NCBI GenBank assembly: GCA_001664005.1
Contig: CP016093.1
Coordinates: 1,681,001 to 1,745,000, forward strand
DNA from: Rhizobiales bacterium NRL2
Lineage (GTDB): Bacteria > Pseudomonadota > Alphaproteobacteria > Minwuiales > Minwuiaceae
Direction of reading: 5' to 3'
Length of the DNA: 64,000 bases
Shown one piece after another: positions 1 through 64,000 of this stretch (within the stretch, counting starts at the first letter, position 1; every line of letters starts with the position of its first letter). The translations under genes and the position numbers were made by a program. Under the pieces are notes generated by a model, which saw nothing but the letters and a program-made list of their open reading frames with translations, was not told the DNA's origin and made no database searches.

Positions 1-786
1 GCGGCGCTGGCCTACAGCTTCCAGCTCTATTTCGACTTCTCCGGCTATTCCGACATGGCCATCGGCATCGGGCTGATGGTCAGCATCCGTCTGCCGTTCA
101 ACTTCAACTCGCCCTACCGGGCGGTCAGCATCGCCGACTTCTGGCGGCGCTGGCACATCACCCTGTCGTCCTTCCTGCGCGACTATCTCTACGTGCCGCT
201 GGGCGGCAACCGGATCGGACCGTGGCGGACCTATCTCAACCTGTTCATCGTCATGCTGCTGGGCGGCATCTGGCACGGGGCGGGCTGGACCTTCGTCATC
301 TGGGGGGCGATGCACGGGGCCTGCCTGCTGCTCCACCGCGCCTGGGGCGACGCAATGCGGCCACTGTTACCTGAACTGCCGGCGCTCAGGCCCCTGGGGC
401 TTGCGGCCGGCTGGACGCTGACGATGGTCTTCGTCGTCGCCGCCTGGGTCGTGTTCCGCGCTGATAACCTGACCGCCGCCATCCATGTCTGGCAGGGCAT
501 GGCGGGGCTGCATGGCCTCGACATTCCGGTCGCGGGCGCGGACTTCCTGGCCGGCTGGCGCTGGCAGATATTCGCCGCGCTGACGCTCTTCTGCCTGGCG
601 CTGCCGAACCTGCCGCAGGTGGCCGGCATGGTCGAGCCCGGCGGACGGCTCCGGCGGCTCGCCGCGCATCTCTACCGTCCCCACCTGGTCGGCATGCTGC
701 TCGCCTTCGCCGCCTTCGCGGCCTGTTTCGCCATGCTGCGCGCCAACTCGGCCGTGGTGCCGGAGTTCCTTTACTGGGACTTCTGA
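1..786 (+). CDS. MBOAT-family O-acyltransferase, AlgI-like (5' end missing)
   Basis: The reading frame is open from base 1, so the N-terminus lies outside the window and 261 residues are visible. They match the second half of membrane-bound O-acyltransferases of the AlgI/DltB type, which move acetyl groups across the inner membrane onto exopolysaccharide. The visible core has the family block [20 protein letters not shown], then [11 protein letters not shown], and the WHG motif with a later MHG that marks the membrane-embedded catalytic histidine region. Several hydrophobic helices follow and the protein ends FLYWDF. The polysaccharide acceptor cannot be told from the sequence. The next gene converges 7 bases away. 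Confidence 0.85.
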
Positions 787-793
787 GCGCGGG

Positions 794-2689
794 TCACCGT
801 TTCGGGTAGCCCAGGTCCTCCAGCGAGACGCGGATTTCGTCCAGGATCGCCGGATCGTCGATCGTCGCCGGCGTCTTGAATTCCTCCCCGTCGGCGATCT
901 TCTGCATGGTCGCGCGCAGCACCTTGCCCGAGCGAGTCTTGGGCAGGCGCTTGACCGGCGTCACCAGCCGGAAAGCGGCCACCGCGCCGATCTGGTTGCG
1001 GATCATCTGGATGCAGTCGTTGCGGATCTCGTCGACATCGCGCTCGACGCCCGCCTTGAGCACGATCATGCCGAGCGGCAACTGCCCCTTCATCTGATCG
1101 GCGACGCCGAAGACCGCACACTCGGCCACGTCGGGATGCTGGGACAGCACCTCTTCCATGGCGCCGGTGGAGAGGCGGTGACCGGCGACGTTGATGATGT
1201 CGTCGGTGCGGGCCATGACGTAGAGATAGCCATCCTCGTCCATATAGCCGGCGTCGGCGGTCTTGTAGTAGCCGGGATAGTCGGTGAGATAGGCGTCGCG
1301 GAAGCGCTGGTCGGCGTTCCACAGCGTCGGCAGCGCGCCCGGCGGCAGCGGCAGCTTCACCACGATCGCGCCCATGTCGCCGCGTTTCACTTCCTCGTTC
1401 TGTTCGGAGACGATGCGGATGTCATAGCCTGGCACCGGCTTGCCCGGACTGCCGTACCTCACCGGCAGGGCCTCCATGCCCATCGGGTTGATCGCCATGG
1501 GCCAGCCGGTCTCGGTCTGCCACCAGTGATCGATCACCGGCACCTCGAGCTGCTTTTCGGCCCACTGGATGGTGTCGGAATCCGCGCGCTCCCCGGCCAG
1601 GAACAGGATGCGGAACTTCGACAGGTCGTACTTGCCGATGAACTCGCCCTTCGGATCCTGCTGCTTGATGGCCCGGAAGGCGGTCGGCGCGGTGAACATC
1701 ACCTGCACGTCGTGGTCGGCGATGACGCGCCAGAAGGTGCCGGGGTCCGGAGTGCCGACGGGCTTGCCCTCGAACAGGATGGCCGTGGCCCCGTGCAGCA
1801 GCGGCGCGTAGACGATGTAGCTGTGGCCCACCACCCAGCCGACGTCGGAGGCCGCCCAGAAGGTCGTGCCCGGATCGACGTCGTAGAGGTTCTTCATGGA
1901 CCATTTCAACGCCACGGCGTGGCCGCCATTGTCGCGCACCACGCCCTTGGGCTGGCCCGTCGTGCCGGAGGTGTAGAGGACGTAGAGCGGATCCGTCGCC
2001 TTCACGGTAACGCATTCGGCCGGCTCCGCGTCCTTCAGCGCGTCGTCCCAGAGCATGTCGCCGGCGCGCATGTCGAACGCCGGGACTTCGGGGCGCGCGT
2101 AGACGATGGTGCCGTCCGGCTTGTGCTTCGACAGGTCGATCGCCTTGTGGATCAGCGGCATGTATTCGATCACCCGGCCCGGTTCCAGGCCGCAGGTCGC
2201 GGCGATGATCAGCTTCGGCTTTGCGTCGTCGATGCGGGTGGCGAGCTCGTTGGGAGCGAAGCCGCCGAAGACCACCGAATGCACTGCGCCGATCCGCGCG
2301 CAGGCCAGCATGGCCACTGCCGTCTCCGGAATCATCGGCATGTAGATGATCACGCGGTCGCCCTTGCCCACGCCGCGGGCGCACAGCGCGCCGGCGAACA
2401 GCGCCACCCGGTCGCGCAGATCGCGATAGGTCAGCCGCTCGACATTTCCCGTCATCGGGCTGTCGTAGATGATCGCCGCCTGGTCGGCGCGGCCGCCCTC
2501 GACATGGCGATCCAGGCAGTTGTAGGCGGTGTTCAGTTCGCCGCCGGCGAACCAGCGGTAGAACGGCGGGTTGGTATCGTCCAGTACCCTGTCCCAGGGT
2601 TTGACCCAGTCGATTTCCTTCGCGGCCTCGGCCCAGAAGCTTTCCGGATCCTTGCGCCAGGCGTTGTAGACGTCGTCATAACGGCCCAT
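794..2689 (-). CDS. prpE: propionyl-CoA synthetase (propionate-CoA ligase)
   Basis: This 631-residue enzyme of the acyl-adenylate superfamily activates propionate with ATP and CoA in the cytoplasm. The adenylation P-loop YTSGTTGQPKG is at about residues 239-249, followed by VVRDNGGH, a signature of PrpE rather than acetyl-CoA synthetase. The C-terminal LPKTRSGK places the catalytic and acetylatable lysine at about 589. I chose the ATG at 2689 because GGAGGG lies just upstream and MGRYDDVYNAW aligns with family N-termini; an in-frame ATG 16 codons earlier has no such site. No methylcitrate-cycle genes are in view. Acetyl-CoA synthetase is the alternative call. Confidence 0.9.
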   Translation of the reverse strand: MGRYDDVYNAWRKDPESFWAEAAKEIDWVKPWDRVLDDTNPPFYRWFAGGELNTAYNCLDRHVEGGRADQAAIIYDSPMTGNVERLTYRDLRDRVALFAGALCARGVGKGDRVIIYMPMIPETAVAMLACARIGAVHSVVFGGFAPNELATRIDDAKPKLIIAATCGLEPGRVIEYMPLIHKAIDLSKHKPDGTIVYARPEVPAFDMRAGDMLWDDALKDAEPAECVTVKATDPLYVLYTSGTTGQPKGVVRDNGGHAVALKWSMKNLYDVDPGTTFWAASDVGWVVGHSYIVYAPLLHGATAILFEGKPVGTPDPGTFWRVIADHDVQVMFTAPTAFRAIKQQDPKGEFIGKYDLSKFRILFLAGERADSDTIQWAEKQLEVPVIDHWWQTETGWPMAINPMGMEALPVRYGSPGKPVPGYDIRIVSEQNEEVKRGDMGAIVVKLPLPPGALPTLWNADQRFRDAYLTDYPGYYKTADAGYMDEDGYLYVMARTDDIINVAGHRLSTGAMEEVLSQHPDVAECAVFGVADQMKGQLPLGMIVLKAGVERDVDEIRNDCIQMIRNQIGAVAAFRLVTPVKRLPKTRSGKVLRATMQKIADGEEFKTPATIDDPAILDEIRVSLEDLGYPKR

Positions 2690-2797
2690 CGGTTCACCCT
2701 CCCCGGTGCGTCTTCGTGCTTTCCCGTTAGCTATCACAAGGCCGCCGCGGGCGGAATGCGGGAAAGGCGCGCAACCAGGAACGGGTGGACGCGCGCC

Positions 2798-3355
2798 TCA
2801 GTCCAGGCGGGCGACGGCAAAGGTGCCGCGGGCGATGTCATAGCGCCAGGCGCCCTGCAGGGTGGTCCTGTCCACGTCCAGGCCAGCGCCGCGCCGTTCG
2901 CCGAATTCCGCCGCCGTCAGGGGAAAGAAGCCGGCGAGGTTGCGGCTGACGATCCCGCCGTCGCCCAGCATGGGCAATGCCAGGCCCTGAACCGTCCAGT
3001 GCTTGCCGTTGTCGCGATAGAACTGGCGCAGGGTGACAAAGCCGCTGCGGCCGGTCAGCGCCTCGGTCTGGATCTGCCGGAGGCGCTCCGCCTCCCGCCG
3101 GCCGATGCGCGCGAAGATGCTCTCGCCGGTCAGTTCCTCGCCGAAGGCCTCGCGCTGGGCGGTGCCGAGCAGCGAAATCCTGAAATCGCCGTCATCGGTC
3201 GGCCGCACCATCAGGATTTCGGGCAGCAGGTCGGGGACGGCGGCGGGATCGAAATCGCGCCGGCGCGGCGGCTGGCCGGGCGGGGCCAGGGACAGCCAGT
3301 ACTCGAACAGCGTCCGGGCCTTCTCCGATACGAATATCTCCGGCTGCAGATGCAT
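2798..3355 (-). CDS. PAS_5-family (PAS-like) protein
   Basis: This 185-residue soluble protein has the pattern of the PAS_5 family (PF07310), common in alphaproteobacteria: an N-terminal LFEYWLSLAPPGQPPRRRDFDP segment, PDLLPEILMV, then a PAS-like core and a LPML(G)DGG stretch. No output domain such as a kinase, GGDEF or HTH follows, so it is a lone sensory or binding module of unknown ligand. It starts 12 bases after the stop of prephenate dehydratase on the same strand, so the two are probably co-transcribed. No function beyond sensing or binding can be inferred. Confidence 0.7.
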   Translation of the reverse strand: MHLQPEIFVSEKARTLFEYWLSLAPPGQPPRRRDFDPAAVPDLLPEILMVRPTDDGDFRISLLGTAQREAFGEELTGESIFARIGRREAERLRQIQTEALTGRSGFVTLRQFYRDNGKHWTVQGLALPMLGDGGIVSRNLAGFFPLTAAEFGERRGAGLDVDRTTLQGAWRYDIARGTFAVARLD

Positions 3356-3367
3356 GTGTCTCCGCTG

Positions 3368-4219
3368 CTACCCCTGTCGACGGAAGGGATGCGCAGGATA
3401 GACGCCAAGTTCCTTCACGCTGGTCGAGAAGAAACGGACCTCCTCCAGCGCGCGGTCGACCTCGCGCGCGGCGGGGTGGCCTTCGATCTCGGCGTAGAAC
3501 TGCGCCACCGTGAAGCTCATGTCGACGATATAGCTCTCCAGCTTGACCACGTTGACGCCGTTGGTCGCGAAGCCGCCCAGCGCCTTGTAGAGCGCGGCCG
3601 GGACGCTGCGCACCTGGAACAGCAGGCTGGTGATCGCCGGGTCGGTCGGCGGCGGGTCCATGCGCTGGCGCGCCATGACGATGAAGCGGGTGGTGTTGCC
3701 GATCTTGTCCTCGATGCGGCTGCGCAGCGGCTCGAGGCCGTAGATCTCGGCGGCGAGGCTGGAGGCGATGGCCGCCTCTTCCGGGTCGCCGCGCTCGGCG
3801 ACTTCCTGCGCGGAGCCGGCGGTATCGGCATGCACCACCGCTTCCAGACCCAGATTGGCGATCAGGTCCCGGCACTGGGCCAGCGCCTGCTCGTGGCTGT
3901 AGACGCGCTTCAGGCCTTCCAGCGTCGCGCCCTTCGGCGCCAGCAACATGTGCTCGACCTTCTGGAAGTGCTCGCCGACCATGTAGAGGCCGGATTTCGG
4001 GATCAGCGAATGGATGTCCGCGACCCGCCCGCCCAGCGAGTTCTCGATCGGGATCATGCCGACATCGGTGTCGCCGTTGCGCACCGCCTCGAAGGCGGCC
4101 TCGAAGGTCTTGCACGGCACCGCCTCCGCCTCCGGAAAGACCTCCCGGCAGGCCAGGTTCGAATAGGCGCCTGGGACGCCCTGGAAGGCGACGGTCCTGG
4201 GGGAGGGGATCATGTTCAT
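3368..4219 (-). CDS. pheA: prephenate dehydratase
   Basis: This 283-residue monofunctional enzyme converts prephenate to phenylpyruvate in phenylalanine synthesis. The catalytic domain begins VAFQGVPGAYSN, contains IPIENSLGG, and holds the active-site TTRF motif (IGNTTRFIV). A C-terminal ACT domain follows (LLFQVRSVPAALYKAL ... GVNVVKLES), the usual site of feedback by phenylalanine. No chorismate mutase domain is fused. The open frame runs 79 codons further upstream, but that stretch is not family-like and overlaps the divergent promoter region. ATG 4219 or the one two codons later (4213) is likely; neither has a strong ribosome site. The PAS_5 gene follows closely. Confidence 0.92.
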   Translation of the reverse strand: MNMIPSPRTVAFQGVPGAYSNLACREVFPEAEAVPCKTFEAAFEAVRNGDTDVGMIPIENSLGGRVADIHSLIPKSGLYMVGEHFQKVEHMLLAPKGATLEGLKRVYSHEQALAQCRDLIANLGLEAVVHADTAGSAQEVAERGDPEEAAIASSLAAEIYGLEPLRSRIEDKIGNTTRFIVMARQRMDPPPTDPAITSLLFQVRSVPAALYKALGGFATNGVNVVKLESYIVDMSFTVAQFYAEIEGHPAAREVDRALEEVRFFSTSVKELGVYPAHPFRRQG

Positions 4220-4406
4220 GGTCGTGCTTGTCCACAGAAGGCTTCGGGCCGGGGGAAATGGGCAGAAAACGCCGGTCATTTCAAGCCGCTTGGGCCACGC
4301 CCGTGAGCCCGTGCGGGCGGGTCCACGATCAAAGCAGTCGCCGCCGGTGCGGTATTCTGGCAGGATCGCGGCACGAACCGGACGACCCAACCCCTGGAGG
4401 CGAGAG

Positions 4407-5798
4407 ATGAACGACATCGGCAATTCGCCGTCCGCGCGCGACATCGAAAGCATCATCCATCCCTACACCAATCTCGACGTGCACCGGACCAAGGGTCCGA
4501 TGATCATCGACCGTGGCAAGGGCGTGATGGTCTGGGACGACGAGGGCAACGAATACATTGAGGGCATGGCCGGCCTCTGGTGCGCCAGCTTCGGCTTCGG
4601 CGAGGAAGCCCTGATCGACGCGGCGGTCGAACAGATGCGCAAGCTGCCCTTCTACCACCAGTTCGGTCACAAGAGCTCGATGCCTTCCATCGAACTGGCC
4701 GAGAAGCTGCTGGCGATTGCGCCGAAGGGCATGTCGAAGGTCTTCTTCGCCAATTCCGGCTCCGAGGCCAACGACAGCCAGGTCAAGCTGCAGTGGTACG
4801 TCAACAACGCCCTCGGCCGGCCGGAGAAGAAGAAGATCCTCTCCCGCATCAAGGGCTATCACGGCGTCACGATCGCGTCGGCTTCGCTGACGGGACTGCC
4901 GGCCAACCATGCCGAGTTCGACCTGCCCATCGCCAATATCGGCCATGTCGACATGGCCTATCCCTATCGCGGCATGGAGCCGGGCGAGACCGAGGAGGAA
5001 TATTCGACCCGCCTTGCGGAACAGCTCGAACAGCGCATCCTCCAGGAAGGGCCGGAGACGGTCGCCGCCTTCATCGCCGAGCCGGTCTGCGGCGCGGGCG
5101 GCGTGCTGGTGCCGCCGGCCGGCTATTTCCCGAAGATCCAGGCGGTGCTGAAGAAGTACGACATCATGATGATCGCCGACGAGGTGATCTGCGGCTTCGG
5201 CCGGACGGGTAACATGTGGGGCTGCGAGACCTACGACATCGAGCCGGATTCCGTCTCCTGTGCCAAGCAACTCTCCTCGGCCTATCTCCCGATCTCCGGT
5301 GTGATGGTCAACGACCGCATCCACGACGCCATGATCGAACAGTCGAAGAAGATCGGCACCTTCGCCCACGGCTTCACCTATTCGGCCCATCCGGTCTGCG
5401 CGGCGGTCGCCGTGCGCACGCTGGAACTGATGGAGGAACGCCGCATCCTGGAACATGTCCGCGAGGTCATGCCGGTGATGCAGCGGCGCCTGCGCAAGCT
5501 GGGCGATCATCCGCTGGTCGGCGACGTCCGCGGCGTCGGCCTCGTCGGCGCGGTGGAACTGGTCGCCGACAAGACCACGAAGCGGGCCTTCGACCCGAAG
5601 AAGATGGTGGGCGCCAATTGCGCCGAGTTCGCGGTCAAGCACGGCCTCATCACCCGGGCGATGACAGATTCGCTGGGCTTCTGCCCGCCGCTGGTCATCA
5701 CCGAAGCGGAGATCAACGAGATGTTCGACCGCTTCGAGAAGGCTCTCGACGACACCGAACACTGGGTGACGAAGGAGGGGCTGCGCAAGGCCGCCTGA
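4407..5798 (+). CDS. class-III PLP-dependent aminotransferase
   Basis: This 463-residue fold-type I transaminase is of the omega-amino acid/polyamine type and would use pyruvate or a keto acid as amino acceptor. Family marks are NSGSEAND, the PLP-binding aspartate in IADEVICGFGRTG, and the Schiff-base lysine in CAKQLSSAYLPISG. The ATG at 4407 follows CTGGAGGCGAG, an excellent ribosome site, so the 65 upstream in-frame codons are rejected. It is divergent from pheA, with 187 bases between them holding both promoters. Putrescine/spermidine- or beta-alanine-pyruvate aminotransferase are possible; the substrate cannot be read from motifs. Confidence 0.88.
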   Translation: MNDIGNSPSARDIESIIHPYTNLDVHRTKGPMIIDRGKGVMVWDDEGNEYIEGMAGLWCASFGFGEEALIDAAVEQMRKLPFYHQFGHKSSMPSIELAEKLLAIAPKGMSKVFFANSGSEANDSQVKLQWYVNNALGRPEKKKILSRIKGYHGVTIASASLTGLPANHAEFDLPIANIGHVDMAYPYRGMEPGETEEEYSTRLAEQLEQRILQEGPETVAAFIAEPVCGAGGVLVPPAGYFPKIQAVLKKYDIMMIADEVICGFGRTGNMWGCETYDIEPDSVSCAKQLSSAYLPISGVMVNDRIHDAMIEQSKKIGTFAHGFTYSAHPVCAAVAVRTLELMEERRILEHVREVMPVMQRRLRKLGDHPLVGDVRGVGLVGAVELVADKTTKRAFDPKKMVGANCAEFAVKHGLITRAMTDSLGFCPPLVITEAEINEMFDRFEKALDDTEHWVTKEGLRKAA

Positions 5799-5869
5799 CT
5801 CTTCGATCTTGATTTGTTCGCGTGCATGTGATTGCCTGAAGCCATCCAGGGTTGCAGGAGGGCGGAGCG

Positions 5870-7066
5870 ATGCGGGCGATTGTTCTGGGCGTGGCGGCAG
5901 GAATCGCGGTCTTCGGTCTTGCAGGCATCGGCCCGTCGGACGCGAAGGAAATAGCGCTTGGAGCGGCCGATTTTCATGAACGCTGCGGTAGCGACGAGCC
6001 CGACATCCGGTTGAAGCGGGCCTGGTGTGCGGTAGCGGATGTGTTGTCGCCCGACGCCGAGGGTACGTTTGATACGATGGGCCTGCTGTACCACTGCGCC
6101 TATGATGCCGAACCCGTACTCGAATGGGGCCTTCAGATCGCCTTTTGCGACATTCTTGCCGCGTGGAGCGAGGAGGCCGCGGTACGGGCTGACGCCCGTT
6201 ACTGGTCAGCCTACGCCCTCGATGAAATCGGCCGCTACGACGAAGCCATCGCAGATCTCGACTACGCCCTTCAGTTGCAGCCGGACTTTTACAATGCCCT
6301 GCTGAACCGAGGCCTGGCGAAGCGGAAAAACGGCGATCTCGGCGGTGCGGTCGACGACTACGACGCCGCAATCGAACTCGAACCCGCACGAATGGACGCT
6401 TACAACAACCGGGGCACCGTCTTCCTGCGTCTGGAGCGTTACGACCGGGCCATCGCAGATTTCCAGAAGGCTCTCGATCTGCAGCCCGGCAACAGCCTGA
6501 CGCGATTCAACCTGGGTCTCGCCCTGCAGCGCGAAGGCCGGCTCCGGGCGGCGCTCGCCAACTACGAGGCGCTCGCAGCAGCCGGAGATGCAATCGGTGA
6601 GGTCGTGGATATCGCGTTTCTCCACGGCCAGAGGGCAGAAGCCTATGCGGATCTGAACGATGGCGCCGCCGCCGTCGCGGCCTATGAGGACGTCGTCAGC
6701 CACGATCCATCGGTATCGGCGGCCCATTTCATGCTGGCGCAGTTCCGCGCGTTCGGGCCGGACGAGGTCCGCGATTTCGACAAGGCCTTGTTCCATGCGG
6801 AAGAGAACCTCAGACTCGATCCGGCGGACGGGGTTGGCGTCTACGTGCTCGCGCGCATCCACGCGGCGAAGGGCGATATCGAGTCGGCGGTCGCGACACA
6901 CAGGCGGCTCGCCGACAACCACTGGGTCTACAAGTCCCTCTACATCAGCGTGCTGAAGCAGAAGGGCTATCTGGACGGGGACGCGCCGGAGGACGAATGG
7001 AGCGAGGCCGCGCAGGCGGCCTTGACAGAGTGTGCGCGCGAGAACTGCACGATCCTGAACGAATAG
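5870..7066 (+). CDS. exported tetratricopeptide-repeat protein
   Basis: This 398-residue protein begins with a signal peptide (MRAIVLGVAAGIAVFGLAG, cleavage probably near SDA-KE), so it acts in the periplasm or as an anchored protein. At least three consecutive TPR units follow (for example YALDEIGRYDEAIADLDYAL, then RGLAKRKNGDLGGAVDDYD, then RGTVFLRLERYDRAIADFQ), with weaker repeats to the C-terminus. No catalytic domain is present, so it is a protein-protein scaffold of unknown partner. The start at 5870 follows GCAGGAGGG. Its cysteines near residues 42 and 59 and at the C-terminus could form disulfides. Confidence 0.75.
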   Translation: MRAIVLGVAAGIAVFGLAGIGPSDAKEIALGAADFHERCGSDEPDIRLKRAWCAVADVLSPDAEGTFDTMGLLYHCAYDAEPVLEWGLQIAFCDILAAWSEEAAVRADARYWSAYALDEIGRYDEAIADLDYALQLQPDFYNALLNRGLAKRKNGDLGGAVDDYDAAIELEPARMDAYNNRGTVFLRLERYDRAIADFQKALDLQPGNSLTRFNLGLALQREGRLRAALANYEALAAAGDAIGEVVDIAFLHGQRAEAYADLNDGAAAVAAYEDVVSHDPSVSAAHFMLAQFRAFGPDEVRDFDKALFHAEENLRLDPADGVGVYVLARIHAAKGDIESAVATHRRLADNHWVYKSLYISVLKQKGYLDGDAPEDEWSEAAQAALTECARENCTILNE

Positions 7067-7091
7067 ACGCGACGCCGGCGACAGCGGCCTT

Positions 7092-7643
7092 CTACATCTC
7101 CAGGGTCGCGACCTCGGCGTTGTTGAGGAAGCGGCCGGTCAGCATCCAGAAGAAGGTGCCGTGGCCGACCACCGCGATGTGGCGCTCGGGCCGGCTGGCG
7201 AGCCAGCCCTTGAAGCGGTGGACGCGGTCCATGACGTGATCCTGCGGCTCCTCCGAGAAGGGACCGTCATGGTCGTGGCGGTGATACCACCAGGGATCGT
7301 TCAGGTGATCGAAGTCGAGTTCCGGGAAATCGCGGGCCAGAATGGCGGGCGAGCGGCCGACGTCGCAGCTTGCCGCCAGATGCTCGCGGTGCATCGCCTC
7401 CACCACCAGGGGCAGGCCGCGCTGACCGAAGGCGCCGAGGCTGGTCTGGATCGCGCGGGTGAAGGGCGTGGTCACCACCAGGTCCACGGGCCGGGCCGAC
7501 ATCGCCTCGCGCAGGGTCTCGACCTGCAGTTCGCCCTTCGGGCTGAGCGGCGCGTCGAAGGTCATCGGGTCCACGCCCGTCAGCGACATGTGGGCGTTGA
7601 AGGTGGACTGGCCATGGCGGATCAGGTGAACGGTCTTCGGCAT
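7092..7643 (-). CDS. histidine phosphatase family protein
   Basis: This 183-residue protein of the phosphoglycerate mutase-like (histidine phosphatase) superfamily starts with the phosphate-binding RHG motif (LIRHGQSTFNAH), with the phospho-accepting histidine near residue 9. It has a second conserved histidine in VVGHGTFFWML near the C-terminus. Its ATG overlaps the stop of the last antiporter subunit (ATGA), so it is the terminal gene of the Mrp-type operon and is probably translationally coupled. The substrate is unknown: small phosphorylated metabolites or a phosphoprotein are both possible. The link to ion transport is contextual only. Confidence 0.82.
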   Translation of the reverse strand: MPKTVHLIRHGQSTFNAHMSLTGVDPMTFDAPLSPKGELQVETLREAMSARPVDLVVTTPFTRAIQTSLGAFGQRGLPLVVEAMHREHLAASCDVGRSPAILARDFPELDFDHLNDPWWYHRHDHDGPFSEEPQDHVMDRVHRFKGWLASRPERHIAVVGHGTFFWMLTGRFLNNAEVATLEM

Positions 7644-9346
7644 CAGGTGTAGAATACCACGAGATAGAGGCCCAGCATGGCGGTGAGCCAGAGCACGGCC
7701 GTGCCCGGCGTGACCGCGCGGCCGAGCGGCCCGTCCGGCCCGGCCAGGCGGCGGCTGGTCAGCATGATCGCCTGGACCCAGCCGTGCAGGCCGCTGCGGC
7801 CGGCGCGGCCGATCTCGCCGCCCCATTCGACGGTCTTCCGCCAGACGTCCTGCAGCCCCCGCCGATAGAACCAGTCGGCGTCCAGCAATGTGGCCGGGGC
7901 CGCGGGCCGTGACATCAGGCCCGAGCGGACCAGCCAGACGAAGCCCAGCGCGGCGAAGGCGACGAGCTGGAGCTGGGTCAGCACGTGGCTGGCCGAATAG
8001 ACCTCGTAGTCGGAGGCGTTGGGCATCCAGCCGTAATAGAGACCCGGGACAAGGCCGATGGCGATGCAGAGGGCGGCCGTTCCGGCCATCGCGGCGTACA
8101 TGTTCGCGGGCGCCGTCTGCCGGATCTCCACGGGGGCCTCTCTCCGGCCCGCGAAGATCAGCCAGGGCAGGCGCAGACCTGTATGGGCGATGGCGCCGAC
8201 CGCGCCGAGCAGCAACAGGCTCCAGGCCAGCCAGCCGCTTTCGGATCCGGCAGCGGTCAGGATCGGCGATTTGGAGACGAAGGCGCCGGTCAGCGGCAGG
8301 GCGGAGATCGTCGCCGCGGCCACCAGCGTGGCGGCGAGCGTCCAGGGCATGCGCGTGGCCAGCCCGCCGAGTGCGCTGGCCTCCGAGCGGCCGGTGCGGT
8401 GGAGTACGACGCCGGCGGCCATGAACAGCAGCGCAGTGTAGAGGATGGAGACCACGGCGTGGGCGGCGACGCCGTCGAGCGCCAGCGGCGTGCCGATGCC
8501 GACGCCTGCGACCATGATGCCGAGCTGACTGTTCAGGCTGTAGGCCAGGATGCGGCGGATGTCGGTCGCCTTCAGCGACAGCAGCGCCAGCAGAACGCCC
8601 ATGGCCGCGCCGATCCAGACCAGCAGTTCGGTGCCCGGAAAGCCGCGGGCCAGCGCATAGACCGCGAGCTTGGTGGTGAAGGCCGAGAGGAAGACCGCGC
8701 CGGTGATGCTGGCGCGCGGATAGGCGTCGGCGATCCAGCCATGCAGCAGCGGGAAGCCGCACTTGATGCCGAAGGCGAGGAAGATCATCACCGCGCCGGC
8801 CGAGTCCAGGCCGATGTCGTCGAAGGCGACCGAGCCGGTCGCGCGCCAGTGCAGCACCAGCCCGCCCATCAGCAGCACGCCCGAGGTGATCTGGACCAGC
8901 AGATAGCGGATGCCGGCGCGGTAGGCGGCGTCGGTGCGGCCGGCGAAGACCAGGAAGACGGAGGCGATGGCCGTCAACTCCCAGTAGACGAACAGCGTCG
9001 CCAGGTCGCCGGCGAACACCGCGCCCACCGCCGCGCCGGCATAGGCCATGGCCGCGACATCCTGCATGCGGTCGCGGACATGCAGGTGAAAGACGGCGGC
9101 GAGGAAGGCGGCGGCGTAGAAGATCGCCCCGAAAACGAGGGCGAGGCCGTCGACGCGGCTGCCGATCAGGTCCATGCCGAACACCGTGCCGAGCACGTGG
9201 ACGCCCTCCGGCAGCGCGGCGAGATGCAGCATTCCGGCGAGCGGCAGGACGAGCGTCAGTGCCTTGCGCAACGCATGCGGCAACACGGCGGCGAGGACAC
9301 CGCCCAGAATCAGCACCAGGCCCGGCGGCAGGTCAGCCCACGTCAT
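7643..9346 (-). CDS. Mrp-type antiporter D-like subunit (third copy)
   Basis: This 567-residue polytopic protein is of the proton-conducting family shared by MrpA/MrpD and complex I NuoL/M/N. The key charges of a working half-channel are present: Glu123 in LFVYWELTAIAS, Lys195 in FGIKCGFPLLHGW and Lys226 in FTTKLAVYALAR. It is longer than the other two D-type subunits, with a C-terminal tail containing a WFYRRGLQDVWRK segment, a feature of NuoL-like or longer MrpD-like members. It overlaps the small 79-residue gene by 14 bases upstream and the phosphatase downstream. It may replace the N-terminal half of MrpA, which is missing here. Confidence 0.82.
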   Translation of the reverse strand: MTWADLPPGLVLILGGVLAAVLPHALRKALTLVLPLAGMLHLAALPEGVHVLGTVFGMDLIGSRVDGLALVFGAIFYAAAFLAAVFHLHVRDRMQDVAAMAYAGAAVGAVFAGDLATLFVYWELTAIASVFLVFAGRTDAAYRAGIRYLLVQITSGVLLMGGLVLHWRATGSVAFDDIGLDSAGAVMIFLAFGIKCGFPLLHGWIADAYPRASITGAVFLSAFTTKLAVYALARGFPGTELLVWIGAAMGVLLALLSLKATDIRRILAYSLNSQLGIMVAGVGIGTPLALDGVAAHAVVSILYTALLFMAAGVVLHRTGRSEASALGGLATRMPWTLAATLVAAATISALPLTGAFVSKSPILTAAGSESGWLAWSLLLLGAVGAIAHTGLRLPWLIFAGRREAPVEIRQTAPANMYAAMAGTAALCIAIGLVPGLYYGWMPNASDYEVYSASHVLTQLQLVAFAALGFVWLVRSGLMSRPAAPATLLDADWFYRRGLQDVWRKTVEWGGEIGRAGRSGLHGWVQAIMLTSRRLAGPDGPLGRAVTPGTAVLWLTAMLGLYLVVFYT

Positions 9347-9572
9347 CGTCGTAGTAGCCCTCCCCGCGCGTCAGTGCGTTGCCGATCCGCTCCGCCAGCA
9401 GCGCCAGCAGCACGCCGCCGACGAGACCGTAGAAGCCGTAGAAGTTCGGGATCTCCTCGATCGCGAATTTGGGATGATGGTGAATGACGTGCAGCGCCAG
9501 GTTGGCCACGTCGACCAGCAGCAGCACGGCGCACAGCGCGAGCAGCATGCGGTAGAGGGTGCGGCCGCTCAT
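9333..9572 (-). CDS. small two-helix membrane protein of the antiporter operon
   Basis: This 79-residue protein is not recognised. The first hydrophobic segment (about residues 7-28, YRMLLALCAVLLLVDVANLA) is followed by a His-rich link LHVIHHHPKF and an acidic IEEIPNFYGFYG turn, then a second helix (GLVGGVLLALLAERIG) and an acidic tail YYDDDVG. It is locked in the operon: its ATG overlaps the stop of the D2 gene and its end overlaps the D3 start. It is therefore expected to be made in step with the antiporter subunits, and may be an accessory subunit. It has no standard Mrp letter. Confidence 0.7.
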   Translation of the reverse strand: MSGRTLYRMLLALCAVLLLVDVANLALHVIHHHPKFAIEEIPNFYGFYGLVGGVLLALLAERIGNALTRGEGYYDDDVG

Positions 9573-11038
9573 AGCCGGCCTCCCCCGGGTTCGGTGATCG
9601 GCAGCAGCATGTCGTAGATCTCGCCCGCGCCGAAGAACAGCACGATGCACAGCGCCGAGGTGATGACGATGGCGATCAGGCAGGGCAGGGGCGCCTCCCT
9701 GACCTTGACCGGGCCATCGCCCGCATCGGGTGGGCGGAACATGAAGCCGCGCAGCGGCACGGGCATCAGATAGGCGACGTTGAGCAGGGAACTCAGGATC
9801 AGCACGCCGATCATGATCTGGAAGCCGGCGTCCGCCGCGCCGACCATGATCAGCATCTTCGACCACGATCCGCCGAGGGGCGGCAGGCCGATCACCGACA
9901 GCGCTCCGATCATGAAGCAGAAGGTCGTCACCGGCATCACCCGGCCGATTCCCTTCATGTCGGAAAGCTCGCTCTTGTGCGCGGCGACGTAGATCGCGCC
10001 GGCGCAGAAGAACAGCGTGATCTTGCCTGCCGCGTGCATGGCGATGTGCATGCCGCCGCCGACCACGCCCATGGCCGTGCCCAGCGCCCCCGCCAGGATG
10101 ACGTAGGAAAGCTGGCTGACGGTGGAATAGGCCAGCCGTCGTTTCAGGTTGTCCTGCTGCATGGCGATCAGGCTGGCCAGCGTCAGCGTGATGGCGGCGG
10201 CGTAGATCAGCCAGTTGGTCGCGGGCTCCGACGACATCAGGTCGAGACCGAAGACGTAGACGATCACCTTCAGCACCGTGAAGACGCCGGCCTTGACCAC
10301 GGCCACGGCATGCAGCAGCGCCGAGACCGGCGTCGGCGCCACCATCGCGGCCGGCAGCCAGCGATGGACCGGCATCAGCGCCGCCTTGCCGATGCCGTAC
10401 ATGTAGAGCGCCAGCAGCAGGCCGGCGGAAACCCCCTGCACCTTGCCCGCGAGCGTCCCGCCAGGAACGAAATCCAGCGTGCCCGTCAGGTGCCAGGTCC
10501 AGATGATCGCGGGAAGCTGCAGACCGATGGAAGTGGCGATCAGGATGCCGAGATATGTGCGCCCGCCCCGGCGCGCTTCCTCGGTTTCCTTGTGGATCAC
10601 CAGCGGGTAGGTGGAGAGCGTCAGCACCTCGTAGAAGATGAACAGCGTCAGCAGGTTGCCCGCGAAGGCGACACCCATGGCCCCGCCGATGGCCAGGGCG
10701 AAGCAGGCGTAGAAGCGGGTCTGGCGGACCTCGTTGTTGCCGCGCATGTAGCCGATCGAATAGATCGAATTGACGATCCAGAGCGTCGCCGCGACCGCCG
10801 CGAACATCATGCCGAGCGGCTCCGCCTCGAACTTCAGCGGCAGGCCGGGCAGGATCTCGATCACGCTGACCGCGGGCCGCCCGCCTTCCAGCACGACCGG
10901 CAGGATGGTCCAGACGTTGACCGCATTGACCGTGGCCGTCAGCAGCGTCACGCCCTCGCGCAGGTTCGGCCAGCGTCCGGCAAGCGCGATGCCCACCATG
11001 CCGATCAGCGGCACGGCGACTGTCAGCAGTATCTGCAT
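9569..11038 (-). CDS. Mrp-type antiporter D-like subunit (second copy)
   Basis: This 489-residue polytopic proton-translocating subunit belongs to the MrpA/MrpD/NuoL-M superfamily. Glu137 (LFIFYEVLTLS), Lys218 (YGIGKAALMPVHRWLP) and Lys249 (HAVAVVKAGVF) are conserved. The segment MVAPTPVSALLHAVAVVKAG is closer to the NuoL/MrpA type than to MrpD. I used ATG 11038; two in-frame GTG codons lie just upstream, one overlapping the preceding stop, so the true start may be 2 or 4 codons earlier. It sits between the first D gene and the 79-residue gene, all overlapping or nearly so. Confidence 0.85.
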   Translation of the reverse strand: MQILLTVAVPLIGMVGIALAGRWPNLREGVTLLTATVNAVNVWTILPVVLEGGRPAVSVIEILPGLPLKFEAEPLGMMFAAVAATLWIVNSIYSIGYMRGNNEVRQTRFYACFALAIGGAMGVAFAGNLLTLFIFYEVLTLSTYPLVIHKETEEARRGGRTYLGILIATSIGLQLPAIIWTWHLTGTLDFVPGGTLAGKVQGVSAGLLLALYMYGIGKAALMPVHRWLPAAMVAPTPVSALLHAVAVVKAGVFTVLKVIVYVFGLDLMSSEPATNWLIYAAAITLTLASLIAMQQDNLKRRLAYSTVSQLSYVILAGALGTAMGVVGGGMHIAMHAAGKITLFFCAGAIYVAAHKSELSDMKGIGRVMPVTTFCFMIGALSVIGLPPLGGSWSKMLIMVGAADAGFQIMIGVLILSSLLNVAYLMPVPLRGFMFRPPDAGDGPVKVREAPLPCLIAIVITSALCIVLFFGAGEIYDMLLPITEPGGGRL

Positions 11039-11046
11039 ATCCACCG

Positions 11047-12555
11047 TCACTGGCCCGGCCCCATGAGCTGGATCGCGGCGTCGCGGGCGATGCCGACGGT
11101 GAAGCTGCTGTCGATGCCGAACCAGAAGCAGGCGACGACCAGCAGCCACATGGGCGCGAGCACCGACAGCGGCGCCTCGTGGCGCGGCGCATCGGGTTCG
11201 GGATCGCGCAGATAGGCGACCTCGACCACGCGCCAGACATAGATGACGGCCATCAGGGAACTCGCCAGGATCAGGCCGGCAATGACATAGCCGCCGGGTC
11301 CGGTCTGCAGTGCGGCGAGCACCAGATACCACTTGGAAACGAAACCGACGGTCAGCGGCACGCCAATCAGGCTCAGCCCCGCCAGCACGAAGGCGAACAT
11401 GGTCAGCGGCATGCGCCGGCCCATGCCCGCGAAGTTGGCGAGCTGCACGCCGCCGGCCCGCATGAAGACCGCGCCGGCGGCCATGAAGAGCGCCGCCTTC
11501 ATCAGTGCGTGGTTGAACAGGTGCACGATGCCGGCCGTCACGCCGTCGACCGAACCGAGGCCGAGGCCGGCGATCATGTAGCCGATCTGCGCCACCGACG
11601 AATAGGCGAGCAGCCGCTTGACGTCGCTCTGGAAGATCGCCGAGACGGATCCGAGGACGAAGGCGGCGACGGCGAAAGGCAGCAGTAGGTTGGCGAAGCT
11701 GAAATCCCCCACCGCATCGACGTCGCCGAAGACCGTGAGTTCGAAACGCAGCAGCAGGTAGATCGAGACCTTGGTCGCCGTCGCCGAGAGCAGGACCGAG
11801 ACCGCATTGGGGCTGAAGGCGTAACCGTTGGGCAGCCAGAAATGCGCCGGGAACAGCGCGGCCTTGAGCGCGATGCCCACGGTCAGGAAGCCGGCCGCCG
11901 CCCGGACCGGAGCCGTGTGGGCGATCGCCGGGATCCGGTCGGCGAGGTCCATCATGTTGAGGGTGCCGGTCATGATGTAGAGCAGGCCGACGCCGATCAG
12001 GATGAAGGTCGCGCCCAGCGTGCCGAGGATCAGGTACTGGAACGACGCCGTCAGCGCCCTGGGGTCGCGCCCGGCGGCGATCAGCACGTAGCTCGACAGG
12101 GACGATATCTCCAGGAAGACGAAAACGTTGAAGGCGTCGCCGGTGATCGCGATGCCCAGCAGGCCGGTGATGCAGAGCAGCCACGCGGCGTAGAACAGGT
12201 GATGCTTGTCCGCCGGCACCTCCCGCTCCACCGTCGCCTTGGCGAAGGGCAGGGTGATCAGCGAGATCATGGCCACGATCAGAATGACGAAGGCGTTGAC
12301 CCGGTCGACGCGGTACTCGATGCCGATAGGCGGCGGCCATCCGCCCATGTGATAGGAGATGACGCCGTCGGCGAGCACCTGCTGCAGCAGCAGCCAGGAC
12401 ATCCAGAACACCGCGGCGCTGACCAGCAGCGCGAAGGCCCAGGCGCCGTTGCGGAAGCGCAGGAAGGTGCAGATCGGAGCCGCAATCAACGGCACGGCGA
12501 CCTGCAGCGCCGGCAGGTTGTCCATCAGGGTCAGTGCGCCCCCTGTGGCGCTCAT
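11047..12555 (-). CDS. mnhD: Na+/H+ antiporter subunit D
   Basis: This 502-residue membrane subunit of the Mrp/Mnh complex is the most MrpD-like of the three copies and directly follows mnhC, as in canonical operons. The proton-path residues are Glu149 (FVFLEISSLSSY), Lys231 (GIALKAALFPAHFWLP) and Lys262 (ATATKVSIYLLLR). The AFSPNAVSVLLSATATK stretch and LPLTVGFVSKW are typical of MrpD/NuoN. The ATG overlaps the mnhC stop (ATGA). The complex sits in the inner membrane and exchanges Na+ or other monovalent cations for protons. Confidence 0.9.
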   Translation of the reverse strand: MSATGGALTLMDNLPALQVAVPLIAAPICTFLRFRNGAWAFALLVSAAVFWMSWLLLQQVLADGVISYHMGGWPPPIGIEYRVDRVNAFVILIVAMISLITLPFAKATVEREVPADKHHLFYAAWLLCITGLLGIAITGDAFNVFVFLEISSLSSYVLIAAGRDPRALTASFQYLILGTLGATFILIGVGLLYIMTGTLNMMDLADRIPAIAHTAPVRAAAGFLTVGIALKAALFPAHFWLPNGYAFSPNAVSVLLSATATKVSIYLLLRFELTVFGDVDAVGDFSFANLLLPFAVAAFVLGSVSAIFQSDVKRLLAYSSVAQIGYMIAGLGLGSVDGVTAGIVHLFNHALMKAALFMAAGAVFMRAGGVQLANFAGMGRRMPLTMFAFVLAGLSLIGVPLTVGFVSKWYLVLAALQTGPGGYVIAGLILASSLMAVIYVWRVVEVAYLRDPEPDAPRHEAPLSVLAPMWLLVVACFWFGIDSSFTVGIARDAAIQLMGPGQ

Positions 12556-12941
12556 GACTTCCCGGCCTCCTGACGCATCTCCGCCTCGAAGGCGGCCTCG
12601 GCGGCCAGCACGTCATCCTCCTCGATCGTGCCGTAGGCTTCCTTGATGCGGACCACCAGCGCCAGGCCAATGGCCGTGGTCGCCACGCCGACGACGATGG
12701 CGGTCAGGATCAGCACGTGCGGCAGGGGATTGGCGTAGGTCGCGTCGGTTCCCTCCATCAGGATCGGCGCGGTACCGCCCCAGATCTTGCCGGAGCTGAT
12801 GTAGAGCAGGAAGCCGCTGGCCTGGAAGATGTTCAGGCCGACGACCTTCTTGACCAGATTTCCCCGGCTGATGGCGATATAGATGCCGATCGTCAGCAGG
12901 ATCGCGAAGATCCAGTAATTGTACTGTTCCAGACCGGTCAT
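12552..12941 (-). CDS. mnhC: Na+/H+ antiporter subunit C
   Basis: This 129-residue, three-helix subunit is homologous to MrpC and complex I NuoK. The core reads GIYIAISRGNLVKKVVGLNIFQ, with the family GL-(N)-I-Q pattern, and a third helix LPHVLILTAIVVGVATTAIGLAL contains the NuoK-like ALILTAIVV region. An acidic tail of about 30 residues follows. The ATG overlaps the mnhB stop and its stop overlaps the mnhD start, so translation is coupled on both sides. Confidence 0.9.
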   Translation of the reverse strand: MTGLEQYNYWIFAILLTIGIYIAISRGNLVKKVVGLNIFQASGFLLYISSGKIWGGTAPILMEGTDATYANPLPHVLILTAIVVGVATTAIGLALVVRIKEAYGTIEEDDVLAAEAAFEAEMRQEAGKS

Positions 12942-13405
12942 CGGACGTCCTCGTCGTCGCCGTGCATCTGTTCCAGGTCGCGGATCAGCTTCAGCCGGTC
13001 GGCGAACTTGAAGAAGATCGTCAGCATCACCGCGGCGACGGTGACACCGACGCCGAATTCGATGATCAGGATGCCCATGTGCTGGCCGTGCACGGGGTCG
13101 TGGCTGTCGAGGGCGTTGTAGTTCAGGAACTCCGCGCCCAGCGCCATGGTGGCGACACCGACGCCGGCATACAGCAGCAGGCCCAGCGCCATGATCACGC
13201 CGATCACGCCGGGTGAAATCACGGTCTCGGCGGCGTCGAGGCCGTAGATCAGCGCGTAGAGGATGATCCCGGCGGCGACGATCACGCCGGCCTGGAAGCC
13301 GCCTCCCGGACCGAAGTCGCCATGGAACTGCACGTAGAACCCGAACAGGACGATGAACGGGATCAGCAGCTTCGAGAGGACGCGTGGAATCAGGTGATGG
13401 ATCAT
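12938..13405 (-). CDS. mnhB: Na+/H+ antiporter subunit B
   Basis: This 155-residue MrpB-family protein has four predicted helices. The diagnostic motif FHGDFGPGGGFQAG lies at residues 27-40 after the first helix. It is followed by VIVAAGIILYAL and a helix ending GVGVATMALGAEFLNY. The start overlaps the stop of the preceding MbhD/MbhE-like gene. In known Mrp complexes MrpB packs against the MrpA C-terminal module, which here is encoded by that separate upstream gene. Confidence 0.92.
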   Translation of the reverse strand: MIHHLIPRVLSKLLIPFIVLFGFYVQFHGDFGPGGGFQAGVIVAAGIILYALIYGLDAAETVISPGVIGVIMALGLLLYAGVGVATMALGAEFLNYNALDSHDPVHGQHMGILIIEFGVGVTVAAVMLTIFFKFADRLKLIRDLEQMHGDDEDVR

Positions 13406-13977
13406 TCTCCGTCACCCTCCTTGCGCCGCCGTGGCCGCGCGCCGATCGCCGGCAGGGTGCCGAGCAGGAACATGACGCCGACGCCGGCGGTAAAGATCAC
13501 GGCCACCTCGCCCAGCGTGTCGAAACCGCGGTAGCTGGCGAGCACGGCGGTGACGAGATTGGGGACGTCGATCTCCTGCGGGGCCTGGTGGATGTAGTAG
13601 GGCGCCACGTGCTGCTGCGCCGGCGTGTCCGGGGCGCCCACCGGCGGCAGGCCGCCCATCGCCCACAGCAGGGCCGCGCCGGTCGCCACCGAGACCAGCA
13701 GGGGCGTGAAGCGTAGCCTGGAGGGCACCTTTTCCCGGCGGTTGTCGATCAGGGCCAGCGTCGACAGCGCCAGGATCGTGGAAATGCCGGCGCCAACCGC
13801 CGCCTCGGTGAAGGCCACGTCGACGGCGTCGAGAACCGTGAAGACCGAGGCCATGATCAGGCTGAAGATGCCCGAGAGCATGACCACGGCGAACAGATTG
13901 CGCAGGCGCAGGATGCCGAGCGTGATCACCACCAGCAGCGCCAGCAGGACGATGTTGATGATGGCTTCCCAGTTCAT
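13402..13977 (-). CDS. MbhD/MbhE-like subunit (stand-alone MrpA C-terminal module)
   Basis: This 191-residue membrane protein corresponds to the C-terminal part of MrpA, not to a whole MrpA. The first half (residues 1-75, with FAVVMLSGIFSLIMASVF and DVAFTEAAVGAGISTIL) is the DUF4040/MbhD domain. The second half (about 85-180, with the loop ending VPNLVTAVLASYRGFDTLGE and the last helix VAVIFTAGVGVMFLLG) resembles MbhE and the beginning of MrpB. A split like this is usual in archaeal Mbh complexes and in some bacterial Mrp variants. It is coupled to mnhG and mnhB by ATGA overlaps. Confidence 0.82.
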   Translation of the reverse strand: MNWEAIINIVLLALLVVITLGILRLRNLFAVVMLSGIFSLIMASVFTVLDAVDVAFTEAAVGAGISTILALSTLALIDNRREKVPSRLRFTPLLVSVATGAALLWAMGGLPPVGAPDTPAQQHVAPYYIHQAPQEIDVPNLVTAVLASYRGFDTLGEVAVIFTAGVGVMFLLGTLPAIGARPRRRKEGDGE

Positions 13978-14318
13978 GCGCTCCCCTCCCTGTCCTCGGT
14001 CAGGTCATGGTCGAGAACGGGCTTGTCGCCATCGAAGAAGGCCGCATGCGCCAGTGCGTAGGACGCCATCGGACTGGTGAACCAGAGGAAGACCAGAATG
14101 AAGAACAGCTTGATCGCGATCAGCCAGTCGCCCGCGAGCAGCACCGGCACGGCGCAGCCGGCCAGGATGAGGAACGTCGCCAGCGTGTCGGTGACGCTGG
14201 CCGCATGCATGCGCGTGTAGAGGTCGGGCAGGCGCACGACGCCCCAGGCGCCGACCACCGTGAAGAAGGCCCCCGATCCCACCAGAATCCAGACAAGGAT
14301 TTCCGCCCAGAGACTCAT
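13974..14318 (-). CDS. mnhG: Na+/H+ antiporter subunit G
   Basis: This 114-residue, three-helix protein has the MrpG signature GVVRLPDLYTRMHAASVTDT at about residues 26-45. The motif is followed by a helix with LATFLILAG and a third with KLFFILVFLWFTSPMASYALA. The tail is charged and probably cytoplasmic. Its start overlaps the mnhF stop and its end overlaps the MbhD/MbhE-like gene. It is an essential assembly subunit in known Mrp complexes. Confidence 0.92.
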   Translation of the reverse strand: MSLWAEILVWILVGSGAFFTVVGAWGVVRLPDLYTRMHAASVTDTLATFLILAGCAVPVLLAGDWLIAIKLFFILVFLWFTSPMASYALAHAAFFDGDKPVLDHDLTEDREGSA

Positions 14319-14593
14319 TCGCCGTACCTCGATTGCCCGAGATCGCGGTAGCGGACGTATTTCAGCACCGCGATGGTGCCGATGAAGTTCATCAGCGCGT
14401 AGAGCAGCGCAAGGTCGAGGAAATCCGGCCGGCCGGCGAGAAATCCGAGCACGGCGATCAACAGCACCGTCTTGGTCCCGAACATGTTCACGGCCATGAT
14501 CCGGTCATAGATCGTCGGGCCCAGCAGGGCGCGCGTGATGGCCAGCGCCATGGCGGCCAGCAGGCCAAGCGCTGCGGCGGCGAACATGGTCAT
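14315..14593 (-). CDS. mnhF: Na+/H+ antiporter subunit F
   Basis: This 92-residue, three-helix subunit has the MrpF motif LLGPTIYDRIMAVNMFGTKT at about residues 23-42, including the conserved D-R pair. Helix three ends in the LLYALMNFIGTIAVLKY pattern typical of the family. The start overlaps the mnhE stop and the stop overlaps mnhG, continuing the strictly coupled E-F-G order found in Mrp operons. Confidence 0.92.
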   Translation of the reverse strand: MTMFAAAALGLLAAMALAITRALLGPTIYDRIMAVNMFGTKTVLLIAVLGFLAGRPDFLDLALLYALMNFIGTIAVLKYVRYRDLGQSRYGE

Positions 14594-15108
14594 TTCACGC
14601 CCGCCTTGCGGTGCAGACGAGTGCTCTCCAGGCGTTCGCAGCGGCGGTTCATGTCGTCCGACAGCACGCCTTCGGCGCCTTCGCGCGACAGCGCATGGAC
14701 GAGAATGCCGTGCTCGTGGTCGATGTCGATCGAGAAGGTGCCGGGCGTGAGCGTTATCGAGTTGGCGTAGGTCACTTTCGCCAGATCGGTCTTCTGCAGC
14801 GGCATGGAGCGGATCAGGGTCGGCGAGATGGCGGGGTTCGGGCGCATCAGCCGGCCGATGACGTCAAAATTGGCCTTGACGATCTCGACGAACAGCCAGG
14901 GCCAGTAGACCAGGATGCGCCAGCCCAGGTCGAAGGGCACGCCTTCATGATCGACCACATCCATCCGGGCGGCCAGCAACACGCAGGCGATGACCGAGGC
15001 GGCGCCAAGCCAGTAGAGCAGGGCATAGTCGTAAATGCCGGAGAGCAGCAGCCATGTCGCGGCAAGCACCACCAGCAAACCCAGAGCGCGCGACATTCCG
15101 ACTGCCAT
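14590..15108 (-). CDS. mnhE: Na+/H+ antiporter subunit E
   Basis: This is the first gene of the antiporter operon: about 172 residues with two N-terminal helices and a cytoplasmic domain. MrpE marks are the WPWLFVEIVKANFDVIGRLM segment, then TLIRSMPLQKTDLAKVTYANSITLTPGT and the HGILVHAL strand. The start is uncertain. The longest frame begins at 15150 with a non-family stretch, the ATG at 15108 is preferred on length, and the one at 15096 is equally possible. No strong promoter is evident in the 92-base gap after the glycosyltransferase gene on the same strand. Confidence 0.88.
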   Translation of the reverse strand: MAVGMSRALGLLVVLAATWLLLSGIYDYALLYWLGAASVIACVLLAARMDVVDHEGVPFDLGWRILVYWPWLFVEIVKANFDVIGRLMRPNPAISPTLIRSMPLQKTDLAKVTYANSITLTPGTFSIDIDHEHGILVHALSREGAEGVLSDDMNRRCERLESTRLHRKAGVK

Positions 15109-15200
15109 CCCCCTTGGCGTTCCATCCGGCGGTCGCCGGAGCCTCGCCAATGCTTATCCCGGCGGCGGACCCCGATGCAACTGCGTATGACCAGCGAAAC

Positions 15201-17447
15201 TTACACGTTTCGGGGGTGAAGACGGATCACCCGGCGCAGGGCGCGCTCGACATTGTGGACGCGGCGGACGTTGCGCGCCGCCGCCTCCGCTGTCTCCCGC
15301 CGCAGCGCCGCATCGCCGAGCCAGCGCGTCGTTTCCCGGGCCGCGGCGTCCGGTTCGGACGTGGCGAGGGCCATGGCAGCGCCGTCGGAGCCGGCGAGAT
15401 CCTCCAGATCCGGGGAATCGGCCAGCAGCACCGGTACGCCCATGATCACATGTTGCAGGACGGTCAGGCGATGGCGCTCGGTGGCGTTCCAGGCGATGGC
15501 CAGCCGGGCGTGACCCAGGAAAGGGGCCGGCTCGATCGGCCAGCGCCGCCGCCTCAGGGCCATGCCGGCCGACCCGCCCAGGCCGGTGAGGGCCGCCGGG
15601 CCGGGGGCGTGGCGCCAGACCACGATGCGTGGCGGCAGAGCATCTGCGTCCAGGCGCTCGAGCAGTTCCGCCAGTCCGGCCTCTTCGGTCAACGCGCCGA
15701 AGACCGAAAGGAAATCCGCGCCCTCGCCGAGTTCCAGCAGTTCGGCAGCGCGCCGCCGTTCCCGCCCGCCGGAGCGCCGCCGCAGATCCCGGCTGTCGAC
15801 GGCGGTGGGGATCTGCAACGGTCGGCGGGCGCCTTCCGGCGCATATGCTCTCAGCGCCTCGCCGCTCGCATCGGACGCAGCCACGATCCGGACCCGGGGC
15901 CGGCGCGCCAGATAGGCGAACGCCGAGCGGAAGGCCCGGCTGCCCTGCGGGCCGTCGCTCAGCCAGTCCGCGCCCGCGTGCAGGAACAGGCGCGGGACGC
16001 CTGCCATCACCGCGCCGAGTCCGCCAGCCATCATCATATCTGCGCTGGCGAGATGGACCGTGGCCGGCCGTCTTTCGGCGATGGCGTGCTGCAGCGCGCC
16101 GGTTTCGGCGGCCAGCGCGGGCGTGAGATAGCCGAGCGCGGAATCCTCCGCAGGCGACGCCTCGGCGGGGTCGATGACGACATAGTCGGCGATGCCGGCG
16201 AGCGCGCCGGCGAGCCGCGCCGCATCTGCGGCGGCCGCGGTGTCGATCCCGGGCGGCGCGCGCTGGATGACCGAGACCTTCATGCCATGCCGCTCGGCGG
16301 CCAGCTTCGCCACTTCCATGATACCACGCTGGCGGCCGGTCCAGCCTTCGCGGTCGAGAAGCACGACGAGACCGTCTGCGGCCACGGACGTTCCGCGCGG
16401 CGGACCGGGGAGGCCGTGCGCCAGGGCATCCGCCGGCATCTTGCCACTTCCGGCCTCGAGCAAATCCGCCGTCGCCGCGATGTTCGCGCGGGCAACAGTC
16501 AGCGCCGGGTGTCCCTGCAGGGATGGGGCCGCGGCGAGCAGCCGGCCGGTCTCGCGCCAGTCTCCCAGCCGGTAGTGCACCAGCGCCAGCGCGACCCGGG
16601 CGTCCTCGCGTCCGCTCGCCGCTCCGGCCTGCAGCGCATCGAGCAGGACGCCGCACATTCGGGCATGACGTGGCGCCGCAAGCATGTGCGCCATGTCGGC
16701 GAGATGCTCGGGCATCGTTGCGAAGGTCAGGAGCGCCGAACCGATTGCGGCGGCGGCGGCGTCCGCCTCGCCCGATTCGGCCAGTGCGCGCGCCCGGCGG
16801 CCACAGGCGGCGCCCGATGGCATCCTTTCGATCAGTTCTCCGAGGATGCGTCCGGCTTCCTCCGGGGCGCCGGCCAGTTCGGCGTAGTGTGCGGCGAGCA
16901 GGGCGCTTCCCGCCGGCGCCTCCCGCGCGGCCATGGCCGCACGGGCCGCCTCCAGCGCCATGCCGTGATCGCCCATGCAGCCGAACAGGAAGGCAAGCGC
17001 CGTTGACAGCCGGGCCGAAGGTCGCCGCTCGCCGCGAAGCATGCGTTCCGCCTGTACCCGGACCTGGCCGATCATGCCGTGACGGGCGCAGAACTCCAGC
17101 ACGCCGATCCGAAGCTCGTCATCGTCGGGCCGCCGCGCCATGATCCGTTTCAGCCAGACCATGCCCTCGGCGGCATCGCCGTCCTGAAACAGCATCTCGG
17201 CGAATCGGAAGGCGGCGCCGGCGTGGTCGGGGCGCGTGACCAGCGCCTTGCGCAGCGCCTGGCGTGCGCCGTCCCTGTCGCCGTCGAGACGCAGCGCCTC
17301 GGCGTGGCGCCAGCGCAGTTCCGCGTCGTCCGGATGGCGGCGAACCAGGTTCAGCCAATGGCGCGCGGCTGTCGCAAACAGACCAGCCGCCTCCGCCTCG
17401 AGGGCGGGTTGTGCGGCGTCCAGCCAGTCCCCGGCGCTCTGTTTCAT
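15201..17447 (-). CDS. TPR-glycosyltransferase fusion protein
   Basis: This 748-residue two-part protein has a helical first half (about residues 10-310) of TPR/HAT-type repeats, for example HPDDAELRWRHAEALRLDGD and RPDHAGAAFRFAEMLFQDGD. The second half (about 345-745) looks like a GT-B fold glycosyltransferase. It begins LVVLLDREGWTGRQRGIMEVAKLA and ends with a GT4-type donor site region LTVLQHVIMGVPVLLADSPD followed by an Arg-rich helix. There is no signal peptide or membrane helix. The acceptor is unknown: polysaccharide, flagellin or another protein. An AT-rich 168-base region lies upstream and the antiporter operon follows on the same strand. Confidence 0.6.
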   Translation of the reverse strand: MKQSAGDWLDAAQPALEAEAAGLFATAARHWLNLVRRHPDDAELRWRHAEALRLDGDRDGARQALRKALVTRPDHAGAAFRFAEMLFQDGDAAEGMVWLKRIMARRPDDDELRIGVLEFCARHGMIGQVRVQAERMLRGERRPSARLSTALAFLFGCMGDHGMALEAARAAMAAREAPAGSALLAAHYAELAGAPEEAGRILGELIERMPSGAACGRRARALAESGEADAAAAAIGSALLTFATMPEHLADMAHMLAAPRHARMCGVLLDALQAGAASGREDARVALALVHYRLGDWRETGRLLAAAPSLQGHPALTVARANIAATADLLEAGSGKMPADALAHGLPGPPRGTSVAADGLVVLLDREGWTGRQRGIMEVAKLAAERHGMKVSVIQRAPPGIDTAAAADAARLAGALAGIADYVVIDPAEASPAEDSALGYLTPALAAETGALQHAIAERRPATVHLASADMMMAGGLGAVMAGVPRLFLHAGADWLSDGPQGSRAFRSAFAYLARRPRVRIVAASDASGEALRAYAPEGARRPLQIPTAVDSRDLRRRSGGRERRRAAELLELGEGADFLSVFGALTEEAGLAELLERLDADALPPRIVVWRHAPGPAALTGLGGSAGMALRRRRWPIEPAPFLGHARLAIAWNATERHRLTVLQHVIMGVPVLLADSPDLEDLAGSDGAAMALATSEPDAAARETTRWLGDAALRRETAEAAARNVRRVHNVERALRRVIRLHPRNV

Positions 17448-17486
17448 TTCTTTGACGTCGTAACCCGGCGGTAATAAGGTATTTCC

Positions 17487-17504
17487 GATACCAAAGCGGG
17501 TATC
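17487..17504. promoter_or_regulatory. inverted repeat GATACC-N6-GGTATC (candidate operator)
   Basis: A perfect 6-base inverted repeat, GATACC-AAAGCG-GGTATC, lies 40 bases upstream of the glycosyltransferase start. It is preceded by a third copy of the same element (GGTAT at 17478-17482, pairing with ATACC at 17488-17492). The three alternating copies sit in an AT-rich stretch unlike the surrounding DNA, which suggests a regulator site. No regulator is identified. Confidence 0.4.
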
Positions 17505-17615
17505 AATATGGATGAGCTATTCATATTTGCGCTTTCGTATCGACACTTGATTATGTTACTCTAACGCGTTGCGTAGGCTATGGTGCCAGTACACGAGACC
17601 GGAGTGAGGAGGGGC

Positions 17616-18191
17616 ATGGCTCACGAGGTCGCTGAAAAGCAGACATTCGAAGTTGGCGGTCGCCTCAAGTGGTTCAACTACGTCAAGGGCTACGGGTTCG
17701 TGACCACCCCGGACGGCTCCGATGTCTTCCTGCATTTGTCGTGTTTGCGCAAGGCCGGGCTCTCCTTCATCGAGGAAGGTTCGGAAATCTGGTGCGAGGT
17801 CAGCGACGGCCCCCGTGGTTTGCAAGCGGTTTCGGTGCTTCAGGTGCGGCCCGCCACGGCGAACGAGGCAGCGGTCGCGCAATCCGCAGCGCGACAGCCT
17901 GCCGGCGAACCCGGCCAGCCGGCCCCCGAGACGGTATCGGGCGATCTGGAATCGATCACCGCCACGGTGAAGTGGTTCAACCGCATCCGTGGATATGGCT
18001 TCCTCTCGGTGGGCGAGAACACGCCCGACATCTTCCTGCACATCGAGGTGCTGCGCCGCGCTGGTCTGACCAGCGTGCAGCCCGGCCAGCAGGTTCAGGC
18101 CCTGGTCGAGGAAGGTGACAAGGGCCTGATGGCCCGTCAGGTCGACCTGATATCCGCCGGAGAACCGGACAGCGGCTTCCAGTCCGGCTGA
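17616..18191 (+). CDS. double cold-shock-domain protein
   Basis: This 191-residue cytoplasmic nucleic-acid-binding protein has two cold-shock domains. The first (about residues 14-78) has [12 protein letters not shown] and DVFLHL as RNP1/RNP2. The second (about 118-183) has [14 protein letters not shown] and DIFLHI. They are joined by a linker of about 40 residues rich in Ala, Pro and Gln. Both RNA-binding faces keep their aromatic residues. The start at 17616 follows GTGAGGAGGGGC; an in-frame ATG at 17580 has no ribosome site. Two-domain cold-shock proteins of this layout are common in alphaproteobacteria. The monooxygenase gene converges 7 bases downstream. Confidence 0.92.
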
Positions 18192-18198
18192 CCTCCGT

Positions 18199-19383
18199 TC
18201 AGGGCGCGAGGCCCGTCCCACCATATAACCAGGCGATGCTGTCGTAATGCTGCTCGCGGTCGCGGCCGCCCAGCATCTGGTTGCGGACCAGCCGGACCGG
18301 ACCGGCGGCATGGTAGACATAGTCGCCGATCAGCCGCGACGAGAGTTGGACCCGGGCCGTGCGTGCGACACGCATGTCGCGATAGGCCAGCAGGGCCTTC
18401 CCGGCGTCGGGCTGGCTGTCCAGCAAGTGCGACAGGCAGACCGCGTCTTCCAGCGCCATGCAGGCCCCCTGCGCCATGTACTGCAGCATCGGATGCGCCG
18501 CATCGCCCAGCAGAGCCACGCGCCCGTCGACCCAGTTCCCGTCCGGGTCGCGGTCGCAGAGCACCCACATCCGCCAGTCGTCGGCCAGATCGATGATGGC
18601 GCGGGGGCGGTCGGCGATGTGGTCGAATCCCTTGCGTACGAAATCCTTGTCCACCGGAACCCCGGTCACCGGTTCCGAAGCATCCGAATGGAAAGTGACC
18701 ACCAGGTTGAACAGTTTCCAGCCGCTGAGCGGGTAGTGGACGATATGGCATTTCGGCCCGGCCCAGAGCGTCGCCGCGTTCCAGCGCAGTTCCTCCGGCA
18801 TCCGTTCGACCGGAATGACGGATCGGTAGGTTGTGTGACCGGAGACCCGAGGCTCGCCGTCGCCGACGAGCTGCGCGCGCACGGCCGAGCGGAGGCCGTC
18901 GGCGCCGATCAGGATATCGCCGCGATGCTTTCCGCCCGCGGCGGTGCGCACCGTGACCGTATCTCCGTCCTGCGCGTAGTCCGTGATCCGCTGATCGGTA
19001 AGCAGCGCCACATTCGGCCGCGCGGCGCAGGCGTCCAGCAGCACCTTGTGGAGGTCCGCCCGGTGGCAGACGGCATAGGGATTGCCGAAACGCTCGCGGA
19101 AGGGCGCGTCGACCGGTATCCGGCAGATCTCCTCGTCGGACAGGCTGTCCATCAACACCAGCCCGTCGATGTAGACGGCCGTCGCCCGCGCGCCCTCGCC
19201 GACGCCGAGCCAGTCGAAGGCATGGAAGGCGTTGGGGCCGAGCTGGATGCCGGCGCCGATCTCGCCGAAGGCGGGGGCCTGCTCCAGCACCGTGACGCGG
19301 AAGCCCTTCGACGACAGCCCCAGCGCCGCCGCAAGGCCGCCGATGCCGCCGCCCGTGACGAGGATGTGTTCCGACCGCGCCAT
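18199..19383 (-). CDS. FAD-dependent aromatic hydroxylase (3-hydroxybenzoate 6-hydroxylase/salicylate hydroxylase type)
   Basis: This 394-residue single-component flavoprotein monooxygenase uses NAD(P)H and O2 to hydroxylate a phenolic or aromatic acid. It has the N-terminal GGGIGGLAAALGL dinucleotide fold, the mid-protein ILIGADGLRSAVR (DG motif) and the second FAD motif GDAAHPMLQYMAQGACMALEDA. The C-terminus YDSIAWLYGGTGL resembles 3-hydroxybenzoate 6-hydroxylases that feed the gentisate pathway. No gentisate dioxygenase is in the window, so the exact substrate is open. The gene diverges from an FAD oxidoreductase across 109 bases. Confidence 0.78.
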   Translation of the reverse strand: MARSEHILVTGGGIGGLAAALGLSSKGFRVTVLEQAPAFGEIGAGIQLGPNAFHAFDWLGVGEGARATAVYIDGLVLMDSLSDEEICRIPVDAPFRERFGNPYAVCHRADLHKVLLDACAARPNVALLTDQRITDYAQDGDTVTVRTAAGGKHRGDILIGADGLRSAVRAQLVGDGEPRVSGHTTYRSVIPVERMPEELRWNAATLWAGPKCHIVHYPLSGWKLFNLVVTFHSDASEPVTGVPVDKDFVRKGFDHIADRPRAIIDLADDWRMWVLCDRDPDGNWVDGRVALLGDAAHPMLQYMAQGACMALEDAVCLSHLLDSQPDAGKALLAYRDMRVARTARVQLSSRLIGDYVYHAAGPVRLVRNQMLGGRDREQHYDSIAWLYGGTGLAP

Positions 19384-19492
19384 TGAATTCTCCCTCCCGG
19401 AACCGGCGCATTCTTAGGCGCTCAGCCGTGGCGGAGCAATGCAGCCCGCCGGCCCTTGCTCTATAGTCTCCGCAAACAGGGGGAGAATGCAG

Positions 19493-20842
19493 ATGGCGCA
19501 ACATCCGGGGATGATCACCGTTCGGCGGCCTGCGGACGCCACGCGGTCGCTGGAGGCCGATCTCTGCGTCGTGGGATCCGGCGCGGCCGGGCTGTCCGCG
19601 GCGCTCGAGGCCCGCTCCCTGGGTCAGAGCGTGATCGTCGTCGACGCCTCGCCGCAGCTCGGCGGTCAGGCGATCGGCAGCGCGATCGGCACGATCTGCG
19701 GCCTCTACGCCAATGGCGAGGGGCCGCACCGCGTCACCTACGGGGTCATGGACGAGATGCTGGCGGCGCTGACGGCCAACGGCGACGCCGCCGCGCGTCG
19801 CGCCCGCAACACCCTGATCCTGGACTACTCGATCAACGCCTGGATGCGCTGGGCCGAGGACGCCGTGGCGGACCGCGGGGTGACGCCGCTCACCGGGGCA
19901 GTCCTCAGGGAAGTCACGGTCGAGGACGGACGTATCCGGGTCCTGCATCTGACTACGCGCTGGGGCGACTACGAGGTCCGCGCCAACGCCTTCGTCGATG
20001 CTTCCGGCGACGCCGTCCTGTCCTGGCTCGCGGGTCTTGAGCTGAACCAGGCGGATCAGGACATCTACGGCACCATCATGGCCGTCTTCGAGGACGTCGA
20101 CACTGACCTCTGCGGATCCTGGCCCCGGGACACCTTCCACGAGGCGATGCGCCGCCGCGGCGACGAATTCGGACTGGTGCGCCATGACGGTTTCATCTTT
20201 CCCGTCGCCCGGGGCGGCCGCGTTCTGCTCAACATGACCCATATCGAGACGCCGCAGGAAGCCGTCGGCCTGGCGCTGTCGGGCATCGCGGGCCGGCGGC
20301 AGATCGACGGCCTGCTGGCGCTGTTCCGCGACGAGTTTCCCGACGCCTTCGGCAAGGTCCGGGTGGCGCTCTACGGCCAGCCGGGCATCCGCCAGACGCG
20401 GACAATCCGGGGCCGGAGCCGCATCACAGTTGATGACGTGCGCCAGGGTCGGAAGCCCGACGACGCCGTGGTCCGCTGCAGCTGGCCGATCGAGCTGCAC
20501 ACGGAGATGGCGGATACCCACTGGGAGGTCTTCGACGCCGATCACATGCACTACGTCCCCTTCGGCGCGATGGTGCCGAAGGGCCTGGACAACGTGGTGA
20601 CGGCAGGCCGCTGCATCGACGCCGAACCCGCCGCGCTCGCCAGCGTCCGGGTGATGGGCCCGTGCTTCGCCATGGGCCGCGCAGCAGCTGCAGCGGCGGC
20701 CCGGCTGGGCGGCGGTTCCTTTCATCAGATCGATATCGCCGGCCTGCAGCGGGACGTGGCCGACAATCTGAGCCGCGCCGACCACGATCCCTGGACGCGG
20801 GACTTTGTTGCCGAGTCGGGCCGCGAGGCGGACGGCGCCTAG
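19493..20842 (+). CDS. FAD-dependent oxidoreductase (FAD_oxidored family)
   Basis: This 449-residue flavoprotein has an N-terminal GSGAAGLSAALEARSLGQSV Rossmann motif, then GGQAIGSAIGTICGLYANG and a late GRCIDAEPAALASVRVMGPC segment, the pattern of the PF12831 FAD-dependent oxidoreductases. The substrate is unknown. Two ATGs are possible. 19493 is chosen because AGGGGGAG ends seven bases before it; 19487 is too close. Its stop overlaps the MFS gene stop on the opposite strand by four bases. Divergence from an aromatic hydroxylase and convergence with a carrier suggest a shared catabolic role, but this is inference. Confidence 0.75.
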   Translation: MAQHPGMITVRRPADATRSLEADLCVVGSGAAGLSAALEARSLGQSVIVVDASPQLGGQAIGSAIGTICGLYANGEGPHRVTYGVMDEMLAALTANGDAAARRARNTLILDYSINAWMRWAEDAVADRGVTPLTGAVLREVTVEDGRIRVLHLTTRWGDYEVRANAFVDASGDAVLSWLAGLELNQADQDIYGTIMAVFEDVDTDLCGSWPRDTFHEAMRRRGDEFGLVRHDGFIFPVARGGRVLLNMTHIETPQEAVGLALSGIAGRRQIDGLLALFRDEFPDAFGKVRVALYGQPGIRQTRTIRGRSRITVDDVRQGRKPDDAVVRCSWPIELHTEMADTHWEVFDADHMHYVPFGAMVPKGLDNVVTAGRCIDAEPAALASVRVMGPCFAMGRAAAAAAARLGGGSFHQIDIAGLQRDVADNLSRADHDPWTRDFVAESGREADGA

Positions 20843-22071
20843 CGCCGGACGGCAACGCCGAAGCGGGCGGCCAGCGTCGAGAAGACGGACGCGCCCAGGC
20901 AATAGAGCGCTGACCAGACGGCGATGGTCTCCATCGTGGTGCCGCCATCGATGGCGTAGCCCATGACGAAAGGCGCGAGCCCGGTGGAGAACACCATCAT
21001 TGCCGTGGCGAAGGCGCGGATCGAACCGATGTGGCGCGTGCCGTAGAGTTCGGCCCAGAGCGCGCCGAGCAGGACCTGGGTGAGGCCGGCGCCGAAGCCC
21101 ATCAGGCCGAGGAAGACCGGTGCGGTCGCCGGATCGTCGCCGGCCCAGAGCACGAGGGCGGAAGCCGCCAGCGGCGTCAGGAAGACGCTGACCAGCCGCC
21201 GCGCGCCCAGCCAGTCGACCAGCGCGCCGCCGACCAGCAGCCCCGCCACGGTGGTCGCCGCGAAAGCCGAGAAGGAGAACGCCATGGTCTCGATGTCCCA
21301 GCCCTTGGCGCCGGCGAGGTGGACCTGGTGGAAGAAGAAGCCCGTCGAGATGAAGGCCGGGGCCAGCAGCGCCGGCATGCGCAGCCACAGGCCCGGATCG
21401 CGCAGCGCGTCCGACAGGCTGTAGTCGCCCGAACGCCGGCGGTCTTCCGCGCTCGCCGCCGGGCCGCTGTCTCTCTCCGGCCGCTGCCAGCCCGTCCGGC
21501 GCAGCAGCATCGGCACGACCGGAATCAGCGCGAGGACCAGCACCGCGGTGGCGAACCAGGCGTTGCGCCAGCCGAGCCAGGCCACCAGGAAGATGACGAA
21601 GGGCGGGGATGCGGCGACGCCGATGGCGTGACCCAGCGAGGCGATGGAGATCGCGCGGCCCCGGAACCCCTCGAAATGCCGCGCCATTGCTGTGATTCCG
21701 ACATGGGTCGACATGCCCTGCCCGAACAGCCTGAGGCCGAAGATCGCGACGGTCAGTGCGACGGCCGACCATGCCAGCCCGGCGAAGGCGGCCACCCCCG
21801 CCAGGCCGAGCAGCACGACGAAGGAGCTGCCGGCCAGCGACAGGTGATCGACGATACGCCCGAACAGGATCAACGTCGCGCCGCTGGCGATGGTGCCGAT
21901 CATGTAGACCAGCCCGAATTCGCCGTGGCTGAGGCCGAAATCGGCGCGGATCTCGCCGCCGAACAGCGAGATGAAATAGGTCTGGCCGACACTGGACAGC
22001 AGGCACATGAAGGCGCCGAAGACGATCAGCGCGATGTTGCGGCCGAGCGGCCGCTCCGCCTCCGCGCTCAT
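20839..22071 (-). CDS. major facilitator superfamily transporter
   Basis: This 410-residue inner-membrane carrier has about 12 predicted helices and a central charged loop (residues near 195-220, RRTGWQRPERDSGPAASAED). MFS features include the loop FGRIVDHLSLAG between helices 2 and 3 and GLRLFGQGMSTHVGITAMARHF, where a GQG in helix 4 is common in the monocarboxylate-porter-like branch. The substrate is unknown. The stop of this gene is followed directly by a convergent gene, and its own ATG overlaps the hemW stop (ATGA). It is thus the last gene of rph-rdgB-hemW-MFS. Confidence 0.82.
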   Translation of the reverse strand: MSAEAERPLGRNIALIVFGAFMCLLSSVGQTYFISLFGGEIRADFGLSHGEFGLVYMIGTIASGATLILFGRIVDHLSLAGSSFVVLLGLAGVAAFAGLAWSAVALTVAIFGLRLFGQGMSTHVGITAMARHFEGFRGRAISIASLGHAIGVAASPPFVIFLVAWLGWRNAWFATAVLVLALIPVVPMLLRRTGWQRPERDSGPAASAEDRRRSGDYSLSDALRDPGLWLRMPALLAPAFISTGFFFHQVHLAGAKGWDIETMAFSFSAFAATTVAGLLVGGALVDWLGARRLVSVFLTPLAASALVLWAGDDPATAPVFLGLMGFGAGLTQVLLGALWAELYGTRHIGSIRAFATAMMVFSTGLAPFVMGYAIDGGTTMETIAVWSALYCLGASVFSTLAARFGVAVRR

Positions 22072-23231
22072 GCCGCCGCGCGCTCGGCGATCAGCCGCGA
22101 GGCGATGGCGTCCAGCAGCAGCCGTCCTGCCGGCAGGATCCGGAGCCGTTCGGTGTCCAGTTCGATCAGGCCCTGCGCGGCCAGTTGCGCTGCGGCATCG
22201 GTATCGACGAACGCCTCCAGGGGCCGGCCGGTTTCCCGCCGCAGCGCTGCGATGTCGACGCCTTCGGCGAGGCGAAGCCCCATCAGCATCGCTTCCTCGG
22301 CCTGTTCGTCCGGGTCGAGCTTCCGGTACTCGTCCGCGCCCCGGCCTTCGCGTCCGACCGCTTCGAGCCATCTCTCGGGCTTCTTCCAGTTGGCGGTGGC
22401 GAAGCGTGCGCCGTCGGCGCCCAGCGGGCGGCCATGAGCGCCCGGCCCGACGCCGATCCACGAGCCGTAGCGCCAGTAGGCGAGGTTGTGGCGGCTCTCA
22501 TGGCCCGGCGCGGCGTGGTTCGAGGTCTCGTAGGCGGGCATGCCGGCCGCTTCGCAGATATCCTGCGTCATCTCGTAGAGGTCGGCTGCCGGATCGTCGT
22601 CCATCGGCGACCAGGCGCCGCGGCGGACGGCGCCGGCGAAGCCCGTATTGGCCTCGATGGTGAGCTGGTAGAGCGAAAGGTGCCCGGCCGAGAGGCCTAT
22701 GGCCTGCTCCAGCTCGGCGCGCCAGCGCGCCGCGTCCTGGCCGGGCAGGGCGTAGATCAGGTCGAAGGAGAAGCGGTCGAAGCTCTGCCGCGCGGTCTCG
22801 ATGGCGGCGAGCGCCTGGCCCGCGTCATGGGCGCGTCCGAGGAAGTTCAGCGCGTCATTGTCGAAGCTCTGTACGCCCAGGCTGAGGCGGTTGACGCCGG
22901 CGGCCCGGAAATCCCGGAACCGTCCCGCCTCGACCGAGGAGGGGTTGGCCTCCAGCGTGATCTCGCAGTCCGGGGCCAGACCGAAGGCGCCGTCGATGTT
23001 CCGGAGAATTCCGTCGACCAGCCAGGCCGGCATCAGCGAGGGCGTGCCGCCGCCGAAGAAGACCGATGTCGCCCGGCCGTCGAAGCGCTCGCCCCACCAG
23101 GCAATCTCCCGGCCCATCGCCTGCGCCCAGGCGGCCTCGTCGACGGTCTCGCGGACATGGCTGTTGAAGTCGCAATAGGGGCACTTGGAGATGCAGAACG
23201 GCCAGTGGACGTAGATCGCGTGTCCGGTCAA
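22068..23231 (-). CDS. hemW: HemW, haem chaperone / coproporphyrinogen oxidase-like radical SAM protein
   Basis: This 387-residue radical SAM protein has Cys13, Cys17 and Cys20 in the CxxxCxYC motif ([17 protein letters not shown]) for the 4Fe-4S cluster. The SAM-binding FFGGGTPS and RLSLGVQSF motifs and a C-terminal HemN-like domain follow. It lacks the extra N-terminal cysteine of true oxygen-independent coproporphyrinogen oxidases, so it fits HemW, a haem chaperone, better than HemN. The start codon is TTG, overlapping the rdgB stop as TTGA, so translation is coupled. The rph-rdgB-hemW order is common in alphaproteobacteria. Confidence 0.9.
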
Positions 23232-23827
23232 AGGCAGGATTCCAGAAGCTGTCGGAAGGCGTCCGCACGGTGGCTGATGGCGTGCTTCTCGTCGGGCGGC
23301 ATCTCGCCGAAGGTCACGTCGTGCCCGTCGGGCAGGAAGATGGGGTCATAGCCGAAGCCGTGCTCGCCCCGCGGCGGCCAGACCAGTTGCCCTTCCACCG
23401 TGCCTTCGAAGACGGCCTCGCCGCCGTCCGGCCAGGCCAGCGCGAGGGCGCAGACGAAGCGCGCGGAGCGGTCGGAGGCGCCCTGTTCGCGCAAGGCGTT
23501 CTCGACCTTCTCCATGGCCAGCGCGAAGTCCTTGTCCGGGCCGGCCCAGCGCGCCGAGTAGATCCCCGGCGCGCCGTCGAGCAGCGCCACCGCAAGCCCC
23601 GAATCGTCGGCCAGCGCCGGCATGTCCGCCGCCTTCGCCGCCGCCCGCGCCTTCAGCAGCGCATTGCCGGTGAAGCTGTCCTCGGTTTCCTCCGGCTCCG
23701 GCAGATCGAGGTCGGCGGCGGCGACGGTCTCGATGCCGTGCGGCTGCACCAGATCGGCGATCTCGCGGACCTTGCCCCTGTTGTGGCTGGCGACGACGAT
23801 CCGCTTCTCGGTCAGCTTGCGCGTCAT
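23228..23827 (-). CDS. rdgB: dITP/XTP pyrophosphatase
   Basis: This 199-residue house-cleaning nucleotidase of the Ham1/RdgB family hydrolyses dITP, ITP and XTP to the monophosphates, keeping deaminated bases out of DNA. Diagnostic segments are [13 protein letters not shown] near the N-terminus, [22 protein letters not shown] and the C-terminal [11 protein letters not shown]. The ATG at 23827 follows GGAGG. It lies two bases after rph and overlaps hemW. Confidence 0.95.
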
Positions 23828-23829
23828 GA

Positions 23830-24549
23830 TCAGCCTCCGATGGCCCGCCGCTGATGTTCGCAGAGCTCCGCGCAGCCCTTCTTCGCCAAGCGCAGCAGCT
23901 CCAGGAACTCCGTGTCCGTGAAGGGCGTGCCCTCGGCGGTGGCCTGGATCTCGCAGAGCGTGCCGCCGTCGGTGATGACGAAGTTGCCGTCCGTTTCCGC
24001 GTTCGAATCCTCGGCGTAGTCCAGGTCCAGCACCGGCGCGCCGCCGAAGATGCCGCAGGAGATCGCGGCCACATGGCCGATCAGCGGGATGGCGGGAATG
24101 GCCTGCTTCTCGACCAGCTTCTCGAACGCGAGATGCAGCGCGATCCACGCCCCGGTGATGGAGGCGGTGCGGGTGCCGCCGTCAGCCTGGATGACGTCGC
24201 AGTCGACGCGGATCTGGCGTTCGCCGAAGCCTTCCAGATTGGTCACCGCGCGCAGCGAACGGCCGATCAGGCGCTGGATCTCCTGCGTGCGGCCGGACTG
24301 CTTGCCGCGCGCCGCCTCGCGGTCGGTGCGCGTGTGCGTCGAGCGCGGCAGCATGCCGTACTCGGCCGTGACCCAGCCGCGGCCCGAGTTCCTGAGCCAT
24401 GGCGGCACACGCTCCTCGATCGAGGCGGCGCAGAGGACATGCGTGTCGCCGAAGCGGATCAGGCAGGAGCCTTCCGCGTACTTGGCGAAGCCTGGCTCGA
24501 TCGTGACCTGTCGCATCTCGTCGGCGGCGCGGCCCGAAGGTCGTGGCAT
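23830..24549 (-). CDS. rph: ribonuclease PH
   Basis: This 239-residue phosphorolytic 3'-5' exoribonuclease trims tRNA 3' ends and forms a hexameric ring. It begins with the family RPSGR and [17 protein letters not shown]. Other motifs are [21 protein letters not shown], with the RNA-binding arginines, and [18 protein letters not shown], with the phosphate-site residues. The start follows GGAGAAACGA. It is the first gene of the rph-rdgB-hemW-MFS group and is divergent from hrcA, with 133 bases between the starts. Confidence 0.95.
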
Positions 24550-24682
24550 TTCGTTTCTCCTTGTCTTCGGAACGTGCTTCTAGGCCATATGAGGGGCGGG
24601 GGGAACCGGGTCGAGAACGTTGACCCCGGACCGGGGCGTCCCTAACTTCCGCACCACATCCGTTTTTCGGTAACATGGGAAG

Positions 24683-25732
24683 ATGCACGACAAGGCCGTC
24701 ATTCAGTCACTGGACGAACGCAGCCGCGAGATCTTCCGACATATCGTTGAGGGCTATCTGGAGACGGGGGCGCCGGTCGGTTCGCGTACGATCTCCCGCC
24801 GGCTCCATACCGCGCTTTCGCCAGCGTCCGTCCGCAACACGATGTCCGACCTGGAAGAGCTTGGGCTGCTTTACTCGCCGCACACTTCGGCCGGCCGCAT
24901 GCCGACGGAAGTGGGCTTGAGGCTGTTCATCGACGGATTCCTCGAAATCGGCGATCTGACCGATGACGAGCGGGCCTCGATCGAGGGGCATTGCGTCGCT
25001 GTCGGCCGCAACTATACGGACATGCTTACCCAGGCCAGCGACATGCTGTCGACGCTGTCGGGCTACGCCGGGCTGGTCACGGTGCCCAAGAACGATCAGC
25101 CCCTCAAGCATCTGGAGTTTGTCAGCCTGGCGCCCGACAAGGCGCTGGTGGTCATGGTCACGGTCGGCGGCGTGGTCGAGAACCGGCTGATCGCGCTGCC
25201 GCCCGGGCTGCCGCCCTCGTCGCTGGAGGAGGCGGGAAACTACCTCTCGGAGCGGCTGCGGGGCAGCACGATCACCGAGGCCAGGGACGCGATCCTGAAG
25301 GAGATCGAGGAACATCAGGCGCAGCTCGACGCGCTGGCGTCCCAGGTGGTGGAGGCGGGCCTCGCCGACTGGGCCGGCGGCGACGGCTCCAGCCGCCTGA
25401 TCATCCGCGGCAGCGGACGGTTGCTGGAGGATGTGCAGGCGATCGAGGATCTGGAGCGGGTGCGGCGCCTGTTCAACGATCTCGAGACGAAAAGCGACCT
25501 GGTGAACATGCTCGACCTCACCGGCGAGGGCGAGGGCGTGCGCATCTTCATCGGCTCCGAGAGCAAGCTGTTCAGCCTTTCGGGCAGTTCGATGATTGTC
25601 GCGCCCTTCTCCGACAGCAATCAGCAGATCGTCGGCTCGATCGGCGTGATCGGCCCGACGCGCTTGAATTACGCGCGCATCATTCCCATGGTGGACTACA
25701 CCGCGCGCGTGATCGGAAAGCTGATCGGCTGA
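24683..25732 (+). CDS. hrcA: heat-inducible transcription repressor HrcA
   Basis: This 349-residue repressor of heat-shock operons has an N-terminal winged helix (SREIFRHIVEGYLETGAPVGSR, then LHTALSPASVRNTMSDLEELG, then YSPHTSAGRMPTEVGLRLFIDG), a GAF-like domain and the C-terminal IGPTRLNYARIIPMVDYTA motif. HrcA usually binds CIRCE (TTAGCACTC-N9-GAGTGCTAA); I do not find one upstream, so the targets, probably groESL, are elsewhere. It is followed by grpE on the same strand, a typical alphaproteobacterial pair. Confidence 0.95.
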   Translation: MHDKAVIQSLDERSREIFRHIVEGYLETGAPVGSRTISRRLHTALSPASVRNTMSDLEELGLLYSPHTSAGRMPTEVGLRLFIDGFLEIGDLTDDERASIEGHCVAVGRNYTDMLTQASDMLSTLSGYAGLVTVPKNDQPLKHLEFVSLAPDKALVVMVTVGGVVENRLIALPPGLPPSSLEEAGNYLSERLRGSTITEARDAILKEIEEHQAQLDALASQVVEAGLADWAGGDGSSRLIIRGSGRLLEDVQAIEDLERVRRLFNDLETKSDLVNMLDLTGEGEGVRIFIGSESKLFSLSGSSMIVAPFSDSNQQIVGSIGVIGPTRLNYARIIPMVDYTARVIGKLIG

Positions 25733-25774
25733 GCCTCGGCCCACGATGCGCCCTCCAGAATTCAGGACCGAACG

Positions 25775-26452
25775 ATGATGCAGGAAGACGGCAAGAAGTT
25801 GCCCGAGGACAAGGTCGACGAGAGCCGGCCGACCGAGGAAATCGCCGACAGCGAGGATGCGGCGGCGGAGGCGGCTGAGCAGGCGGCGAACGACATGGAC
25901 CAGGAGCCCGACGCGCCGGCCGCGCCGCCCGAGAACGAGGTCGCCGGCGAGCCGGACGAACTGGCGGTGCTGACCGAGGAGAACGCATCGCTGAAGGACC
26001 GGCTGGTGCGCACGCTGGCGGAGCTGGAGAACACCCGCAAGCGCGCGCAGCGCGACCGCGAGGACGCCCAGAAGTTCGCCGTCCAGAAGTTCGCGCGCGA
26101 CATGTGCGAGGTCGCCGACAACCTGCAGCGGGCCATTGACGCCGCGCCGGAGGAGGGGGCGGACGAGAACACCATGGCGGTGCTGGAGGGTGTGAAGATC
26201 ACCCGGGCCGCGCTGCAGCAGATCTTCGAACGTCATGGCATCCGGGTGATCGAGGCCAGGGACCAGAAGTTCGACCCCAACCTGCACGAGGCCATGACCG
26301 AGATCGACGTGCCCGGCGCGCCGCCGGGGATCTGCATCGAGGTGATCGAGACCGGATACACCCTGAACGGTCGTCTGCTGCGTCCCGCACGCGTGGTGGT
26401 GACGAAGGCGCAGAGCCGTTCCGCCGGCCAGAGGGTGGACACACAGGCCTGA
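25775..26452 (+). CDS. grpE: GrpE nucleotide exchange factor
   Basis: This 225-residue co-chaperone releases ADP from DnaK. An acidic, disordered N-terminal tail of about 65 residues precedes the long dimerising helix (LTEENASLKDRLVRTLAELENTRKRAQRD). The beta-wing domain ends with the signature FDPNLHEAMTEIDVPG and GYTLNGRLLRPARVVV. Two adjacent ATGs (25775 and 25778) could start it. It is 42 bases after hrcA. dnaK does not follow in this window. Confidence 0.95.
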   Translation: MMQEDGKKLPEDKVDESRPTEEIADSEDAAAEAAEQAANDMDQEPDAPAAPPENEVAGEPDELAVLTEENASLKDRLVRTLAELENTRKRAQRDREDAQKFAVQKFARDMCEVADNLQRAIDAAPEEGADENTMAVLEGVKITRAALQQIFERHGIRVIEARDQKFDPNLHEAMTEIDVPGAPPGICIEVIETGYTLNGRLLRPARVVVTKAQSRSAGQRVDTQA

Positions 26453-26475
26453 GGCCGGCGGCCGGAGCGCGGCGC

Positions 26476-27441
26476 GTGCCGATCCGAAATGACGAGCGGC
26501 TTCTGGTCGAGGCGGTGGTCGACTACGCCGAGCGCCGCGGCCTCGCCCTGACGCGGCTGTCGCATGACTGGATCCTGGTGCTCGAGGCCGAGGACCGGCG
26601 GCACGTCGTCTTCGGCTACGACGTCGGGCTCAATGGCGCCGGCTGTCTCAGGGTCGCCAACGACAAGGCCGCCAGCTTCGAGGTGTTGCGCGCTGCGGGC
26701 GTGACCATGATCGAGCATCGGCTGTTCCTGGAGCCGATCATGCATCGCTTCACCGGGCAGCCCGGCAACTGGCAGGCCTTGCTGAAGACCTTCGCGGACT
26801 TCGGCGGCGATGTGGTGGTCAAGGCCAACGAGGGCACCAGCGGCAACGATGTCCACCGTGTGGATTCGGTGGCCGAACTGGAGCGCGTCGTCCACATGCT
26901 GCTGCAGGGGTGCCGTTCCATCGCGCTCTCGCCCTTCGTCGAGATCGCCGCCGAACAACGCTTCGTCATCCTGGACGGCGAAATCGTGCTCGCCTACGAC
27001 AAGACCCGGCCCGCCGTGGTGGGCGACGGAGAGCGCACCCTGCGCCAGCTTGCCGCCGCGGTCATGACACCGGAGATGGCAGAGGCCTTCGGCGAATGGC
27101 TGGCCGCCCGCACGCCGCGGGAACTGGACCGGGCGCCGGACAGGGGCGAGATCGTCACTGTCGGCTGGCGGCACAATCTGGGTCATGGCGCGCGGCCGAA
27201 GGAACTGGAATCGAGCCATCCCACCGTCGCCGCCAACGGCGAGATTGCCTTGCGCGCGGCCGAGGCGGTCGGCCTGCGGTTCGGCAGCGTCGACATTGCA
27301 GAGGCGGTCGACGGCGTGCCCGCGGTGATGGAGATCAACGCCGGCGTCATGCTGGAGCATTTCGCCCGCGCCGGCGCAGAGCGGCGCGCACGGGCGGTCG
27401 AAATCTACCAGGCGGCGCTGGCGCGGGCCTTCGACGCATAG
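26476..27441 (+). CDS. ATP-grasp domain protein
   Basis: This 321-residue protein of the RimK/cyanophycin-synthetase-like ATP-grasp group probably ligates an amine or amino acid to a carboxylate. A D-KAASFEVLRAAGV segment opens the ATP-grasp fold. FGGDVVVKANEGTSGNDVHRV is the nucleotide-binding loop, and VMEINAGVMLEHF near residue 290 holds the metal-binding Glu/Asn pair. The start is a GTG with a poor ribosome site only 23 bases after grpE, so the N-terminus is tentative. Neither substrate nor product can be named. Confidence 0.68.
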   Translation: MPIRNDERLLVEAVVDYAERRGLALTRLSHDWILVLEAEDRRHVVFGYDVGLNGAGCLRVANDKAASFEVLRAAGVTMIEHRLFLEPIMHRFTGQPGNWQALLKTFADFGGDVVVKANEGTSGNDVHRVDSVAELERVVHMLLQGCRSIALSPFVEIAAEQRFVILDGEIVLAYDKTRPAVVGDGERTLRQLAAAVMTPEMAEAFGEWLAARTPRELDRAPDRGEIVTVGWRHNLGHGARPKELESSHPTVAANGEIALRAAEAVGLRFGSVDIAEAVDGVPAVMEINAGVMLEHFARAGAERRARAVEIYQAALARAFDA

Positions 27442-27509
27442 GCATTTGGCCCGGACCGGGCGATGCTCTAGGTAGTACGCGGATAACAGCCGTTTGGGAG
27501 GAGCGCATC

Positions 27510-28502
27510 ATGGGTGACACGTTCAGAGCCATCGTCGCCAACAAGACCGACGCCGGCTACGAGGCGAAGATGGAGGAGATCGGTCTCGACCAGCTATCCG
27601 AAGGCGATGTGGTCGTCGACGTGGCCTATTCGACCCTGAACTACAAGGACGGCCTCGCGGTCACGGGCAAGGGCAAGATCTGCGAGAGCTTTCCCATGGT
27701 CTGCGGCATCGACTTCTCCGGCACCGTGGCGTCGTCGGAAACCGACGCCTTCAAGCCCGGCGACCGGGTGGTCGTGAACGGCTACGGCCTCAGCCAGGAC
27801 AAGAGCGGCGGCTATGCCCAGAAGGCGCGGGTGAAGAGCGACATTCTGGTGCGTCTGCCTGACGGTCTCGACCTGAAGCAGGCGATGGCCATCGGCACGG
27901 CCGGCTATACGGCGATGCTCTGCGTGCTGGCGCTGGAGAAACATGGCGTGGCGCCCGGATCGGGCGACGTGCTGGTCACCGGCGCGGCCGGCGGCGTCGG
28001 CTCGGTCGCGGTCGCGGTGCTGGCCAAGCTCGGCTACTCGGTTACCGCCTCGACCGGCCGCGAGGAGACCCACGGCTATCTGAAGGATCTCGGTGCGGCG
28101 AACATCATCGACCGCGCCGAACTCTCCGAACAGGGCAAGCCCTTCCAGAAACCGCGCTGGGCGGGCGTGGTCGACACCGTCGGCTCCCACACTCTGGCCA
28201 ACGCGCTGGCCCAGACCGCCTATGGCGGCTGCGTCGCGGCCTGCGGCCTGGCCGGCGGGCCGGATCTGCCCACCACGGTGCTGCCCTTCATCCTGCGCGG
28301 GGTGAATCTGGCTGGCGTCGATTCCGTCTACGCGCCCATGCCGGCGCGGCAGGAAGCCTGGTCCCGGCTGGCCGTCGACCTGCCGCTCGACAAGCTGGAC
28401 GCCATGTCGGAGATGGCGCCGCTGCAGAAGGTGCTGGAGCTGGCGCCCGAGATCCTGAAGGGCCAGGTGCGCGGCCGCGTTATCGTCGACGTCAACGCCT
28501 GA
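27510..28502 (+). CDS. acuI: acrylyl-CoA reductase (NADPH), AcuI/YhdH family
   Basis: This 330-residue zinc-independent medium-chain reductase makes propionyl-CoA from acrylyl-CoA. That protects cells from acryloyl-CoA formed from DMSP or 3-hydroxypropionate. Marks are VDVAYSTLNYKDGLAVTGKGK near the N-terminus, the Rossmann loop VTGAAGGVGSVAVAVLAKLGY with the NADPH-type TASTGR, and GVDSVYAPMPAR. The start follows GGGAGGAG. It is a solo gene; prpE at the left end of the window would join it at propionyl-CoA, but the two are not linked. Confidence 0.88.
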   Translation: MGDTFRAIVANKTDAGYEAKMEEIGLDQLSEGDVVVDVAYSTLNYKDGLAVTGKGKICESFPMVCGIDFSGTVASSETDAFKPGDRVVVNGYGLSQDKSGGYAQKARVKSDILVRLPDGLDLKQAMAIGTAGYTAMLCVLALEKHGVAPGSGDVLVTGAAGGVGSVAVAVLAKLGYSVTASTGREETHGYLKDLGAANIIDRAELSEQGKPFQKPRWAGVVDTVGSHTLANALAQTAYGGCVAACGLAGGPDLPTTVLPFILRGVNLAGVDSVYAPMPARQEAWSRLAVDLPLDKLDAMSEMAPLQKVLELAPEILKGQVRGRVIVDVNA

Positions 28503-28549
28503 GGCGTCTGCCCCGGTCCCGTTCCGGGCAGGCCTTGAGCCCGGGCTGG

Positions 28550-28572
28550 GTCCCGGGGTCAAGCCCCGGGAC
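28550..28572. repeat. extragenic palindrome 1 (GTCCCGGGG / CCCCGGGAC)
   Basis: A perfect 9-base inverted repeat with a 5-base loop (TCAAG) lies in the 165-base gap between the convergent acuI and aspC genes. There is no T-run, so it is more like a dispersed extragenic palindrome than a classic terminator. The following GACGGGGATGA shares its GGGGATGA with the end of the element at 58057-58166. Confidence 0.7.
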
Positions 28573-28606
28573 GGGGATGAATTGAAAGTGCCACCGGCTT
28601 TTGCCC

Positions 28607-28629
28607 GCTCCGGGACTCGATCCCGGAGC
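28607..28629. repeat. extragenic palindrome 2 (GCTCCGGGA / TCCCGGAGC)
   Basis: A second perfect 9-base inverted repeat with a 5-base loop (CTCGA) lies 34 bases after the first in the same gap. The core CCGGGA-N5-TCCCGG matches the first hairpin in layout. The pair may fold together in RNA and could act as a two-way transcription stop between the convergent genes, or be a mobile REP-type doublet. Confidence 0.7.
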
Positions 28630-28667
28630 CCAGTCGGCCATCATAGCCTGGGCAGGGGCGCATCGCC

Positions 28668-29927
<1,260 letters not shown>

Positions 29928-29949
29928 CTACGCCCGGCGCGGAGGCAAT

Positions 29950-31182
29950 TCAAGAAGGGCGAGGCCCTGCGCCGGCTGCCGCGTGCGCCTGGGCGGAGGC
30001 GGCCCGGAACGCGATCAGGCCGGCCAGGGTCAGCGCGCCGATCACCATGATCGCGAAGTCGTAGCCGCCGGCGGCCCAGAGCAGCGTGCCGAGGAACGGC
30101 GCCAGGGCGAAGGCCAGCATGGTCGGCAGGGCCAGCGAGCCGTAGATCGCGCCGAAATTCTTCTCCCCCAGCAGATCGCGGGTCATCACCGGTTTCATGA
30201 TGGAAAAGATGCCGATGCCGCTGCCCTGTAGGACGACGAAGGCGAAGATCAGCAGCGGCCAGAACGACGCCGTGAAGAGACAGACCGTTGCCAGCAACAG
30301 CGCGCCGAAGCAGTAGGTGGTGATGACATGGTTCGACAGGTGCCGCTCCGACAGCATCATGGCGACACGGCCGGCGACCTGCATCGGCCCCATCAGCGAG
30401 GCCGCCAGCACCGCCTGCTCCGGCGAGACGCCCCGGTCGTCCAGGATCGGCAGGATATGGTTGATGATCACGGCGTGATTCAGCGAGAGCAGCGCGAAGG
30501 CCAGCGCCAGCAACAGGAAGACGGGGCTGCGCAGCACCTGGGCGACGGTGCGCTCCGCGGCTGCGGCAATGCCGCCGTGAGCGGTCTCGGCGGGCGCCGC
30601 TGCGCCCGCGGCGCCGTGCGCGCGTTCCAGCGTCCGCGCGCCGAACAGCAGCAGCGGCGCGCCCGCGAACGCTATCAGGCCGGCGAAGACGAAGGCGGCG
30701 GTCTGCCAGTTCGCTTCGCGGGAGACGTAATGGCTGAGGGGGAAGCTCACCGTGCTGGCGAAGCCGGCCACCAGCGTCACCATGGTGATGGCGCGCCGCG
30801 CCGCCGCGCCGCGGGTCCGCGTGATCAGGGCGAAACAGGGCTCGTAGAGACAGCCGCCCATGCAGACGCCGATCGCCAGCCACAGGGCGGCGAAGACCCA
30901 GATATTCGGTGCGAAGGGCAGCAGCGCCACCAGTCCCGCGGCAACGAAGGCGAGGCCTGCGATGGTCTGTGGCCCGCGGCCGCGGTCGATCAGGCGGCCG
31001 GCCAGCGGGGAAACCAGCGCCGTCAGCACCAGGGCGGCGGCGAAGGCGGCGGTCAGCGTCGTCTTGGGCCAGCCTTCCACCGTTTCCCAGCGCAGCAGCA
31101 TGGCGGGAAAGAAATAGTAGGTGCCCGCCCAGACGATGGTCTGGCCGATGGCGAGAGCGGCGATGGCGAGCCGGACGGTCAC
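29950..31182 (-). CDS. major facilitator superfamily transporter
   Basis: This 410-residue carrier has about 12 helices and a long Ala-rich cytoplasmic loop between helices 6 and 7 (about residues 185-212). LAGRLIDRGRGPQTIAG is the MFS motif A region between helices 2 and 3, and FGAIYGSLALPTMLAFALAPFLG is in the second half. The substrate is unknown; it resembles the monocarboxylate/oxalate-type group. The start is GTG at 31182. It begins 12 bases after the MscS stop, so the two are probably co-transcribed. Confidence 0.8.
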   Translation of the reverse strand: MTVRLAIAALAIGQTIVWAGTYYFFPAMLLRWETVEGWPKTTLTAAFAAALVLTALVSPLAGRLIDRGRGPQTIAGLAFVAAGLVALLPFAPNIWVFAALWLAIGVCMGGCLYEPCFALITRTRGAAARRAITMVTLVAGFASTVSFPLSHYVSREANWQTAAFVFAGLIAFAGAPLLLFGARTLERAHGAAGAAAPAETAHGGIAAAAERTVAQVLRSPVFLLLALAFALLSLNHAVIINHILPILDDRGVSPEQAVLAASLMGPMQVAGRVAMMLSERHLSNHVITTYCFGALLLATVCLFTASFWPLLIFAFVVLQGSGIGIFSIMKPVMTRDLLGEKNFGAIYGSLALPTMLAFALAPFLGTLLWAAGGYDFAIMVIGALTLAGLIAFRAASAQAHAAAGAGPRPS

Positions 31183-31194
31183 GGCCGACCCCGG

Positions 31195-32514
31195 TCAGGC
31201 GGATGCATTCGGGGTCTGGTCCTGGTCCTTCAGCAGCCGGATCTCCCGCTGCGGGAACGGGATCTCGATGCCGTGCGCCTTCAGCGTCGACCAGATCATC
31301 AGCAGCAGATCGCCGCCGACGCGGTTGTCGCCATCATCGATCCCCTCCATCCAGAACTCGACCAGGATCGTGATGCCCGAATCGGCGAACTCCTGGATTT
31401 CCGCATCTGGACGCTCGGCGATGGGAATGTGCTCGCCGCTGAGCACCTTCGGATGGCTGGCGACGACGTCGCGGATGATGGGGAACATCGCTTCCAGGTC
31501 GGTGTCGTAGGCGACCTGGAAGTTGAGCGCGTAGCGCTGCTTCTGGTTGTGATGCGTCCAGTTGGTGAAGGCCGTGGTGATGAACTGCTCGTTCGGCACC
31601 ATGATGTCCTTGCCGTCGAAGGTCTCCAGGATGGCGTAGCGCATGTTGAGTTCGCGCAGCCGGCCCGCGCGGCCGTCCTCCAGCTGGATGTAGTCGTCGA
31701 TGGTGATCGAACGGTCCAGCAGGATGATGATGCCGGAGATGAAGTTCGCCGCGATCTGCTGCAGACCGAAGCCGAGGCCGACGCCGATGGCGCCGCCGAA
31801 GACCACCAGGGTGGTCACGTCGATGCCCATGATCTGCAGCAGCAGGATGAAGATCAGCACGAACAGCGCGATCTGGAACAGCTTGGCGGCCACTTCCTTC
31901 GTGGAGGTGTCGAGCTGCTTCTGGCTGCGGATGACCTTCTGGCCGGTGCGGTTGGAGATGCGCCCCAGCCAGAACAGCACCGCGCCGAAGATCAGCGTGC
32001 GCACGATCGTGTAGGCCGAGAAATGGATATTGCCGATCTCGAAGCTGATTTCCTCGAGCTCGCTGGTCACCGTGTCGAGCCAGCCGAAGACGTAGAGCAG
32101 CGCGATCGGCAGGCCGATGAAGGTCAGGATGCGGTTGATCGCCTGGTTGCGGATCAGGTGCGTGCCGAGGCGGTAGATGAGCTGAACCACCGAGACGCCC
32201 TGGGCGATGCGGATCAGCCAGTTCTCCCCGAACGCGGTCTCGCCGAAGACCGAGAGAGCGCCGAAGACGACGACGCAGGTGAAGGGGAAGACCAGCGTGC
32301 GGGCGCGGAAGAAGGCCCATCTGATCTCGTAGCCCTCGGACGCCTTCGGCTCCCGGCTGAACCAGAAGAAGCGGCGCTGGATCAGGGTGGAGAGCAGCCA
32401 GGATGCGGCGAGCGCGGCCGCGATGGCGCCGAGCTGATAGTAGAACGCGGTCCCGCTCAGCGTGGTTTCAACCAGCGCCAGGTTGCGTTCCAACCAGATT
32501 TCCAGCCGTTCCAT
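31195..32514 (-). CDS. MscS-family mechanosensitive ion channel
   Basis: This 439-residue inner-membrane channel releases solutes on osmotic downshock. About five helices precede the MscS core. The pore-lining helix has GAIGVGLGFGLQQIAANFISG, followed by the family ILLDRSITIDDYIQ and GRAGRLRELNMRYAILETFDGKDIMVPNEQFI beta domain. The C-terminal cytoplasmic cage ends near FPQREIRLLKD. I chose ATG 32514 because the 12 extra upstream codons are not family-like; the ribosome site is weak. Confidence 0.9.
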   Translation of the reverse strand: MERLEIWLERNLALVETTLSGTAFYYQLGAIAAALAASWLLSTLIQRRFFWFSREPKASEGYEIRWAFFRARTLVFPFTCVVVFGALSVFGETAFGENWLIRIAQGVSVVQLIYRLGTHLIRNQAINRILTFIGLPIALLYVFGWLDTVTSELEEISFEIGNIHFSAYTIVRTLIFGAVLFWLGRISNRTGQKVIRSQKQLDTSTKEVAAKLFQIALFVLIFILLLQIMGIDVTTLVVFGGAIGVGLGFGLQQIAANFISGIIILLDRSITIDDYIQLEDGRAGRLRELNMRYAILETFDGKDIMVPNEQFITTAFTNWTHHNQKQRYALNFQVAYDTDLEAMFPIIRDVVASHPKVLSGEHIPIAERPDAEIQEFADSGITILVEFWMEGIDDGDNRVGGDLLLMIWSTLKAHGIEIPFPQREIRLLKDQDQTPNASA

Positions 32515-32619
32515 GATCACGCAGACCCGATTTCCATTGTGCGGCTGCACACGATCTTGGCCAAGGGGGGCGGCCGCGTCTGCAACAATCTTGCTGACCG
32601 CCCCGGCGGAGGGTTCCGG

Positions 32620-33753
32620 TCAGGCCGCCGCCCCGGTCAGGTCCACGCCCTTGCGCGCGGCCGTGGCGACTATATCGGCCCAGGCTTCCGGCGCCAGCGG
32701 CAGGCCGCTCGCCAGCCGTTCCGCCATCACCTGGCGCTCCTTCTCGCCGGGGATCAGCACCTCGCCGCCGGGCGCCGTGGGCCGCGCCGACTTCACGAAG
32801 GCGGCGTAGGCGGTGATCTCCTCGAACAGGCCGTTGCCCATCTCCCGTGGCGCGGCGGCCAGCGCCGACGGGTCGATGTAGATCGACAGCATGCCGTTGC
32901 AGAATCGCCGCCGTTCGTCCTCGCCCAGAGCGCCGGCGGTGCCGGAGCCGGTCAGCGCACCCGCCAGCATCTCCATCATGAAATTCATGCCGAAGCCCTT
33001 GTGTTCGCCGAAGGCGCGCAGCGCGCCGGGCCCTTTGGCCGGGTCGGGAAAGGCGCCGTCGGAGACGTCGCCATAGAGCGGGCGGGGATCGCCGGTGATA
33101 TTGCCTTCGCCGTCGACGATGGCGTCGGGCGGCAGGGGCTTGCCGCCCTTCAGCGCCACCAGCGCCTTGCCCTCCGCCACCAGGGAAGTGGCGAAGTCGA
33201 GCACGATGGGCTCGTCGCCGTCTCGCGGCACGCCGATGCAGAAGGGATTGGTGCTGCTGCGCCGGTCGATGCCGCCGAAGGGCGCGACCAGCAGGGAACC
33301 GCGGACATTGACCATGTGCATGGAGACCAGCCCGGCCTCGGCCGCACGCTCCGCCCAGTCGCCGATGCGGCCCAGATGGCCCGAGTTCCTGAGCGCGGTC
33401 AGCGAGACGCCGTTTTCCTTCGCCTTGGCGATGCCGATGTCGACAGCCTGCTCGCCGATGGTCTGGCCGAAGCCGAAGCGGCCGTCGATCACCGCGAAGA
33501 CCGGTTGGTCGACCATCAGCGCGATCGTCTGGCCGGGAATCTGGACGCCGTCCTCGGCCCACTGCACATAGCGCGGTATGCGGATCACGCCGTGGCTGTC
33601 GTGACCACGCAGGTTGGCGCCGGCGAGCCGGGTGATGATGCGCCGCGCTTCCTCGGGCGCGCAGCCCGCCGCCTCGAAAGTGGCCGCGCCGACGCGGTGC
33701 ATGGTCTCGACCGGCACGAAGACCTGGCCGTCGCGTTCGCGAATCTCGTTCAT
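32620..33753 (-). CDS. Ldh-family (malate/L-lactate/ureidoglycolate type) NAD(P)-dependent dehydrogenase
   Basis: This 377-residue oxidoreductase belongs to the LDH2/MDH2 (Ldh_2) family, which is unrelated to the classic Rossmann lactate dehydrogenases. Family marks are LRGHDSHGVIRIPRYV near residue 50, GRFGFGQTIGEQAVDIGIAKA, and HKGFGMNFMMEMLAGALTG near residue 245. Members reduce 2-oxo acids such as oxaloacetate, ketopantoate-like or delta1-piperideine-type compounds, so the substrate is not fixed. It follows the RraA-like aldolase by 23 bases and likely acts on the same metabolite. The start has GAAGAGGGAATC before it. Confidence 0.85.
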   Translation of the reverse strand: MNEIRERDGQVFVPVETMHRVGAATFEAAGCAPEEARRIITRLAGANLRGHDSHGVIRIPRYVQWAEDGVQIPGQTIALMVDQPVFAVIDGRFGFGQTIGEQAVDIGIAKAKENGVSLTALRNSGHLGRIGDWAERAAEAGLVSMHMVNVRGSLLVAPFGGIDRRSSTNPFCIGVPRDGDEPIVLDFATSLVAEGKALVALKGGKPLPPDAIVDGEGNITGDPRPLYGDVSDGAFPDPAKGPGALRAFGEHKGFGMNFMMEMLAGALTGSGTAGALGEDERRRFCNGMLSIYIDPSALAAAPREMGNGLFEEITAYAAFVKSARPTAPGGEVLIPGEKERQVMAERLASGLPLAPEAWADIVATAARKGVDLTGAAA

Positions 33754-33776
33754 GATTCCCTCTTCTTCCGCCGGCG

Positions 33777-34466
33777 TCAGCCGATCTCCCGGACCTTGCC
33801 GCTGGCGTACATGTCCTCGATATAGGCCGGCACGCCAAGCCCGCCCTCGACCTTCGCCAGCATCTCCGCCTCGGCGCGGCGCACGTCGTGCAGCTTTGCG
33901 ATCACCGCGTCGATACGGGCATGGGGCACGACCACCACACCGTCGACGTCGCCGACCACGATGTCGCCCGCGGCGACCGTCAGCCCGGCCAGCACGACTG
34001 GCTCGTTGACCACGCCAGGGCCATTCTTGGCCGGGGAGTTGGGCGTGACCGCAGTCGCGAAACAGGGGAGACCGACATGGCGGATGCCCGGCGTGTCGCG
34101 TACCGCGCCGTCGGTCACCAGAGCCGCGGCGCCCCGGTTCTTCGCCATCTGCAGCACCAGATCGCCGACCACGGCGGTCTGGACATAGCCGTCGGTCGCG
34201 ACCACCGCCACATCGCCCGGCTGCAGCAGCGGCAGGGCGGCGAGCAGGGCCAGATTGTCCGCCGGCCCGGTATGGCAGGTCACCGCCACGCCGCAGAAAT
34301 CCGACTGACCGGCAATGACGGGCTTGACCGCGGGTCCCATGGCGCCGCGCCCGCCCAGCGCGTCGACGACGAATCCCGTCGGCGCCCCGGCGATCGCGGC
34401 GACCTGTTCGGCGCTCGGCCGCGGCGTGTTCCGCCGCACCGTCACCAGCGGCGCGTCTTCGAGCAT
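33777..34466 (-). CDS. RraA-like family protein (HMG/CHA aldolase-oxaloacetate decarboxylase type)
   Basis: This 229-residue protein of the RraA-like fold has the VTDGAVRDTPGIRHVGLPCFA block. Its Arg-Asp pair (VRD) is the metal/substrate site of 4-hydroxy-4-methyl-2-oxoglutarate and 4-carboxy-4-hydroxy-2-oxoadipate aldolases. GDIVVGDVDGVVVVP is the other family mark. RraA proper, an RNase E inhibitor, is shorter, so a pyruvate-forming aldolase or oxaloacetate decarboxylase is likelier. The start follows GAGGGAGGAACT. It is first in a two-gene operon with the Ldh-family enzyme. Confidence 0.82.
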   Translation of the reverse strand: MLEDAPLVTVRRNTPRPSAEQVAAIAGAPTGFVVDALGGRGAMGPAVKPVIAGQSDFCGVAVTCHTGPADNLALLAALPLLQPGDVAVVATDGYVQTAVVGDLVLQMAKNRGAAALVTDGAVRDTPGIRHVGLPCFATAVTPNSPAKNGPGVVNEPVVLAGLTVAAGDIVVGDVDGVVVVPHARIDAVIAKLHDVRRAEAEMLAKVEGGLGVPAYIEDMYASGKVREIG

Positions 34467-34646
34467 TCCAGTTCCTCCCTCGGTCCCGTTGGGGGATCGT
34501 TCTCCGCAGCCTAGCGCGCGGCGGTCGCCGGCACACCCCGATATGAGCCTCCCGGCTGCGAACGGGCGCAGAGGGAGGTGAACGCAAATTTAACGCGGGC
34601 CGGTCATGGTTCGGCAGGAGCCGGACAACCTGCAAAGAGAAGATCC

Positions 34647-36230
34647 GTGGACGGACGGCGGAGCATTCTGCACCAGGCGCGCAAGGTCATCGACGCCATG
34701 GCGCGGCGGCCGGTCGTGTCCGTCGCCTTCTTTGCCGCCGCCGGTCTGGGCCTGATCGCCGTACTCGCTGCGATGGTGCTGGACGACCTGCGCTACCGTA
34801 CCGCGCTGGAGAGCGCACGGTCCTATTCGGCAACCCTCACCGCCGTCCGCGAATACTACACCTCCGTGGTCGTGCCCCGGGCCCGTATCGGCGGTCTGGA
34901 AGTTGCCCGCGATTACCATCAGCGCGAACGCGCGATTCCCACGCCGGCGACCATGTCGATCGAACTGGGAATCTGGATCAACGACCTGGTCCGTCCCGCC
35001 GAATTCCGCTTTTTCAGTGGTCACCCGTTCGACTACCGGGATGACGGCGGGCCGCGAAACGCCTTCGAGGCGGAGGCGCTGGAGCGGCTGGTGAACAACC
35101 GGGAGCCGGCTTTCAGCCGGGTCGTCCGTGATGGCGACGGGCTGCGCCTGCGCCACGCCGAGCCCGTGGTCATGGGCGCCGGCTGCGCGGCCTGCCACAA
35201 CACCCATCCCGATTCGCCGCGAGACGACTGGAAGGCCGGCGACGTGCGCGGCGTTCAGGCGGTCAGTATCGCGCTGCCGCCGCTGTTCCCCTCGTTGAGC
35301 CGCGTGATCGATCCGTCCAATCCGACCTTCTGGCCGATGCTGGCCCTGCTGGCCGGTCTGGCCGCGATCTGCGCCGTCTTTCTGGTGCTGATGCGTCGGC
35401 TGCGGCGCGCGCTCGATTATGCCCGCCAGCGCAATCGCCAGCTCGCTCAGGCGCGCATTCACGCCGAAGCGGCCTCCGAGGCCAAGTCACGCATCATGGC
35501 CAATGTCAGTCACGAACTGCGCACGCCGCTCAACGCCATCATCGGCTTTTCCGAACTGATGGGCAGCGAGGCCTTTGGTCCGATGAACAACCCGAAATAC
35601 CTGGACTATGCGCGCGACATCAAGCTGAGCGGCGAGCGGCTGATGAGCTTCGTCGAAAACCTGATCGGCTTCTCCGAAATCGAATCCGGCGCGATGGAAC
35701 TGCGCCGCGAGGCGGTCAATCTGGATCAGGAGGTGCGCCGCGTGGTCGGCCTCTACGAGCCCGTGGCTTCCGAGCACGGGGTATTCGTGCGTGTCGAGCC
35801 CACCTCGGCAGCGCCGGTGCTCAGTGTCGACCGGCGCGCATTCCGCCAGATCGTCGGCAATCTGGTCGCCAACGCGGTGCAGTACGCCGGGCCGCGCGCC
35901 ATTGTGTCGATCCGCATCTTCGGCGATGCGATGGAAGCGGGCGTGATCATCGCCGACGATGGCGTCGGCATCGCGAAGGCCGAGCTCCGCCGGCTACTGC
36001 AACCCTTCGAGCGGGCTGGCGACCCGCGCTTCGCCAATGTCGACGGCATCGGTCTCGGTCTGCCCATCGCGCGTGAACTGGCCGCCATGCATGGCGGCTC
36101 GATCTGGATCGACAGCGCGCCGGGCAAGGGGTTGACGGCGCGCGTGACCTTTCCGCCCGACTGCATCATCGGCCACGCAGCCGACGATGGAGAGGCGCGA
36201 ACCCGGCGCGGTCGGCGGTCCGTCAGCTAG
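34647..36230 (+). CDS. sensor histidine kinase with c-type-haem (Tll0287-like/DUF3365) sensor domain
   Basis: This protein of about 527 residues has an N-terminal helix (about 25-45) and then a periplasmic domain of the DUF3365/Tll0287 type. That domain carries a CAACH haem-c motif at Cys180-Cys183-His184, suggesting redox or gas sensing. A second helix (about 225-248) leads to a coiled coil and a HisKA domain with phospho-accepting His289 (ANVSHELRTPLNAIIGFSEL). The ATPase domain has N, G1 and G2 boxes (GNLVANAV, DDGVGIAK, GIGLGLPIA). No receiver is adjacent. The start is uncertain: GTG 34647 has AGAGAAGA upstream, while GTG 34578 overlaps its own ribosome site. boxB converges at the 3' end. 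Confidence 0.85.
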   Translation: MDGRRSILHQARKVIDAMARRPVVSVAFFAAAGLGLIAVLAAMVLDDLRYRTALESARSYSATLTAVREYYTSVVVPRARIGGLEVARDYHQRERAIPTPATMSIELGIWINDLVRPAEFRFFSGHPFDYRDDGGPRNAFEAEALERLVNNREPAFSRVVRDGDGLRLRHAEPVVMGAGCAACHNTHPDSPRDDWKAGDVRGVQAVSIALPPLFPSLSRVIDPSNPTFWPMLALLAGLAAICAVFLVLMRRLRRALDYARQRNRQLAQARIHAEAASEAKSRIMANVSHELRTPLNAIIGFSELMGSEAFGPMNNPKYLDYARDIKLSGERLMSFVENLIGFSEIESGAMELRREAVNLDQEVRRVVGLYEPVASEHGVFVRVEPTSAAPVLSVDRRAFRQIVGNLVANAVQYAGPRAIVSIRIFGDAMEAGVIIADDGVGIAKAELRRLLQPFERAGDPRFANVDGIGLGLPIARELAAMHGGSIWIDSAPGKGLTARVTFPPDCIIGHAADDGEARTRRGRRSVS

Positions 36231-37642
36231 TTGAAGCGGACATACTCGAAGTCGACGGGCCTGCCGTTGATGCCGCGCCGCGGCGGGGCGATCCAGGCCG
36301 CGAACTTGCCGGGCTCGTAGACCGGCTTCATCAGCGATTCGACGTACTTCTGATCCTCGTCGGTCGGCAGCCATTCATGGCAGCGCGCATTCCACTCCTC
36401 GGCGGAGATCAGCTTGCCTTCCGGCGTGCAGTGGACGCTGGCGAACTGTCCGATCTGGCGATGGAAGGCCCGGTGCGGCAGCTTCAGCCGGAAGTCGATG
36501 CCCGCCTTGGCGATCGCCTTGTTCCAGCGGTCCACGCCGCGCTGACAATCGAGGACGTAGTCGTCGCGGAGCGCCTCGTTGAGCGCTTGAAGCGCGGGAT
36601 CATCGCGCATGACGAAGCGGCTGTCCTCCAGGTGCATGACCTCGTGGCTGGCGTCCTTCAACAGGTGATCGTCGTCCTTCCGCGTCTCCTCGAACCGGCC
36701 CTTGAGGCCCATCGTGTAGTAGTTCGCGGCGTTGGTGGAGAGTTCCGAACCGAACAGATCCACCGATACCGAGAAGTGGAAGTTCAGGTATTTCTGCAGC
36801 AGCGAGAGGTTCACGCCGCCGAAGGGGCTGATGTCGTCGGTGTCGTGCTCCTTCATCAGCTCCAGCGTCCGGTCGATGACGCGGCCGATGCCGGTCTCGC
36901 CGACGAACATGTGATGGGCTTCCTCGGTCAGCATGAAGCGGCAGGTGCGCGAAAGCGGATCGAAGCCGGACTCCGCCAGGCTGGCGAGCTGGTACTTGCC
37001 GTCGCGGTCAGTGAAGTAGGTGAACATGAAGAAGCTGAGCCAGTCCGGCGTCTTCTCGTTGAAGGCGCCCAGGATACGCGGCTTGTCCTCGTCGCCGGAG
37101 CGGCGCTCCAGCAGGGCCTCGGCCTCCTCGCGGCCGTCGCGGCCGAAATGGGCGTGCAGCAGATAGACCATGGCCCACAGATGCCGGCCTTCCTCGACAT
37201 TGACCTGGAAGAGGTTGCGCAGGTCATAGAGCGAGGGCGCCGTGGCGCCCAGCAGACGCTGCTGTTCGACTGAGGCGGGCTCGGTGTCGCCCTGGGTGAC
37301 GATCAGACGGCGCAGCACGCCGCGGTACTCGCCCGGCACTTCCTGCCAGGCGGGTTCGCCCTTGTGGTCGCCGAAATTGATCTGCCTGTCGGGATTGCGG
37401 TCGGCGAGGAAGATGCCCCAACGGTAGTCCGGCATCTTCACATAGTCGAAATGGGCCCAGCCCTTGGCGTCGACCGAGGTCGCAGTGCGCAGGTAGACGT
37501 CCTTCTGCTGGAATCCCAGGGGACCGATGTCGTCCCACCAGCTCAGGAAATTCGGCTGCCAGGCCTCCAGCGCGCGCTGCAGGCGGCGATTGTCGGACAG
37601 GTCCACATTGTTCGGGATCTTGTTGACGTAGTCGATCGCCAT
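36227..37642 (-). CDS. boxB: benzoyl-CoA 2,3-epoxidase, oxygenase subunit
   Basis: This 471-residue diiron oxygenase inserts O2 into benzoyl-CoA to give the 2,3-epoxide in the aerobic CoA-dependent benzoate pathway. The length and the opening VDLSDNRRLQRALEAWQPNFLSWW are typical of BoxB. Diiron-ligand regions are NVEEGRHLWAMVYLL and LTEEAHHMFVGETG, followed later by LKDASHEVMHLEDSRF. The ATG overlaps the boxC stop by one base and follows GAGGAGAG. BoxB needs a reductase (BoxA), which is not in this window. Confidence 0.95.
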   Translation of the reverse strand: MAIDYVNKIPNNVDLSDNRRLQRALEAWQPNFLSWWDDIGPLGFQQKDVYLRTATSVDAKGWAHFDYVKMPDYRWGIFLADRNPDRQINFGDHKGEPAWQEVPGEYRGVLRRLIVTQGDTEPASVEQQRLLGATAPSLYDLRNLFQVNVEEGRHLWAMVYLLHAHFGRDGREEAEALLERRSGDEDKPRILGAFNEKTPDWLSFFMFTYFTDRDGKYQLASLAESGFDPLSRTCRFMLTEEAHHMFVGETGIGRVIDRTLELMKEHDTDDISPFGGVNLSLLQKYLNFHFSVSVDLFGSELSTNAANYYTMGLKGRFEETRKDDDHLLKDASHEVMHLEDSRFVMRDDPALQALNEALRDDYVLDCQRGVDRWNKAIAKAGIDFRLKLPHRAFHRQIGQFASVHCTPEGKLISAEEWNARCHEWLPTDEDQKYVESLMKPVYEPGKFAAWIAPPRRGINGRPVDFEYVRFN

Positions 37643-39291
37643 CAGGCTCTCCTCTGGTCGAATTCGGTGCGCTCGCCGGAACCGTACAGCGGCAGCGCGC
37701 CCTTCTCGCCGGTGGCGTTGGGGCGCTGGAATATCCAGTTCTGCCAGGCGGACAGGCGGGCAAATATCTTGGTTTCCAGGGTCTCGGGACCGGCGAAGCG
37801 GAGCGAGGCTTCCATGCCCGTCAGCGCGTCCGGCGAGAATGCGGCGCGCTCCTCCAGCGCGATGCGGACCTCGTCCTCCCAGTCGATATCGTCGGGCGCG
37901 AAGGTGACGAGGCCAAGTTCCTCGGCTTCCAATGCCTCCACGTCTTCGCCGTCGCGTTCCAACGCCGCGGCGAGCGCCGCCTCATCGCCGAGGAAACGGC
38001 TCTGCAGGCGGGTGAGGCCATTGCCCATCGGATAGGCCCCACGGTTGGCGACGGTCAGTCTCAGGGCCGCCGGCGGCCGGTTGTCGCCCTCGAACTGGCC
38101 GTCGAGCATGTAGGAGCGGTCGGCGGCCAGGGCGAGTTCCAGCAGGACGCCGGTGAAACAGCTCCCGGGCTCGATGAAGGCGAACAGCGACCGCGCCGAA
38201 ACGTCGACGCGCTTCAGCACCCGGCGAAGGTAGAGCGCGACCTCGCGCACGAACCAGTTGTCCATGCTGTCGGCCAGCAGCGCGTCATGGCCGGCCACGC
38301 GTTCGCCGTCGCCCTCGGTGCGGAAGACCCAGGCGCCGATGGTCTCCTCGTTGATGCGCAGATGCAGGATGGCGTCGTCCAGTTCCCGCGCCAGACGCAA
38401 CGGCCAGAAGCCGGCGCCTTCGGTTTCGGCGGCCGCGGCGTCCGCCGGCGCGTCTGCCTGTGGACCCAGCACCGTGATCTCGGCGGCGCGGGCTTCCCGG
38501 TCGATCTCGACACGGAGGGTGGAATAGCGGATGACGTCGCCGTCGATCTTCCGTTCCAGCGGCGTGAGCTCGACGCCCTTCGCATCCGCGGGCCGGTCGG
38601 AAGTGGCGGCGAATTCGTGCGCGCGCTTCTCCGCGGCTTCCATCAGCTTGCTGCGCGGCACGGTCTCGTCGACCAGCTTCCAGTCGACGGCGCGCTTGCC
38701 GCGGACGCCTTCCTCGGTGGTGCAGAAGAAGTCGGCCCGGTCGCGGCGCACCCGGCGCTTGTCGACCAGCCGCGTCAGTCCGCCGGTGCCGGGCAGCACG
38801 GCCAGCAGCGGTACCTCGGGCAGGGACACCGAGGAAGAGCCGTCGTCGGCCAGCATGATCCAGTCACAGGCCAGCGCCAGTTCGTAGCCGCCCCCGGCGC
38901 AGGAGCCGGTCACCGCGCAGATGTAGCGCTGGCCGGAATTCTCGGTCGCGTCCTCCATGTACAGACGCGTCTCGTTGGTGAACTTGCAGAAGTTGACCTT
39001 GTGGCTGTGCGTCGCGCTGGCCAGCATGCGGATATTGGCGCCGGCGCAGAACACCCGGTCATGGGCCGAGGTCAGGATCACGGCCCGTACTTCGGGGTGC
39101 TCGAAACGCAGGCGCTGAATGCAGTCGTAGAGTTCGATGTCGACGCTGAGATCGTAGGAGTTGAGCTTCAGCTCGACATCGTCGCGCAGACCGCCCTTTT
39201 CGTCGACGTCCATGCGCACCCAGGCGATCTCGCCGTCGATGTCCAGGCGCCAGTGGCGGTAGCTGTCGGGATGTCTCTCGAAGTCGATCAT
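37642..39291 (-). CDS. boxC: benzoyl-CoA-dihydrodiol lyase (2,3-epoxybenzoyl-CoA dihydrolase)
   Basis: This 549-residue member of the crotonase superfamily hydrolyses 2,3-epoxybenzoyl-CoA and opens the ring to 3,4-dehydroadipyl-CoA semialdehyde plus formate. It opens FERHPDSYRHWRLDIDGEIAW. The crotonase oxyanion region shows FCAGANIRMLA and TGSCAGGGYELALACD, with LPEVPLLAVLPGTGGLTRLVDKR. The longest frame starts at 39321, but that codon lies inside the BoxR operator and -10 box, so the ATG at 39291 is the likely start. It is the first gene of boxC-boxB. Confidence 0.93.
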   Translation of the reverse strand: MIDFERHPDSYRHWRLDIDGEIAWVRMDVDEKGGLRDDVELKLNSYDLSVDIELYDCIQRLRFEHPEVRAVILTSAHDRVFCAGANIRMLASATHSHKVNFCKFTNETRLYMEDATENSGQRYICAVTGSCAGGGYELALACDWIMLADDGSSSVSLPEVPLLAVLPGTGGLTRLVDKRRVRRDRADFFCTTEEGVRGKRAVDWKLVDETVPRSKLMEAAEKRAHEFAATSDRPADAKGVELTPLERKIDGDVIRYSTLRVEIDREARAAEITVLGPQADAPADAAAAETEGAGFWPLRLARELDDAILHLRINEETIGAWVFRTEGDGERVAGHDALLADSMDNWFVREVALYLRRVLKRVDVSARSLFAFIEPGSCFTGVLLELALAADRSYMLDGQFEGDNRPPAALRLTVANRGAYPMGNGLTRLQSRFLGDEAALAAALERDGEDVEALEAEELGLVTFAPDDIDWEDEVRIALEERAAFSPDALTGMEASLRFAGPETLETKIFARLSAWQNWIFQRPNATGEKGALPLYGSGERTEFDQRRA

Positions 39292-39320
39292 CGGGGCGCG
39301 GCTCTCCCATGTACTCAACA

Positions 39321-39334
39321 TGCACTATAATGCA
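39321..39334. promoter_or_regulatory. BoxR operator upstream of boxC
   Basis: The sequence TGCA-CTATAA-TGCA is an exact TGCA-N6-TGCA site, the operator type recognised by BzdR/BoxR regulators. It covers the predicted -10 box of the boxCB promoter, so bound BoxR would block RNA polymerase until benzoyl-CoA releases it. A near-identical copy lies at 41161-41174. Confidence 0.8.
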
Positions 39335-39352
39335 TGCAAGGGGAGCCAACAA
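39324..39352 (-). promoter_or_regulatory. predicted boxCB promoter
   Basis: Reading the minus strand, TTGTTG (-35, plus-strand bases 39347-39352) is 17 bases from TATAGT (-10, bases 39324-39329). This would start transcription near 39317, about 26 bases before the boxC ATG at 39291. The -10 lies inside the BoxR operator. It is found by eye only. Confidence 0.55.
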
Positions 39353-39362
39353 CCCGAAATGA

Positions 39363-39393
39363 GAGACGCCCGCCATGTGCTGGCGGGCGTCTC
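39363..39393 (-). terminator. terminator of the Sel1-repeat gene
   Basis: A perfect 12-base stem (GAGACGCCCGCC / GGCGGGCGTCTC) with a 7-base loop lies 31 bases after the stop of the Sel1-repeat gene. On the minus strand it is followed by TCATTTC, a modest T-rich tail. It separates that gene from the boxCB promoter, so boxCB should respond only to its own operator. Confidence 0.75.
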
Positions 39394-39424
39394 CAACGCT
39401 ATCGGAATCGGTGGTCGGGTCGGT

Positions 39425-39910
39425 TCAGGAGCCTTCGTACTTGGGCGCCAGCTTCTCGGCGCGGCGCTGGCCAGCGGCAACCTGGCCGGGGCGCAGATCG
39501 GCGCTCAGCTTGTCGCGCACCTGGGCGGCCTCGGGGTCGCCCTTCTGCGCCGCGATTTCCAGCAGCGCGTAAGCCTGTACCTTGTCCTCGTCGACGCCGC
39601 GGCCCGCGGCGAACATTTCCGCCAGCGACTTCAGCGCGGTCACGTGACCGGCGCGCGCCGCAGCCTGGTACCAGGCGGCGGCCTTGTCGAGGCGGGGCTC
39701 GCCGGTGCCCTCGCCGCGCTCGAACATCTGCGCGGCGCGGAACGTGGCTTCCACGTCGCCGGTGCCGCCGGTGTTCACATATTCCTGCAGCGCGCCCTTG
39801 TGATCGCCGGCGGCGTAGAGCTGCTCGGCTTCCTTGAGGCCCGCCTGCGCCGTGCCGACGCCAAGAGCGACCAGCATGGAGATGGAGGTAATGGTTGTCC
39901 TGATGAACAT
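39425..39910 (-). CDS. exported Sel1/TPR-repeat protein
   Basis: This 161-residue protein starts with a signal peptide (MFIRTTITSISMLVALGVGTAQA). Helical repeats of the Sel1/TPR type follow (AAQMFERGEGTGEPRLDKAAAWYQAAARAGHVTALKSLAEMFAAGRGV). The C-terminus is basic. The start follows GGAAGG; the longer frame to 40027 is not secretory and is rejected. It sits between boxR and boxC with its own terminator. No link to benzoate metabolism is evident beyond position; a scaffold role in the periplasm is the most that can be said. Confidence 0.75.
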   Translation of the reverse strand: MFIRTTITSISMLVALGVGTAQAGLKEAEQLYAAGDHKGALQEYVNTGGTGDVEATFRAAQMFERGEGTGEPRLDKAAAWYQAAARAGHVTALKSLAEMFAAGRGVDEDKVQAYALLEIAAQKGDPEAAQVRDKLSADLRPGQVAAGQRRAEKLAPKYEGS

Positions 39911-40266
39911 GTCTCGATCCTTCCTTCCCGGGATTCCGATACGCAACAAACTGGTCCGTACGAAATGGAACCTGACGCAACCCTCTTCGTGCGCTTCCGC
40001 GTCCAGTACAAGCAATTCACGGGCCAACTCCGAAATCCGGATGCGGGCAGCCGTCGACCGGGCCAGATGCCGAGAATCCGTGCCAACAACCCCGCCTTGA
40101 TTCGCGCCTGTCGGAAATTCGCGTCGTCATGTTCCATGCCCCCTTGAGAAGGCCGGCGCGGCGAAGTCACATGTCGTGTCCGGTTTTGTCGCTTCGTCTC
40201 AATGCGGCACCGCATATGGATGGCGGGCATTGCATTTTGCGACGACGGTCACTTGACGCCAGCCGC
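39911..40266. other. 356-base gap without a recognisable gene
   Basis: This is the longest non-coding stretch in the window, between the start of the Sel1-repeat gene and the end of boxR (both minus strand). It holds the 5' leader and presumably the promoter of the Sel1 gene. Open frames crossing it have no family-like sequence or ribosome sites. I see no tRNA-like fold, clear terminator or repeat, and only single TGCA half-sites. Confidence 0.6.
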
Positions 40267-41157
40267 TCAGGCTGCGCGGACAGCTGGCCAGCAGCGCAGG
40301 ACACGTTCGGCCACCGCATCGGGCGCCAGACCGGAGGTGTCGACGATCGCGTCTGCCTGCGCGTAGAGCGCTTCCCGGTTCCGCAGGATGCGCTCCAGGT
40401 CCTCCATCGCCTGCCGGTTGCCCGCCATCGGCCGCTGGTCGCCTTGGGCCACGACACGCGACATGTGCGCCTGCGGGTCCGCTCGCAGCCAGATCGTGTA
40501 GCAACCACCGAGCAGCATCTGGAACGTCGCCGGGTTCGAGACGATGCCGCCGCCCGTCGCCAGCACGGCCTGGCGGCGGTCGCCGAGCAGGCGCCGCAGC
40601 GCCTCGCCTTCGAAACGGCGATAGCCGGCCTGACCCGAGAACTCGAAGATCTCGTCCAGACCGAGCCCGGCAACCCGTTCGACTTCTTCGGCCAGTTCGA
40701 CGAACTCGCTGCCGCGCCGTGCCGCGACCAGCCGGCCGACGGTCGACTTGCCGGCGCCGCGCAATCCGATCAGCGCGAGACGGCCATTGCGCTCGCTGCT
40801 GCGGACGAAACGCTGTTCCAGCAGCCGGCGCGCCTCGGCGATCTGTTCCGTCCCCAACTGATCCAGCATGCCGGCGAGCAGCCTGTGATCGGGCGATCGG
40901 TCGGGGCCGTCGTCGAGCAGTTCCGACAGCGGCGTCGCCAGCGCGCCGGCTACCTGCCGCAGCAGGACGATGGAGATATTGCCCTTGCCCGCCTCGAGCT
41001 GGGCCAGATGCCGCTCCGAGACCCCGGAATGCTTGGCGAGATCCCTGCGCGTCATGCCGTGACGGGCGCGTGCGTCGCGCACCCGCGTGCCCACCCCCTG
41101 GAGAAAGGCGGCGGTCGGATCCATCTGGTCTCGGGCAGGCGGCTCGCGCATCGTCAT
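40267..41157 (-). CDS. boxR: BoxR, benzoyl-CoA-responsive transcriptional repressor
   Basis: This protein of about 296 residues joins an XRE-type helix-turn-helix (residues 36-72, TRRDLAKHSGVSERHLAQLE) to a C-terminal shikimate-kinase-like domain. The latter has a Walker A GLRGAGKST at 130-138 and ATGGGIV near the nucleotide/substrate site. In BzdR/BoxR proteins this domain binds benzoyl-CoA and releases the HTH from TGCA-type operators. The frame starts at 41175 inside the operator, so ATG 41157 or 41151 is preferred. It is flanked by boxCB on one side and, divergently, the flavodoxin and benzoate-CoA ligase genes on the other. Confidence 0.93.
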   Translation of the reverse strand: MTMREPPARDQMDPTAAFLQGVGTRVRDARARHGMTRRDLAKHSGVSERHLAQLEAGKGNISIVLLRQVAGALATPLSELLDDGPDRSPDHRLLAGMLDQLGTEQIAEARRLLEQRFVRSSERNGRLALIGLRGAGKSTVGRLVAARRGSEFVELAEEVERVAGLGLDEIFEFSGQAGYRRFEGEALRRLLGDRRQAVLATGGGIVSNPATFQMLLGGCYTIWLRADPQAHMSRVVAQGDQRPMAGNRQAMEDLERILRNREALYAQADAIVDTSGLAPDAVAERVLRCWPAVRAA

Positions 41158-41160
41158 GCC

Positions 41161-41174
41161 TGCAGTATAATGCA
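41161..41174. promoter_or_regulatory. BoxR operator between boxR and the flavodoxin-ligase genes
   Basis: TGCA-GTATAA-TGCA differs from the boxC operator at one base. It holds a TATAAT on the plus strand (41166-41171), a good -10 for the flavodoxin/benzoate-CoA ligase transcript, and TATACT on the minus strand for boxR itself. BoxR is thus expected to control both directions and its own synthesis. Confidence 0.8.
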
Positions 41175-41250
41175 TTTGATCTGGCGGCGCATCCGCTTAT
41201 GGGCTATAGGGGCGGGCGCGCGGCGGAACCGCAACTGGGAGCGTGGACCC

Positions 41251-41730
41251 ATGGCCGATCCGATCAAGATACTCGTCGGCACCATGACCGGCACGGCCGA
41301 GATGGTCGCCGAGGACATGCAGGCGGCGATCGAGGCGGAAACCGAGCGGGAGACCGAAATCCTGCTGATGGACGATCTCGACGAGACGGTCTTCGACGAC
41401 GTCGATGCCGTCTACCTGATCGTCACGTCCACCTATGGGCAGGGCGACGTGCCCGACAACGCGCTCGATTTCTACGAGGCCCTGGAAGAGAAGGCGCCGG
41501 ACCTGAGCGGCATTCGCTTCGGCATCTTCGGCCTGGGCGATTCGACCTACGCCGACACGTTCAACCACGGCGGCGAGCGGTTCGAGAAGGTGTTGCGGGA
41601 ACGCGGGGCGCGCCAGATCGGCGAACGCTTCGCGCACAATGCCAGCGGCGGCGACCTGCCGGAAGATGCAGGCGTCGAATGGGTCAGGCAATGGCTCGGG
41701 GAACTGAACCGCAGCCAGGAGGCCGCATGA
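41251..41730 (+). CDS. flavodoxin-domain protein (MioC-like)
   Basis: This 159-residue FMN-binding protein has the phosphate loop GTMTGTAEMVAEDM near residue 10, the flavin-flanking TSTYGQGDVPDNA near residue 60 and FGLGDSTYADTFNHGG near residue 95. It resembles MioC and the flavodoxin modules of P450/sulfite reductases, without a fused FAD/NADPH domain. The start follows GGGAGCG. It is the first gene behind the second BoxR operator, 12 bases before the benzoate-CoA ligase gene. This suggests it passes electrons to the benzoyl-CoA epoxidase system; that is inference. Confidence 0.85.
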   Translation: MADPIKILVGTMTGTAEMVAEDMQAAIEAETERETEILLMDDLDETVFDDVDAVYLIVTSTYGQGDVPDNALDFYEALEEKAPDLSGIRFGIFGLGDSTYADTFNHGGERFEKVLRERGARQIGERFAHNASGGDLPEDAGVEWVRQWLGELNRSQEAA

Positions 41731-41742
41731 TGGGGGGATCAC

Positions 41743-43332
41743 ATGAACCTTTCGCGCTTCACCGAGGTCGACTGGGGCGCCAGCCCGCCTGAGATCCGGG
41801 TCCCGCGGGCCTACAACGCCGCGGCCGACTTCATCGACCGTCATATCGCCGAGGGCCGCGGCGAGCGGGTCGCCTTCATCGATGACCGCGAACAGGTTAC
41901 CTATGGCGAGCTTGCCGAGCGCGTGAACCGCGCGGGCAATGCGCTGAAGGCGCTGGGGCTGCAGCCCGAGGACCGCATCATGATGGTGATGCTGGACACC
42001 ATCGATTTCCCGGCGCTGTTCTTTGGCGCGATCAAGGCCGGCATCGTGCCCGTGCCCGTCAACACGCTGCTGACGGCCGACGATTACGCCTACATGCTCA
42101 GGGATTCGCGGGCCAGGGCGGTCTTCGTCTCCGACGCCCTCTATCCCGTCATCGAGGGCGCGCTGGAAGATCAGCCCTTCGTGCGGGACGTCGTCGTCTC
42201 CGGCGAGGCGGCCGGGGGGCGGCCGCGGCTTGCCGACCTCATGGCCCGCGCCGACGCCGATCTCGCGCCGGCGGAGACCCTGGCGGACGAAACCTGCTTC
42301 TGGCTCTACAGCTCCGGTTCGACGGGCCGGCCGAAGGGCGCGGTCCACATCCACTCCGACATGGTCAATACAGCGGTCCTCTACGGCCAGCAGATCCTCG
42401 GACTGAGCCAGAACGACACCGTGTTCTCTGCGGCCAAGCTGTTCTTCGCCTACGGGCTGGGCAATGCGATGACCTTTCCGCTCTATGTCGGCGGCAAGGC
42501 AGTGCTGATGGCGGAGCGGCCGACGCCGGAAAGCGTCCTGAAGCGCCTGAACGATCACAACCCGACCGTGTTCTACGCGGTGCCGACGCTCTACGCCGGC
42601 ATGCTGGCCGATCCGGCGCTCAAGCCGGGGCGTGAGGACGCGGACCTGCGCCTCTGCGTTTCCGCAGGCGAAGCGCTGCCGCGGGACGTGGGCGAACGCT
42701 GGCGGCAGCGTTTCGGCGTCGACATCATCGACGGCATCGGCTCCACGGAAATGCTGCACATCTTCCTGTCCAACCGTCCCGGCGAGGTCCGCTACGGCAC
42801 CACCGGCAAGCCGGTTCCCGGCTACGAGGCGAAGCTGACCACCGAAGACGGACAGGCCGTGCCGCAGGGCGAGATCGGCGATCTGTGGATCAGCGGACCG
42901 TCCTCGGCCGTGGCCTACTGGAACAATCGCGCCCGGAGCCTGGAGACCTTCCACGGGCCGTGGACGCGCACCGGCGACAAGTACCTGATCGACGAGAACG
43001 GCTGCTATGTCTACCAGGGGCGGTCCGACGACATGCTCAAGGTCGGCGGCATCTGGGTCTCGCCCTTCGAGGTGGAATCGGCCCTGGGCGAGCATGAGGC
43101 CGTACTGGAGGCCGCCGTCGTCGGCCGCGCGGACCATGATGGCCTGGTCAAGCCGGAGGCGTTCGTGACCCTGGCGGAGGGCCGCACCGGCGATGACGCG
43201 CTGGCCGGGGAACTGCAGGCCTTCGTGAAGGATCGGCTGGCGAAGTACAAGTATCCGCGCTGGATCAACTTCGTCGATGAACTGCCGAAGACCGCGACCG
43301 GCAAGACGCAGCGTTTCAAGCTGAGGGACTGA
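41743..43332 (+). CDS. benzoate-CoA ligase
   Basis: This 529-residue AMP-forming ligase makes benzoyl-CoA from benzoate, ATP and CoA, the first step of the box pathway. The P-loop YSSGSTGRPKG is at 189-199. AAKLFFAYGLGNAMTFPL is the aryl-binding stretch typical of benzoate-CoA ligases, GIGSTEMLHIFLSN is motif A5, and the catalytic lysine is Lys521 in LPKTATGK. The start follows GGGGGGATCAC. It is co-transcribed with the flavodoxin upstream and a hydrolase downstream. A 4-substituted benzoate or related aryl acid cannot be excluded as an additional substrate. Confidence 0.92.
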   Translation: MNLSRFTEVDWGASPPEIRVPRAYNAAADFIDRHIAEGRGERVAFIDDREQVTYGELAERVNRAGNALKALGLQPEDRIMMVMLDTIDFPALFFGAIKAGIVPVPVNTLLTADDYAYMLRDSRARAVFVSDALYPVIEGALEDQPFVRDVVVSGEAAGGRPRLADLMARADADLAPAETLADETCFWLYSSGSTGRPKGAVHIHSDMVNTAVLYGQQILGLSQNDTVFSAAKLFFAYGLGNAMTFPLYVGGKAVLMAERPTPESVLKRLNDHNPTVFYAVPTLYAGMLADPALKPGREDADLRLCVSAGEALPRDVGERWRQRFGVDIIDGIGSTEMLHIFLSNRPGEVRYGTTGKPVPGYEAKLTTEDGQAVPQGEIGDLWISGPSSAVAYWNNRARSLETFHGPWTRTGDKYLIDENGCYVYQGRSDDMLKVGGIWVSPFEVESALGEHEAVLEAAVVGRADHDGLVKPEAFVTLAEGRTGDDALAGELQAFVKDRLAKYKYPRWINFVDELPKTATGKTQRFKLRD

Positions 43333-43338
43333 GGGGTC

Positions 43339-44124
43339 TTGGCCGGATCCGATTTCGTGGAAGTGGCCGGCGGCCGGATCGAGTACCGCTGGTATGGCCG
43401 GCCGGTCTCCGGCGCCGACGAACCGGTGGTGGTGTTGCTGCACGAGGGTCTGGGCTGCGTCGACCTCTGGCGCGATTTCCCCGATCGCCTCGCCGCGGCG
43501 CTGGACCTCCGCGTGCTGGCCTACAGCCGCTATGGCTATGGCCGCTCGGCCCCGTGCCGATTACCCCGGCCCATCAGCTACATGCATGACGAGGGCCGGA
43601 CGGTGCTGCCGGAACTGCTCTCGGCGCTGAAGATCGGCCCGCACCTGCTGGTGGGTCATTCGGACGGCGGCTCCATCGCGCTTGCCTACGCCGCGCTGGC
43701 AGCCCGGCCCGGTCTCGTCGGCGTCGTCACCATGGCCGCTCACATCTTCGCCGAAACGGTCAGCATCGAATCCATCGCCCGGGCCCGCGAGGCCTATGAA
43801 CGCGGCAGTCTGCGCGCGGCGCTGGCCCGCCATCACGGCGACAATGTCGACTGCGCCTTCCGCGGCTGGGCCGATGCCTGGCTGAGCGGCGCGTTCGACG
43901 CGTGGAGCCTGGTGGACCTGCTGCCGCGAATCGAGGCGCCGTGCCTGGTCATCCAGGGGGAGGGCGACGAGTACGGCACGGAGAAGCAGGTCGACGGCAT
44001 CGCCCGGGGTGTCGCCGGTCCGGTCGAGACCCTGATGCTGCCGGACTGCGGTCACAGCCCGCACCGCGACCGGCCCGAGGCGGTCCTGCCAGCCATCCGC
44101 CGCTTTTCGGCCTCACTGGCTTGA
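43339..44124 (+). CDS. alpha/beta-hydrolase of the box cluster
   Basis: This 261-residue alpha/beta-hydrolase has the nucleophile elbow GHSDGGS (Ser near 110), an oxyanion segment LLHEGLGCVDLWRDFP near residue 36, and a C-terminal catalytic histidine in DCGHSPHRD. It starts six bases after the ligase stop. The frame's first codon is TTG at 43339, but GTG at 43357 is also possible. Hydrolases like this are often seen in box operons, perhaps as thioesterases that recycle CoA or as lactonases. The substrate is not known. Confidence 0.78.
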   Translation: MAGSDFVEVAGGRIEYRWYGRPVSGADEPVVVLLHEGLGCVDLWRDFPDRLAAALDLRVLAYSRYGYGRSAPCRLPRPISYMHDEGRTVLPELLSALKIGPHLLVGHSDGGSIALAYAALAARPGLVGVVTMAAHIFAETVSIESIARAREAYERGSLRAALARHHGDNVDCAFRGWADAWLSGAFDAWSLVDLLPRIEAPCLVIQGEGDEYGTEKQVDGIARGVAGPVETLMLPDCGHSPHRDRPEAVLPAIRRFSASLA

Positions 44125-44138
44125 GCTACCATCCCGGA

Positions 44139-44396
44139 ATGGGGCGAGGGGGCGACAACGACAGAATTGACGACGCGCCTTCGGCCGCACAGCTCAGCTA
44201 TCTGAGGCGCGGGTTGGTTCAACCCGGGGGCAAGCTGCCGTTGTTCGACGAGGATGGACAGGCTGTGTCCGCGCGGACAATCAGGATCTGCATCGAGAAG
44301 GGCTGGGCCGAGCCATGGTTCGACAATCCGATCAAGCCGGACTGGCTGGTCTGCCGGCTGACGGACGCCGGCCGCCACGCCGCCGAGGGAGCATGA
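44139..44396 (+). CDS. small conserved-looking hypothetical protein
   Basis: This 85-residue cytoplasmic protein is not recognised. The composition is protein-like throughout: LSYLRRGLVQPGGKLPLFD, then ARTIRICIEKGWAEPWFDN and KPDWLVCRLTDAGR, suggesting a compact fold similar to a winged helix, with two cysteines. The stop overlaps the ATG of the next gene, so it is probably coupled to the Sel1-repeat gene. It has no clear ribosome site. A DNA-binding role would be a guess from the helix pattern and the final LTDAGR, a common end of winged-helix domains. Confidence 0.6.
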   Translation: MGRGGDNDRIDDAPSAAQLSYLRRGLVQPGGKLPLFDEDGQAVSARTIRICIEKGWAEPWFDNPIKPDWLVCRLTDAGRHAAEGA

Positions 44397-45439
44397 TCCG
44401 GGTCGCCGTCATGGCGGCCGCCGTCGTGCTTCTGGCCGCGGTAGCCGCGGCCGCCGATGACCGCACGCCCCAGGAATTGTGGGATGCGGCGCGCGGCGGG
44501 GAGGTCGAGGCGCAGGTCGCGCTCGGCGACTACTACAGCGACCCGGAAGGGCCGGAGCCGAATCCCGAGACGGCCGTCTACTGGTACGGCGAGGCGATGA
44601 ACAACGGCTCCAGCGAGGCCGCGGCCCGTCTCGGCGCCATGTTGCTTGACGGAGACGGCGTCGAGCCGGATTTCGGCCGCGCCATGGAGGCGCTCGAAAT
44701 GGCCGCCTCGGCCGGCGACGCGATGGCGCAGTATCGTCTGGGCACGGTCCACGCCAACGGCTTCGGCATCGCGGCGCCGGACGCGGCGCGGGCGCGGGGC
44801 CTGTTCGAATTGTCGGCGGCGCAAGGCTATCCGGCCGCGCAGGCAACGCTGGGGGTGTTCTATCAGCAGGGCATCGCGGGCGCCCAGTCGAACGAACGCG
44901 CGATCGAGCTGTTCCGCGCCGCAGCTGCGGCTGGCCACCCACTCGGCCAGTATCACCTCGGCGTCCTGCACCTGACCGATTTGCTGGGCGAGCCCGACGC
45001 GGCCGCCGCGAAGTCGTGGTTCGAGCGTGCCGCGGCCCAGGGTCTGCCACAGGCCGACCTCGCCCTGGCGCAGCTCTACATGTCGGGCAGGGGCGTGAAC
45101 CCCTCATCCCAGAAGGCTTTCGAACTGGTCCTGCGCGCGGCCCGGGCGGGACTGCCTGACGCCCAGTTCCAGCTCGGCGTCTGGAGCGCTCACGGCGCTT
45201 TCGGTGAGCCGGACCAGTCGGAAGCCGTGCTCTGGTATCAACGCGCCGCCGAGCAGGGCCATCCGGACGCGCAGTACCTGATGGGCAATCATCTGGCGAC
45301 GGGACGGGGCGTCCGGAAGGACATGGACATGGCGCTGGAATGGCTGGCGGCGGCGGCGCGGGCGGGGCATCCTCAGGCCCGGCAGCGCCTGGAAACCTAC
45401 AGGGCCATGCAGGACGGCGAAGCCGGGAAACAGGAGTAG
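44393..45439 (+). CDS. exported Sel1-repeat protein
   Basis: This 348-residue secreted protein has a signal peptide (MIRVAVMAAAVVLLAAVAAAA), followed by about eight Sel1-like repeats of 36 residues. Examples are AQVALGDYYSDPEGPEPNPETAVYW, AQYRLGTVHANGFGIAAPDAARARG and AQYLMGNHLATGRGVRKDMDMALEW. Such solenoids bind other proteins, often in envelope stress or cell-wall processes. The start overlaps the preceding small gene. It is followed by the nnrU-like gene seven bases later. The partner is unknown. Confidence 0.85.
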   Translation: MIRVAVMAAAVVLLAAVAAAADDRTPQELWDAARGGEVEAQVALGDYYSDPEGPEPNPETAVYWYGEAMNNGSSEAAARLGAMLLDGDGVEPDFGRAMEALEMAASAGDAMAQYRLGTVHANGFGIAAPDAARARGLFELSAAQGYPAAQATLGVFYQQGIAGAQSNERAIELFRAAAAAGHPLGQYHLGVLHLTDLLGEPDAAAAKSWFERAAAQGLPQADLALAQLYMSGRGVNPSSQKAFELVLRAARAGLPDAQFQLGVWSAHGAFGEPDQSEAVLWYQRAAEQGHPDAQYLMGNHLATGRGVRKDMDMALEWLAAAARAGHPQARQRLETYRAMQDGEAGKQE

Positions 45440-45445
45440 TGAAAC

Positions 45446-46141
45446 ATGCCTGTGGGTGAGTTCTGGCATCTGGTTCTGGCGACCGCGGTCTTTCTGGCGA
45501 TCCATGTGATCCCCTCCAGCGTGCTGCGGAGCAGACTGACCGGAGCGCTGGGGGAGGCCGGCTACGCCATCGCCTTCTCGATCCTCTCGATCGCCGCGCT
45601 GCTCTGGATGGTGCTCGCCTTCAACGCCGCGCCGACGGGGCCGGTGCTGTGGATGAACCACGGCGTCGCGCAATACGTCACCCTCGTCCTCATGTTCGTC
45701 GCCCTTCTGATCGGCGTCGGCGGCCTGATCGGGCGCAGCCCGACGGCGGTAGGCGGCGGCGGCGTGGCCAGGGAAGGCGACCCGGCGACGGGCTTCCTGC
45801 GCATCACGCGCCATCCCTTCCTCACCGGCGTCGTGCTCTGGTCCGTGGCTCATCTGATCGTGCGCGGCGACCTGCGGGCCATCGTCTTCTTCGGCGGCCT
45901 CGGCCTGCTCGCCGCGGCCGGCACGGTGCTGATCGACCGCAAGTCGCACCGCCGTCTGGCGGGGTGGGAGCGCTTTTCCGCCGTCACGTCGATCGTGCCG
46001 TTTCTGGCCATCATTCAGGGCCGCAACCGGCTGGTGTTCGGCGAACTGCGGTTGTGGCGCCTGGCCATCGGCTTCGTGGTTTTCATGGCGATTCTGCACG
46101 CCCATCCCTATCTGATGGGGACCTATCCGCTACCCGGCTAG
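45446..46141 (+). CDS. NnrU-family membrane protein
   Basis: This 231-residue integral membrane protein has about six helices. The NnrU family block ITRHPFLTGVVLWSVAHLIVRGDLRAIVFFGGLG is at about residues 115-150, with a conserved His-Pro and Ala-His-Leu. NnrU is named from denitrifiers, where it is needed for nitric-oxide metabolism, and relatives function in carotenoid or terpene isomerisation. No denitrification gene is near. It follows the Sel1-repeat gene as the last gene of that group. Confidence 0.8.
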   Translation: MPVGEFWHLVLATAVFLAIHVIPSSVLRSRLTGALGEAGYAIAFSILSIAALLWMVLAFNAAPTGPVLWMNHGVAQYVTLVLMFVALLIGVGGLIGRSPTAVGGGGVAREGDPATGFLRITRHPFLTGVVLWSVAHLIVRGDLRAIVFFGGLGLLAAAGTVLIDRKSHRRLAGWERFSAVTSIVPFLAIIQGRNRLVFGELRLWRLAIGFVVFMAILHAHPYLMGTYPLPG

Positions 46142-46179
46142 CTGAATCCAGGGCTTGAAGGCGCGCCCGCGGTCCATAC

Positions 46180-46197
46180 ATTAACTATATGGTTAAT
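46180..46197. promoter_or_regulatory. ArsR-family operator ATTAAC-N6-GTTAAT
   Basis: A perfect 6-base inverted repeat with spacer TATATG is placed across the ATG of the regulator at 46189. This resembles operators of ArsR repressors paired with SRPBCC proteins. Repressor binding here would block transcription and is likely autoregulation. The start codon falls inside the site, which hints at a very short or absent leader. Confidence 0.6.
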
Positions 46198-46530
46198 AGT
46201 GAACCGAACCTCGACCGCGTCTTCGGCGCTCTGGCCGATCCGACGCGCCGGGCCATCCTGACAAGACTGAACCGGGGGGAGGCGACGGTCGGCGAACTGG
46301 CCGAACCCTTCGACATGTCGATGCCGGCCATCACCAAGCATCTCAACGTGCTGGAGCAGGCCGGCCTGATACGCCGCCGCCGGGATGGCCGGATGAAACG
46401 CTGCAGCCTGAACCCGGAAGGCGTCGAAGCCGCGCGGACCTGGCTGGAGGCGCAGGCGGCATTCTGGAACGACAGCCTGGACCGGCTGGAACGATTCCTC
46501 GGAGACGAAAAGGCGAGGAGCGATGGCTGA
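46189..46530 (+). CDS. ArsR-family helix-turn-helix regulator
   Basis: This 113-residue winged-helix repressor has DRVFGALADPTRRAILTRL, then VGELAEPFDMSMPAITKHLNVLEQAGLIRRRRDGRMKRC, the classic ArsR recognition helix and wing. The metal-binding cysteine pair ELCVC of ArsR/SmtB is missing (ELAEP), so it is probably not a metal sensor. It belongs to the SdpR-like subgroup usually encoded next to SRPBCC proteins. The downstream gene overlaps by 8 bases. Confidence 0.9.
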   Translation: MVNSEPNLDRVFGALADPTRRAILTRLNRGEATVGELAEPFDMSMPAITKHLNVLEQAGLIRRRRDGRMKRCSLNPEGVEAARTWLEAQAAFWNDSLDRLERFLGDEKARSDG

Positions 46531-47014
46531 ACCGTCGACGCAGACTGTGGAGGCCGACGGCGATGTCTGGCGGCTGGTTCTGCACCGACATTTCTCCGCG
46601 CCCCTGTCCCAGGTCTGGCGCGCCTTCGCGGATCCGGCGCGGCTGGCGCGATGGTTCCACCCTGAGGGCATGGAGACGGATATCGAGATTTTCCGCTTCG
46701 AGCCGGGCGGCGGCTATTCGCTCACCATGCGCGGCGCCGACGGCGCGCGTCATCCGCTGCGCGGGCGCATTCTGGAGATCGACGAGGGGCGGCGATTGAA
46801 GATGACCTGGCTCTGGACGGGCGAGAACGATAGTGGCGTCGAGACGGTCGTGACCTTCGAGTTCGCCGTCGCCGGCGACGGCACCGAACTGCGGTTGACC
46901 CACGAGCGGTTCGCCGACGCCGATACCGCCGCATCCCATTCCGGCGGCTGGGAGAGCAGCCTGAACGTCCTCGCCGACTATCTTGTTGAAAGCGACGCGG
47001 CCCGGCGGCCATAA
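46523..47014 (+). CDS. SRPBCC (AHSA1-like) domain protein
   Basis: This 163-residue START/Bet v1-like protein of the AHSA1 branch forms a hydrophobic pocket for a lipid or small ligand. Marks are HFSAPLSQVWRAFADPARLARWFHP near residue 25, FRFEPGGGYSLTMRGADG and the C-terminal HSGGWESSLNVLADYL. It overlaps the ArsR gene, and in such pairs it is thought to be the effector or target gene. The ligand is unknown. Confidence 0.88.
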   Translation: MAEPSTQTVEADGDVWRLVLHRHFSAPLSQVWRAFADPARLARWFHPEGMETDIEIFRFEPGGGYSLTMRGADGARHPLRGRILEIDEGRRLKMTWLWTGENDSGVETVVTFEFAVAGDGTELRLTHERFADADTAASHSGGWESSLNVLADYLVESDAARRP

Positions 47015-47022
47015 AGGCCGTC

Positions 47023-47661
47023 ATGAACAAGGCCGAACGCGAGGAATTCTTCGCCCGGCTCAGGGCGGCGAATCCTGAGCCCCAAGGCGAACTGGTCTAC
47101 CACAACGCCTACACCCTGCTGGTCGCGGTGGTGCTGTCGGCGCAGGCGACCGACATCGGCGTCAACAAGGCCACGGGCCCGCTCTTCCGGCTCGCCGACA
47201 CGCCGGAGAAGATGCTGGATCTGGGCGAGGATCGGGTTCGCGACCTGATCAAGACGATCGGCCTCTACAGGAACAAGGCGAAGAACGTCATCCGTCTCAG
47301 CGAGCAGCTCATCGCCGAGCATGGCGGCGAGGTGCCCGGCGACCGCGACGAGCTGGTCAAACTGGCCGGCGTGGGGCGCAAGACCGCCAACGTGGTGCTC
47401 AACACCTGGTTCGAACAGCCGACGATCGCGGTGGACACCCATCTGTTCCGGGTCTCCAACCGCACCGGACTGGCCAAGGGAAAGACGCCTGACGAGGTGG
47501 AGGACAAACTGTTGAAGCGCGTGCCGGAGCCCTATCGGCGGCACGCCCATCACTGGCTGATCCTGCACGGGCGCTATGTCTGCAAGGCGCGCAAGCCGGA
47601 CTGTCCGAACTGCGTGGTCAACGATCTCTGCCGCTACAAGGCGAAGACGACGGCCGCCTGA
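47023..47661 (+). CDS. nth: endonuclease III (base-excision repair DNA glycosylase/AP lyase)
   Basis: This 212-residue enzyme removes oxidised pyrimidines and cuts the abasic site. The helix-hairpin-helix LVKLAGVGRKTANVVLN has catalytic Lys120, and Asp138 is in VDTHLFRVSNR. The 4Fe-4S cluster ligands are Cys187, Cys194, Cys197 and Cys203 with C-x6-C-x2-C-x5-C spacing, the same as in Escherichia coli. It starts eight bases after the SRPBCC gene, so it may share that transcript. It converges with fabI. Confidence 0.96.
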   Translation: MNKAEREEFFARLRAANPEPQGELVYHNAYTLLVAVVLSAQATDIGVNKATGPLFRLADTPEKMLDLGEDRVRDLIKTIGLYRNKAKNVIRLSEQLIAEHGGEVPGDRDELVKLAGVGRKTANVVLNTWFEQPTIAVDTHLFRVSNRTGLAKGKTPDEVEDKLLKRVPEPYRRHAHHWLILHGRYVCKARKPDCPNCVVNDLCRYKAKTTAA

Positions 47662-47673
47662 GACGCTTCCGCG

Positions 47674-48501
47674 CTACTCCGGCTTGACCGGCTTGTCGGC
47701 GTGCTTGTCGAGCTGATGCGGGTTCATCATGCCCATGACATTGTAGCCGGAATCCACGTGGTGGACCTCCCCGGTGACGCCCGATGACAGGTCGGAGAGC
47801 AGGTAGAGCCCCGCGCCGCCGACATCGTCCTGGGTGATCGCGCGCATCAGCGGCGCGTGGTCACGCGTGTAGCCGAAGACATAGCGCGCGTCGCCCACGG
47901 CGGCGCCGGAAACGGTGCGCATGGGTCCGGCCGAAATGGCGTTGACGCGGATCATCTGGGCGCCGAGGTCGACGGCGATGTAGCGCACGCTGGCCTCCAG
48001 CGCCGCCTTGGCCACGCCCATGACATTGTAGCTCGGCATCCAGCGCTCGGCGCCGGAGAAGGAGAGCGTGAGCAGACTGCCGCCCGATTTCATCAGCGGC
48101 GACGCGAGGCGGGCCGTTTCGGTGAAGGAGTAGCAGCTGATCTCCATCGTGCGCTGGAAGTTCGCCGGGCTGGTATCGACATAGCGGCCCTTCAGCTCGC
48201 CCTTGTCGGAGAAGGCGATGGCGTGGACGACGAAGTCCAGGTTGTCCCACTGCTGACCCAGCTTCTCGAAGACCCGGGCCTGATCGCCCGGCTGGCCGAC
48301 ATCGCAGGGTTCAAGGAAGGTCGCGCCGACGGACTCCGCCAACGGCTTCACCCGCTTCAGCATGGCGTCGCCCTGGTAGGTGAAGGCCAGGTTCGCGCCT
48401 GCCGCATGCGCTGCCCTGGCGATCGCCCAGGCGATGGAATGATCGTTGGCGACCCCCATGATAAGTCCGCGGCGGCCGGTCAGGATGCCCTCTGTCTTCA
48501 T
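47674..48501 (-). CDS. fabI: enoyl-ACP reductase (NADH)
   Basis: This 275-residue short-chain reductase catalyses the last step of each fatty-acid elongation cycle. It begins GILTGRRGLIMGVANDHSIAWAIA. The catalytic pair is Tyr158 and Lys165 (PSYNVMGVAKAALE), and the C-terminal block is LSSGVTGEVHHVDSGYNVMGM. The conserved first tyrosine of the FabI active site (SYxGAE in E. coli) is Phe148 here (SFSGAE). It is the last gene of fabA-fabB-fabI, three bases after fabB, with a poor ribosome site. Confidence 0.93.
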   Translation of the reverse strand: MKTEGILTGRRGLIMGVANDHSIAWAIARAAHAAGANLAFTYQGDAMLKRVKPLAESVGATFLEPCDVGQPGDQARVFEKLGQQWDNLDFVVHAIAFSDKGELKGRYVDTSPANFQRTMEISCYSFTETARLASPLMKSGGSLLTLSFSGAERWMPSYNVMGVAKAALEASVRYIAVDLGAQMIRVNAISAGPMRTVSGAAVGDARYVFGYTRDHAPLMRAITQDDVGGAGLYLLSDLSSGVTGEVHHVDSGYNVMGMMNPHQLDKHADKPVKPE

Positions 48502-48504
48502 CGA

Positions 48505-49725
48505 TCAGTCCGCCAGCCGCTTGAACACGAGGCTGGCGTTGGTGCCGCCGAAGCCGAAGCTGTTCGACATCACGCAGTTGAGGCCGGCATTGTCGATCCG
48601 TTCCCGCACCAGCGGATAATCGCCCACACCGTCGTCGGCATTGTCGATGTTGACCGACTTGGCGAGGAAGTCGTTCTCCAGCATGAGCAGGGAGTAGATC
48701 GATTCGTGCACGCCGGCGGCGCCCTGGCTGTGGCCGGTCAGGCTCTTGGTCGAGCTCACTTTCGGGAGGTTCTCGCCGAAGACCTCGCGGATCGCATTCA
48801 GTTCGATGATGTCGCCGACCGGGGTCGCGGTGCCATGGGCGTTGATGTAGTCGACCGGCGTGTCGCCGACGGTCCCCAGCGCCAGGCCCATGCAGCGTTT
48901 CGCCCCCTCGCCGGAGGGCGCGACCATGTCCACGCCGTCGGAAGTGGCGCCGTAGCCGATGACCTCGGCATAGATCTTCGCGCCGCGAGCGCGGGCATGC
49001 TCCAGTTCCTCCAGAACGACCATGCCGCCGCCGCCGGCAATGACGAACCCGTCGCGGTCGCGGTCATAGGCGCGGCTGGCCTCAGTGGGCCGGTCATTGA
49101 ACTTGCTCGACATGGCGCCCATGGCGTCGAACAGCATCGACAGCGACCAGTGCAGCTCTTCGCCGCCGCCGGCGAAGACGATGTCCTGCTTGCCGAGCTG
49201 GATCGATTCGTAGCCGTTGCCGATGCAGTGGGCGCTGGTGGAGCAGGCGGACGAGATGGAGTAGCTCATCCCCTTGATCTTGAACGCCGTCGAAAGGTTG
49301 GCGGAGTTGGTCGAGCACATGCATCGCGGGACCATGAACGGACCGATCCGCTTCACGCCCTTCTCACGGGCGATGTCGGCCGCCTGCACCTGGTTGGAGG
49401 TGGAAGGCCCGCCGGAGCCGGCGATCAGACCGGTGCGCGGGTTCGAGACGTCGTTCTCCTCCAGTCCCGCGTCGGCGATCGCCTCCTTCATGGCGATGTA
49501 GTTGTAGGCGGCGCCGGGTCCCATGAAACGCAGCACACGCTTGTCGATGTGGTCCGCCGGATCGAGCTTGATCGAGCCGTGGATCTGGCTGCGCATGCCG
49601 AGCTCGGCGTATTCATCCGCGAAGACGATGCCTGAACGGCCTTCTCTGAGGCTGGCCGTCACCTCTTCCTTGTCGTTGCCGATGGAAGAGACGATGCCGA
49701 TGCCCGTGACGACTACTCTTTTCAA
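48505..49725 (-). CDS. fabB: beta-ketoacyl-ACP synthase I
   Basis: This 406-residue thiolase-fold condensing enzyme elongates unsaturated acyl-ACPs made by FabA. The catalytic triad is Cys161 ([11 protein letters not shown]), His297 ([11 protein letters not shown]) and His332, with Lys327 in [28 protein letters not shown] closes the fold. The start codon is TTG at 49725, preceded by GAGGG. It is 10 bases after fabA and 3 before fabI, so the three genes form one operon for unsaturated fatty acid synthesis. Confidence 0.95.
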
Positions 49726-49735
49726 GGCGCAGCCC

Positions 49736-50251
49736 TCAATTGTTGGCGGTGGTGAACAGTCCGACCCTCAGATCGTTGGCGCGGTAGACCTCCTCGCCGT
49801 CGACCTTGACCACGCCATCGGCGATGCCGAGGACGAGCCGGCGCGCAATGGTGCGCTTGATCGACAGGTGATAGGTGACCAGCTTGGCCGTGTTCAGGAT
49901 CTGGCCGCCAAGCTTGACCTCGCCCACGCCCAGCGCGCGGCCCTTGCCCGGCAGGCCGAGCCAGCCCAGGAAGAAGCCGACCGACTGCCACAGCGCGTCG
50001 AGGCCGAGACAGCCGGGCATGACCGGATCATTCTCGAAATGACACTTGAAGAACCAGAGGTCGGGCTTGACGTCGAGTTCGGCTTCCAGTTCGCCCTTGC
50101 CGTACTCGCCGCCGTCCTGATTGATCTTCGTTATGCGGTCAAACATCAGCATCGGCGGCAACGGCAGCTTCGCATTGCCCTCTCCGAACAGCCGCCCGTG
50201 GCCGCATTCAAGCAGTTCTTCGTATGTGTAGCTCGACTGACGTTCGCTCAA
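49736..50251 (-). CDS. fabA: 3-hydroxydecanoyl-ACP dehydratase/isomerase
   Basis: This 171-residue hot-dog-fold enzyme dehydrates 3-hydroxydecanoyl-ACP and isomerises the double bond to cis-3, starting unsaturated fatty acids. Active-site His71 and Asp85 sit in [20 protein letters not shown]. The frame has no suitable ATG. A TTG at 50251, followed by [22 protein letters not shown] and preceded by CGAGGCGACC, gives exactly the family length, so TTG is the start. It is divergent from irr across 183 bases. Confidence 0.94.
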
Positions 50252-50434
50252 AAGGTCGCCTCGATAGGTGCTCGGCCGGACATGGCGGTCCGGCGGTGGT
50301 TGGTGCGGAACTCCGCGGCGACTATAACCGTAACATCTTGGCCGCAAAACCCGAATGTCCCGGGCGACGGGACCTCCGCCGGTCCCGCGGCGAGAGGGGT
50401 TCCGTTCGCCTGTTCCCCTCGCTATATAAGCGAT

Positions 50435-50848
50435 ATGTCGGAAACCAAAACATCGAAGCTCGTCGATCGTCTCCGCGCGGCCCGTCTCAGGCCGACGCGC
50501 CAGCGCGTCGCGCTGGCGGAACTGATCTTCGACGGCGGCGATCGTCACCTCACGGCGGAGCAGCTCTTCGACGAGGCCCTGAGGGCCGGCGTCGCCGTGT
50601 CGCTCGCGACCGTCTACAATTGCCTGCACCAGTTCCGCAAGGCGGGGCTGGTGCGTGAGGTCGTGGTGGATCCGGGGCGATCCTATTTCGACACCAATGT
50701 CAGCGATCACCACCATTTCTACCATTCCCGCACCGGCGAGCTGATCGACATTCCCGGCGCGGCGATCGCGCTGGGCGACCTGCCGTCGGCGCCGAAGGGC
50801 ATGCGCGTCGAGAGCGCCGAGGTGATCATCCGCCTGTCCGACGAATAG
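50435..50848 (+). CDS. irr: iron response regulator Irr (Fur family)
   Basis: This 137-residue Fur-superfamily regulator of alphaproteobacteria represses or activates iron and haem genes under low iron. The winged helix [15 protein letters not shown], then [20 protein letters not shown], is followed by [13 protein letters not shown], where His92-His94 are the Irr/Fur-type histidine cluster. The N-terminal haem-regulatory Cys-Pro of Bradyrhizobium Irr is absent. The ATG at 50435 has no ribosome site, with TATATAAG right upstream. The irr / fabA-fabB-fabI arrangement is found in other alphaproteobacteria. An Irr box lies 44 bases after its stop. Confidence 0.92.
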
Positions 50849-50891
50849 CTGCCGGCGAAAAATACTTGCAATCGCGTCGCATCTGCATTAG

Positions 50892-50908
50892 TTTAGAATT
50901 ATTCTAAT
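50892..50908. promoter_or_regulatory. iron control element (Irr box, ICE)
   Basis: TTTAGAA-TTA-TTCTAAT matches the ICE pattern TTTAGAA-N3-TTCTAAA at all but the last base. It forms a 15-base palindrome TTAGAAT-T-ATTCTAA. It lies 92 bases before the rubrerythrin ATG, just after irr. A candidate promoter (TTGCAA at 50866-50871, 17 bases, TAGTTT at 50889-50894) overlaps it, so Irr bound here would repress. Confidence 0.8.
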
Positions 50909-50999
50909 CTGGTTGACGCTTCCTCCATGCTTGGCTAGAAATACTGCGAGCGCTGCGAAGGCGCCGCGCAATGCCAAGCATCACCTGGAGGAGAGCACC

Positions 51000-51416
51000 A
51001 TGCAGCTCAAGGGAAGCAAGACCGAACAGTCCCTGAAGGAAGCCTTTGCGGGCGAATCCCAGGCCAATCGCCGCTATCTCTATTTCGCGCAGAAGGCGGA
51101 CGTCGAAGGCTTCAACGACGTCTCGTCGGTCTTCCGCTCGACCGCCGAGGGCGAGACCGGCCACGCGCACGGCCATCTGAAGTTCCTGGAGGAGGTCGGC
51201 GATCCGGCTACGGGCGAGCCGATCGGCTCCACCCAGGAGAACCTGAAGGCCGCCATCGCGGGCGAGACCCACGAATACACCGACATGTACCCGGGCATGG
51301 CGAAGACCGCGCGCGACGAGGGCTTCGACGAGATCGCCGACTGGTTCGAAACCCTGGCCAAGGCCGAGAAAAGCCACGCCGGCCGCTTCCAGAAGGCGCT
51401 GGATACGATGGGCTGA
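51000..51416 (+). CDS. rubrerythrin-family diiron protein (no rubredoxin domain)
   Basis: This 138-residue four-helix diiron protein keeps all ligand motifs: Glu19 ([10 protein letters not shown]), Glu52 and His55 (EGETGHAH), Glu89/Glu92 (AGETHEY) and Glu123/His126 (KAEKSHAG). It lacks the C-terminal rubredoxin domain of full rubrerythrin, so it needs an outside electron donor. Such proteins reduce peroxide or store iron. The start follows CTGGAGGAG. The Irr box upstream implies repression when iron is low. The Fe-S protein gene follows after 97 bases. Confidence 0.92.
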
Positions 51417-51434
51417 GCAGCCCTGCCGACGATT

Positions 51435-51458
51435 GGGCGGTCCCGTACGGGGCCGCCC
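51435..51458. repeat. strong hairpin between rubrerythrin and Fe-S protein genes
   Basis: GGGCGGTCCC-GTAC-GGGGCCGCCC forms a 10-base-pair stem with one G-T wobble and a GTAC loop, 19 bases after the rubrerythrin stop. There is no T-run, so it may be an mRNA-stabilising or attenuating structure that sets different levels for rubrerythrin and the genes behind it rather than a full stop. Confidence 0.6.
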
Positions 51459-51513
51459 GCTCGTCCGACTGCAAGATCATTTCCCGTTACGTCATTTTTC
51501 AGGAGCCATCGAC

Positions 51514-52866
51514 ATGAGCGAAGGTGGTCTGGAGGCGCCCCAGCGCATTCCGCTCAACTGGCAGGATCCCGAATTCCATGATGCCGAGGCCATCGACGCC
51601 GAGTTGCGCCGGGTCTTCGACATCTGTCATGGCTGCCGGCTCTGCTTCAATCTCTGCGACAGCTTTCCGCGGCTGTTCGACCTGATCGACGAGAGCGAGT
51701 CGGGCGAACTCGACAGCGTTTCCTCGGACGGCTTCAAGCCCGTCGTCGACGCCTGCACGCTGTGCGACATGTGCTTCATGTCGACCTGCCCCTATACGCC
51801 ACCGCATGAGTTCATGCTCGATTTCCCGCATCTGATGCTCCGCTACCGCGCCGCCGAGCACCAGGCGAAGGGCAAGGGCTTCTGGGACGATCAGCTTACC
51901 CGCACCGATCGCAACGGGCGCCTGGCCGGCATGGCCGCGCCGCTGGCGAACTGGGCGACGAAGACCGGCAACGGTCTGACGCGTCCGATCCTGGAGGACG
52001 TGGCCGGCGTCGACCGCAAGGCCGAGCTGCCGAAGTTCCATTCGAAGAGCTTCGCCTCCCGCGCCGCGCACGGCCCCGAGGTGAACCGCGAGGCGCCGGC
52101 CGCCGGGCGCAAGGCGGTGCTCTACGCGACCTGTTTCGTGAACTACAACAACCCCGGCATCGGCGAGGCGACCCAGGCCATCCTGGCGGCCAATGGTGTC
52201 GAGACCGTGGTCGAGTATCCCGAATGCTGCGGCATGCCGCAGCTCGAGCATGGCGATCTGGAGGACGTCGCCGGCCGGGCCCGGCGCGTGGCCGCGGCGA
52301 TGAAGCCCTGGCTGGACGATGGCTATGACGTCATAGCCCTGGTGCCGTCCTGCGCGCTGATGCTGAAGTTCGAATGGCCCCTGCTGCTGCCCGACGACTC
52401 GGCGGTGAGGCGTCTGGCGGAAGCCACGCGCGACGTCGCCCAGTACATCGTCGAGATCGCCAAAGGCGAGGGACTGGCCGTGGAGCCGAAGCCGCTGGAC
52501 GGCGGCGTCAGTCTGCATCTGGCCTGTCACGCGCGGGCCCAGAACATCGGCCAGAAGGCGGCCGAGATGCTGCGCCTGATCCCCGACAGCGATCTCAAGA
52601 TCATCGAGCGCTGCTCGGGCCACGGCGGCAGCTGGGGCATCAAGAAGGAGAACTTCGAGACCGCCCTGAAGGTGGGCAAGAACGCCGCCCGGGCGGCCGG
52701 CCGCGAAGGCAAGGAATACGTGGCGTCGGAGTGCCCGCTCGCCGGGGTGCACATGCTCCAGGGCATGGAGATCCTCAACGAGGAGAACCCGGACAACTTC
52801 AATGCGCCGCCGAAGACATCACATCACCCGGTAGAGCTGTTCGCCAGGGCCTGTGGCCTGATCTGA
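51514..52866 (+). CDS. GlpC/heterodisulfide-reductase-like Fe-S oxidoreductase
   Basis: This 450-residue protein has two N-terminal 4Fe-4S sites: Cys38-41-44-48 ([11 protein letters not shown]) and Cys81-84-87-92 ([12 protein letters not shown]). It has two C-terminal cysteine-rich (CCG) domains. The first has the normal CCG in [17 protein letters not shown]; the second reads [10 protein letters not shown], with Ser and Gly-His where a second Cys-Gly would sit. It has no membrane helices and would pass electrons between partners. It follows the rubrerythrin and precedes DUF3501, an arrangement I know from other proteobacteria. It has an AGGAGCC ribosome site. Confidence 0.88.
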
Positions 52867-52951
52867 ACGATGTCCGCAGCGCCGGCGCCGGTCCGTGCCG
52901 GGACGGTGTCCGCCCGCCGGGCGGTGCAGCCAATCTGATGGAGACGGTAGA

Positions 52952-53548
52952 ATGCAGATCGAGAGCAAGACCGAGCTGAAGCCCGAGGACATCATTCCGG
53001 TCGAGGCGTTCGAGGCGCGCCGCAAGGAGCTTCAGGCCGAACTCCGCGCCCACAAGAAGCACCGGCGCGTCGATGTCGGCCCCTTCTGCTCGTTCTATTT
53101 CGAGAGCTATTTCACCATGTGGTGGCAGGTGCAGGAGATGCTCCGGGTGGAGCGCGGCGGCGACGCGCAACTTGCCGACGAGATCACGGCCTACGCGCCG
53201 CTGATCCCCGGCGGCCGCAACCTGACCGCGACCATGATGATCGAGATCGAGGACCCGGTGCGCCGTCATCGCGAGCTTTCGACACTGGGCGGCATCGAGG
53301 AGACGGTGGCCCTGGTCATCGGCGGCGAGACGGCGAAGGGCGTGGCCGACGACGATGTCGACCGCACGACCGCCGACGGCAAGGCGTCGTCGGTGCATTT
53401 CTTCAGCTTTCCGCTGAACGAGGCGCAGGCGGCGGCGCTGAAGAAGGGCGGCGCAGAGGTGCAGCTCCGCATCGGGCACCGCAACTACAACCACATCGCG
53501 ATCCTCTCTCCCGACCAGGTGGCTTCGCTGGCCGGCGACCTCGCCTGA
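52952..53548 (+). CDS. DUF3501-family protein
   Basis: This 198-residue protein of unknown function has DUF3501 (PF12007) marks: ELKPEDIIPVEAFEARRKELQAEL at the N-terminus, GPFCSFYFESYFTMWWQVQEMLRVE near residue 48, and RNLTATMMIEIEDPVRRHRELSTLGGIE. It is soluble with one cysteine. Its fixed place behind a rubrerythrin and a GlpC-like Fe-S protein suggests a third part of a peroxide or iron-dependent redox system. The start has GGAG nine bases before it. No catalytic residue can be assigned. Confidence 0.85.
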   Translation: MQIESKTELKPEDIIPVEAFEARRKELQAELRAHKKHRRVDVGPFCSFYFESYFTMWWQVQEMLRVERGGDAQLADEITAYAPLIPGGRNLTATMMIEIEDPVRRHRELSTLGGIEETVALVIGGETAKGVADDDVDRTTADGKASSVHFFSFPLNEAQAAALKKGGAEVQLRIGHRNYNHIAILSPDQVASLAGDLA

Positions 53549-53626
53549 GCGTCGCCGTTGCCGGGCCTTCGCGATTGGCGTATTGAGAATGACGACAAGA
53601 TCAATAAGCCACAGGGAGGCATGATC

Positions 53627-54628
53627 ATGAAATTCCTAGCTGCTACCGCCGCTGCCGCGGCGCTGGTTCTCGCCGCTGGCGCTGCCCATGCCGACTGCCA
53701 GGACGGCGAGACCGTCATCAAGTTCAGCCACGTCACCAACACCGACAAGCACCCCAAGGGCATCGCCGCCAGCCTGCTGGCCGAGCGCGTCAACAAGGAG
53801 ATGGACGGCAAGGCCTGCATGCAGGTCTTCCCGAGTTCCCAGCTCTACAATGACGACCAGGTGCTGGAGGCGCTGCTGGCCGGCGACGTCCAGCTCGCCG
53901 CGCCGTCGCTGTCGAAGTTCGAGAAGTTCACCAAGAAGTTCCGTATCTTCGATCTGCCCTTCGTGTTCACCGATGTCGACGCCGTCGACCGCTTCCAGAA
54001 CTCGCCCGACGGGCAGAAGCTGAAGACGTCGATGGAGCGCCGCGGCCTGACCGGCCTCGCCTTCTGGCACAACGGCATGAAGCAGATGTCGGCCAACAAG
54101 CCGCTGATCCACCCGTCCGACGCGGATGGCCTCAAGTTCCGCATCCAGCAGTCGGACGTGCTGCAGGCGCAGTTCGAAGCGATCGGCGCCAATCCGCAGA
54201 AGATGGCCTTCTCCGAGGTCTACGGCGCGCTGCAGACGGGCGTGGTCGACGGTCAGGAGAACACCTGGTCGAACATCTACGGCCAGAAGTTCTTCGAGGT
54301 TCAGGACGGCGTGACCGAGACCAACCACGGCATTATCGACTATCTGGTGGTGACATCCACCGACTGGTGGAACGGCCTTGACGCCGACGTGCGCGATCAG
54401 TTCTCGACCATCCTCGCCGAAGTGACCCAGACCCGGAACGCCGAATCCACCTCGGTCAACGAGCACAACAAGCAGCTCATCATCGCCGCGGGCAGCCCCG
54501 TGCGCACCCTGTCGCCGGAACAGCGCCAGGCGTGGGTCGATGCGATGAAGCCTGTCTGGGATCAGTTCAAGGACGACATCGGTCAGGACCTGATCGACGC
54601 CGCCGTCTCCTACAACGTCTCCAACTGA
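53627..54628 (+). CDS. dctP: TRAP transporter substrate-binding protein, DctP type
   Basis: This 333-residue periplasmic receptor has a signal peptide MKFLAATAAAAALVLAAGAAHA. The family pattern is KFSHVTNTDKHPKGIAASLLAERV, then DLPFVFTD, and GLKFRIQQSD, whose arginine binds the substrate carboxylate, then GVVDGQENTWSNI. It likely binds a C4-dicarboxylate or another organic acid. The ATG at 53627 is preferred to the one at 53621 because AGGGAGG is then seven bases away. It is first in a dctPQM operon. Confidence 0.92.
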   Translation: MKFLAATAAAAALVLAAGAAHADCQDGETVIKFSHVTNTDKHPKGIAASLLAERVNKEMDGKACMQVFPSSQLYNDDQVLEALLAGDVQLAAPSLSKFEKFTKKFRIFDLPFVFTDVDAVDRFQNSPDGQKLKTSMERRGLTGLAFWHNGMKQMSANKPLIHPSDADGLKFRIQQSDVLQAQFEAIGANPQKMAFSEVYGALQTGVVDGQENTWSNIYGQKFFEVQDGVTETNHGIIDYLVVTSTDWWNGLDADVRDQFSTILAEVTQTRNAESTSVNEHNKQLIIAAGSPVRTLSPEQRQAWVDAMKPVWDQFKDDIGQDLIDAAVSYNVSN

Positions 54629-54703
54629 CAGGCGCCGCGGGCCGTCGCCTCAGTGCGGCGGCCCGACCGGCCGCCCGTGCGGCCGGGCCGGGGGGACCTC
54701 AGG

Positions 54704-55354
54704 GTGAATGCCGAGCCGAAATCCGGCGCAGGCCGGATCGTCGACCAGATCGAGGAGACGCTGATCGCGCTCCTGCTCGGCCTGATGACGCTGGTGACCT
54801 TCGCCAACGTCATCGCCCGCTACGTTTTCAACGACAACATTCTCTGGGCGCTCGAGACCACGGTGTTCCTCTTCGCCTGGCTGGTCCTGCTGGGCGCGTC
54901 CTATTGCGTGAAGATCACGGCGCATCTGGGGGTGGATGCCGTGATCGGCCTCGCTTCGCCACCGGTGCGCAGGGTCCTGGTCCTGACGTCGGTGGTCTGC
55001 TGCCTCGCCTTCTCGATCCTGCTGCTGATCGGCGCCTGGCAGTACTGGTCGCCGTTCTTCGGCCGGCAGGTCTGGTACGAGGTCAACGACATTCCGATGC
55101 CGGCCTTCCTGCAGTTCCTCTCCGACTGGCTGAACGAGGGCGAGCGCTATGAGAAGATGCCGCGCTTCATCCCCTATTTCGCCCTGCCGCTGGGGATGGC
55201 GCTGCTCACCTTCCGCTTCCTGCAGGCCGGCTGGCGCGTCCTGAAGGGCGAGCAGGAAACGCTGATCGCGGCCCACGAGGCCGAGATCGACAGCGCCGGC
55301 GTGGCGCCGGTCGACCGGGTCAACGACCTGCCGGAACCGGGGGAGCGGCGCTAG
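54704..55354 (+). CDS. dctQ: TRAP transporter small permease, DctQ
   Basis: This 216-residue inner-membrane subunit has four helices: LIALLLGLMTLVTFANVIARYVFN, LFAWLVLLGASY, VLVLTSVVCCLAFSILLL and the last near PYFALPLGMALLTFRFLQ. The helix-1 block NVIARYVFNDNILWALE is a DctQ hallmark. It starts with GTG at 54704 after GGGGGGAC. A loop of about 40 residues between helices 3 and 4 is longer than in the smallest DctQ proteins. It lies three bases before dctM. Confidence 0.9.
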   Translation: MNAEPKSGAGRIVDQIEETLIALLLGLMTLVTFANVIARYVFNDNILWALETTVFLFAWLVLLGASYCVKITAHLGVDAVIGLASPPVRRVLVLTSVVCCLAFSILLLIGAWQYWSPFFGRQVWYEVNDIPMPAFLQFLSDWLNEGERYEKMPRFIPYFALPLGMALLTFRFLQAGWRVLKGEQETLIAAHEAEIDSAGVAPVDRVNDLPEPGERR

Positions 55355-55357
55355 ATC

Positions 55358-56719
55358 ATGGAAGTCGCGCTTCTCTTCGCCATGGTGATCGGGTTGTTGC
55401 TGATCGGCGTGCCCATCGCCGTCAGCCTCGGCCTGTCGTCGATCGGCTTCCTGCTGATCTTTTCCGACAGCTCGCTCGGCTCCATCGCGCAGACGCTGTT
55501 CAACGCCTTCGCCGGGCACTACACGCTGCTTGCGATTCCGTTCTTCATTCTCGCCTCCGCCTTCATGTCGACGGGCGGCGTGGCCCAGCGCATCATCCGC
55601 TTCGCCATCGCCTGCGTCGGCCATCTGCGTGGCGGGCTGGCCATCGCCGGCGTCTTCGCCTGCATGCTGTTCGCGGCGCTCTCCGGCTCGTCTCCCGCAA
55701 CCGTGGTCGCCATCGGCACCATCGTCATCGCCGGCATGATCAAGGTCGGTTACAGCCGCGAGTTCGCCGCCGGCGTGATCTGCAACGCCGGCACGCTGGG
55801 CATCCTGATCCCGCCCTCCATCGTCATGGTGGTCTATGCCTCCGCGGTGGACGTCTCGGTCGGGCGCATGTTCCTGGCCGGCGTCATCCCCGGCCTCGTC
55901 GCCGGCGTCATGCTGATGATCGGCATCTACATCGCCGCCCGCATCAAGGGCCTGCCGGCGCAGCCCTGGGCGGGCTTTCGGGAGATCCTGGAATCGGCGA
56001 TGGATGCGGCCTGGGGCCTGTTCCTGATCGTCATCATTCTGGGCGGCATCTATGGCGGCATCTTCACGCCCACCGAAGCGGCGGCGGTGGCCGCGGTCTA
56101 CGCCTTCCTGATCGCCAACTTCGTCTACAAGGACATGGGCCCTCTGAAAGGCGGCAAGAAGCTGTGGCGCAACCCGGCGGCGCTGCTGACGGCCTTCGTC
56201 CACCCGGACACCAAGGCGACGCTGTTCGAGGCCGGCAAGCTGACCATCCTGCTGCTGTTCATCATCGCCAACGCGCTGATCCTGAAGCATGTGCTGACCG
56301 ACGAACAGATCCCGCAGTCCATCGCCAGCGCCATGCTGGAGGCCGGATTCGGGCCGATCATGTTCCTGATCGTGGTCAACGTGATCCTGCTGATCGGCGG
56401 TCAGTTCATGGAGCCGTCGGGCCTGATCGTCATCGTCGCGCCGCTGGTCTTTCCCATCGCCATCGAGCTCGGCATCGACCCGATCCATCTCGGCATCATC
56501 ATGGTGGTGAACATGGAGATCGGCATGATCACGCCGCCCGTCGGGCTCAACCTGTTCGTGACCTCCGGCGTCGCCGGCATGCCGATGATGGCCGTGGTCC
56601 GGGCGGCGCTGCCCTGGCTCGGGATCCTGTTCCTGTTCCTGATCCTGGTGACCTACGTGCCCTGGCTGTCGACGTTCCTGCCGACGGCTTTCATGGGCCC
56701 GGAGATCATCACGCAGTAG
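55358..56719 (+). CDS. dctM: TRAP transporter large permease, DctM
   Basis: This 453-residue transport subunit with about 12-13 helices couples organic-acid uptake to Na+ entry. DctM blocks include LLAIPFFILASAFMSTGGVAQRIIRFA, ALSGSSPATVVAIGTIVI, NAGTLGILIPPSIVMVVYA, FTPTEAAAVAAVYA and the C-terminal MITPPVGLNLFVTSGVAG. It is longer than the usual 425 or so residues owing to a cytoplasmic loop around residues 250-290 (PLKGGKKLWRNPAALL). It is followed by a strong terminator. Confidence 0.94.
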   Translation: MEVALLFAMVIGLLLIGVPIAVSLGLSSIGFLLIFSDSSLGSIAQTLFNAFAGHYTLLAIPFFILASAFMSTGGVAQRIIRFAIACVGHLRGGLAIAGVFACMLFAALSGSSPATVVAIGTIVIAGMIKVGYSREFAAGVICNAGTLGILIPPSIVMVVYASAVDVSVGRMFLAGVIPGLVAGVMLMIGIYIAARIKGLPAQPWAGFREILESAMDAAWGLFLIVIILGGIYGGIFTPTEAAAVAAVYAFLIANFVYKDMGPLKGGKKLWRNPAALLTAFVHPDTKATLFEAGKLTILLLFIIANALILKHVLTDEQIPQSIASAMLEAGFGPIMFLIVVNVILLIGGQFMEPSGLIVIVAPLVFPIAIELGIDPIHLGIIMVVNMEIGMITPPVGLNLFVTSGVAGMPMMAVVRAALPWLGILFLFLILVTYVPWLSTFLPTAFMGPEIITQ

Positions 56720-56741
56720 GGTCGGGCCATTCGCGCAAAGA

Positions 56742-56774
56742 AAAAGAGCCGGATCCTTCGATCGCGGCTCTTTT
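56742..56774. terminator. bidirectional intrinsic terminator after dctM
   Basis: A 10-base stem AAAAGAGCCG / CGGCTCTTTT encloses an inner GATC-CTTC-GATC hairpin. It ends in TTTT on the plus strand and TTTTTCTTT on the minus strand. It lies 23 bases after the dctM stop and can also stop leuB transcription from the other side, 138 bases past its end. Confidence 0.9.
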
Positions 56775-56911
56775 CGTTGTCGCCTTCGCTGGACCGGCGG
56801 CGCGCATCTGTCGGCGGCGCTCGACCGGCTTCCTCCCGAGACTTGGGCGTCGAGGTTTCAGGGTATGGCCGGAGATACCGTTACGCAAGCACAATGCTTA
56901 ACGAACAGGCG

Positions 56912-58024
56912 TCATGCCGCCATTTTGTCCAGCTCCTGGATCAGGGCGTCGGTCATCGTCGCCGTCGAGACGGCGGCCATGCCCTTGGCCATGATGTCGG
57001 GGGTGCGCAGGCCCTTGGCGAGGACGTTGTTCACCGCCTGCTCGATCAGGTCCGCGTCCTCCGGCAGGTCGAAGGTGTAGCGCAGCGACATGGCGTAGCT
57101 GAGCAGCGTCGCCAGCGGATTGGCCTTGCCCTGGCCGGCGATGTCGGGCGCGGAGCCGTGAACCGGCTCGTAGAGCGACTTGCGCCGTCCGCTCTCGTCG
57201 ACGTCGCCCAGCGAGGCGGAAGGCAGCATGCCGAGCGAGCCGGTCAGCATCGCCGCGGCATCGGAAAGCATGTCGCCGAACAGGTTGTCGGTGACGATGA
57301 CGTCGAACTGCTTGGGCGCGCGGACGAGCTGCATGGCGCAGTTGTCGGCGTACATGTGGCTGAGCTCGACGTCGGAGAACTGTTCCCCGTGGAGCTTCGT
57401 CACCTCCTCGCGCCAGAGCACGCCGGACTCCATCACGTTCGCCTTCTCCACCGAGCAGACCCGGTTGGAACGCTTGCGGGCGAGATCGAAGGCGACCGCC
57501 GCGACGCGCCGGATTTCGGACGTGGTGTAGACCTGCGTATTGACGCCGCGGCGCTCCCCGTTGGGCAGGGTCTCGATGCCGCGCGGCTCACCGAAATAGA
57601 CGCCGCCGGTCAGCTCGCGGATGATCATGATGTCCAGGCCGGCGATGATCTCCGGCTTCAGCGTCGAGGCCTCGACCAGGGAATCGAAGCACAGCGCGGG
57701 GCGGAGATTGGCGTACAGGCCGAGATCCTTGCGCAGGCGCAGCAGGCCGCGCTCCGGCTTCTGCTCGAAGGGCAGGTCGTCCCACTTCGGTCCGCCGACG
57801 GCGCCCAGCAGCACCGCGTCGCAGTTCATGGCCTTGTCGACCGTTGCATCGGTCACGGGTGCGCCGTGCTTGTCGATGGCGGCGCCGCCCACCAGATCCT
57901 CGTCCACATCGAAGGACACCGCGCGGCGCCTGTCCATCCAGTCGATCACCTTGCGGACGGTGCCCATCACCTCCGGTCCGATGCCGTCGCCCGGCAGGAT
58001 CAGCAGTTTGCGGTTCGAAGCCAT
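56912..58024 (-). CDS. leuB: 3-isopropylmalate dehydrogenase
   Basis: This 370-residue decarboxylating dehydrogenase makes 4-methyl-2-oxopentanoate in leucine synthesis with NAD+ and Mg2+. It opens [14 protein letters not shown]. Substrate and metal regions are [34 protein letters not shown], with the Mg2+ aspartates, and [24 protein letters not shown]. The start follows GAGGGGAAAAC. It is separated from leuD by a repeat element of about 110 bases, so it may be less tightly co-expressed than in compact leu operons. Confidence 0.95.
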
Positions 58025-58056
58025 TTCGTGTTTTCCCCTCGTGCAGTCATCTCAGT

Positions 58057-58166
58057 TGTCATCCCCGATCGGTCCGGGACCGCCGGACGGCTCGGGGATC
58101 GGGAGCCGATCTGGTTCAAGCCACCGCCCGGTCCCCGCGCATCGCTACGCGACGGCGGGGATGACA
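58057..58166. repeat. 110-base element with 11-base terminal inverted repeats
   Basis: TGTCATCCCCG at 58057-58067 is repeated inverted and without mismatch as CGGGGATGACA at 58156-58166. Inside is a second palindrome, CGGTCC-G-GGACCG at 58070-58082, and GC-rich hairpins. It nearly fills the leuD-leuB gap (152 bases). It is too short to code for a transposase, so it looks like a MITE or an extragenic palindrome family member. The end motif GGGGATGA also occurs at 28573-28580 beside palindrome 1. Confidence 0.75.
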
Positions 58167-58176
58167 GGAATGTGGA

Positions 58177-58785
58177 TCAGGCGCGATACAGCCAGGGCTG
58201 CGCGTTCTTCTGGCCGCTCTCGAAGCTGTCGATGGCGGGCGCGGACTGCATGGTCAGGCCGATATCGTCCAGGCCGTTCAGCAGGCAGTGCTTGCGGAAG
58301 GGGTCGATCTCGAACTCGAAGACCTTGCCGTTGGAGGCCTTCACCGTCTGCGTCTCCAGGTCGACCTCCAGCTCCAGACCCTCGGCGGCGTCGGCCAGCA
58401 GGTAGTCGACCGCCTCCTTGGGCAGGGAGACCGCCAGGATGCCGTTCTTGGCGCAATTGTTGTAGAAGATGTCGGCGAAGCTCTCGGCGATGACGCAGTG
58501 GATGCCGAAGTCGAGCAGCGCCCAGGGCGCGTGCTCGCGGCTGGAACCGCAGCCGAAGTTCTTCCCCGCGACCAGGATCTTCGCGCCGCGATAGGGCTCC
58601 CGGTTGAGCACGAAATCCGGGAGCTCCGCGCCGTCGTCGGCATAGCGCGCCTCATCGAACAGATGCACGCCCAGGCCTTCCCGCTTGATCGTCTTCAGGA
58701 ACTGCTTGGGGATGATCATGTCCGTGTCGATGTTGTTGACCTTCATCGGCGCGGCGATGGCCTTCAGCCGGTCGAATTTCTGCAT
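58177..58785 (-). CDS. leuD: 3-isopropylmalate dehydratase small subunit
   Basis: This 202-residue aconitase swivel domain partners LeuC to isomerise 2- to 3-isopropylmalate. Marks are [16 protein letters not shown] near residue 18, [24 protein letters not shown] near residue 70 and [10 protein letters not shown]. The start follows GAGGGAGTGAGG. It should be co-translated with leuC, but an opposite-strand TM2 gene lies between them, so the two subunits are probably on separate transcripts here. Confidence 0.95.
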
Positions 58786-58882
58786 GTCTGCCTCACTCCC
58801 TCGGGACGCGTGCGCATTGTCATAGCGCCGGGCGGCGCATAGTTAAAGTACAAGCCGATCCACGGCGACGGAGATCAGACGC

Positions 58883-59209
58883 ATGCCCTCGGACGCCCGC
58901 TTCCCCGAACCGCAGGACGAGACCGCCTCGGCGCGCTATCAAGCCAATGCCAAGTCGATCGTCATCACCTATCTGCTCTGGTTCTTTCTCGGCTGGCTGG
59001 CGCTGCACCGCTTCTATCTCGGCCGCTGGGTTTCGGGGCTGATCATGCTGGTGATGTGGGCCGCCGGAAGCGGCCTGGCCTTCATCCTGATCGGCTATTT
59101 CCTGCTGATCCCCTGGGCGATCTGGTGGTTCCTCGACCTGTTCCTCATCCCCGGCATGGTGCGGGCGGAGAACAACGCCGTGGTCGACCGGATCGAACGC
59201 GGGTACTGA
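58883..59209 (+). CDS. TM2-domain membrane protein
   Basis: This 108-residue protein has two or three helices. A TM2 domain begins SIVITYLLWFFLGWLALHRFYLGRWVSGLI, with the typical G-x-HRFYLGR loop between helices, and continues to PWAIWWFLDLFLIPGMV. The N-terminal 22 residues are charged and the C-terminus is NAVVDRIERGY. The role is unknown. It is oriented against leuD and leuC, its stop four bases from the leuC stop. It has a weak GGAGAT ribosome site. Confidence 0.8.
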   Translation: MPSDARFPEPQDETASARYQANAKSIVITYLLWFFLGWLALHRFYLGRWVSGLIMLVMWAAGSGLAFILIGYFLLIPWAIWWFLDLFLIPGMVRAENNAVVDRIERGY

Positions 59210-59213
59210 CCGG

Positions 59214-60623
59214 TCAGCCCTGATAGTCGCGGACGTCGGCCAGCTTGCCGGCGATGGCGGCCGCCGTGGCCATGGCCGGGCTGACCAGATGGGTGCGCCC
59301 GCCGCGGCCCTGCCGGCCCTCGAAGTTCCGGTTGGACGTCGACGCGCAGCGCTCTCCCGGCTCCAGCCGGTCGGCGTTCATCGCCAGGCACATGGAGCAG
59401 CCGGGCTCGCGCCAGTCGAAGCCGGCCTCGACGAAGATCCGGTCCAGGCCCTCCTGCTCGGCCTGCTCCTTCACCAGGCCGGAACCGGGCACGATCATGG
59501 CGTAGACATTGCCGGCGACCTTGCGGCCCTTCGCGATCGCCGCGGCGGCGCGCAGATCTTCGATCCGGCCGTTGGTGCAGGAGCCGATGAAGACCTTGTC
59601 GATGGCGACGTCGGTCAGCTTCACGCCGGGCTTCAGGTCCATGTAGGTCAGCGATCGCTCCATGGAGCTGCGCTGGATCTCGTCGTCGATCTCCGCCGGG
59701 TCCGGCACGCGGCCGGTGATCGGGGCCACGTCCTGCGGGCTGGTGCCCCACGTGACGTGGGGCGCGATGTCGGCGGCGGCGAGCTCGATTTCCTTGTCGT
59801 AGCGGGCGCCGGGATCGGAGGCGTAGGACTTCCAGTACTGCACCGCCTGTTCCCAGGCGCCGGCCTTCGGCGCCATGGGGCGGCCCTTGAGATATTCGAA
59901 GGTCACGTCGTCCGGCGCGATCAGGCCGGCGCGGGCGCCCGCCTCGATCGACATGTTGCAGACGGTCATGCGGCCTTCCATGGACAGGCTGCGCATGGCC
60001 GAGCCCGCATATTCGATGACGTGGCCGGTGCCGCCGGCGGTGCCGGTACGGCCGATGATGGCCAGGATCAGGTCCTTCGCCGTGACGCCGACGGGCAGGT
60101 CGCCCTCGACAGTGATGCGCATGTTCTTCGACTTGCCCTGCAACAGGCACTGGGTCGCCAGCACGTGCTCGACCTCGGAGGTGCCGATGCCGAAGGCCAG
60201 CGCGCCGAAGGCGCCGTGGGTGGCGGTATGGCTGTCGCCGCAGACGATGGTCATGCCCGGCTGGGTGAAGCCCTGCTCCGGGCCGATGATGTGGACGATG
60301 CCCTGGCGGATGTCGTCCATGCCGAAATAGGGCACGCCGAAATCGGCGCAGTTCTTCTCCAGCGTCTCGACCTGGATGCGGCTTTCCTCGTCGGTGATGC
60401 CGACGCTGCGGTCCGTTGTGGGGACGTTGTGGTCGGCGACGGCGAGGGTGGCGTCGGGACGGCGCACCTGACGCCCGGCCGTGCGCAGGCCCTCGAAGGC
60501 CTGCGGGCTGGTCACCTCGTGAACCAGATGCCGGTCGATATAGAGGATGGCGGTCCCGTCCTCGCGGTTCTCGACGAGATGGGAGTCCCAGATCTTGTCA
60601 AACAGGGTCCTTGGCGCGGTCAT
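59214..60623 (-). CDS. leuC: 3-isopropylmalate dehydratase large subunit
   Basis: This 469-residue subunit with a 4Fe-4S cluster catalyses, with LeuD, the isomerisation of isopropylmalate in leucine synthesis. It opens [38 protein letters not shown]. Cluster cysteines are in [12 protein letters not shown] and [11 protein letters not shown]. The substrate site has [30 protein letters not shown]. The bases upstream (60624-60726) hold the promoter; I see no leader peptide with leucine codons. Confidence 0.95.
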
Positions 60624-60726
60624 GATCGGCAGTCTCTTCCCCGGTCAGGCTTGGCATGAATTGCGCTATTCCCTAGGCCCCGGCGGGCGTCAGGTCAATC
60701 GCAATGGCGGGGAAGGGGGCCGGGGT

Positions 60727-61146
60727 TCAGGGGGCGCGCTGGCGCATGGCGCGGCGCAGGCCGATCTCGTCGAGGCGGAGCTGCTCGCGGCGGTCGGCGG
60801 CCTTGCGGCGTTCCAGCCGCCGGCGTTCGAGGACGATCTCGTAGCGCTTCTTCTCCTGGAACGCTTCCGTCACCTGCTCGCGGGCGAAGTCGAGCTGCCG
60901 GTCGACCTCGGCCAGCGACTCGCGCAGGCGCACCTGGCGGTCCCGCGCCGTCTGGATGAAGCGGCCGAGGCCGTCCGTCAGCAAGGGATCGGTCCGGGCC
61001 GAATGCATCTCGTGGGCGATCTCGTTGTCGATGGTGATGATGCGGTCGGCGAAGCCCTGCCGCATCGCCTCCAGGTCGTTCACCGTGCGGCGCTTCTGCT
61101 CCAGGTCCAGCCGGACCATCTCCACCAGGCGTTCCAGGGTCTTCAT
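60727..61146 (-). CDS. fliJ: flagellar export protein FliJ-like coiled coil
   Basis: This 139-residue protein is almost entirely alpha-helical coiled coil, with heptads such as [25 protein letters not shown] and [20 protein letters not shown]. This is the form of FliJ, which opens the flagellar type III export gate and resembles the gamma subunit of the F1 ATPase. Its ATG overlaps the fliI stop (ATGA), supporting the call, since sequence identity in this family is low. The C-terminus is basic. Confidence 0.8.
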
Positions 61147-62468
61147 GCTGCGGCCCTCTCGGCCCGGACGATGTCTGCCAGGTCAGCGAAGCCTTCGTCC
61201 AGCGGCGCCTTCTCGTTCATGTCCTGCGTCAGGAAGGCCTCGAGCTGCGGGTTGTAGGCGATGGCCTCGTCGATGCGGGGATCGGCGCCCTTGCGGTAGG
61301 CGCCGATGCGGATCATCTCGCCCATCTCCTCGAAGGTCGCCAGCAGTTCGCGTCCCCGGCGCACCACCTGGCGCTGCTCGGGCGTCTGGCAGCCGGGCAT
61401 GGTCCGCGAGATGGACTTCAGGATGTCGATGGCGGGGTAGCGGCCGCGCTCGGCGATCGAGCGGTCGAGAACGATGTGGCCGTCCAGGATGCCGCGCACC
61501 GCGTCGGCCACGGGCTCGTCATGGTCGCCGCCCTCCACCAGAACGGTGAACAGGCCGGTAATGGCGCAGCCGTTGGCGCCCGGGCCGGCGCGTTCCAGCA
61601 GCTGCGGCAATTCGGCGAAGACCGAAGGCGTGTAGCCCTTGGAGGCAGGCGGCTCCCCGGCGGAGAGGCCGATCTCGCGCTGGGCCATGGCGAAGCGCGT
61701 GACGGAATCCATCATGCACATGACCTCTTGGCCCTCGTCGCGGAAGAACTCGGCCAGCGTCAGGGTCAGATGCGCGGCCTGGCGGCGCATCAGCGGCGGC
61801 TCGTCTGAGGTCGAGACCACGACGATGGACCGGGCCAGTCCCTCGGGGCCCAGATAATCCTCGACGAACTCCTTCACCTCGCGGCCGCGTTCGCCGATCA
61901 GGCCGATCACGGCGACGTCGGACTCGGTGTACTTGGCGAACATCGAAAGCAGCACCGACTTGCCCACGCCCGAGCCCGCGAAGATGCCCATGCGCTGGCC
62001 GCGGCAGGTGGTCAGGAACGTGTTCACGGCGCGGACGCCGGTATCCAGCGGCTCGCCCACGCGGTCGCGGAGATGCGCCGACGGCGGGCGGGCACGCAAC
62101 AGGCAGGTACGGGGGCCGGCGATGAGCGGCGGGCCGCCGTCGATGGGCTCGCCCAGAGCGTTGACCACCCGGCCGAGCCAGGAAACGTCGGGACGGATTT
62201 CCGGCTGGTCCGACTTGACGGCGGCCTTGCAGCCGATGCCGACGCCATCCAGCGCGCCGAAGGGCAGGGCGAGCGCCTGATCGCCGCGGAAGCCGACGAT
62301 CTCGGCCTCTACCGGGCGGCCGTCGCGGGCCGCCAGCTCCACGCGCGCACCGACGCTGAGGCGCCAGGCGATGCCGGCGATTTCGACCATCAGTCCCTGG
62401 ACGGCGGAAACCCGTCCGTAGTGGCTGCGGGACGAGATCCGATCAAGTTCAGCCAGCAAAGTCCGCAA
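61143..62468 (-). CDS. fliI: flagellum-specific ATPase FliI
   Basis: This 441-residue hexameric ATPase powers flagellar protein export. Walker A is FAGSGVGKS with Lys170. [19 protein letters not shown] and [33 protein letters not shown] are family blocks. The start is TTG at 62468, with GGGGAT eight bases before it; no ATG fits. It is divergent from ctrA across 189 bases that hold CtrA boxes, and flagellar genes are known CtrA targets in Alphaproteobacteria. Confidence 0.95.
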
Positions 62469-62578
62469 CGCGCCGATCCCCTATCTCCGGTCCCGATGAC
62501 TGGAGCGATGATTCTCCGGTCAGGCTTAATTCCGGGTAAACGCGATACAGGTCACGGTTATCCCGGCGTTCAGAATTG

Positions 62579-62625
62579 TTAACGGCGTTAACCCTCGGTT
62601 AAGATTAATCGCGCAGATTGCTTAA
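62579..62625. promoter_or_regulatory. CtrA box cluster upstream of ctrA
   Basis: A full TTAA-N7-TTAA site is at 62588-62602 (TTAACCCTCGGTTAA). Further TTAA half-sites are at 62579-62582, 62605-62608 and 62622-62625, an AT-rich island in GC-rich DNA. The pattern matches the CtrA consensus and suggests autoregulation of ctrA and perhaps control of the divergent fliI-fliJ operon. Confidence 0.75.
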
Positions 62626-62657
62626 CCAAGGTCGTTGTCTTTGCGAGGAACCTCAGG

Positions 62658-63353
62658 ATGCGTGTGCTGTTGATTGAAGACGACATGGCGATGTCGCGCG
62701 GCATCGAGACGATGCTGGCTTCGGACGGGTTCAACGTCTATGCGACGGATCTGGGCGAGGAAGGCCTCGATCTGGGCAAGCTGTACGACTACGACATCAT
62801 CCTGCTGGACCTGAACCTGCCCGACATGCACGGCTACGATGTGCTGAAGCGTCTTCGGGTTTCCAAGGTCGATACCCCGGTTCTGATCCTCTCCGGCATG
62901 GGCGACGTGGGCGATATCGTGAAGGGGCTCGGCTTCGGCGCTGACGACTACATCACCAAGCCGTTCCGCCGCGAGGAACTGGTCGCCCGCATTCATGCGA
63001 TCGTGCGCCGCTCCAAGGGTCACGCCCAGTCGGTCATCCGCACCGGCAAGCTGACGGTCAACCTGGACACCAAGTCCGTCGAGGTCGAGGCCCAGCGCAT
63101 CCATCTGACCGGCAAGGAATACGCGATGCTGGAGCTGCTTTCGCTCCGCAAGGGCACGACGCTGACAAAGGAGATGTTCCTCAACCATCTCTATGGCGGC
63201 CTCGACGAGCCGGAGCTGAAGATCATCGACGTCTTCATCTGCAAGCTGCGCAAGAAGCTTGCCTCGGCCACCGGCGGCGACCACTACATCGAGACGGTGT
63301 GGGGCCGCGGCTACGTGCTGCGCGATCCGGAGGCGGCCGAAGCCGCCGCCTGA
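62658..63353 (+). CDS. ctrA: cell-cycle response regulator CtrA
   Basis: This 231-residue OmpR-class regulator has a receiver domain with Asp51 as phosphorylation site ([20 protein letters not shown]) and KPF near 101. The C-terminal winged-helix domain reads [32 protein letters not shown] and [50 protein letters not shown] and [32 protein letters not shown] are near-invariant among CtrA orthologues. The C-terminus ends in AAEAAA, the small-hydrophobic type often used for ClpXP degradation. It is followed by a hairpin terminator. Confidence 0.97.
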
Positions 63354-63384
63354 CGGCGCACCGTTCTTATCCGCTGAATTCGGG

Positions 63385-63413
63385 AACGCTCCGGCCTTCG
63401 GGCCGGGGCGTTT
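63385..63413 (+). terminator. intrinsic terminator of ctrA
   Basis: A 12-base stem AACGCTCCGGCC / GGCCGGGGCGTT with one T-G wobble closes on a stable TTCG tetraloop and is followed by TTTCTCATTT. It lies 31 bases after the ctrA stop and ends just before the stop of the convergent gene. Confidence 0.85.
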
Positions 63414-63414
63414 C

Positions 63415-64000
63415 TCATTTCGGGCGGCGCCAGGCCTTCAGATCTTTCGCCAGCAGGCGCCGCGCGTCCGGCGGCAGGGTCTGGAGCCAGCGCCGGAAGC
63501 CGTTGCGGATGTCGGCTTCGTCGATCTCCTCGTGATGGGCGTGGACCAGGACATCCCTGTAGTCCTCGATGTCCTCGATGCCCCACTCGTTGTCCTTCGG
63601 ATCGAAGGCTTCGAGCTTCGCCCGGATGGCGGGCCGCGCCAGGACGGCGGCGGCCAGAAGTTCATCCTCCAGCTCGTAGCCGGCCCATTCGCGCCACCAG
63701 ATCGTGCTCTGCGGGCGATCCAGCAGATAGGCATAGGTCAGGGCCGCCTCGACGGGTACAGCCCGCGCCCGCGCCACGGCTTCCAGTTTCTGGTTGCTGC
63801 GCGTCTCGTCCACCTCGATGACGGCGAACTTGAACTGGGTCAGCCCGTCGTCCCGCCAGACGGTCAGCGCGTCCTTCGGGACGATGAGGTCGTCGCCGCG
63901 GCCGCGGCCACGCGCGCCGGGCGCCCCGTGCCGGGCGCCTGTAGGGGCGCGCCGGGGACCGGACGGGCCCTGCCGCCGCTCGCCGCCGCTGTGGTTCTTC
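63415..64000 (-). CDS. hypothetical protein, N-terminus beyond the window
   Basis: The frame is open from the stop at 63415 to the right edge, so at least 194 residues are visible and the start is missing. It is not recognised. The visible N-terminal part is Gly/Arg/Pro-rich and looks disordered (RRAPTGARHGAPGARGRGRG). A folded acidic and aromatic C-terminal domain of about 165 residues follows, starting DDLIVPKDALTVWRDD and including WWREWAGYELEDELLAAAVL and RNGFRRWLQTLPPDARRLLAKDL. A GTG at 63813 is an internal codon rather than the start. It converges with ctrA. Confidence 0.6.
   Translation of the reverse strand, partial: KNHSGGERRQGPSGPRRAPTGARHGAPGARGRGRGDDLIVPKDALTVWRDDGLTQFKFAVIEVDETRSNQKLEAVARARAVPVEAALTYAYLLDRPQSTIWWREWAGYELEDELLAAAVLARPAIRAKLEAFDPKDNEWGIEDIEDYRDVLVHAHHEEIDEADIRNGFRRWLQTLPPDARRLLAKDLKAWRRPK

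Follow-up and report, generated by a model that had tools for sequence, protein, structure and literature searches.

Related regulatory and rubrerythrin systems

Irr is an iron and heme regulator, and the targets of PerR include katA, ahpC, dps/mrgA and perR itself. Irr boxes have been described for the Rhizobiales and Rhodobacter, and the known Irr targets mbfA and ccpA also serve in oxidative stress defence (PMC3413700). In R. sphaeroides only two Irr boxes were predicted, Irr bound mbfA and ccpA and not katE, and most genes looked Irr-activated rather than repressed (PMC3413700). The text of a Brucella Irr DAP-seq study makes no mention of catalase, peroxide, Dps or rubrerythrin.

A trio of genes encoding a rubrerythrin (rbr), an Fe-S oxidoreductase (RFO) and a DUF3501 protein was published as the aerobic-type rubrerythrin system, with the suggestion that partner proteins compensate for the loss of the rubredoxin domain (Cardenas et al. 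2016, PMC5114695). The trio is also found in the mitochondria of several protists (PMC7050145). Hydrogenobacter has a rubredoxin-less rubrerythrin, ferriperoxin, which reduces peroxides in vitro when supplied with NADPH and FNR and whose gene is needed for aerobic growth (PMC3317640).

Organization of the locus

The window, which is the whole stretch of 64,000 nucleotides from Rhizobiales bacterium NRL2 that was analysed, carries irr, an exact 15-base Irr-box core, rbr, RFO and the DUF3501 gene in this order on one strand:

50435-50848, + strand: irr, Fur-family iron response regulator (IrrA), 137 aa; NCBIfam NF045678, 201.1 bits
50892-50908, no strand assigned: Irr box (ICE-like) TTTAGAATTATTCTAAT; exact 15-base core at 50893-50907
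50913-50941, + strand: putative rbr promoter, TTGACG (50913-50918), 17 nt, weak TAGAAA (50936-50941)
51000-51416, + strand: rbr, rubrerythrin of the aerobic type, no rubredoxin domain, 138 aa; PF02915, 106.3 bits
51417-51513, + strand: gap between rbr and RFO; strong RNA hairpin predicted, fold z-score -3.07
51514-52866, + strand: RFO, GlpC-like Fe-S oxidoreductase, 450 aa; GlpC model, 190.2 bits, and CCG domain PF02754
52952-53548, + strand: DUF3501 protein, 198 aa; PF12007, 192.8 bits

The genes named in a preliminary description of this DNA, their order and the box are all present, as judged by NCBIfam and Pfam scans and an exact box match. The trio itself is not new; its regulatory setting is the part for which no precedent was found in the open-licence PMC literature, where no report of Irr control of the trio was found, and the Irr-box tables of Rodionov 2006, reportedly the chief source of Irr-box predictions, stand outside that scope. 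The locus shares with the aerobic-type system the same three genes, their order and the absence of a rubredoxin domain (PMC5114695), and the defining co-location of DUF3501 with a COG0247-type Fe-S oxidoreductase is found in the window. The text available for that study does not contain the words Irr, 'regulator' or 'promoter', whereas the present unit includes irr and a conserved box. We no longer regard DUF3501 as a third component that had escaped notice, as the literature names it and PMC5114695 proposes the trio.

The regulator

The irr product exceeds the curated cut-offs of two Irr models (NF045678, 201.1 versus 150 bits; NF045677, 178.2 versus 170 bits) and reaches none of those of the PerR family (61.2, 61, 46.3 and 30.2 bits versus 180-250). 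Residues H38, D86, H92, H94 and D105 are kept in 73-74 of 74 relatives. The Irr residues that align with the metal ligands of PerR are kept as well, which is a likeness to that regulator. However, the family model identifies the protein as Irr, and the CxxC pair that forms the structural zinc site of PerR occurs in none of the 74 Irr sequences. The heme-binding HHH motif of Irr corresponds to H92-H94 in the window protein and is present in 71 of the 74. An N-terminal Cys-Pro, the heme regulatory motif of Bradyrhizobium-type Irr that is absent from some Irr proteins, is missing from residues 1-45 in all 74 sequences, which argues against the Bradyrhizobium subtype and not against the identity as Irr. 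There are three FUR-family matches in the genome, of which this protein is presumably the only Irr; the other two have PF01475 scores of 129.9 and 34.3 bits.

Conservation of the gene neighbourhood and the box

Among 289 genomes of the Alphaproteobacteria, 138 carry DUF3501, including the present one. Regions were fetched for 100 of the other 137, and the 37 omitted were same-genus repeats, partial hits or lower-scoring rows. The trio is ordered on one strand in 98 of the 100 regions; two had no rbr in the stretch, leaving 98 loci to be counted. Immediately 5' of rbr is irr in 88 of the 98 loci, and also in 74 of 78 named rbr-bearing loci that had been picked by RFO similarity. The box, allowing at most two mismatches and 300 nt before rbr, is present in 82 of the 98 loci and missing from 16, as compared with 1.2% for shuffles and one locus of 98 for the reversed pattern. 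With one locus per genus it is present in 63 of 77, and where irr is not adjacent (10 loci) it is still there in seven. Thus, when the survey proposed in the preliminary description was carried out, both the neighbourhood of DUF3501, short rubrerythrin and Fe-S protein and the upstream ICE proved to be strongly conserved.

The preliminary description had correctly placed the box at 50892-50908, although it lies 43 bases past the irr stop and not 44. The sequence agrees with the known Irr box consensus. The exact core occurs at only two places in the 4.70 Mb genome, here and in front of katG. At up to two mismatches there is no genome-wide enrichment (14 sites versus 27 for the reversed control), and thus a site counts as evidence by itself only if it is exact. 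For the predicted regulatory site, the strong evidence is comparative.

It is conceivable that another Fur-family protein reads the box and that the proximity of irr is due to inherited linkage only, given the two further FUR-family genes in the genome. In another proteobacterial class (that of genome G303), the same rubrerythrin gene is preceded by an altered operator, TTAGAC-N3-GTCTAA, and there is no irr adjoining rbr in 20 regions, which would suit a different regulator. Nevertheless, the frequent linkage of irr and rbr and the agreement with the Irr consensus make this improbable for the present locus, where the irr gene very probably switches the adjoining trio.

Other genes preceded by the box

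Exact cores were counted in 53 trio-bearing genomes chosen by hand, mainly for completeness, yielding 39 sites versus six for the reversed control. Fourteen of these are located at rbr, an assignment made by sequence for 13 and by position only for the one in G258. Of the remaining 25, one precedes irr and 19 precede genes for KatG, catalase, peroxiredoxin or Dps. Thus, 20 of the 25 non-rbr sites are placed as in a PerR-like regulon, with boxes at catalase, peroxiredoxin, Dps and the regulator itself, although in at least four of the 25 (L246, L259, L265 and L267) the box is flanked by another gene on its opposite side. Target frames came from a simple start-to-stop search, and therefore some of those listed are not genes; in the Pfam tally 25 of 43 families were matched. 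A 17-base pattern with one mismatch gave 22 sites versus 10 controls in 22 genomes, a weaker contrast than the 53-genome count, and six of those 10 controls fall in one genome, G102.

The resulting list of targets resembles that of PerR. This suggests that Irr runs much of the peroxide defence of these relatives, and the peroxide-handling pathway of the preliminary description gains from it, in that the box ties the trio to KatG, catalase, peroxiredoxin and Dps genes. The regulator family and the type of box are those of the Irr systems of Rhizobiales and Rhodobacter, whereas exact boxes are here found mostly at KatG, catalase, peroxiredoxin, Dps and rbr genes, a difference from R. sphaeroides (PMC3413700). 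That the fold is ferritin-like, the regulator takes its name from iron and Dps is among the other targets could also indicate that the trio serves iron handling, by ferroxidase activity or iron sparing, rather than peroxide removal. This seems unlikely, both because the box is common to KatG, catalase and peroxiredoxin genes and because ferriperoxin is a peroxidase whose gene is required in the presence of air (PMC3317640).

Position of the box relative to the proposed rbr promoter

The promoter geometry was counted in the 82 loci whose box has up to two mismatches, and 67 of these carry TTGAC 3-7 nt past the box, 51 of them at exactly 4 nt; the distance here is 5 nt. Only 18 of 1758 control windows have TTGAC at that spacing. 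A strict sigma-70 scan of 50840-53700 returned no promoters, because the -10-like TAGAAA is weak. The candidate promoter originally drawn across the box was dropped after comparison with relatives, whose conserved promoter sits just downstream; since TTGAC is mostly 4 nt past the box, the box probably abuts the promoter without the overlap that had been claimed.

This arrangement bears on the direction of control. Repression at low iron, as the preliminary description had it, is one of two readings, and the position of the box also fits activation. Perhaps Irr, bound about 47 bases 5' of the expected transcript start, touches RNA polymerase and raises rbr expression when it is active, at low heme iron; at dps, ahpC and some katG genes, whose boxes are near the start, it would act as a repressor. 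The nearly fixed distance to TTGAC and the boxes found close to the start codon of several dps, ahpC and katG genes are in keeping with such a dual role. In addition, Candidatus Pelagibacter ubique, which has Irr, shows a 1.57-fold rise of a rubrerythrin transcript under iron limitation, although that gene may be of a different type (PMC2864753). However, the same position would allow a Fur-type dimer to cover the -35 element, and a simultaneous release of all these genes would be the simplest account of the control that rbr shares with katG and dps. We therefore regard activation as a somewhat doubtful possibility, and consider it more likely that Irr on the box hinders the rbr promoter.

The three proteins of the trio

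The rbr product was described as lacking a rubredoxin domain, which is borne out by its 138 amino acids, by Pfam (PF02915 and a related ferritin model only) and by its PDB relatives (4di0/9onm and sulerythrin 1j30, 5e-52), the best of which are one-domain rubrerythrins. The predicted di-iron ligands E19, E52, H55, E89, E92, E123 and H126 are kept in 79 of 79 relatives. In lacking the rubredoxin domain the protein resembles sulerythrin and ferriperoxin, but for ferriperoxin NADPH-FNR has been demonstrated as the donor (PMC3317640), whereas RFO is the putative donor here.

The gap between rbr and RFO is predicted to form an RNA hairpin, with the z-score of -3.07 obtained over 51414-51513, and 68 of 93 relatives likewise have a gap z-score below -2.

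For RFO, the best NCBIfam model is PRK11168 GlpC, at 190.2 bits and below its cut-off of 278. Only one of the two CCG domains reported initially is recognized by Pfam (residues 202-285); the second is degenerate, with CSG for CCG, and yet all of 81 relatives retain its C338, C367 and C407. All 15 cysteines of Fe-S type are kept in the same 81.

No function had been assigned to DUF3501, and this still holds: the solved relative 3fjv (1.7e-32) is likewise without one, and no mention of it was found in open-licence PMC papers. A fold search with the structure model (pLDDT 93.2) returned 3fjv at Z 24.8 and further chains at Z of 7.0 or less, rated common, and suggested no function. In 77 sequences no cysteine is invariant or nearly so, and H181 is the sole invariant histidine. 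A role as electron carrier is thus disfavoured, and DUF3501 is more likely an adaptor, judging from this residue pattern. A natural RFO-DUF3501 fusion was sought among 80 named loci, yielding no more than a short overlap of frames in L069.

These features also bear on an alternative to which we give a reasonable, if lesser, chance, namely that RFO and DUF3501 assemble or repair the di-iron protein and that rubrerythrin receives its electrons from FNR or ferredoxin. The in vitro activity of ferriperoxin (PMC3317640), the occurrence of rubrerythrin with DUF3501 alone in some organisms (25 genomes, PMC5114695) and the lack of a conserved cysteine in DUF3501 would all be accommodated. On the other hand, complete retention of the cysteines of RFO is expected of a redox protein, and the RFO and DUF3501 genes are nearly joined, with a median gap of about 12 nt among relatives.

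Proposed mechanism and significance

We favour, as probable on comparative grounds, the explanation that the known trio is controlled by the adjoining Irr through a box abutting the -35 element of rbr, and that Irr runs a PerR-like peroxide regulon in this part of the Alphaproteobacteria. Ample heme iron, or peroxide damage to Irr, would release the protein from the box, whereupon the peroxidases would be made together. The di-iron site of rubrerythrin would then reduce peroxide with electrons passed on by the Fe-S clusters of RFO, and DUF3501 may keep the partners together.

A broader proposal, to which we would give even chances, is that Irr is the master of peroxide defence across much of the Alphaproteobacteria, where it would replace PerR and couple heme iron to scavenging. 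The rubrerythrin module would be its operon-linked core target by way of the fixed box-promoter geometry, and the altered operator in the other class would be under another regulator. If true, Irr would also govern catalases, peroxiredoxins, Dps and the aerobic rubrerythrin, such that one protein couples iron status and peroxide defence. The trio would gain a testable regulatory setting, and DUF3501 a clear condition under which to study it, namely peroxide stress.

Locus architecture

The gene calls and coordinates of the preliminary description are borne out by sequence reading and family scans. The genes for Irr, an aerobic-type rubrerythrin without a rubredoxin domain (rbr), a GlpC-like Fe-S oxidoreductase (RFO) and DUF3501 are co-directional across 50435-53548, and an exact core of the Irr box precedes rbr. 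The NRL2 genome is a single contig of 4.70 Mb. When RFO identity is compared, the nearest relatives with names are two Minwuia MAGs, at 79 and 81%.

Features of the locus and its surroundings
47674-50250, minus strand, fatty-acid set divergent from irr (frames resembling FabA, ketoacyl synthase and enoyl reductase, by eye)
50435-50848, plus strand, irr
50892-50908, Irr box
50893-50907, core of the box, TTAGAATTATTCTAA, exact match
50913-50918, -35-like TTGACG, 5 nt after the core
50936-50941, weak -10-like TAGAAA
51000-51416, plus strand, rbr
51417-51513, rbr-RFO gap with a strong predicted RNA hairpin (z -3.07)
51514-52866, plus strand, RFO
52952-53548, plus strand, DUF3501
53621-56719, plus strand, DctP-type TRAP transporter gene (PF03480) following DUF3501 on the same strand, then frames that look like TRAP membrane subunits

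A FabA frame also adjoins irr in another region (L259). Nothing was seen that ties the TRAP transporter to the trio of rbr, RFO and DUF3501.

Conservation of the irr-rbr linkage and the box

DUF3501 is carried by 138 of the 289 alphaproteobacterial genomes sampled (NRL2 counted), and surroundings were fetched for 100 of the 137 others. The trio is whole and in order in 98 of these regions; in 88 of those 98, irr lies immediately 5' of rbr in the same orientation (median distance 189.5 nt). Within 300 nt upstream of rbr, the best box has no mismatch in 27 of the 98 loci, one in 33, two in 22 and three to five in 16. Boxes with at most two mismatches occur in 1.2% of dinucleotide shuffles, and the reversed pattern reaches this threshold in 1/98 loci. 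Such boxes persist in 63 of 77 loci when one is taken per genus, and also in 7 of the 10 loci that lack an adjacent irr. Among the 22 two-mismatch boxes, five are altered mirror-wise on both arms, two of these in NRL2's own genus. Among 80 named loci, picked by similarity to the NRL2 RFO, 78 have rbr; irr is adjacent in 74 of these, and the best box has zero to two mismatches in 67. Judged by sequence conservation, the regulatory link of irr and box to the trio is real and widespread.

Promoter geometry

Alignment on the box of the 82 class-sample loci with at most two mismatches reveals a conserved TTGAC directly 3' of it, located 3-7 nt downstream in 67 loci and exactly 4 nt after it in 51, against 18 of 1758 control windows of 12 nt. 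A -10-like hexamer (at least 4 of 6 positions) follows TTGAC by 16-18 nt in 50 of the 67. A strict sigma-70 scan of 50840-53700 returned no promoter. This arrangement would put the centre of the box at about -47. A Fur-type dimer bound there could cover the -35 element and repress, or it could instead touch polymerase and activate; the near-fixed distance is compatible with both. For several dps, ahpC and katG genes the box is near the start codon, a position expected of a repressor.

A putative peroxide regulon

The NRL2 genome contains the exact core twice, before rbr and 99 nt (from the core centre) before katG. One-mismatch cores occur 80 nt before a gene weakly matching peroxiredoxin models (best 1.3e-6, far below cut-off) and at another site with no obvious target; at two mismatches, sites do not exceed the control (14 vs 27 in all). 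Across 53 hand-picked trio-bearing genomes there are 39 exact cores versus six for the reversed control, and 24 of the 53 have none. Fourteen precede rbr (one assigned by position only), and the other 25 precede genes for Dps (6), KatG (6, one a short frame), peroxiredoxins (4) and catalases (3), irr itself (1) and other genes (5). For at least four of the 25, a second gene flanks the box on its opposite side.

The short KatG frame (L267:963-1379, minus strand) ends after 139 amino acids (NCBIfam PRK15061, 1.9e-49), the result of either gene disruption or misassembly. The exact boxes at the five other sites (L260, L264, L266, L270 and L275) precede genes for a GntR-type regulator, a GlmU-like nucleotidyltransferase, DUF2061 (with a globin-like frame, assigned by eye, after it), a cyclopropane synthase-like protein and an outer-membrane beta-barrel. 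These boxes reflect chance or further targets.

The exact-box genes (KatG, catalase, peroxiredoxin, Dps and irr) have the content of a peroxide regulon, so that Irr would here be best seen as PerR-like in role while being Irr by family. The NRL2 Irr scores above Irr family cut-offs, whereas PerR models give it at most 61.2 bits, and CxxC occurs in none of 74 Irr sequences. The Irr residues aligned to the PerR metal ligands are conserved.

PMC3413700 describes an irr mutant of Rhodobacter sphaeroides with greater peroxide resistance. In that bacterium, however, the katE promoter was not bound by Irr, and the majority of genes looked Irr-activated. Because of the last two observations, the Irr regulon is taken to differ between organisms; katE is unbound there, whereas catalase genes here are fronted by predicted boxes. 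PMC2864753 gives a 1.57-fold rise of a rubrerythrin transcript at low iron in Candidatus Pelagibacter ubique. If this rubrerythrin belongs to the present type, the rise would argue against plain repression at low iron.

A candidate variant operator

DUF3501 is also found in 62 of 143 genomes of the class of G303, taken to be Gammaproteobacteria. Twenty regions from this class (L284-L303) contain no irr match. Upstream of rbr, the exact core is present in three, the variant TTAGAC-N3-GTCTAA in ten exactly and in five with one mismatch, and the reversed variant at one mismatch in none. In 17 genomes of this class there are 15 exact variant copies versus three controls. Five copies are located away from rbr (L304, L312, L313, L314 and L316), in front of three phosphoglycerate mutase genes (one of them assigned by eye, the others by Pfam), a di-heme cytochrome c peroxidase gene and a Crp-type regulator gene. 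A small ArsR-like frame (by eye) lies divergently beside a phosphoglycerate mutase gene with a variant copy. The variant before rbr is a candidate operator in another proteobacterial class.

The trio proteins

The most conserved member is rbr (identity of 83-96% across the named loci and 81-96% across the class sample), and its residues E19, E52, H55, E89, E92, E123 and H126 are kept in 79/79. RFO retains 15 cysteines in 81/81; two ferredoxin-type clusters account for eight of them, the first CCG domain for four and a degenerate second CCG domain for three. RFO is a likely but unproven electron donor; ferriperoxin works with NADPH-FNR (PMC3317640). DUF3501 has many invariant residues, no cysteine among them. 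Its model (pLDDT 93.2) matches 3fjv, a structure of a DUF3501 protein released in 2009, and the structure search gave no other convincing match. We infer an adaptor or assembly role.

The rbr-RFO gap also folds strongly in relatives: z is under -2 for 68 of the 93 compared, with a mean of -2.93, and by a rough test the fold is terminator-like in only 12 of the 93. The hairpin may keep rbr mRNA above RFO and DUF3501 mRNA.

Relation to published work

The preliminary description proposed DUF3501 as a missing third component. This idea is in print, since the trio is described in PMC5114695 (Cardenas et al. 2016) and later papers. PMC5114695 links a rubredoxin-less rubrerythrin lineage with DUF3501 and a COG0247 protein, named RFO there, and counts, among 4461 genomes, 185 with the full trio and 25 with RBR and DUF3501 alone. 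PMC7050145 and PMC7852563 place the trio in protist mitochondria and tie it to Dps and OxyR genes, respectively. No description of an Irr-box peroxide regulon with the trio was found in the open papers searched, a scope outside which the main box survey (Rodionov 2006) lies. The locus is ordinary in its genes and of interest in its control: comparison shows the published trio to be the operon-linked core of a predicted Irr-box peroxide regulon.
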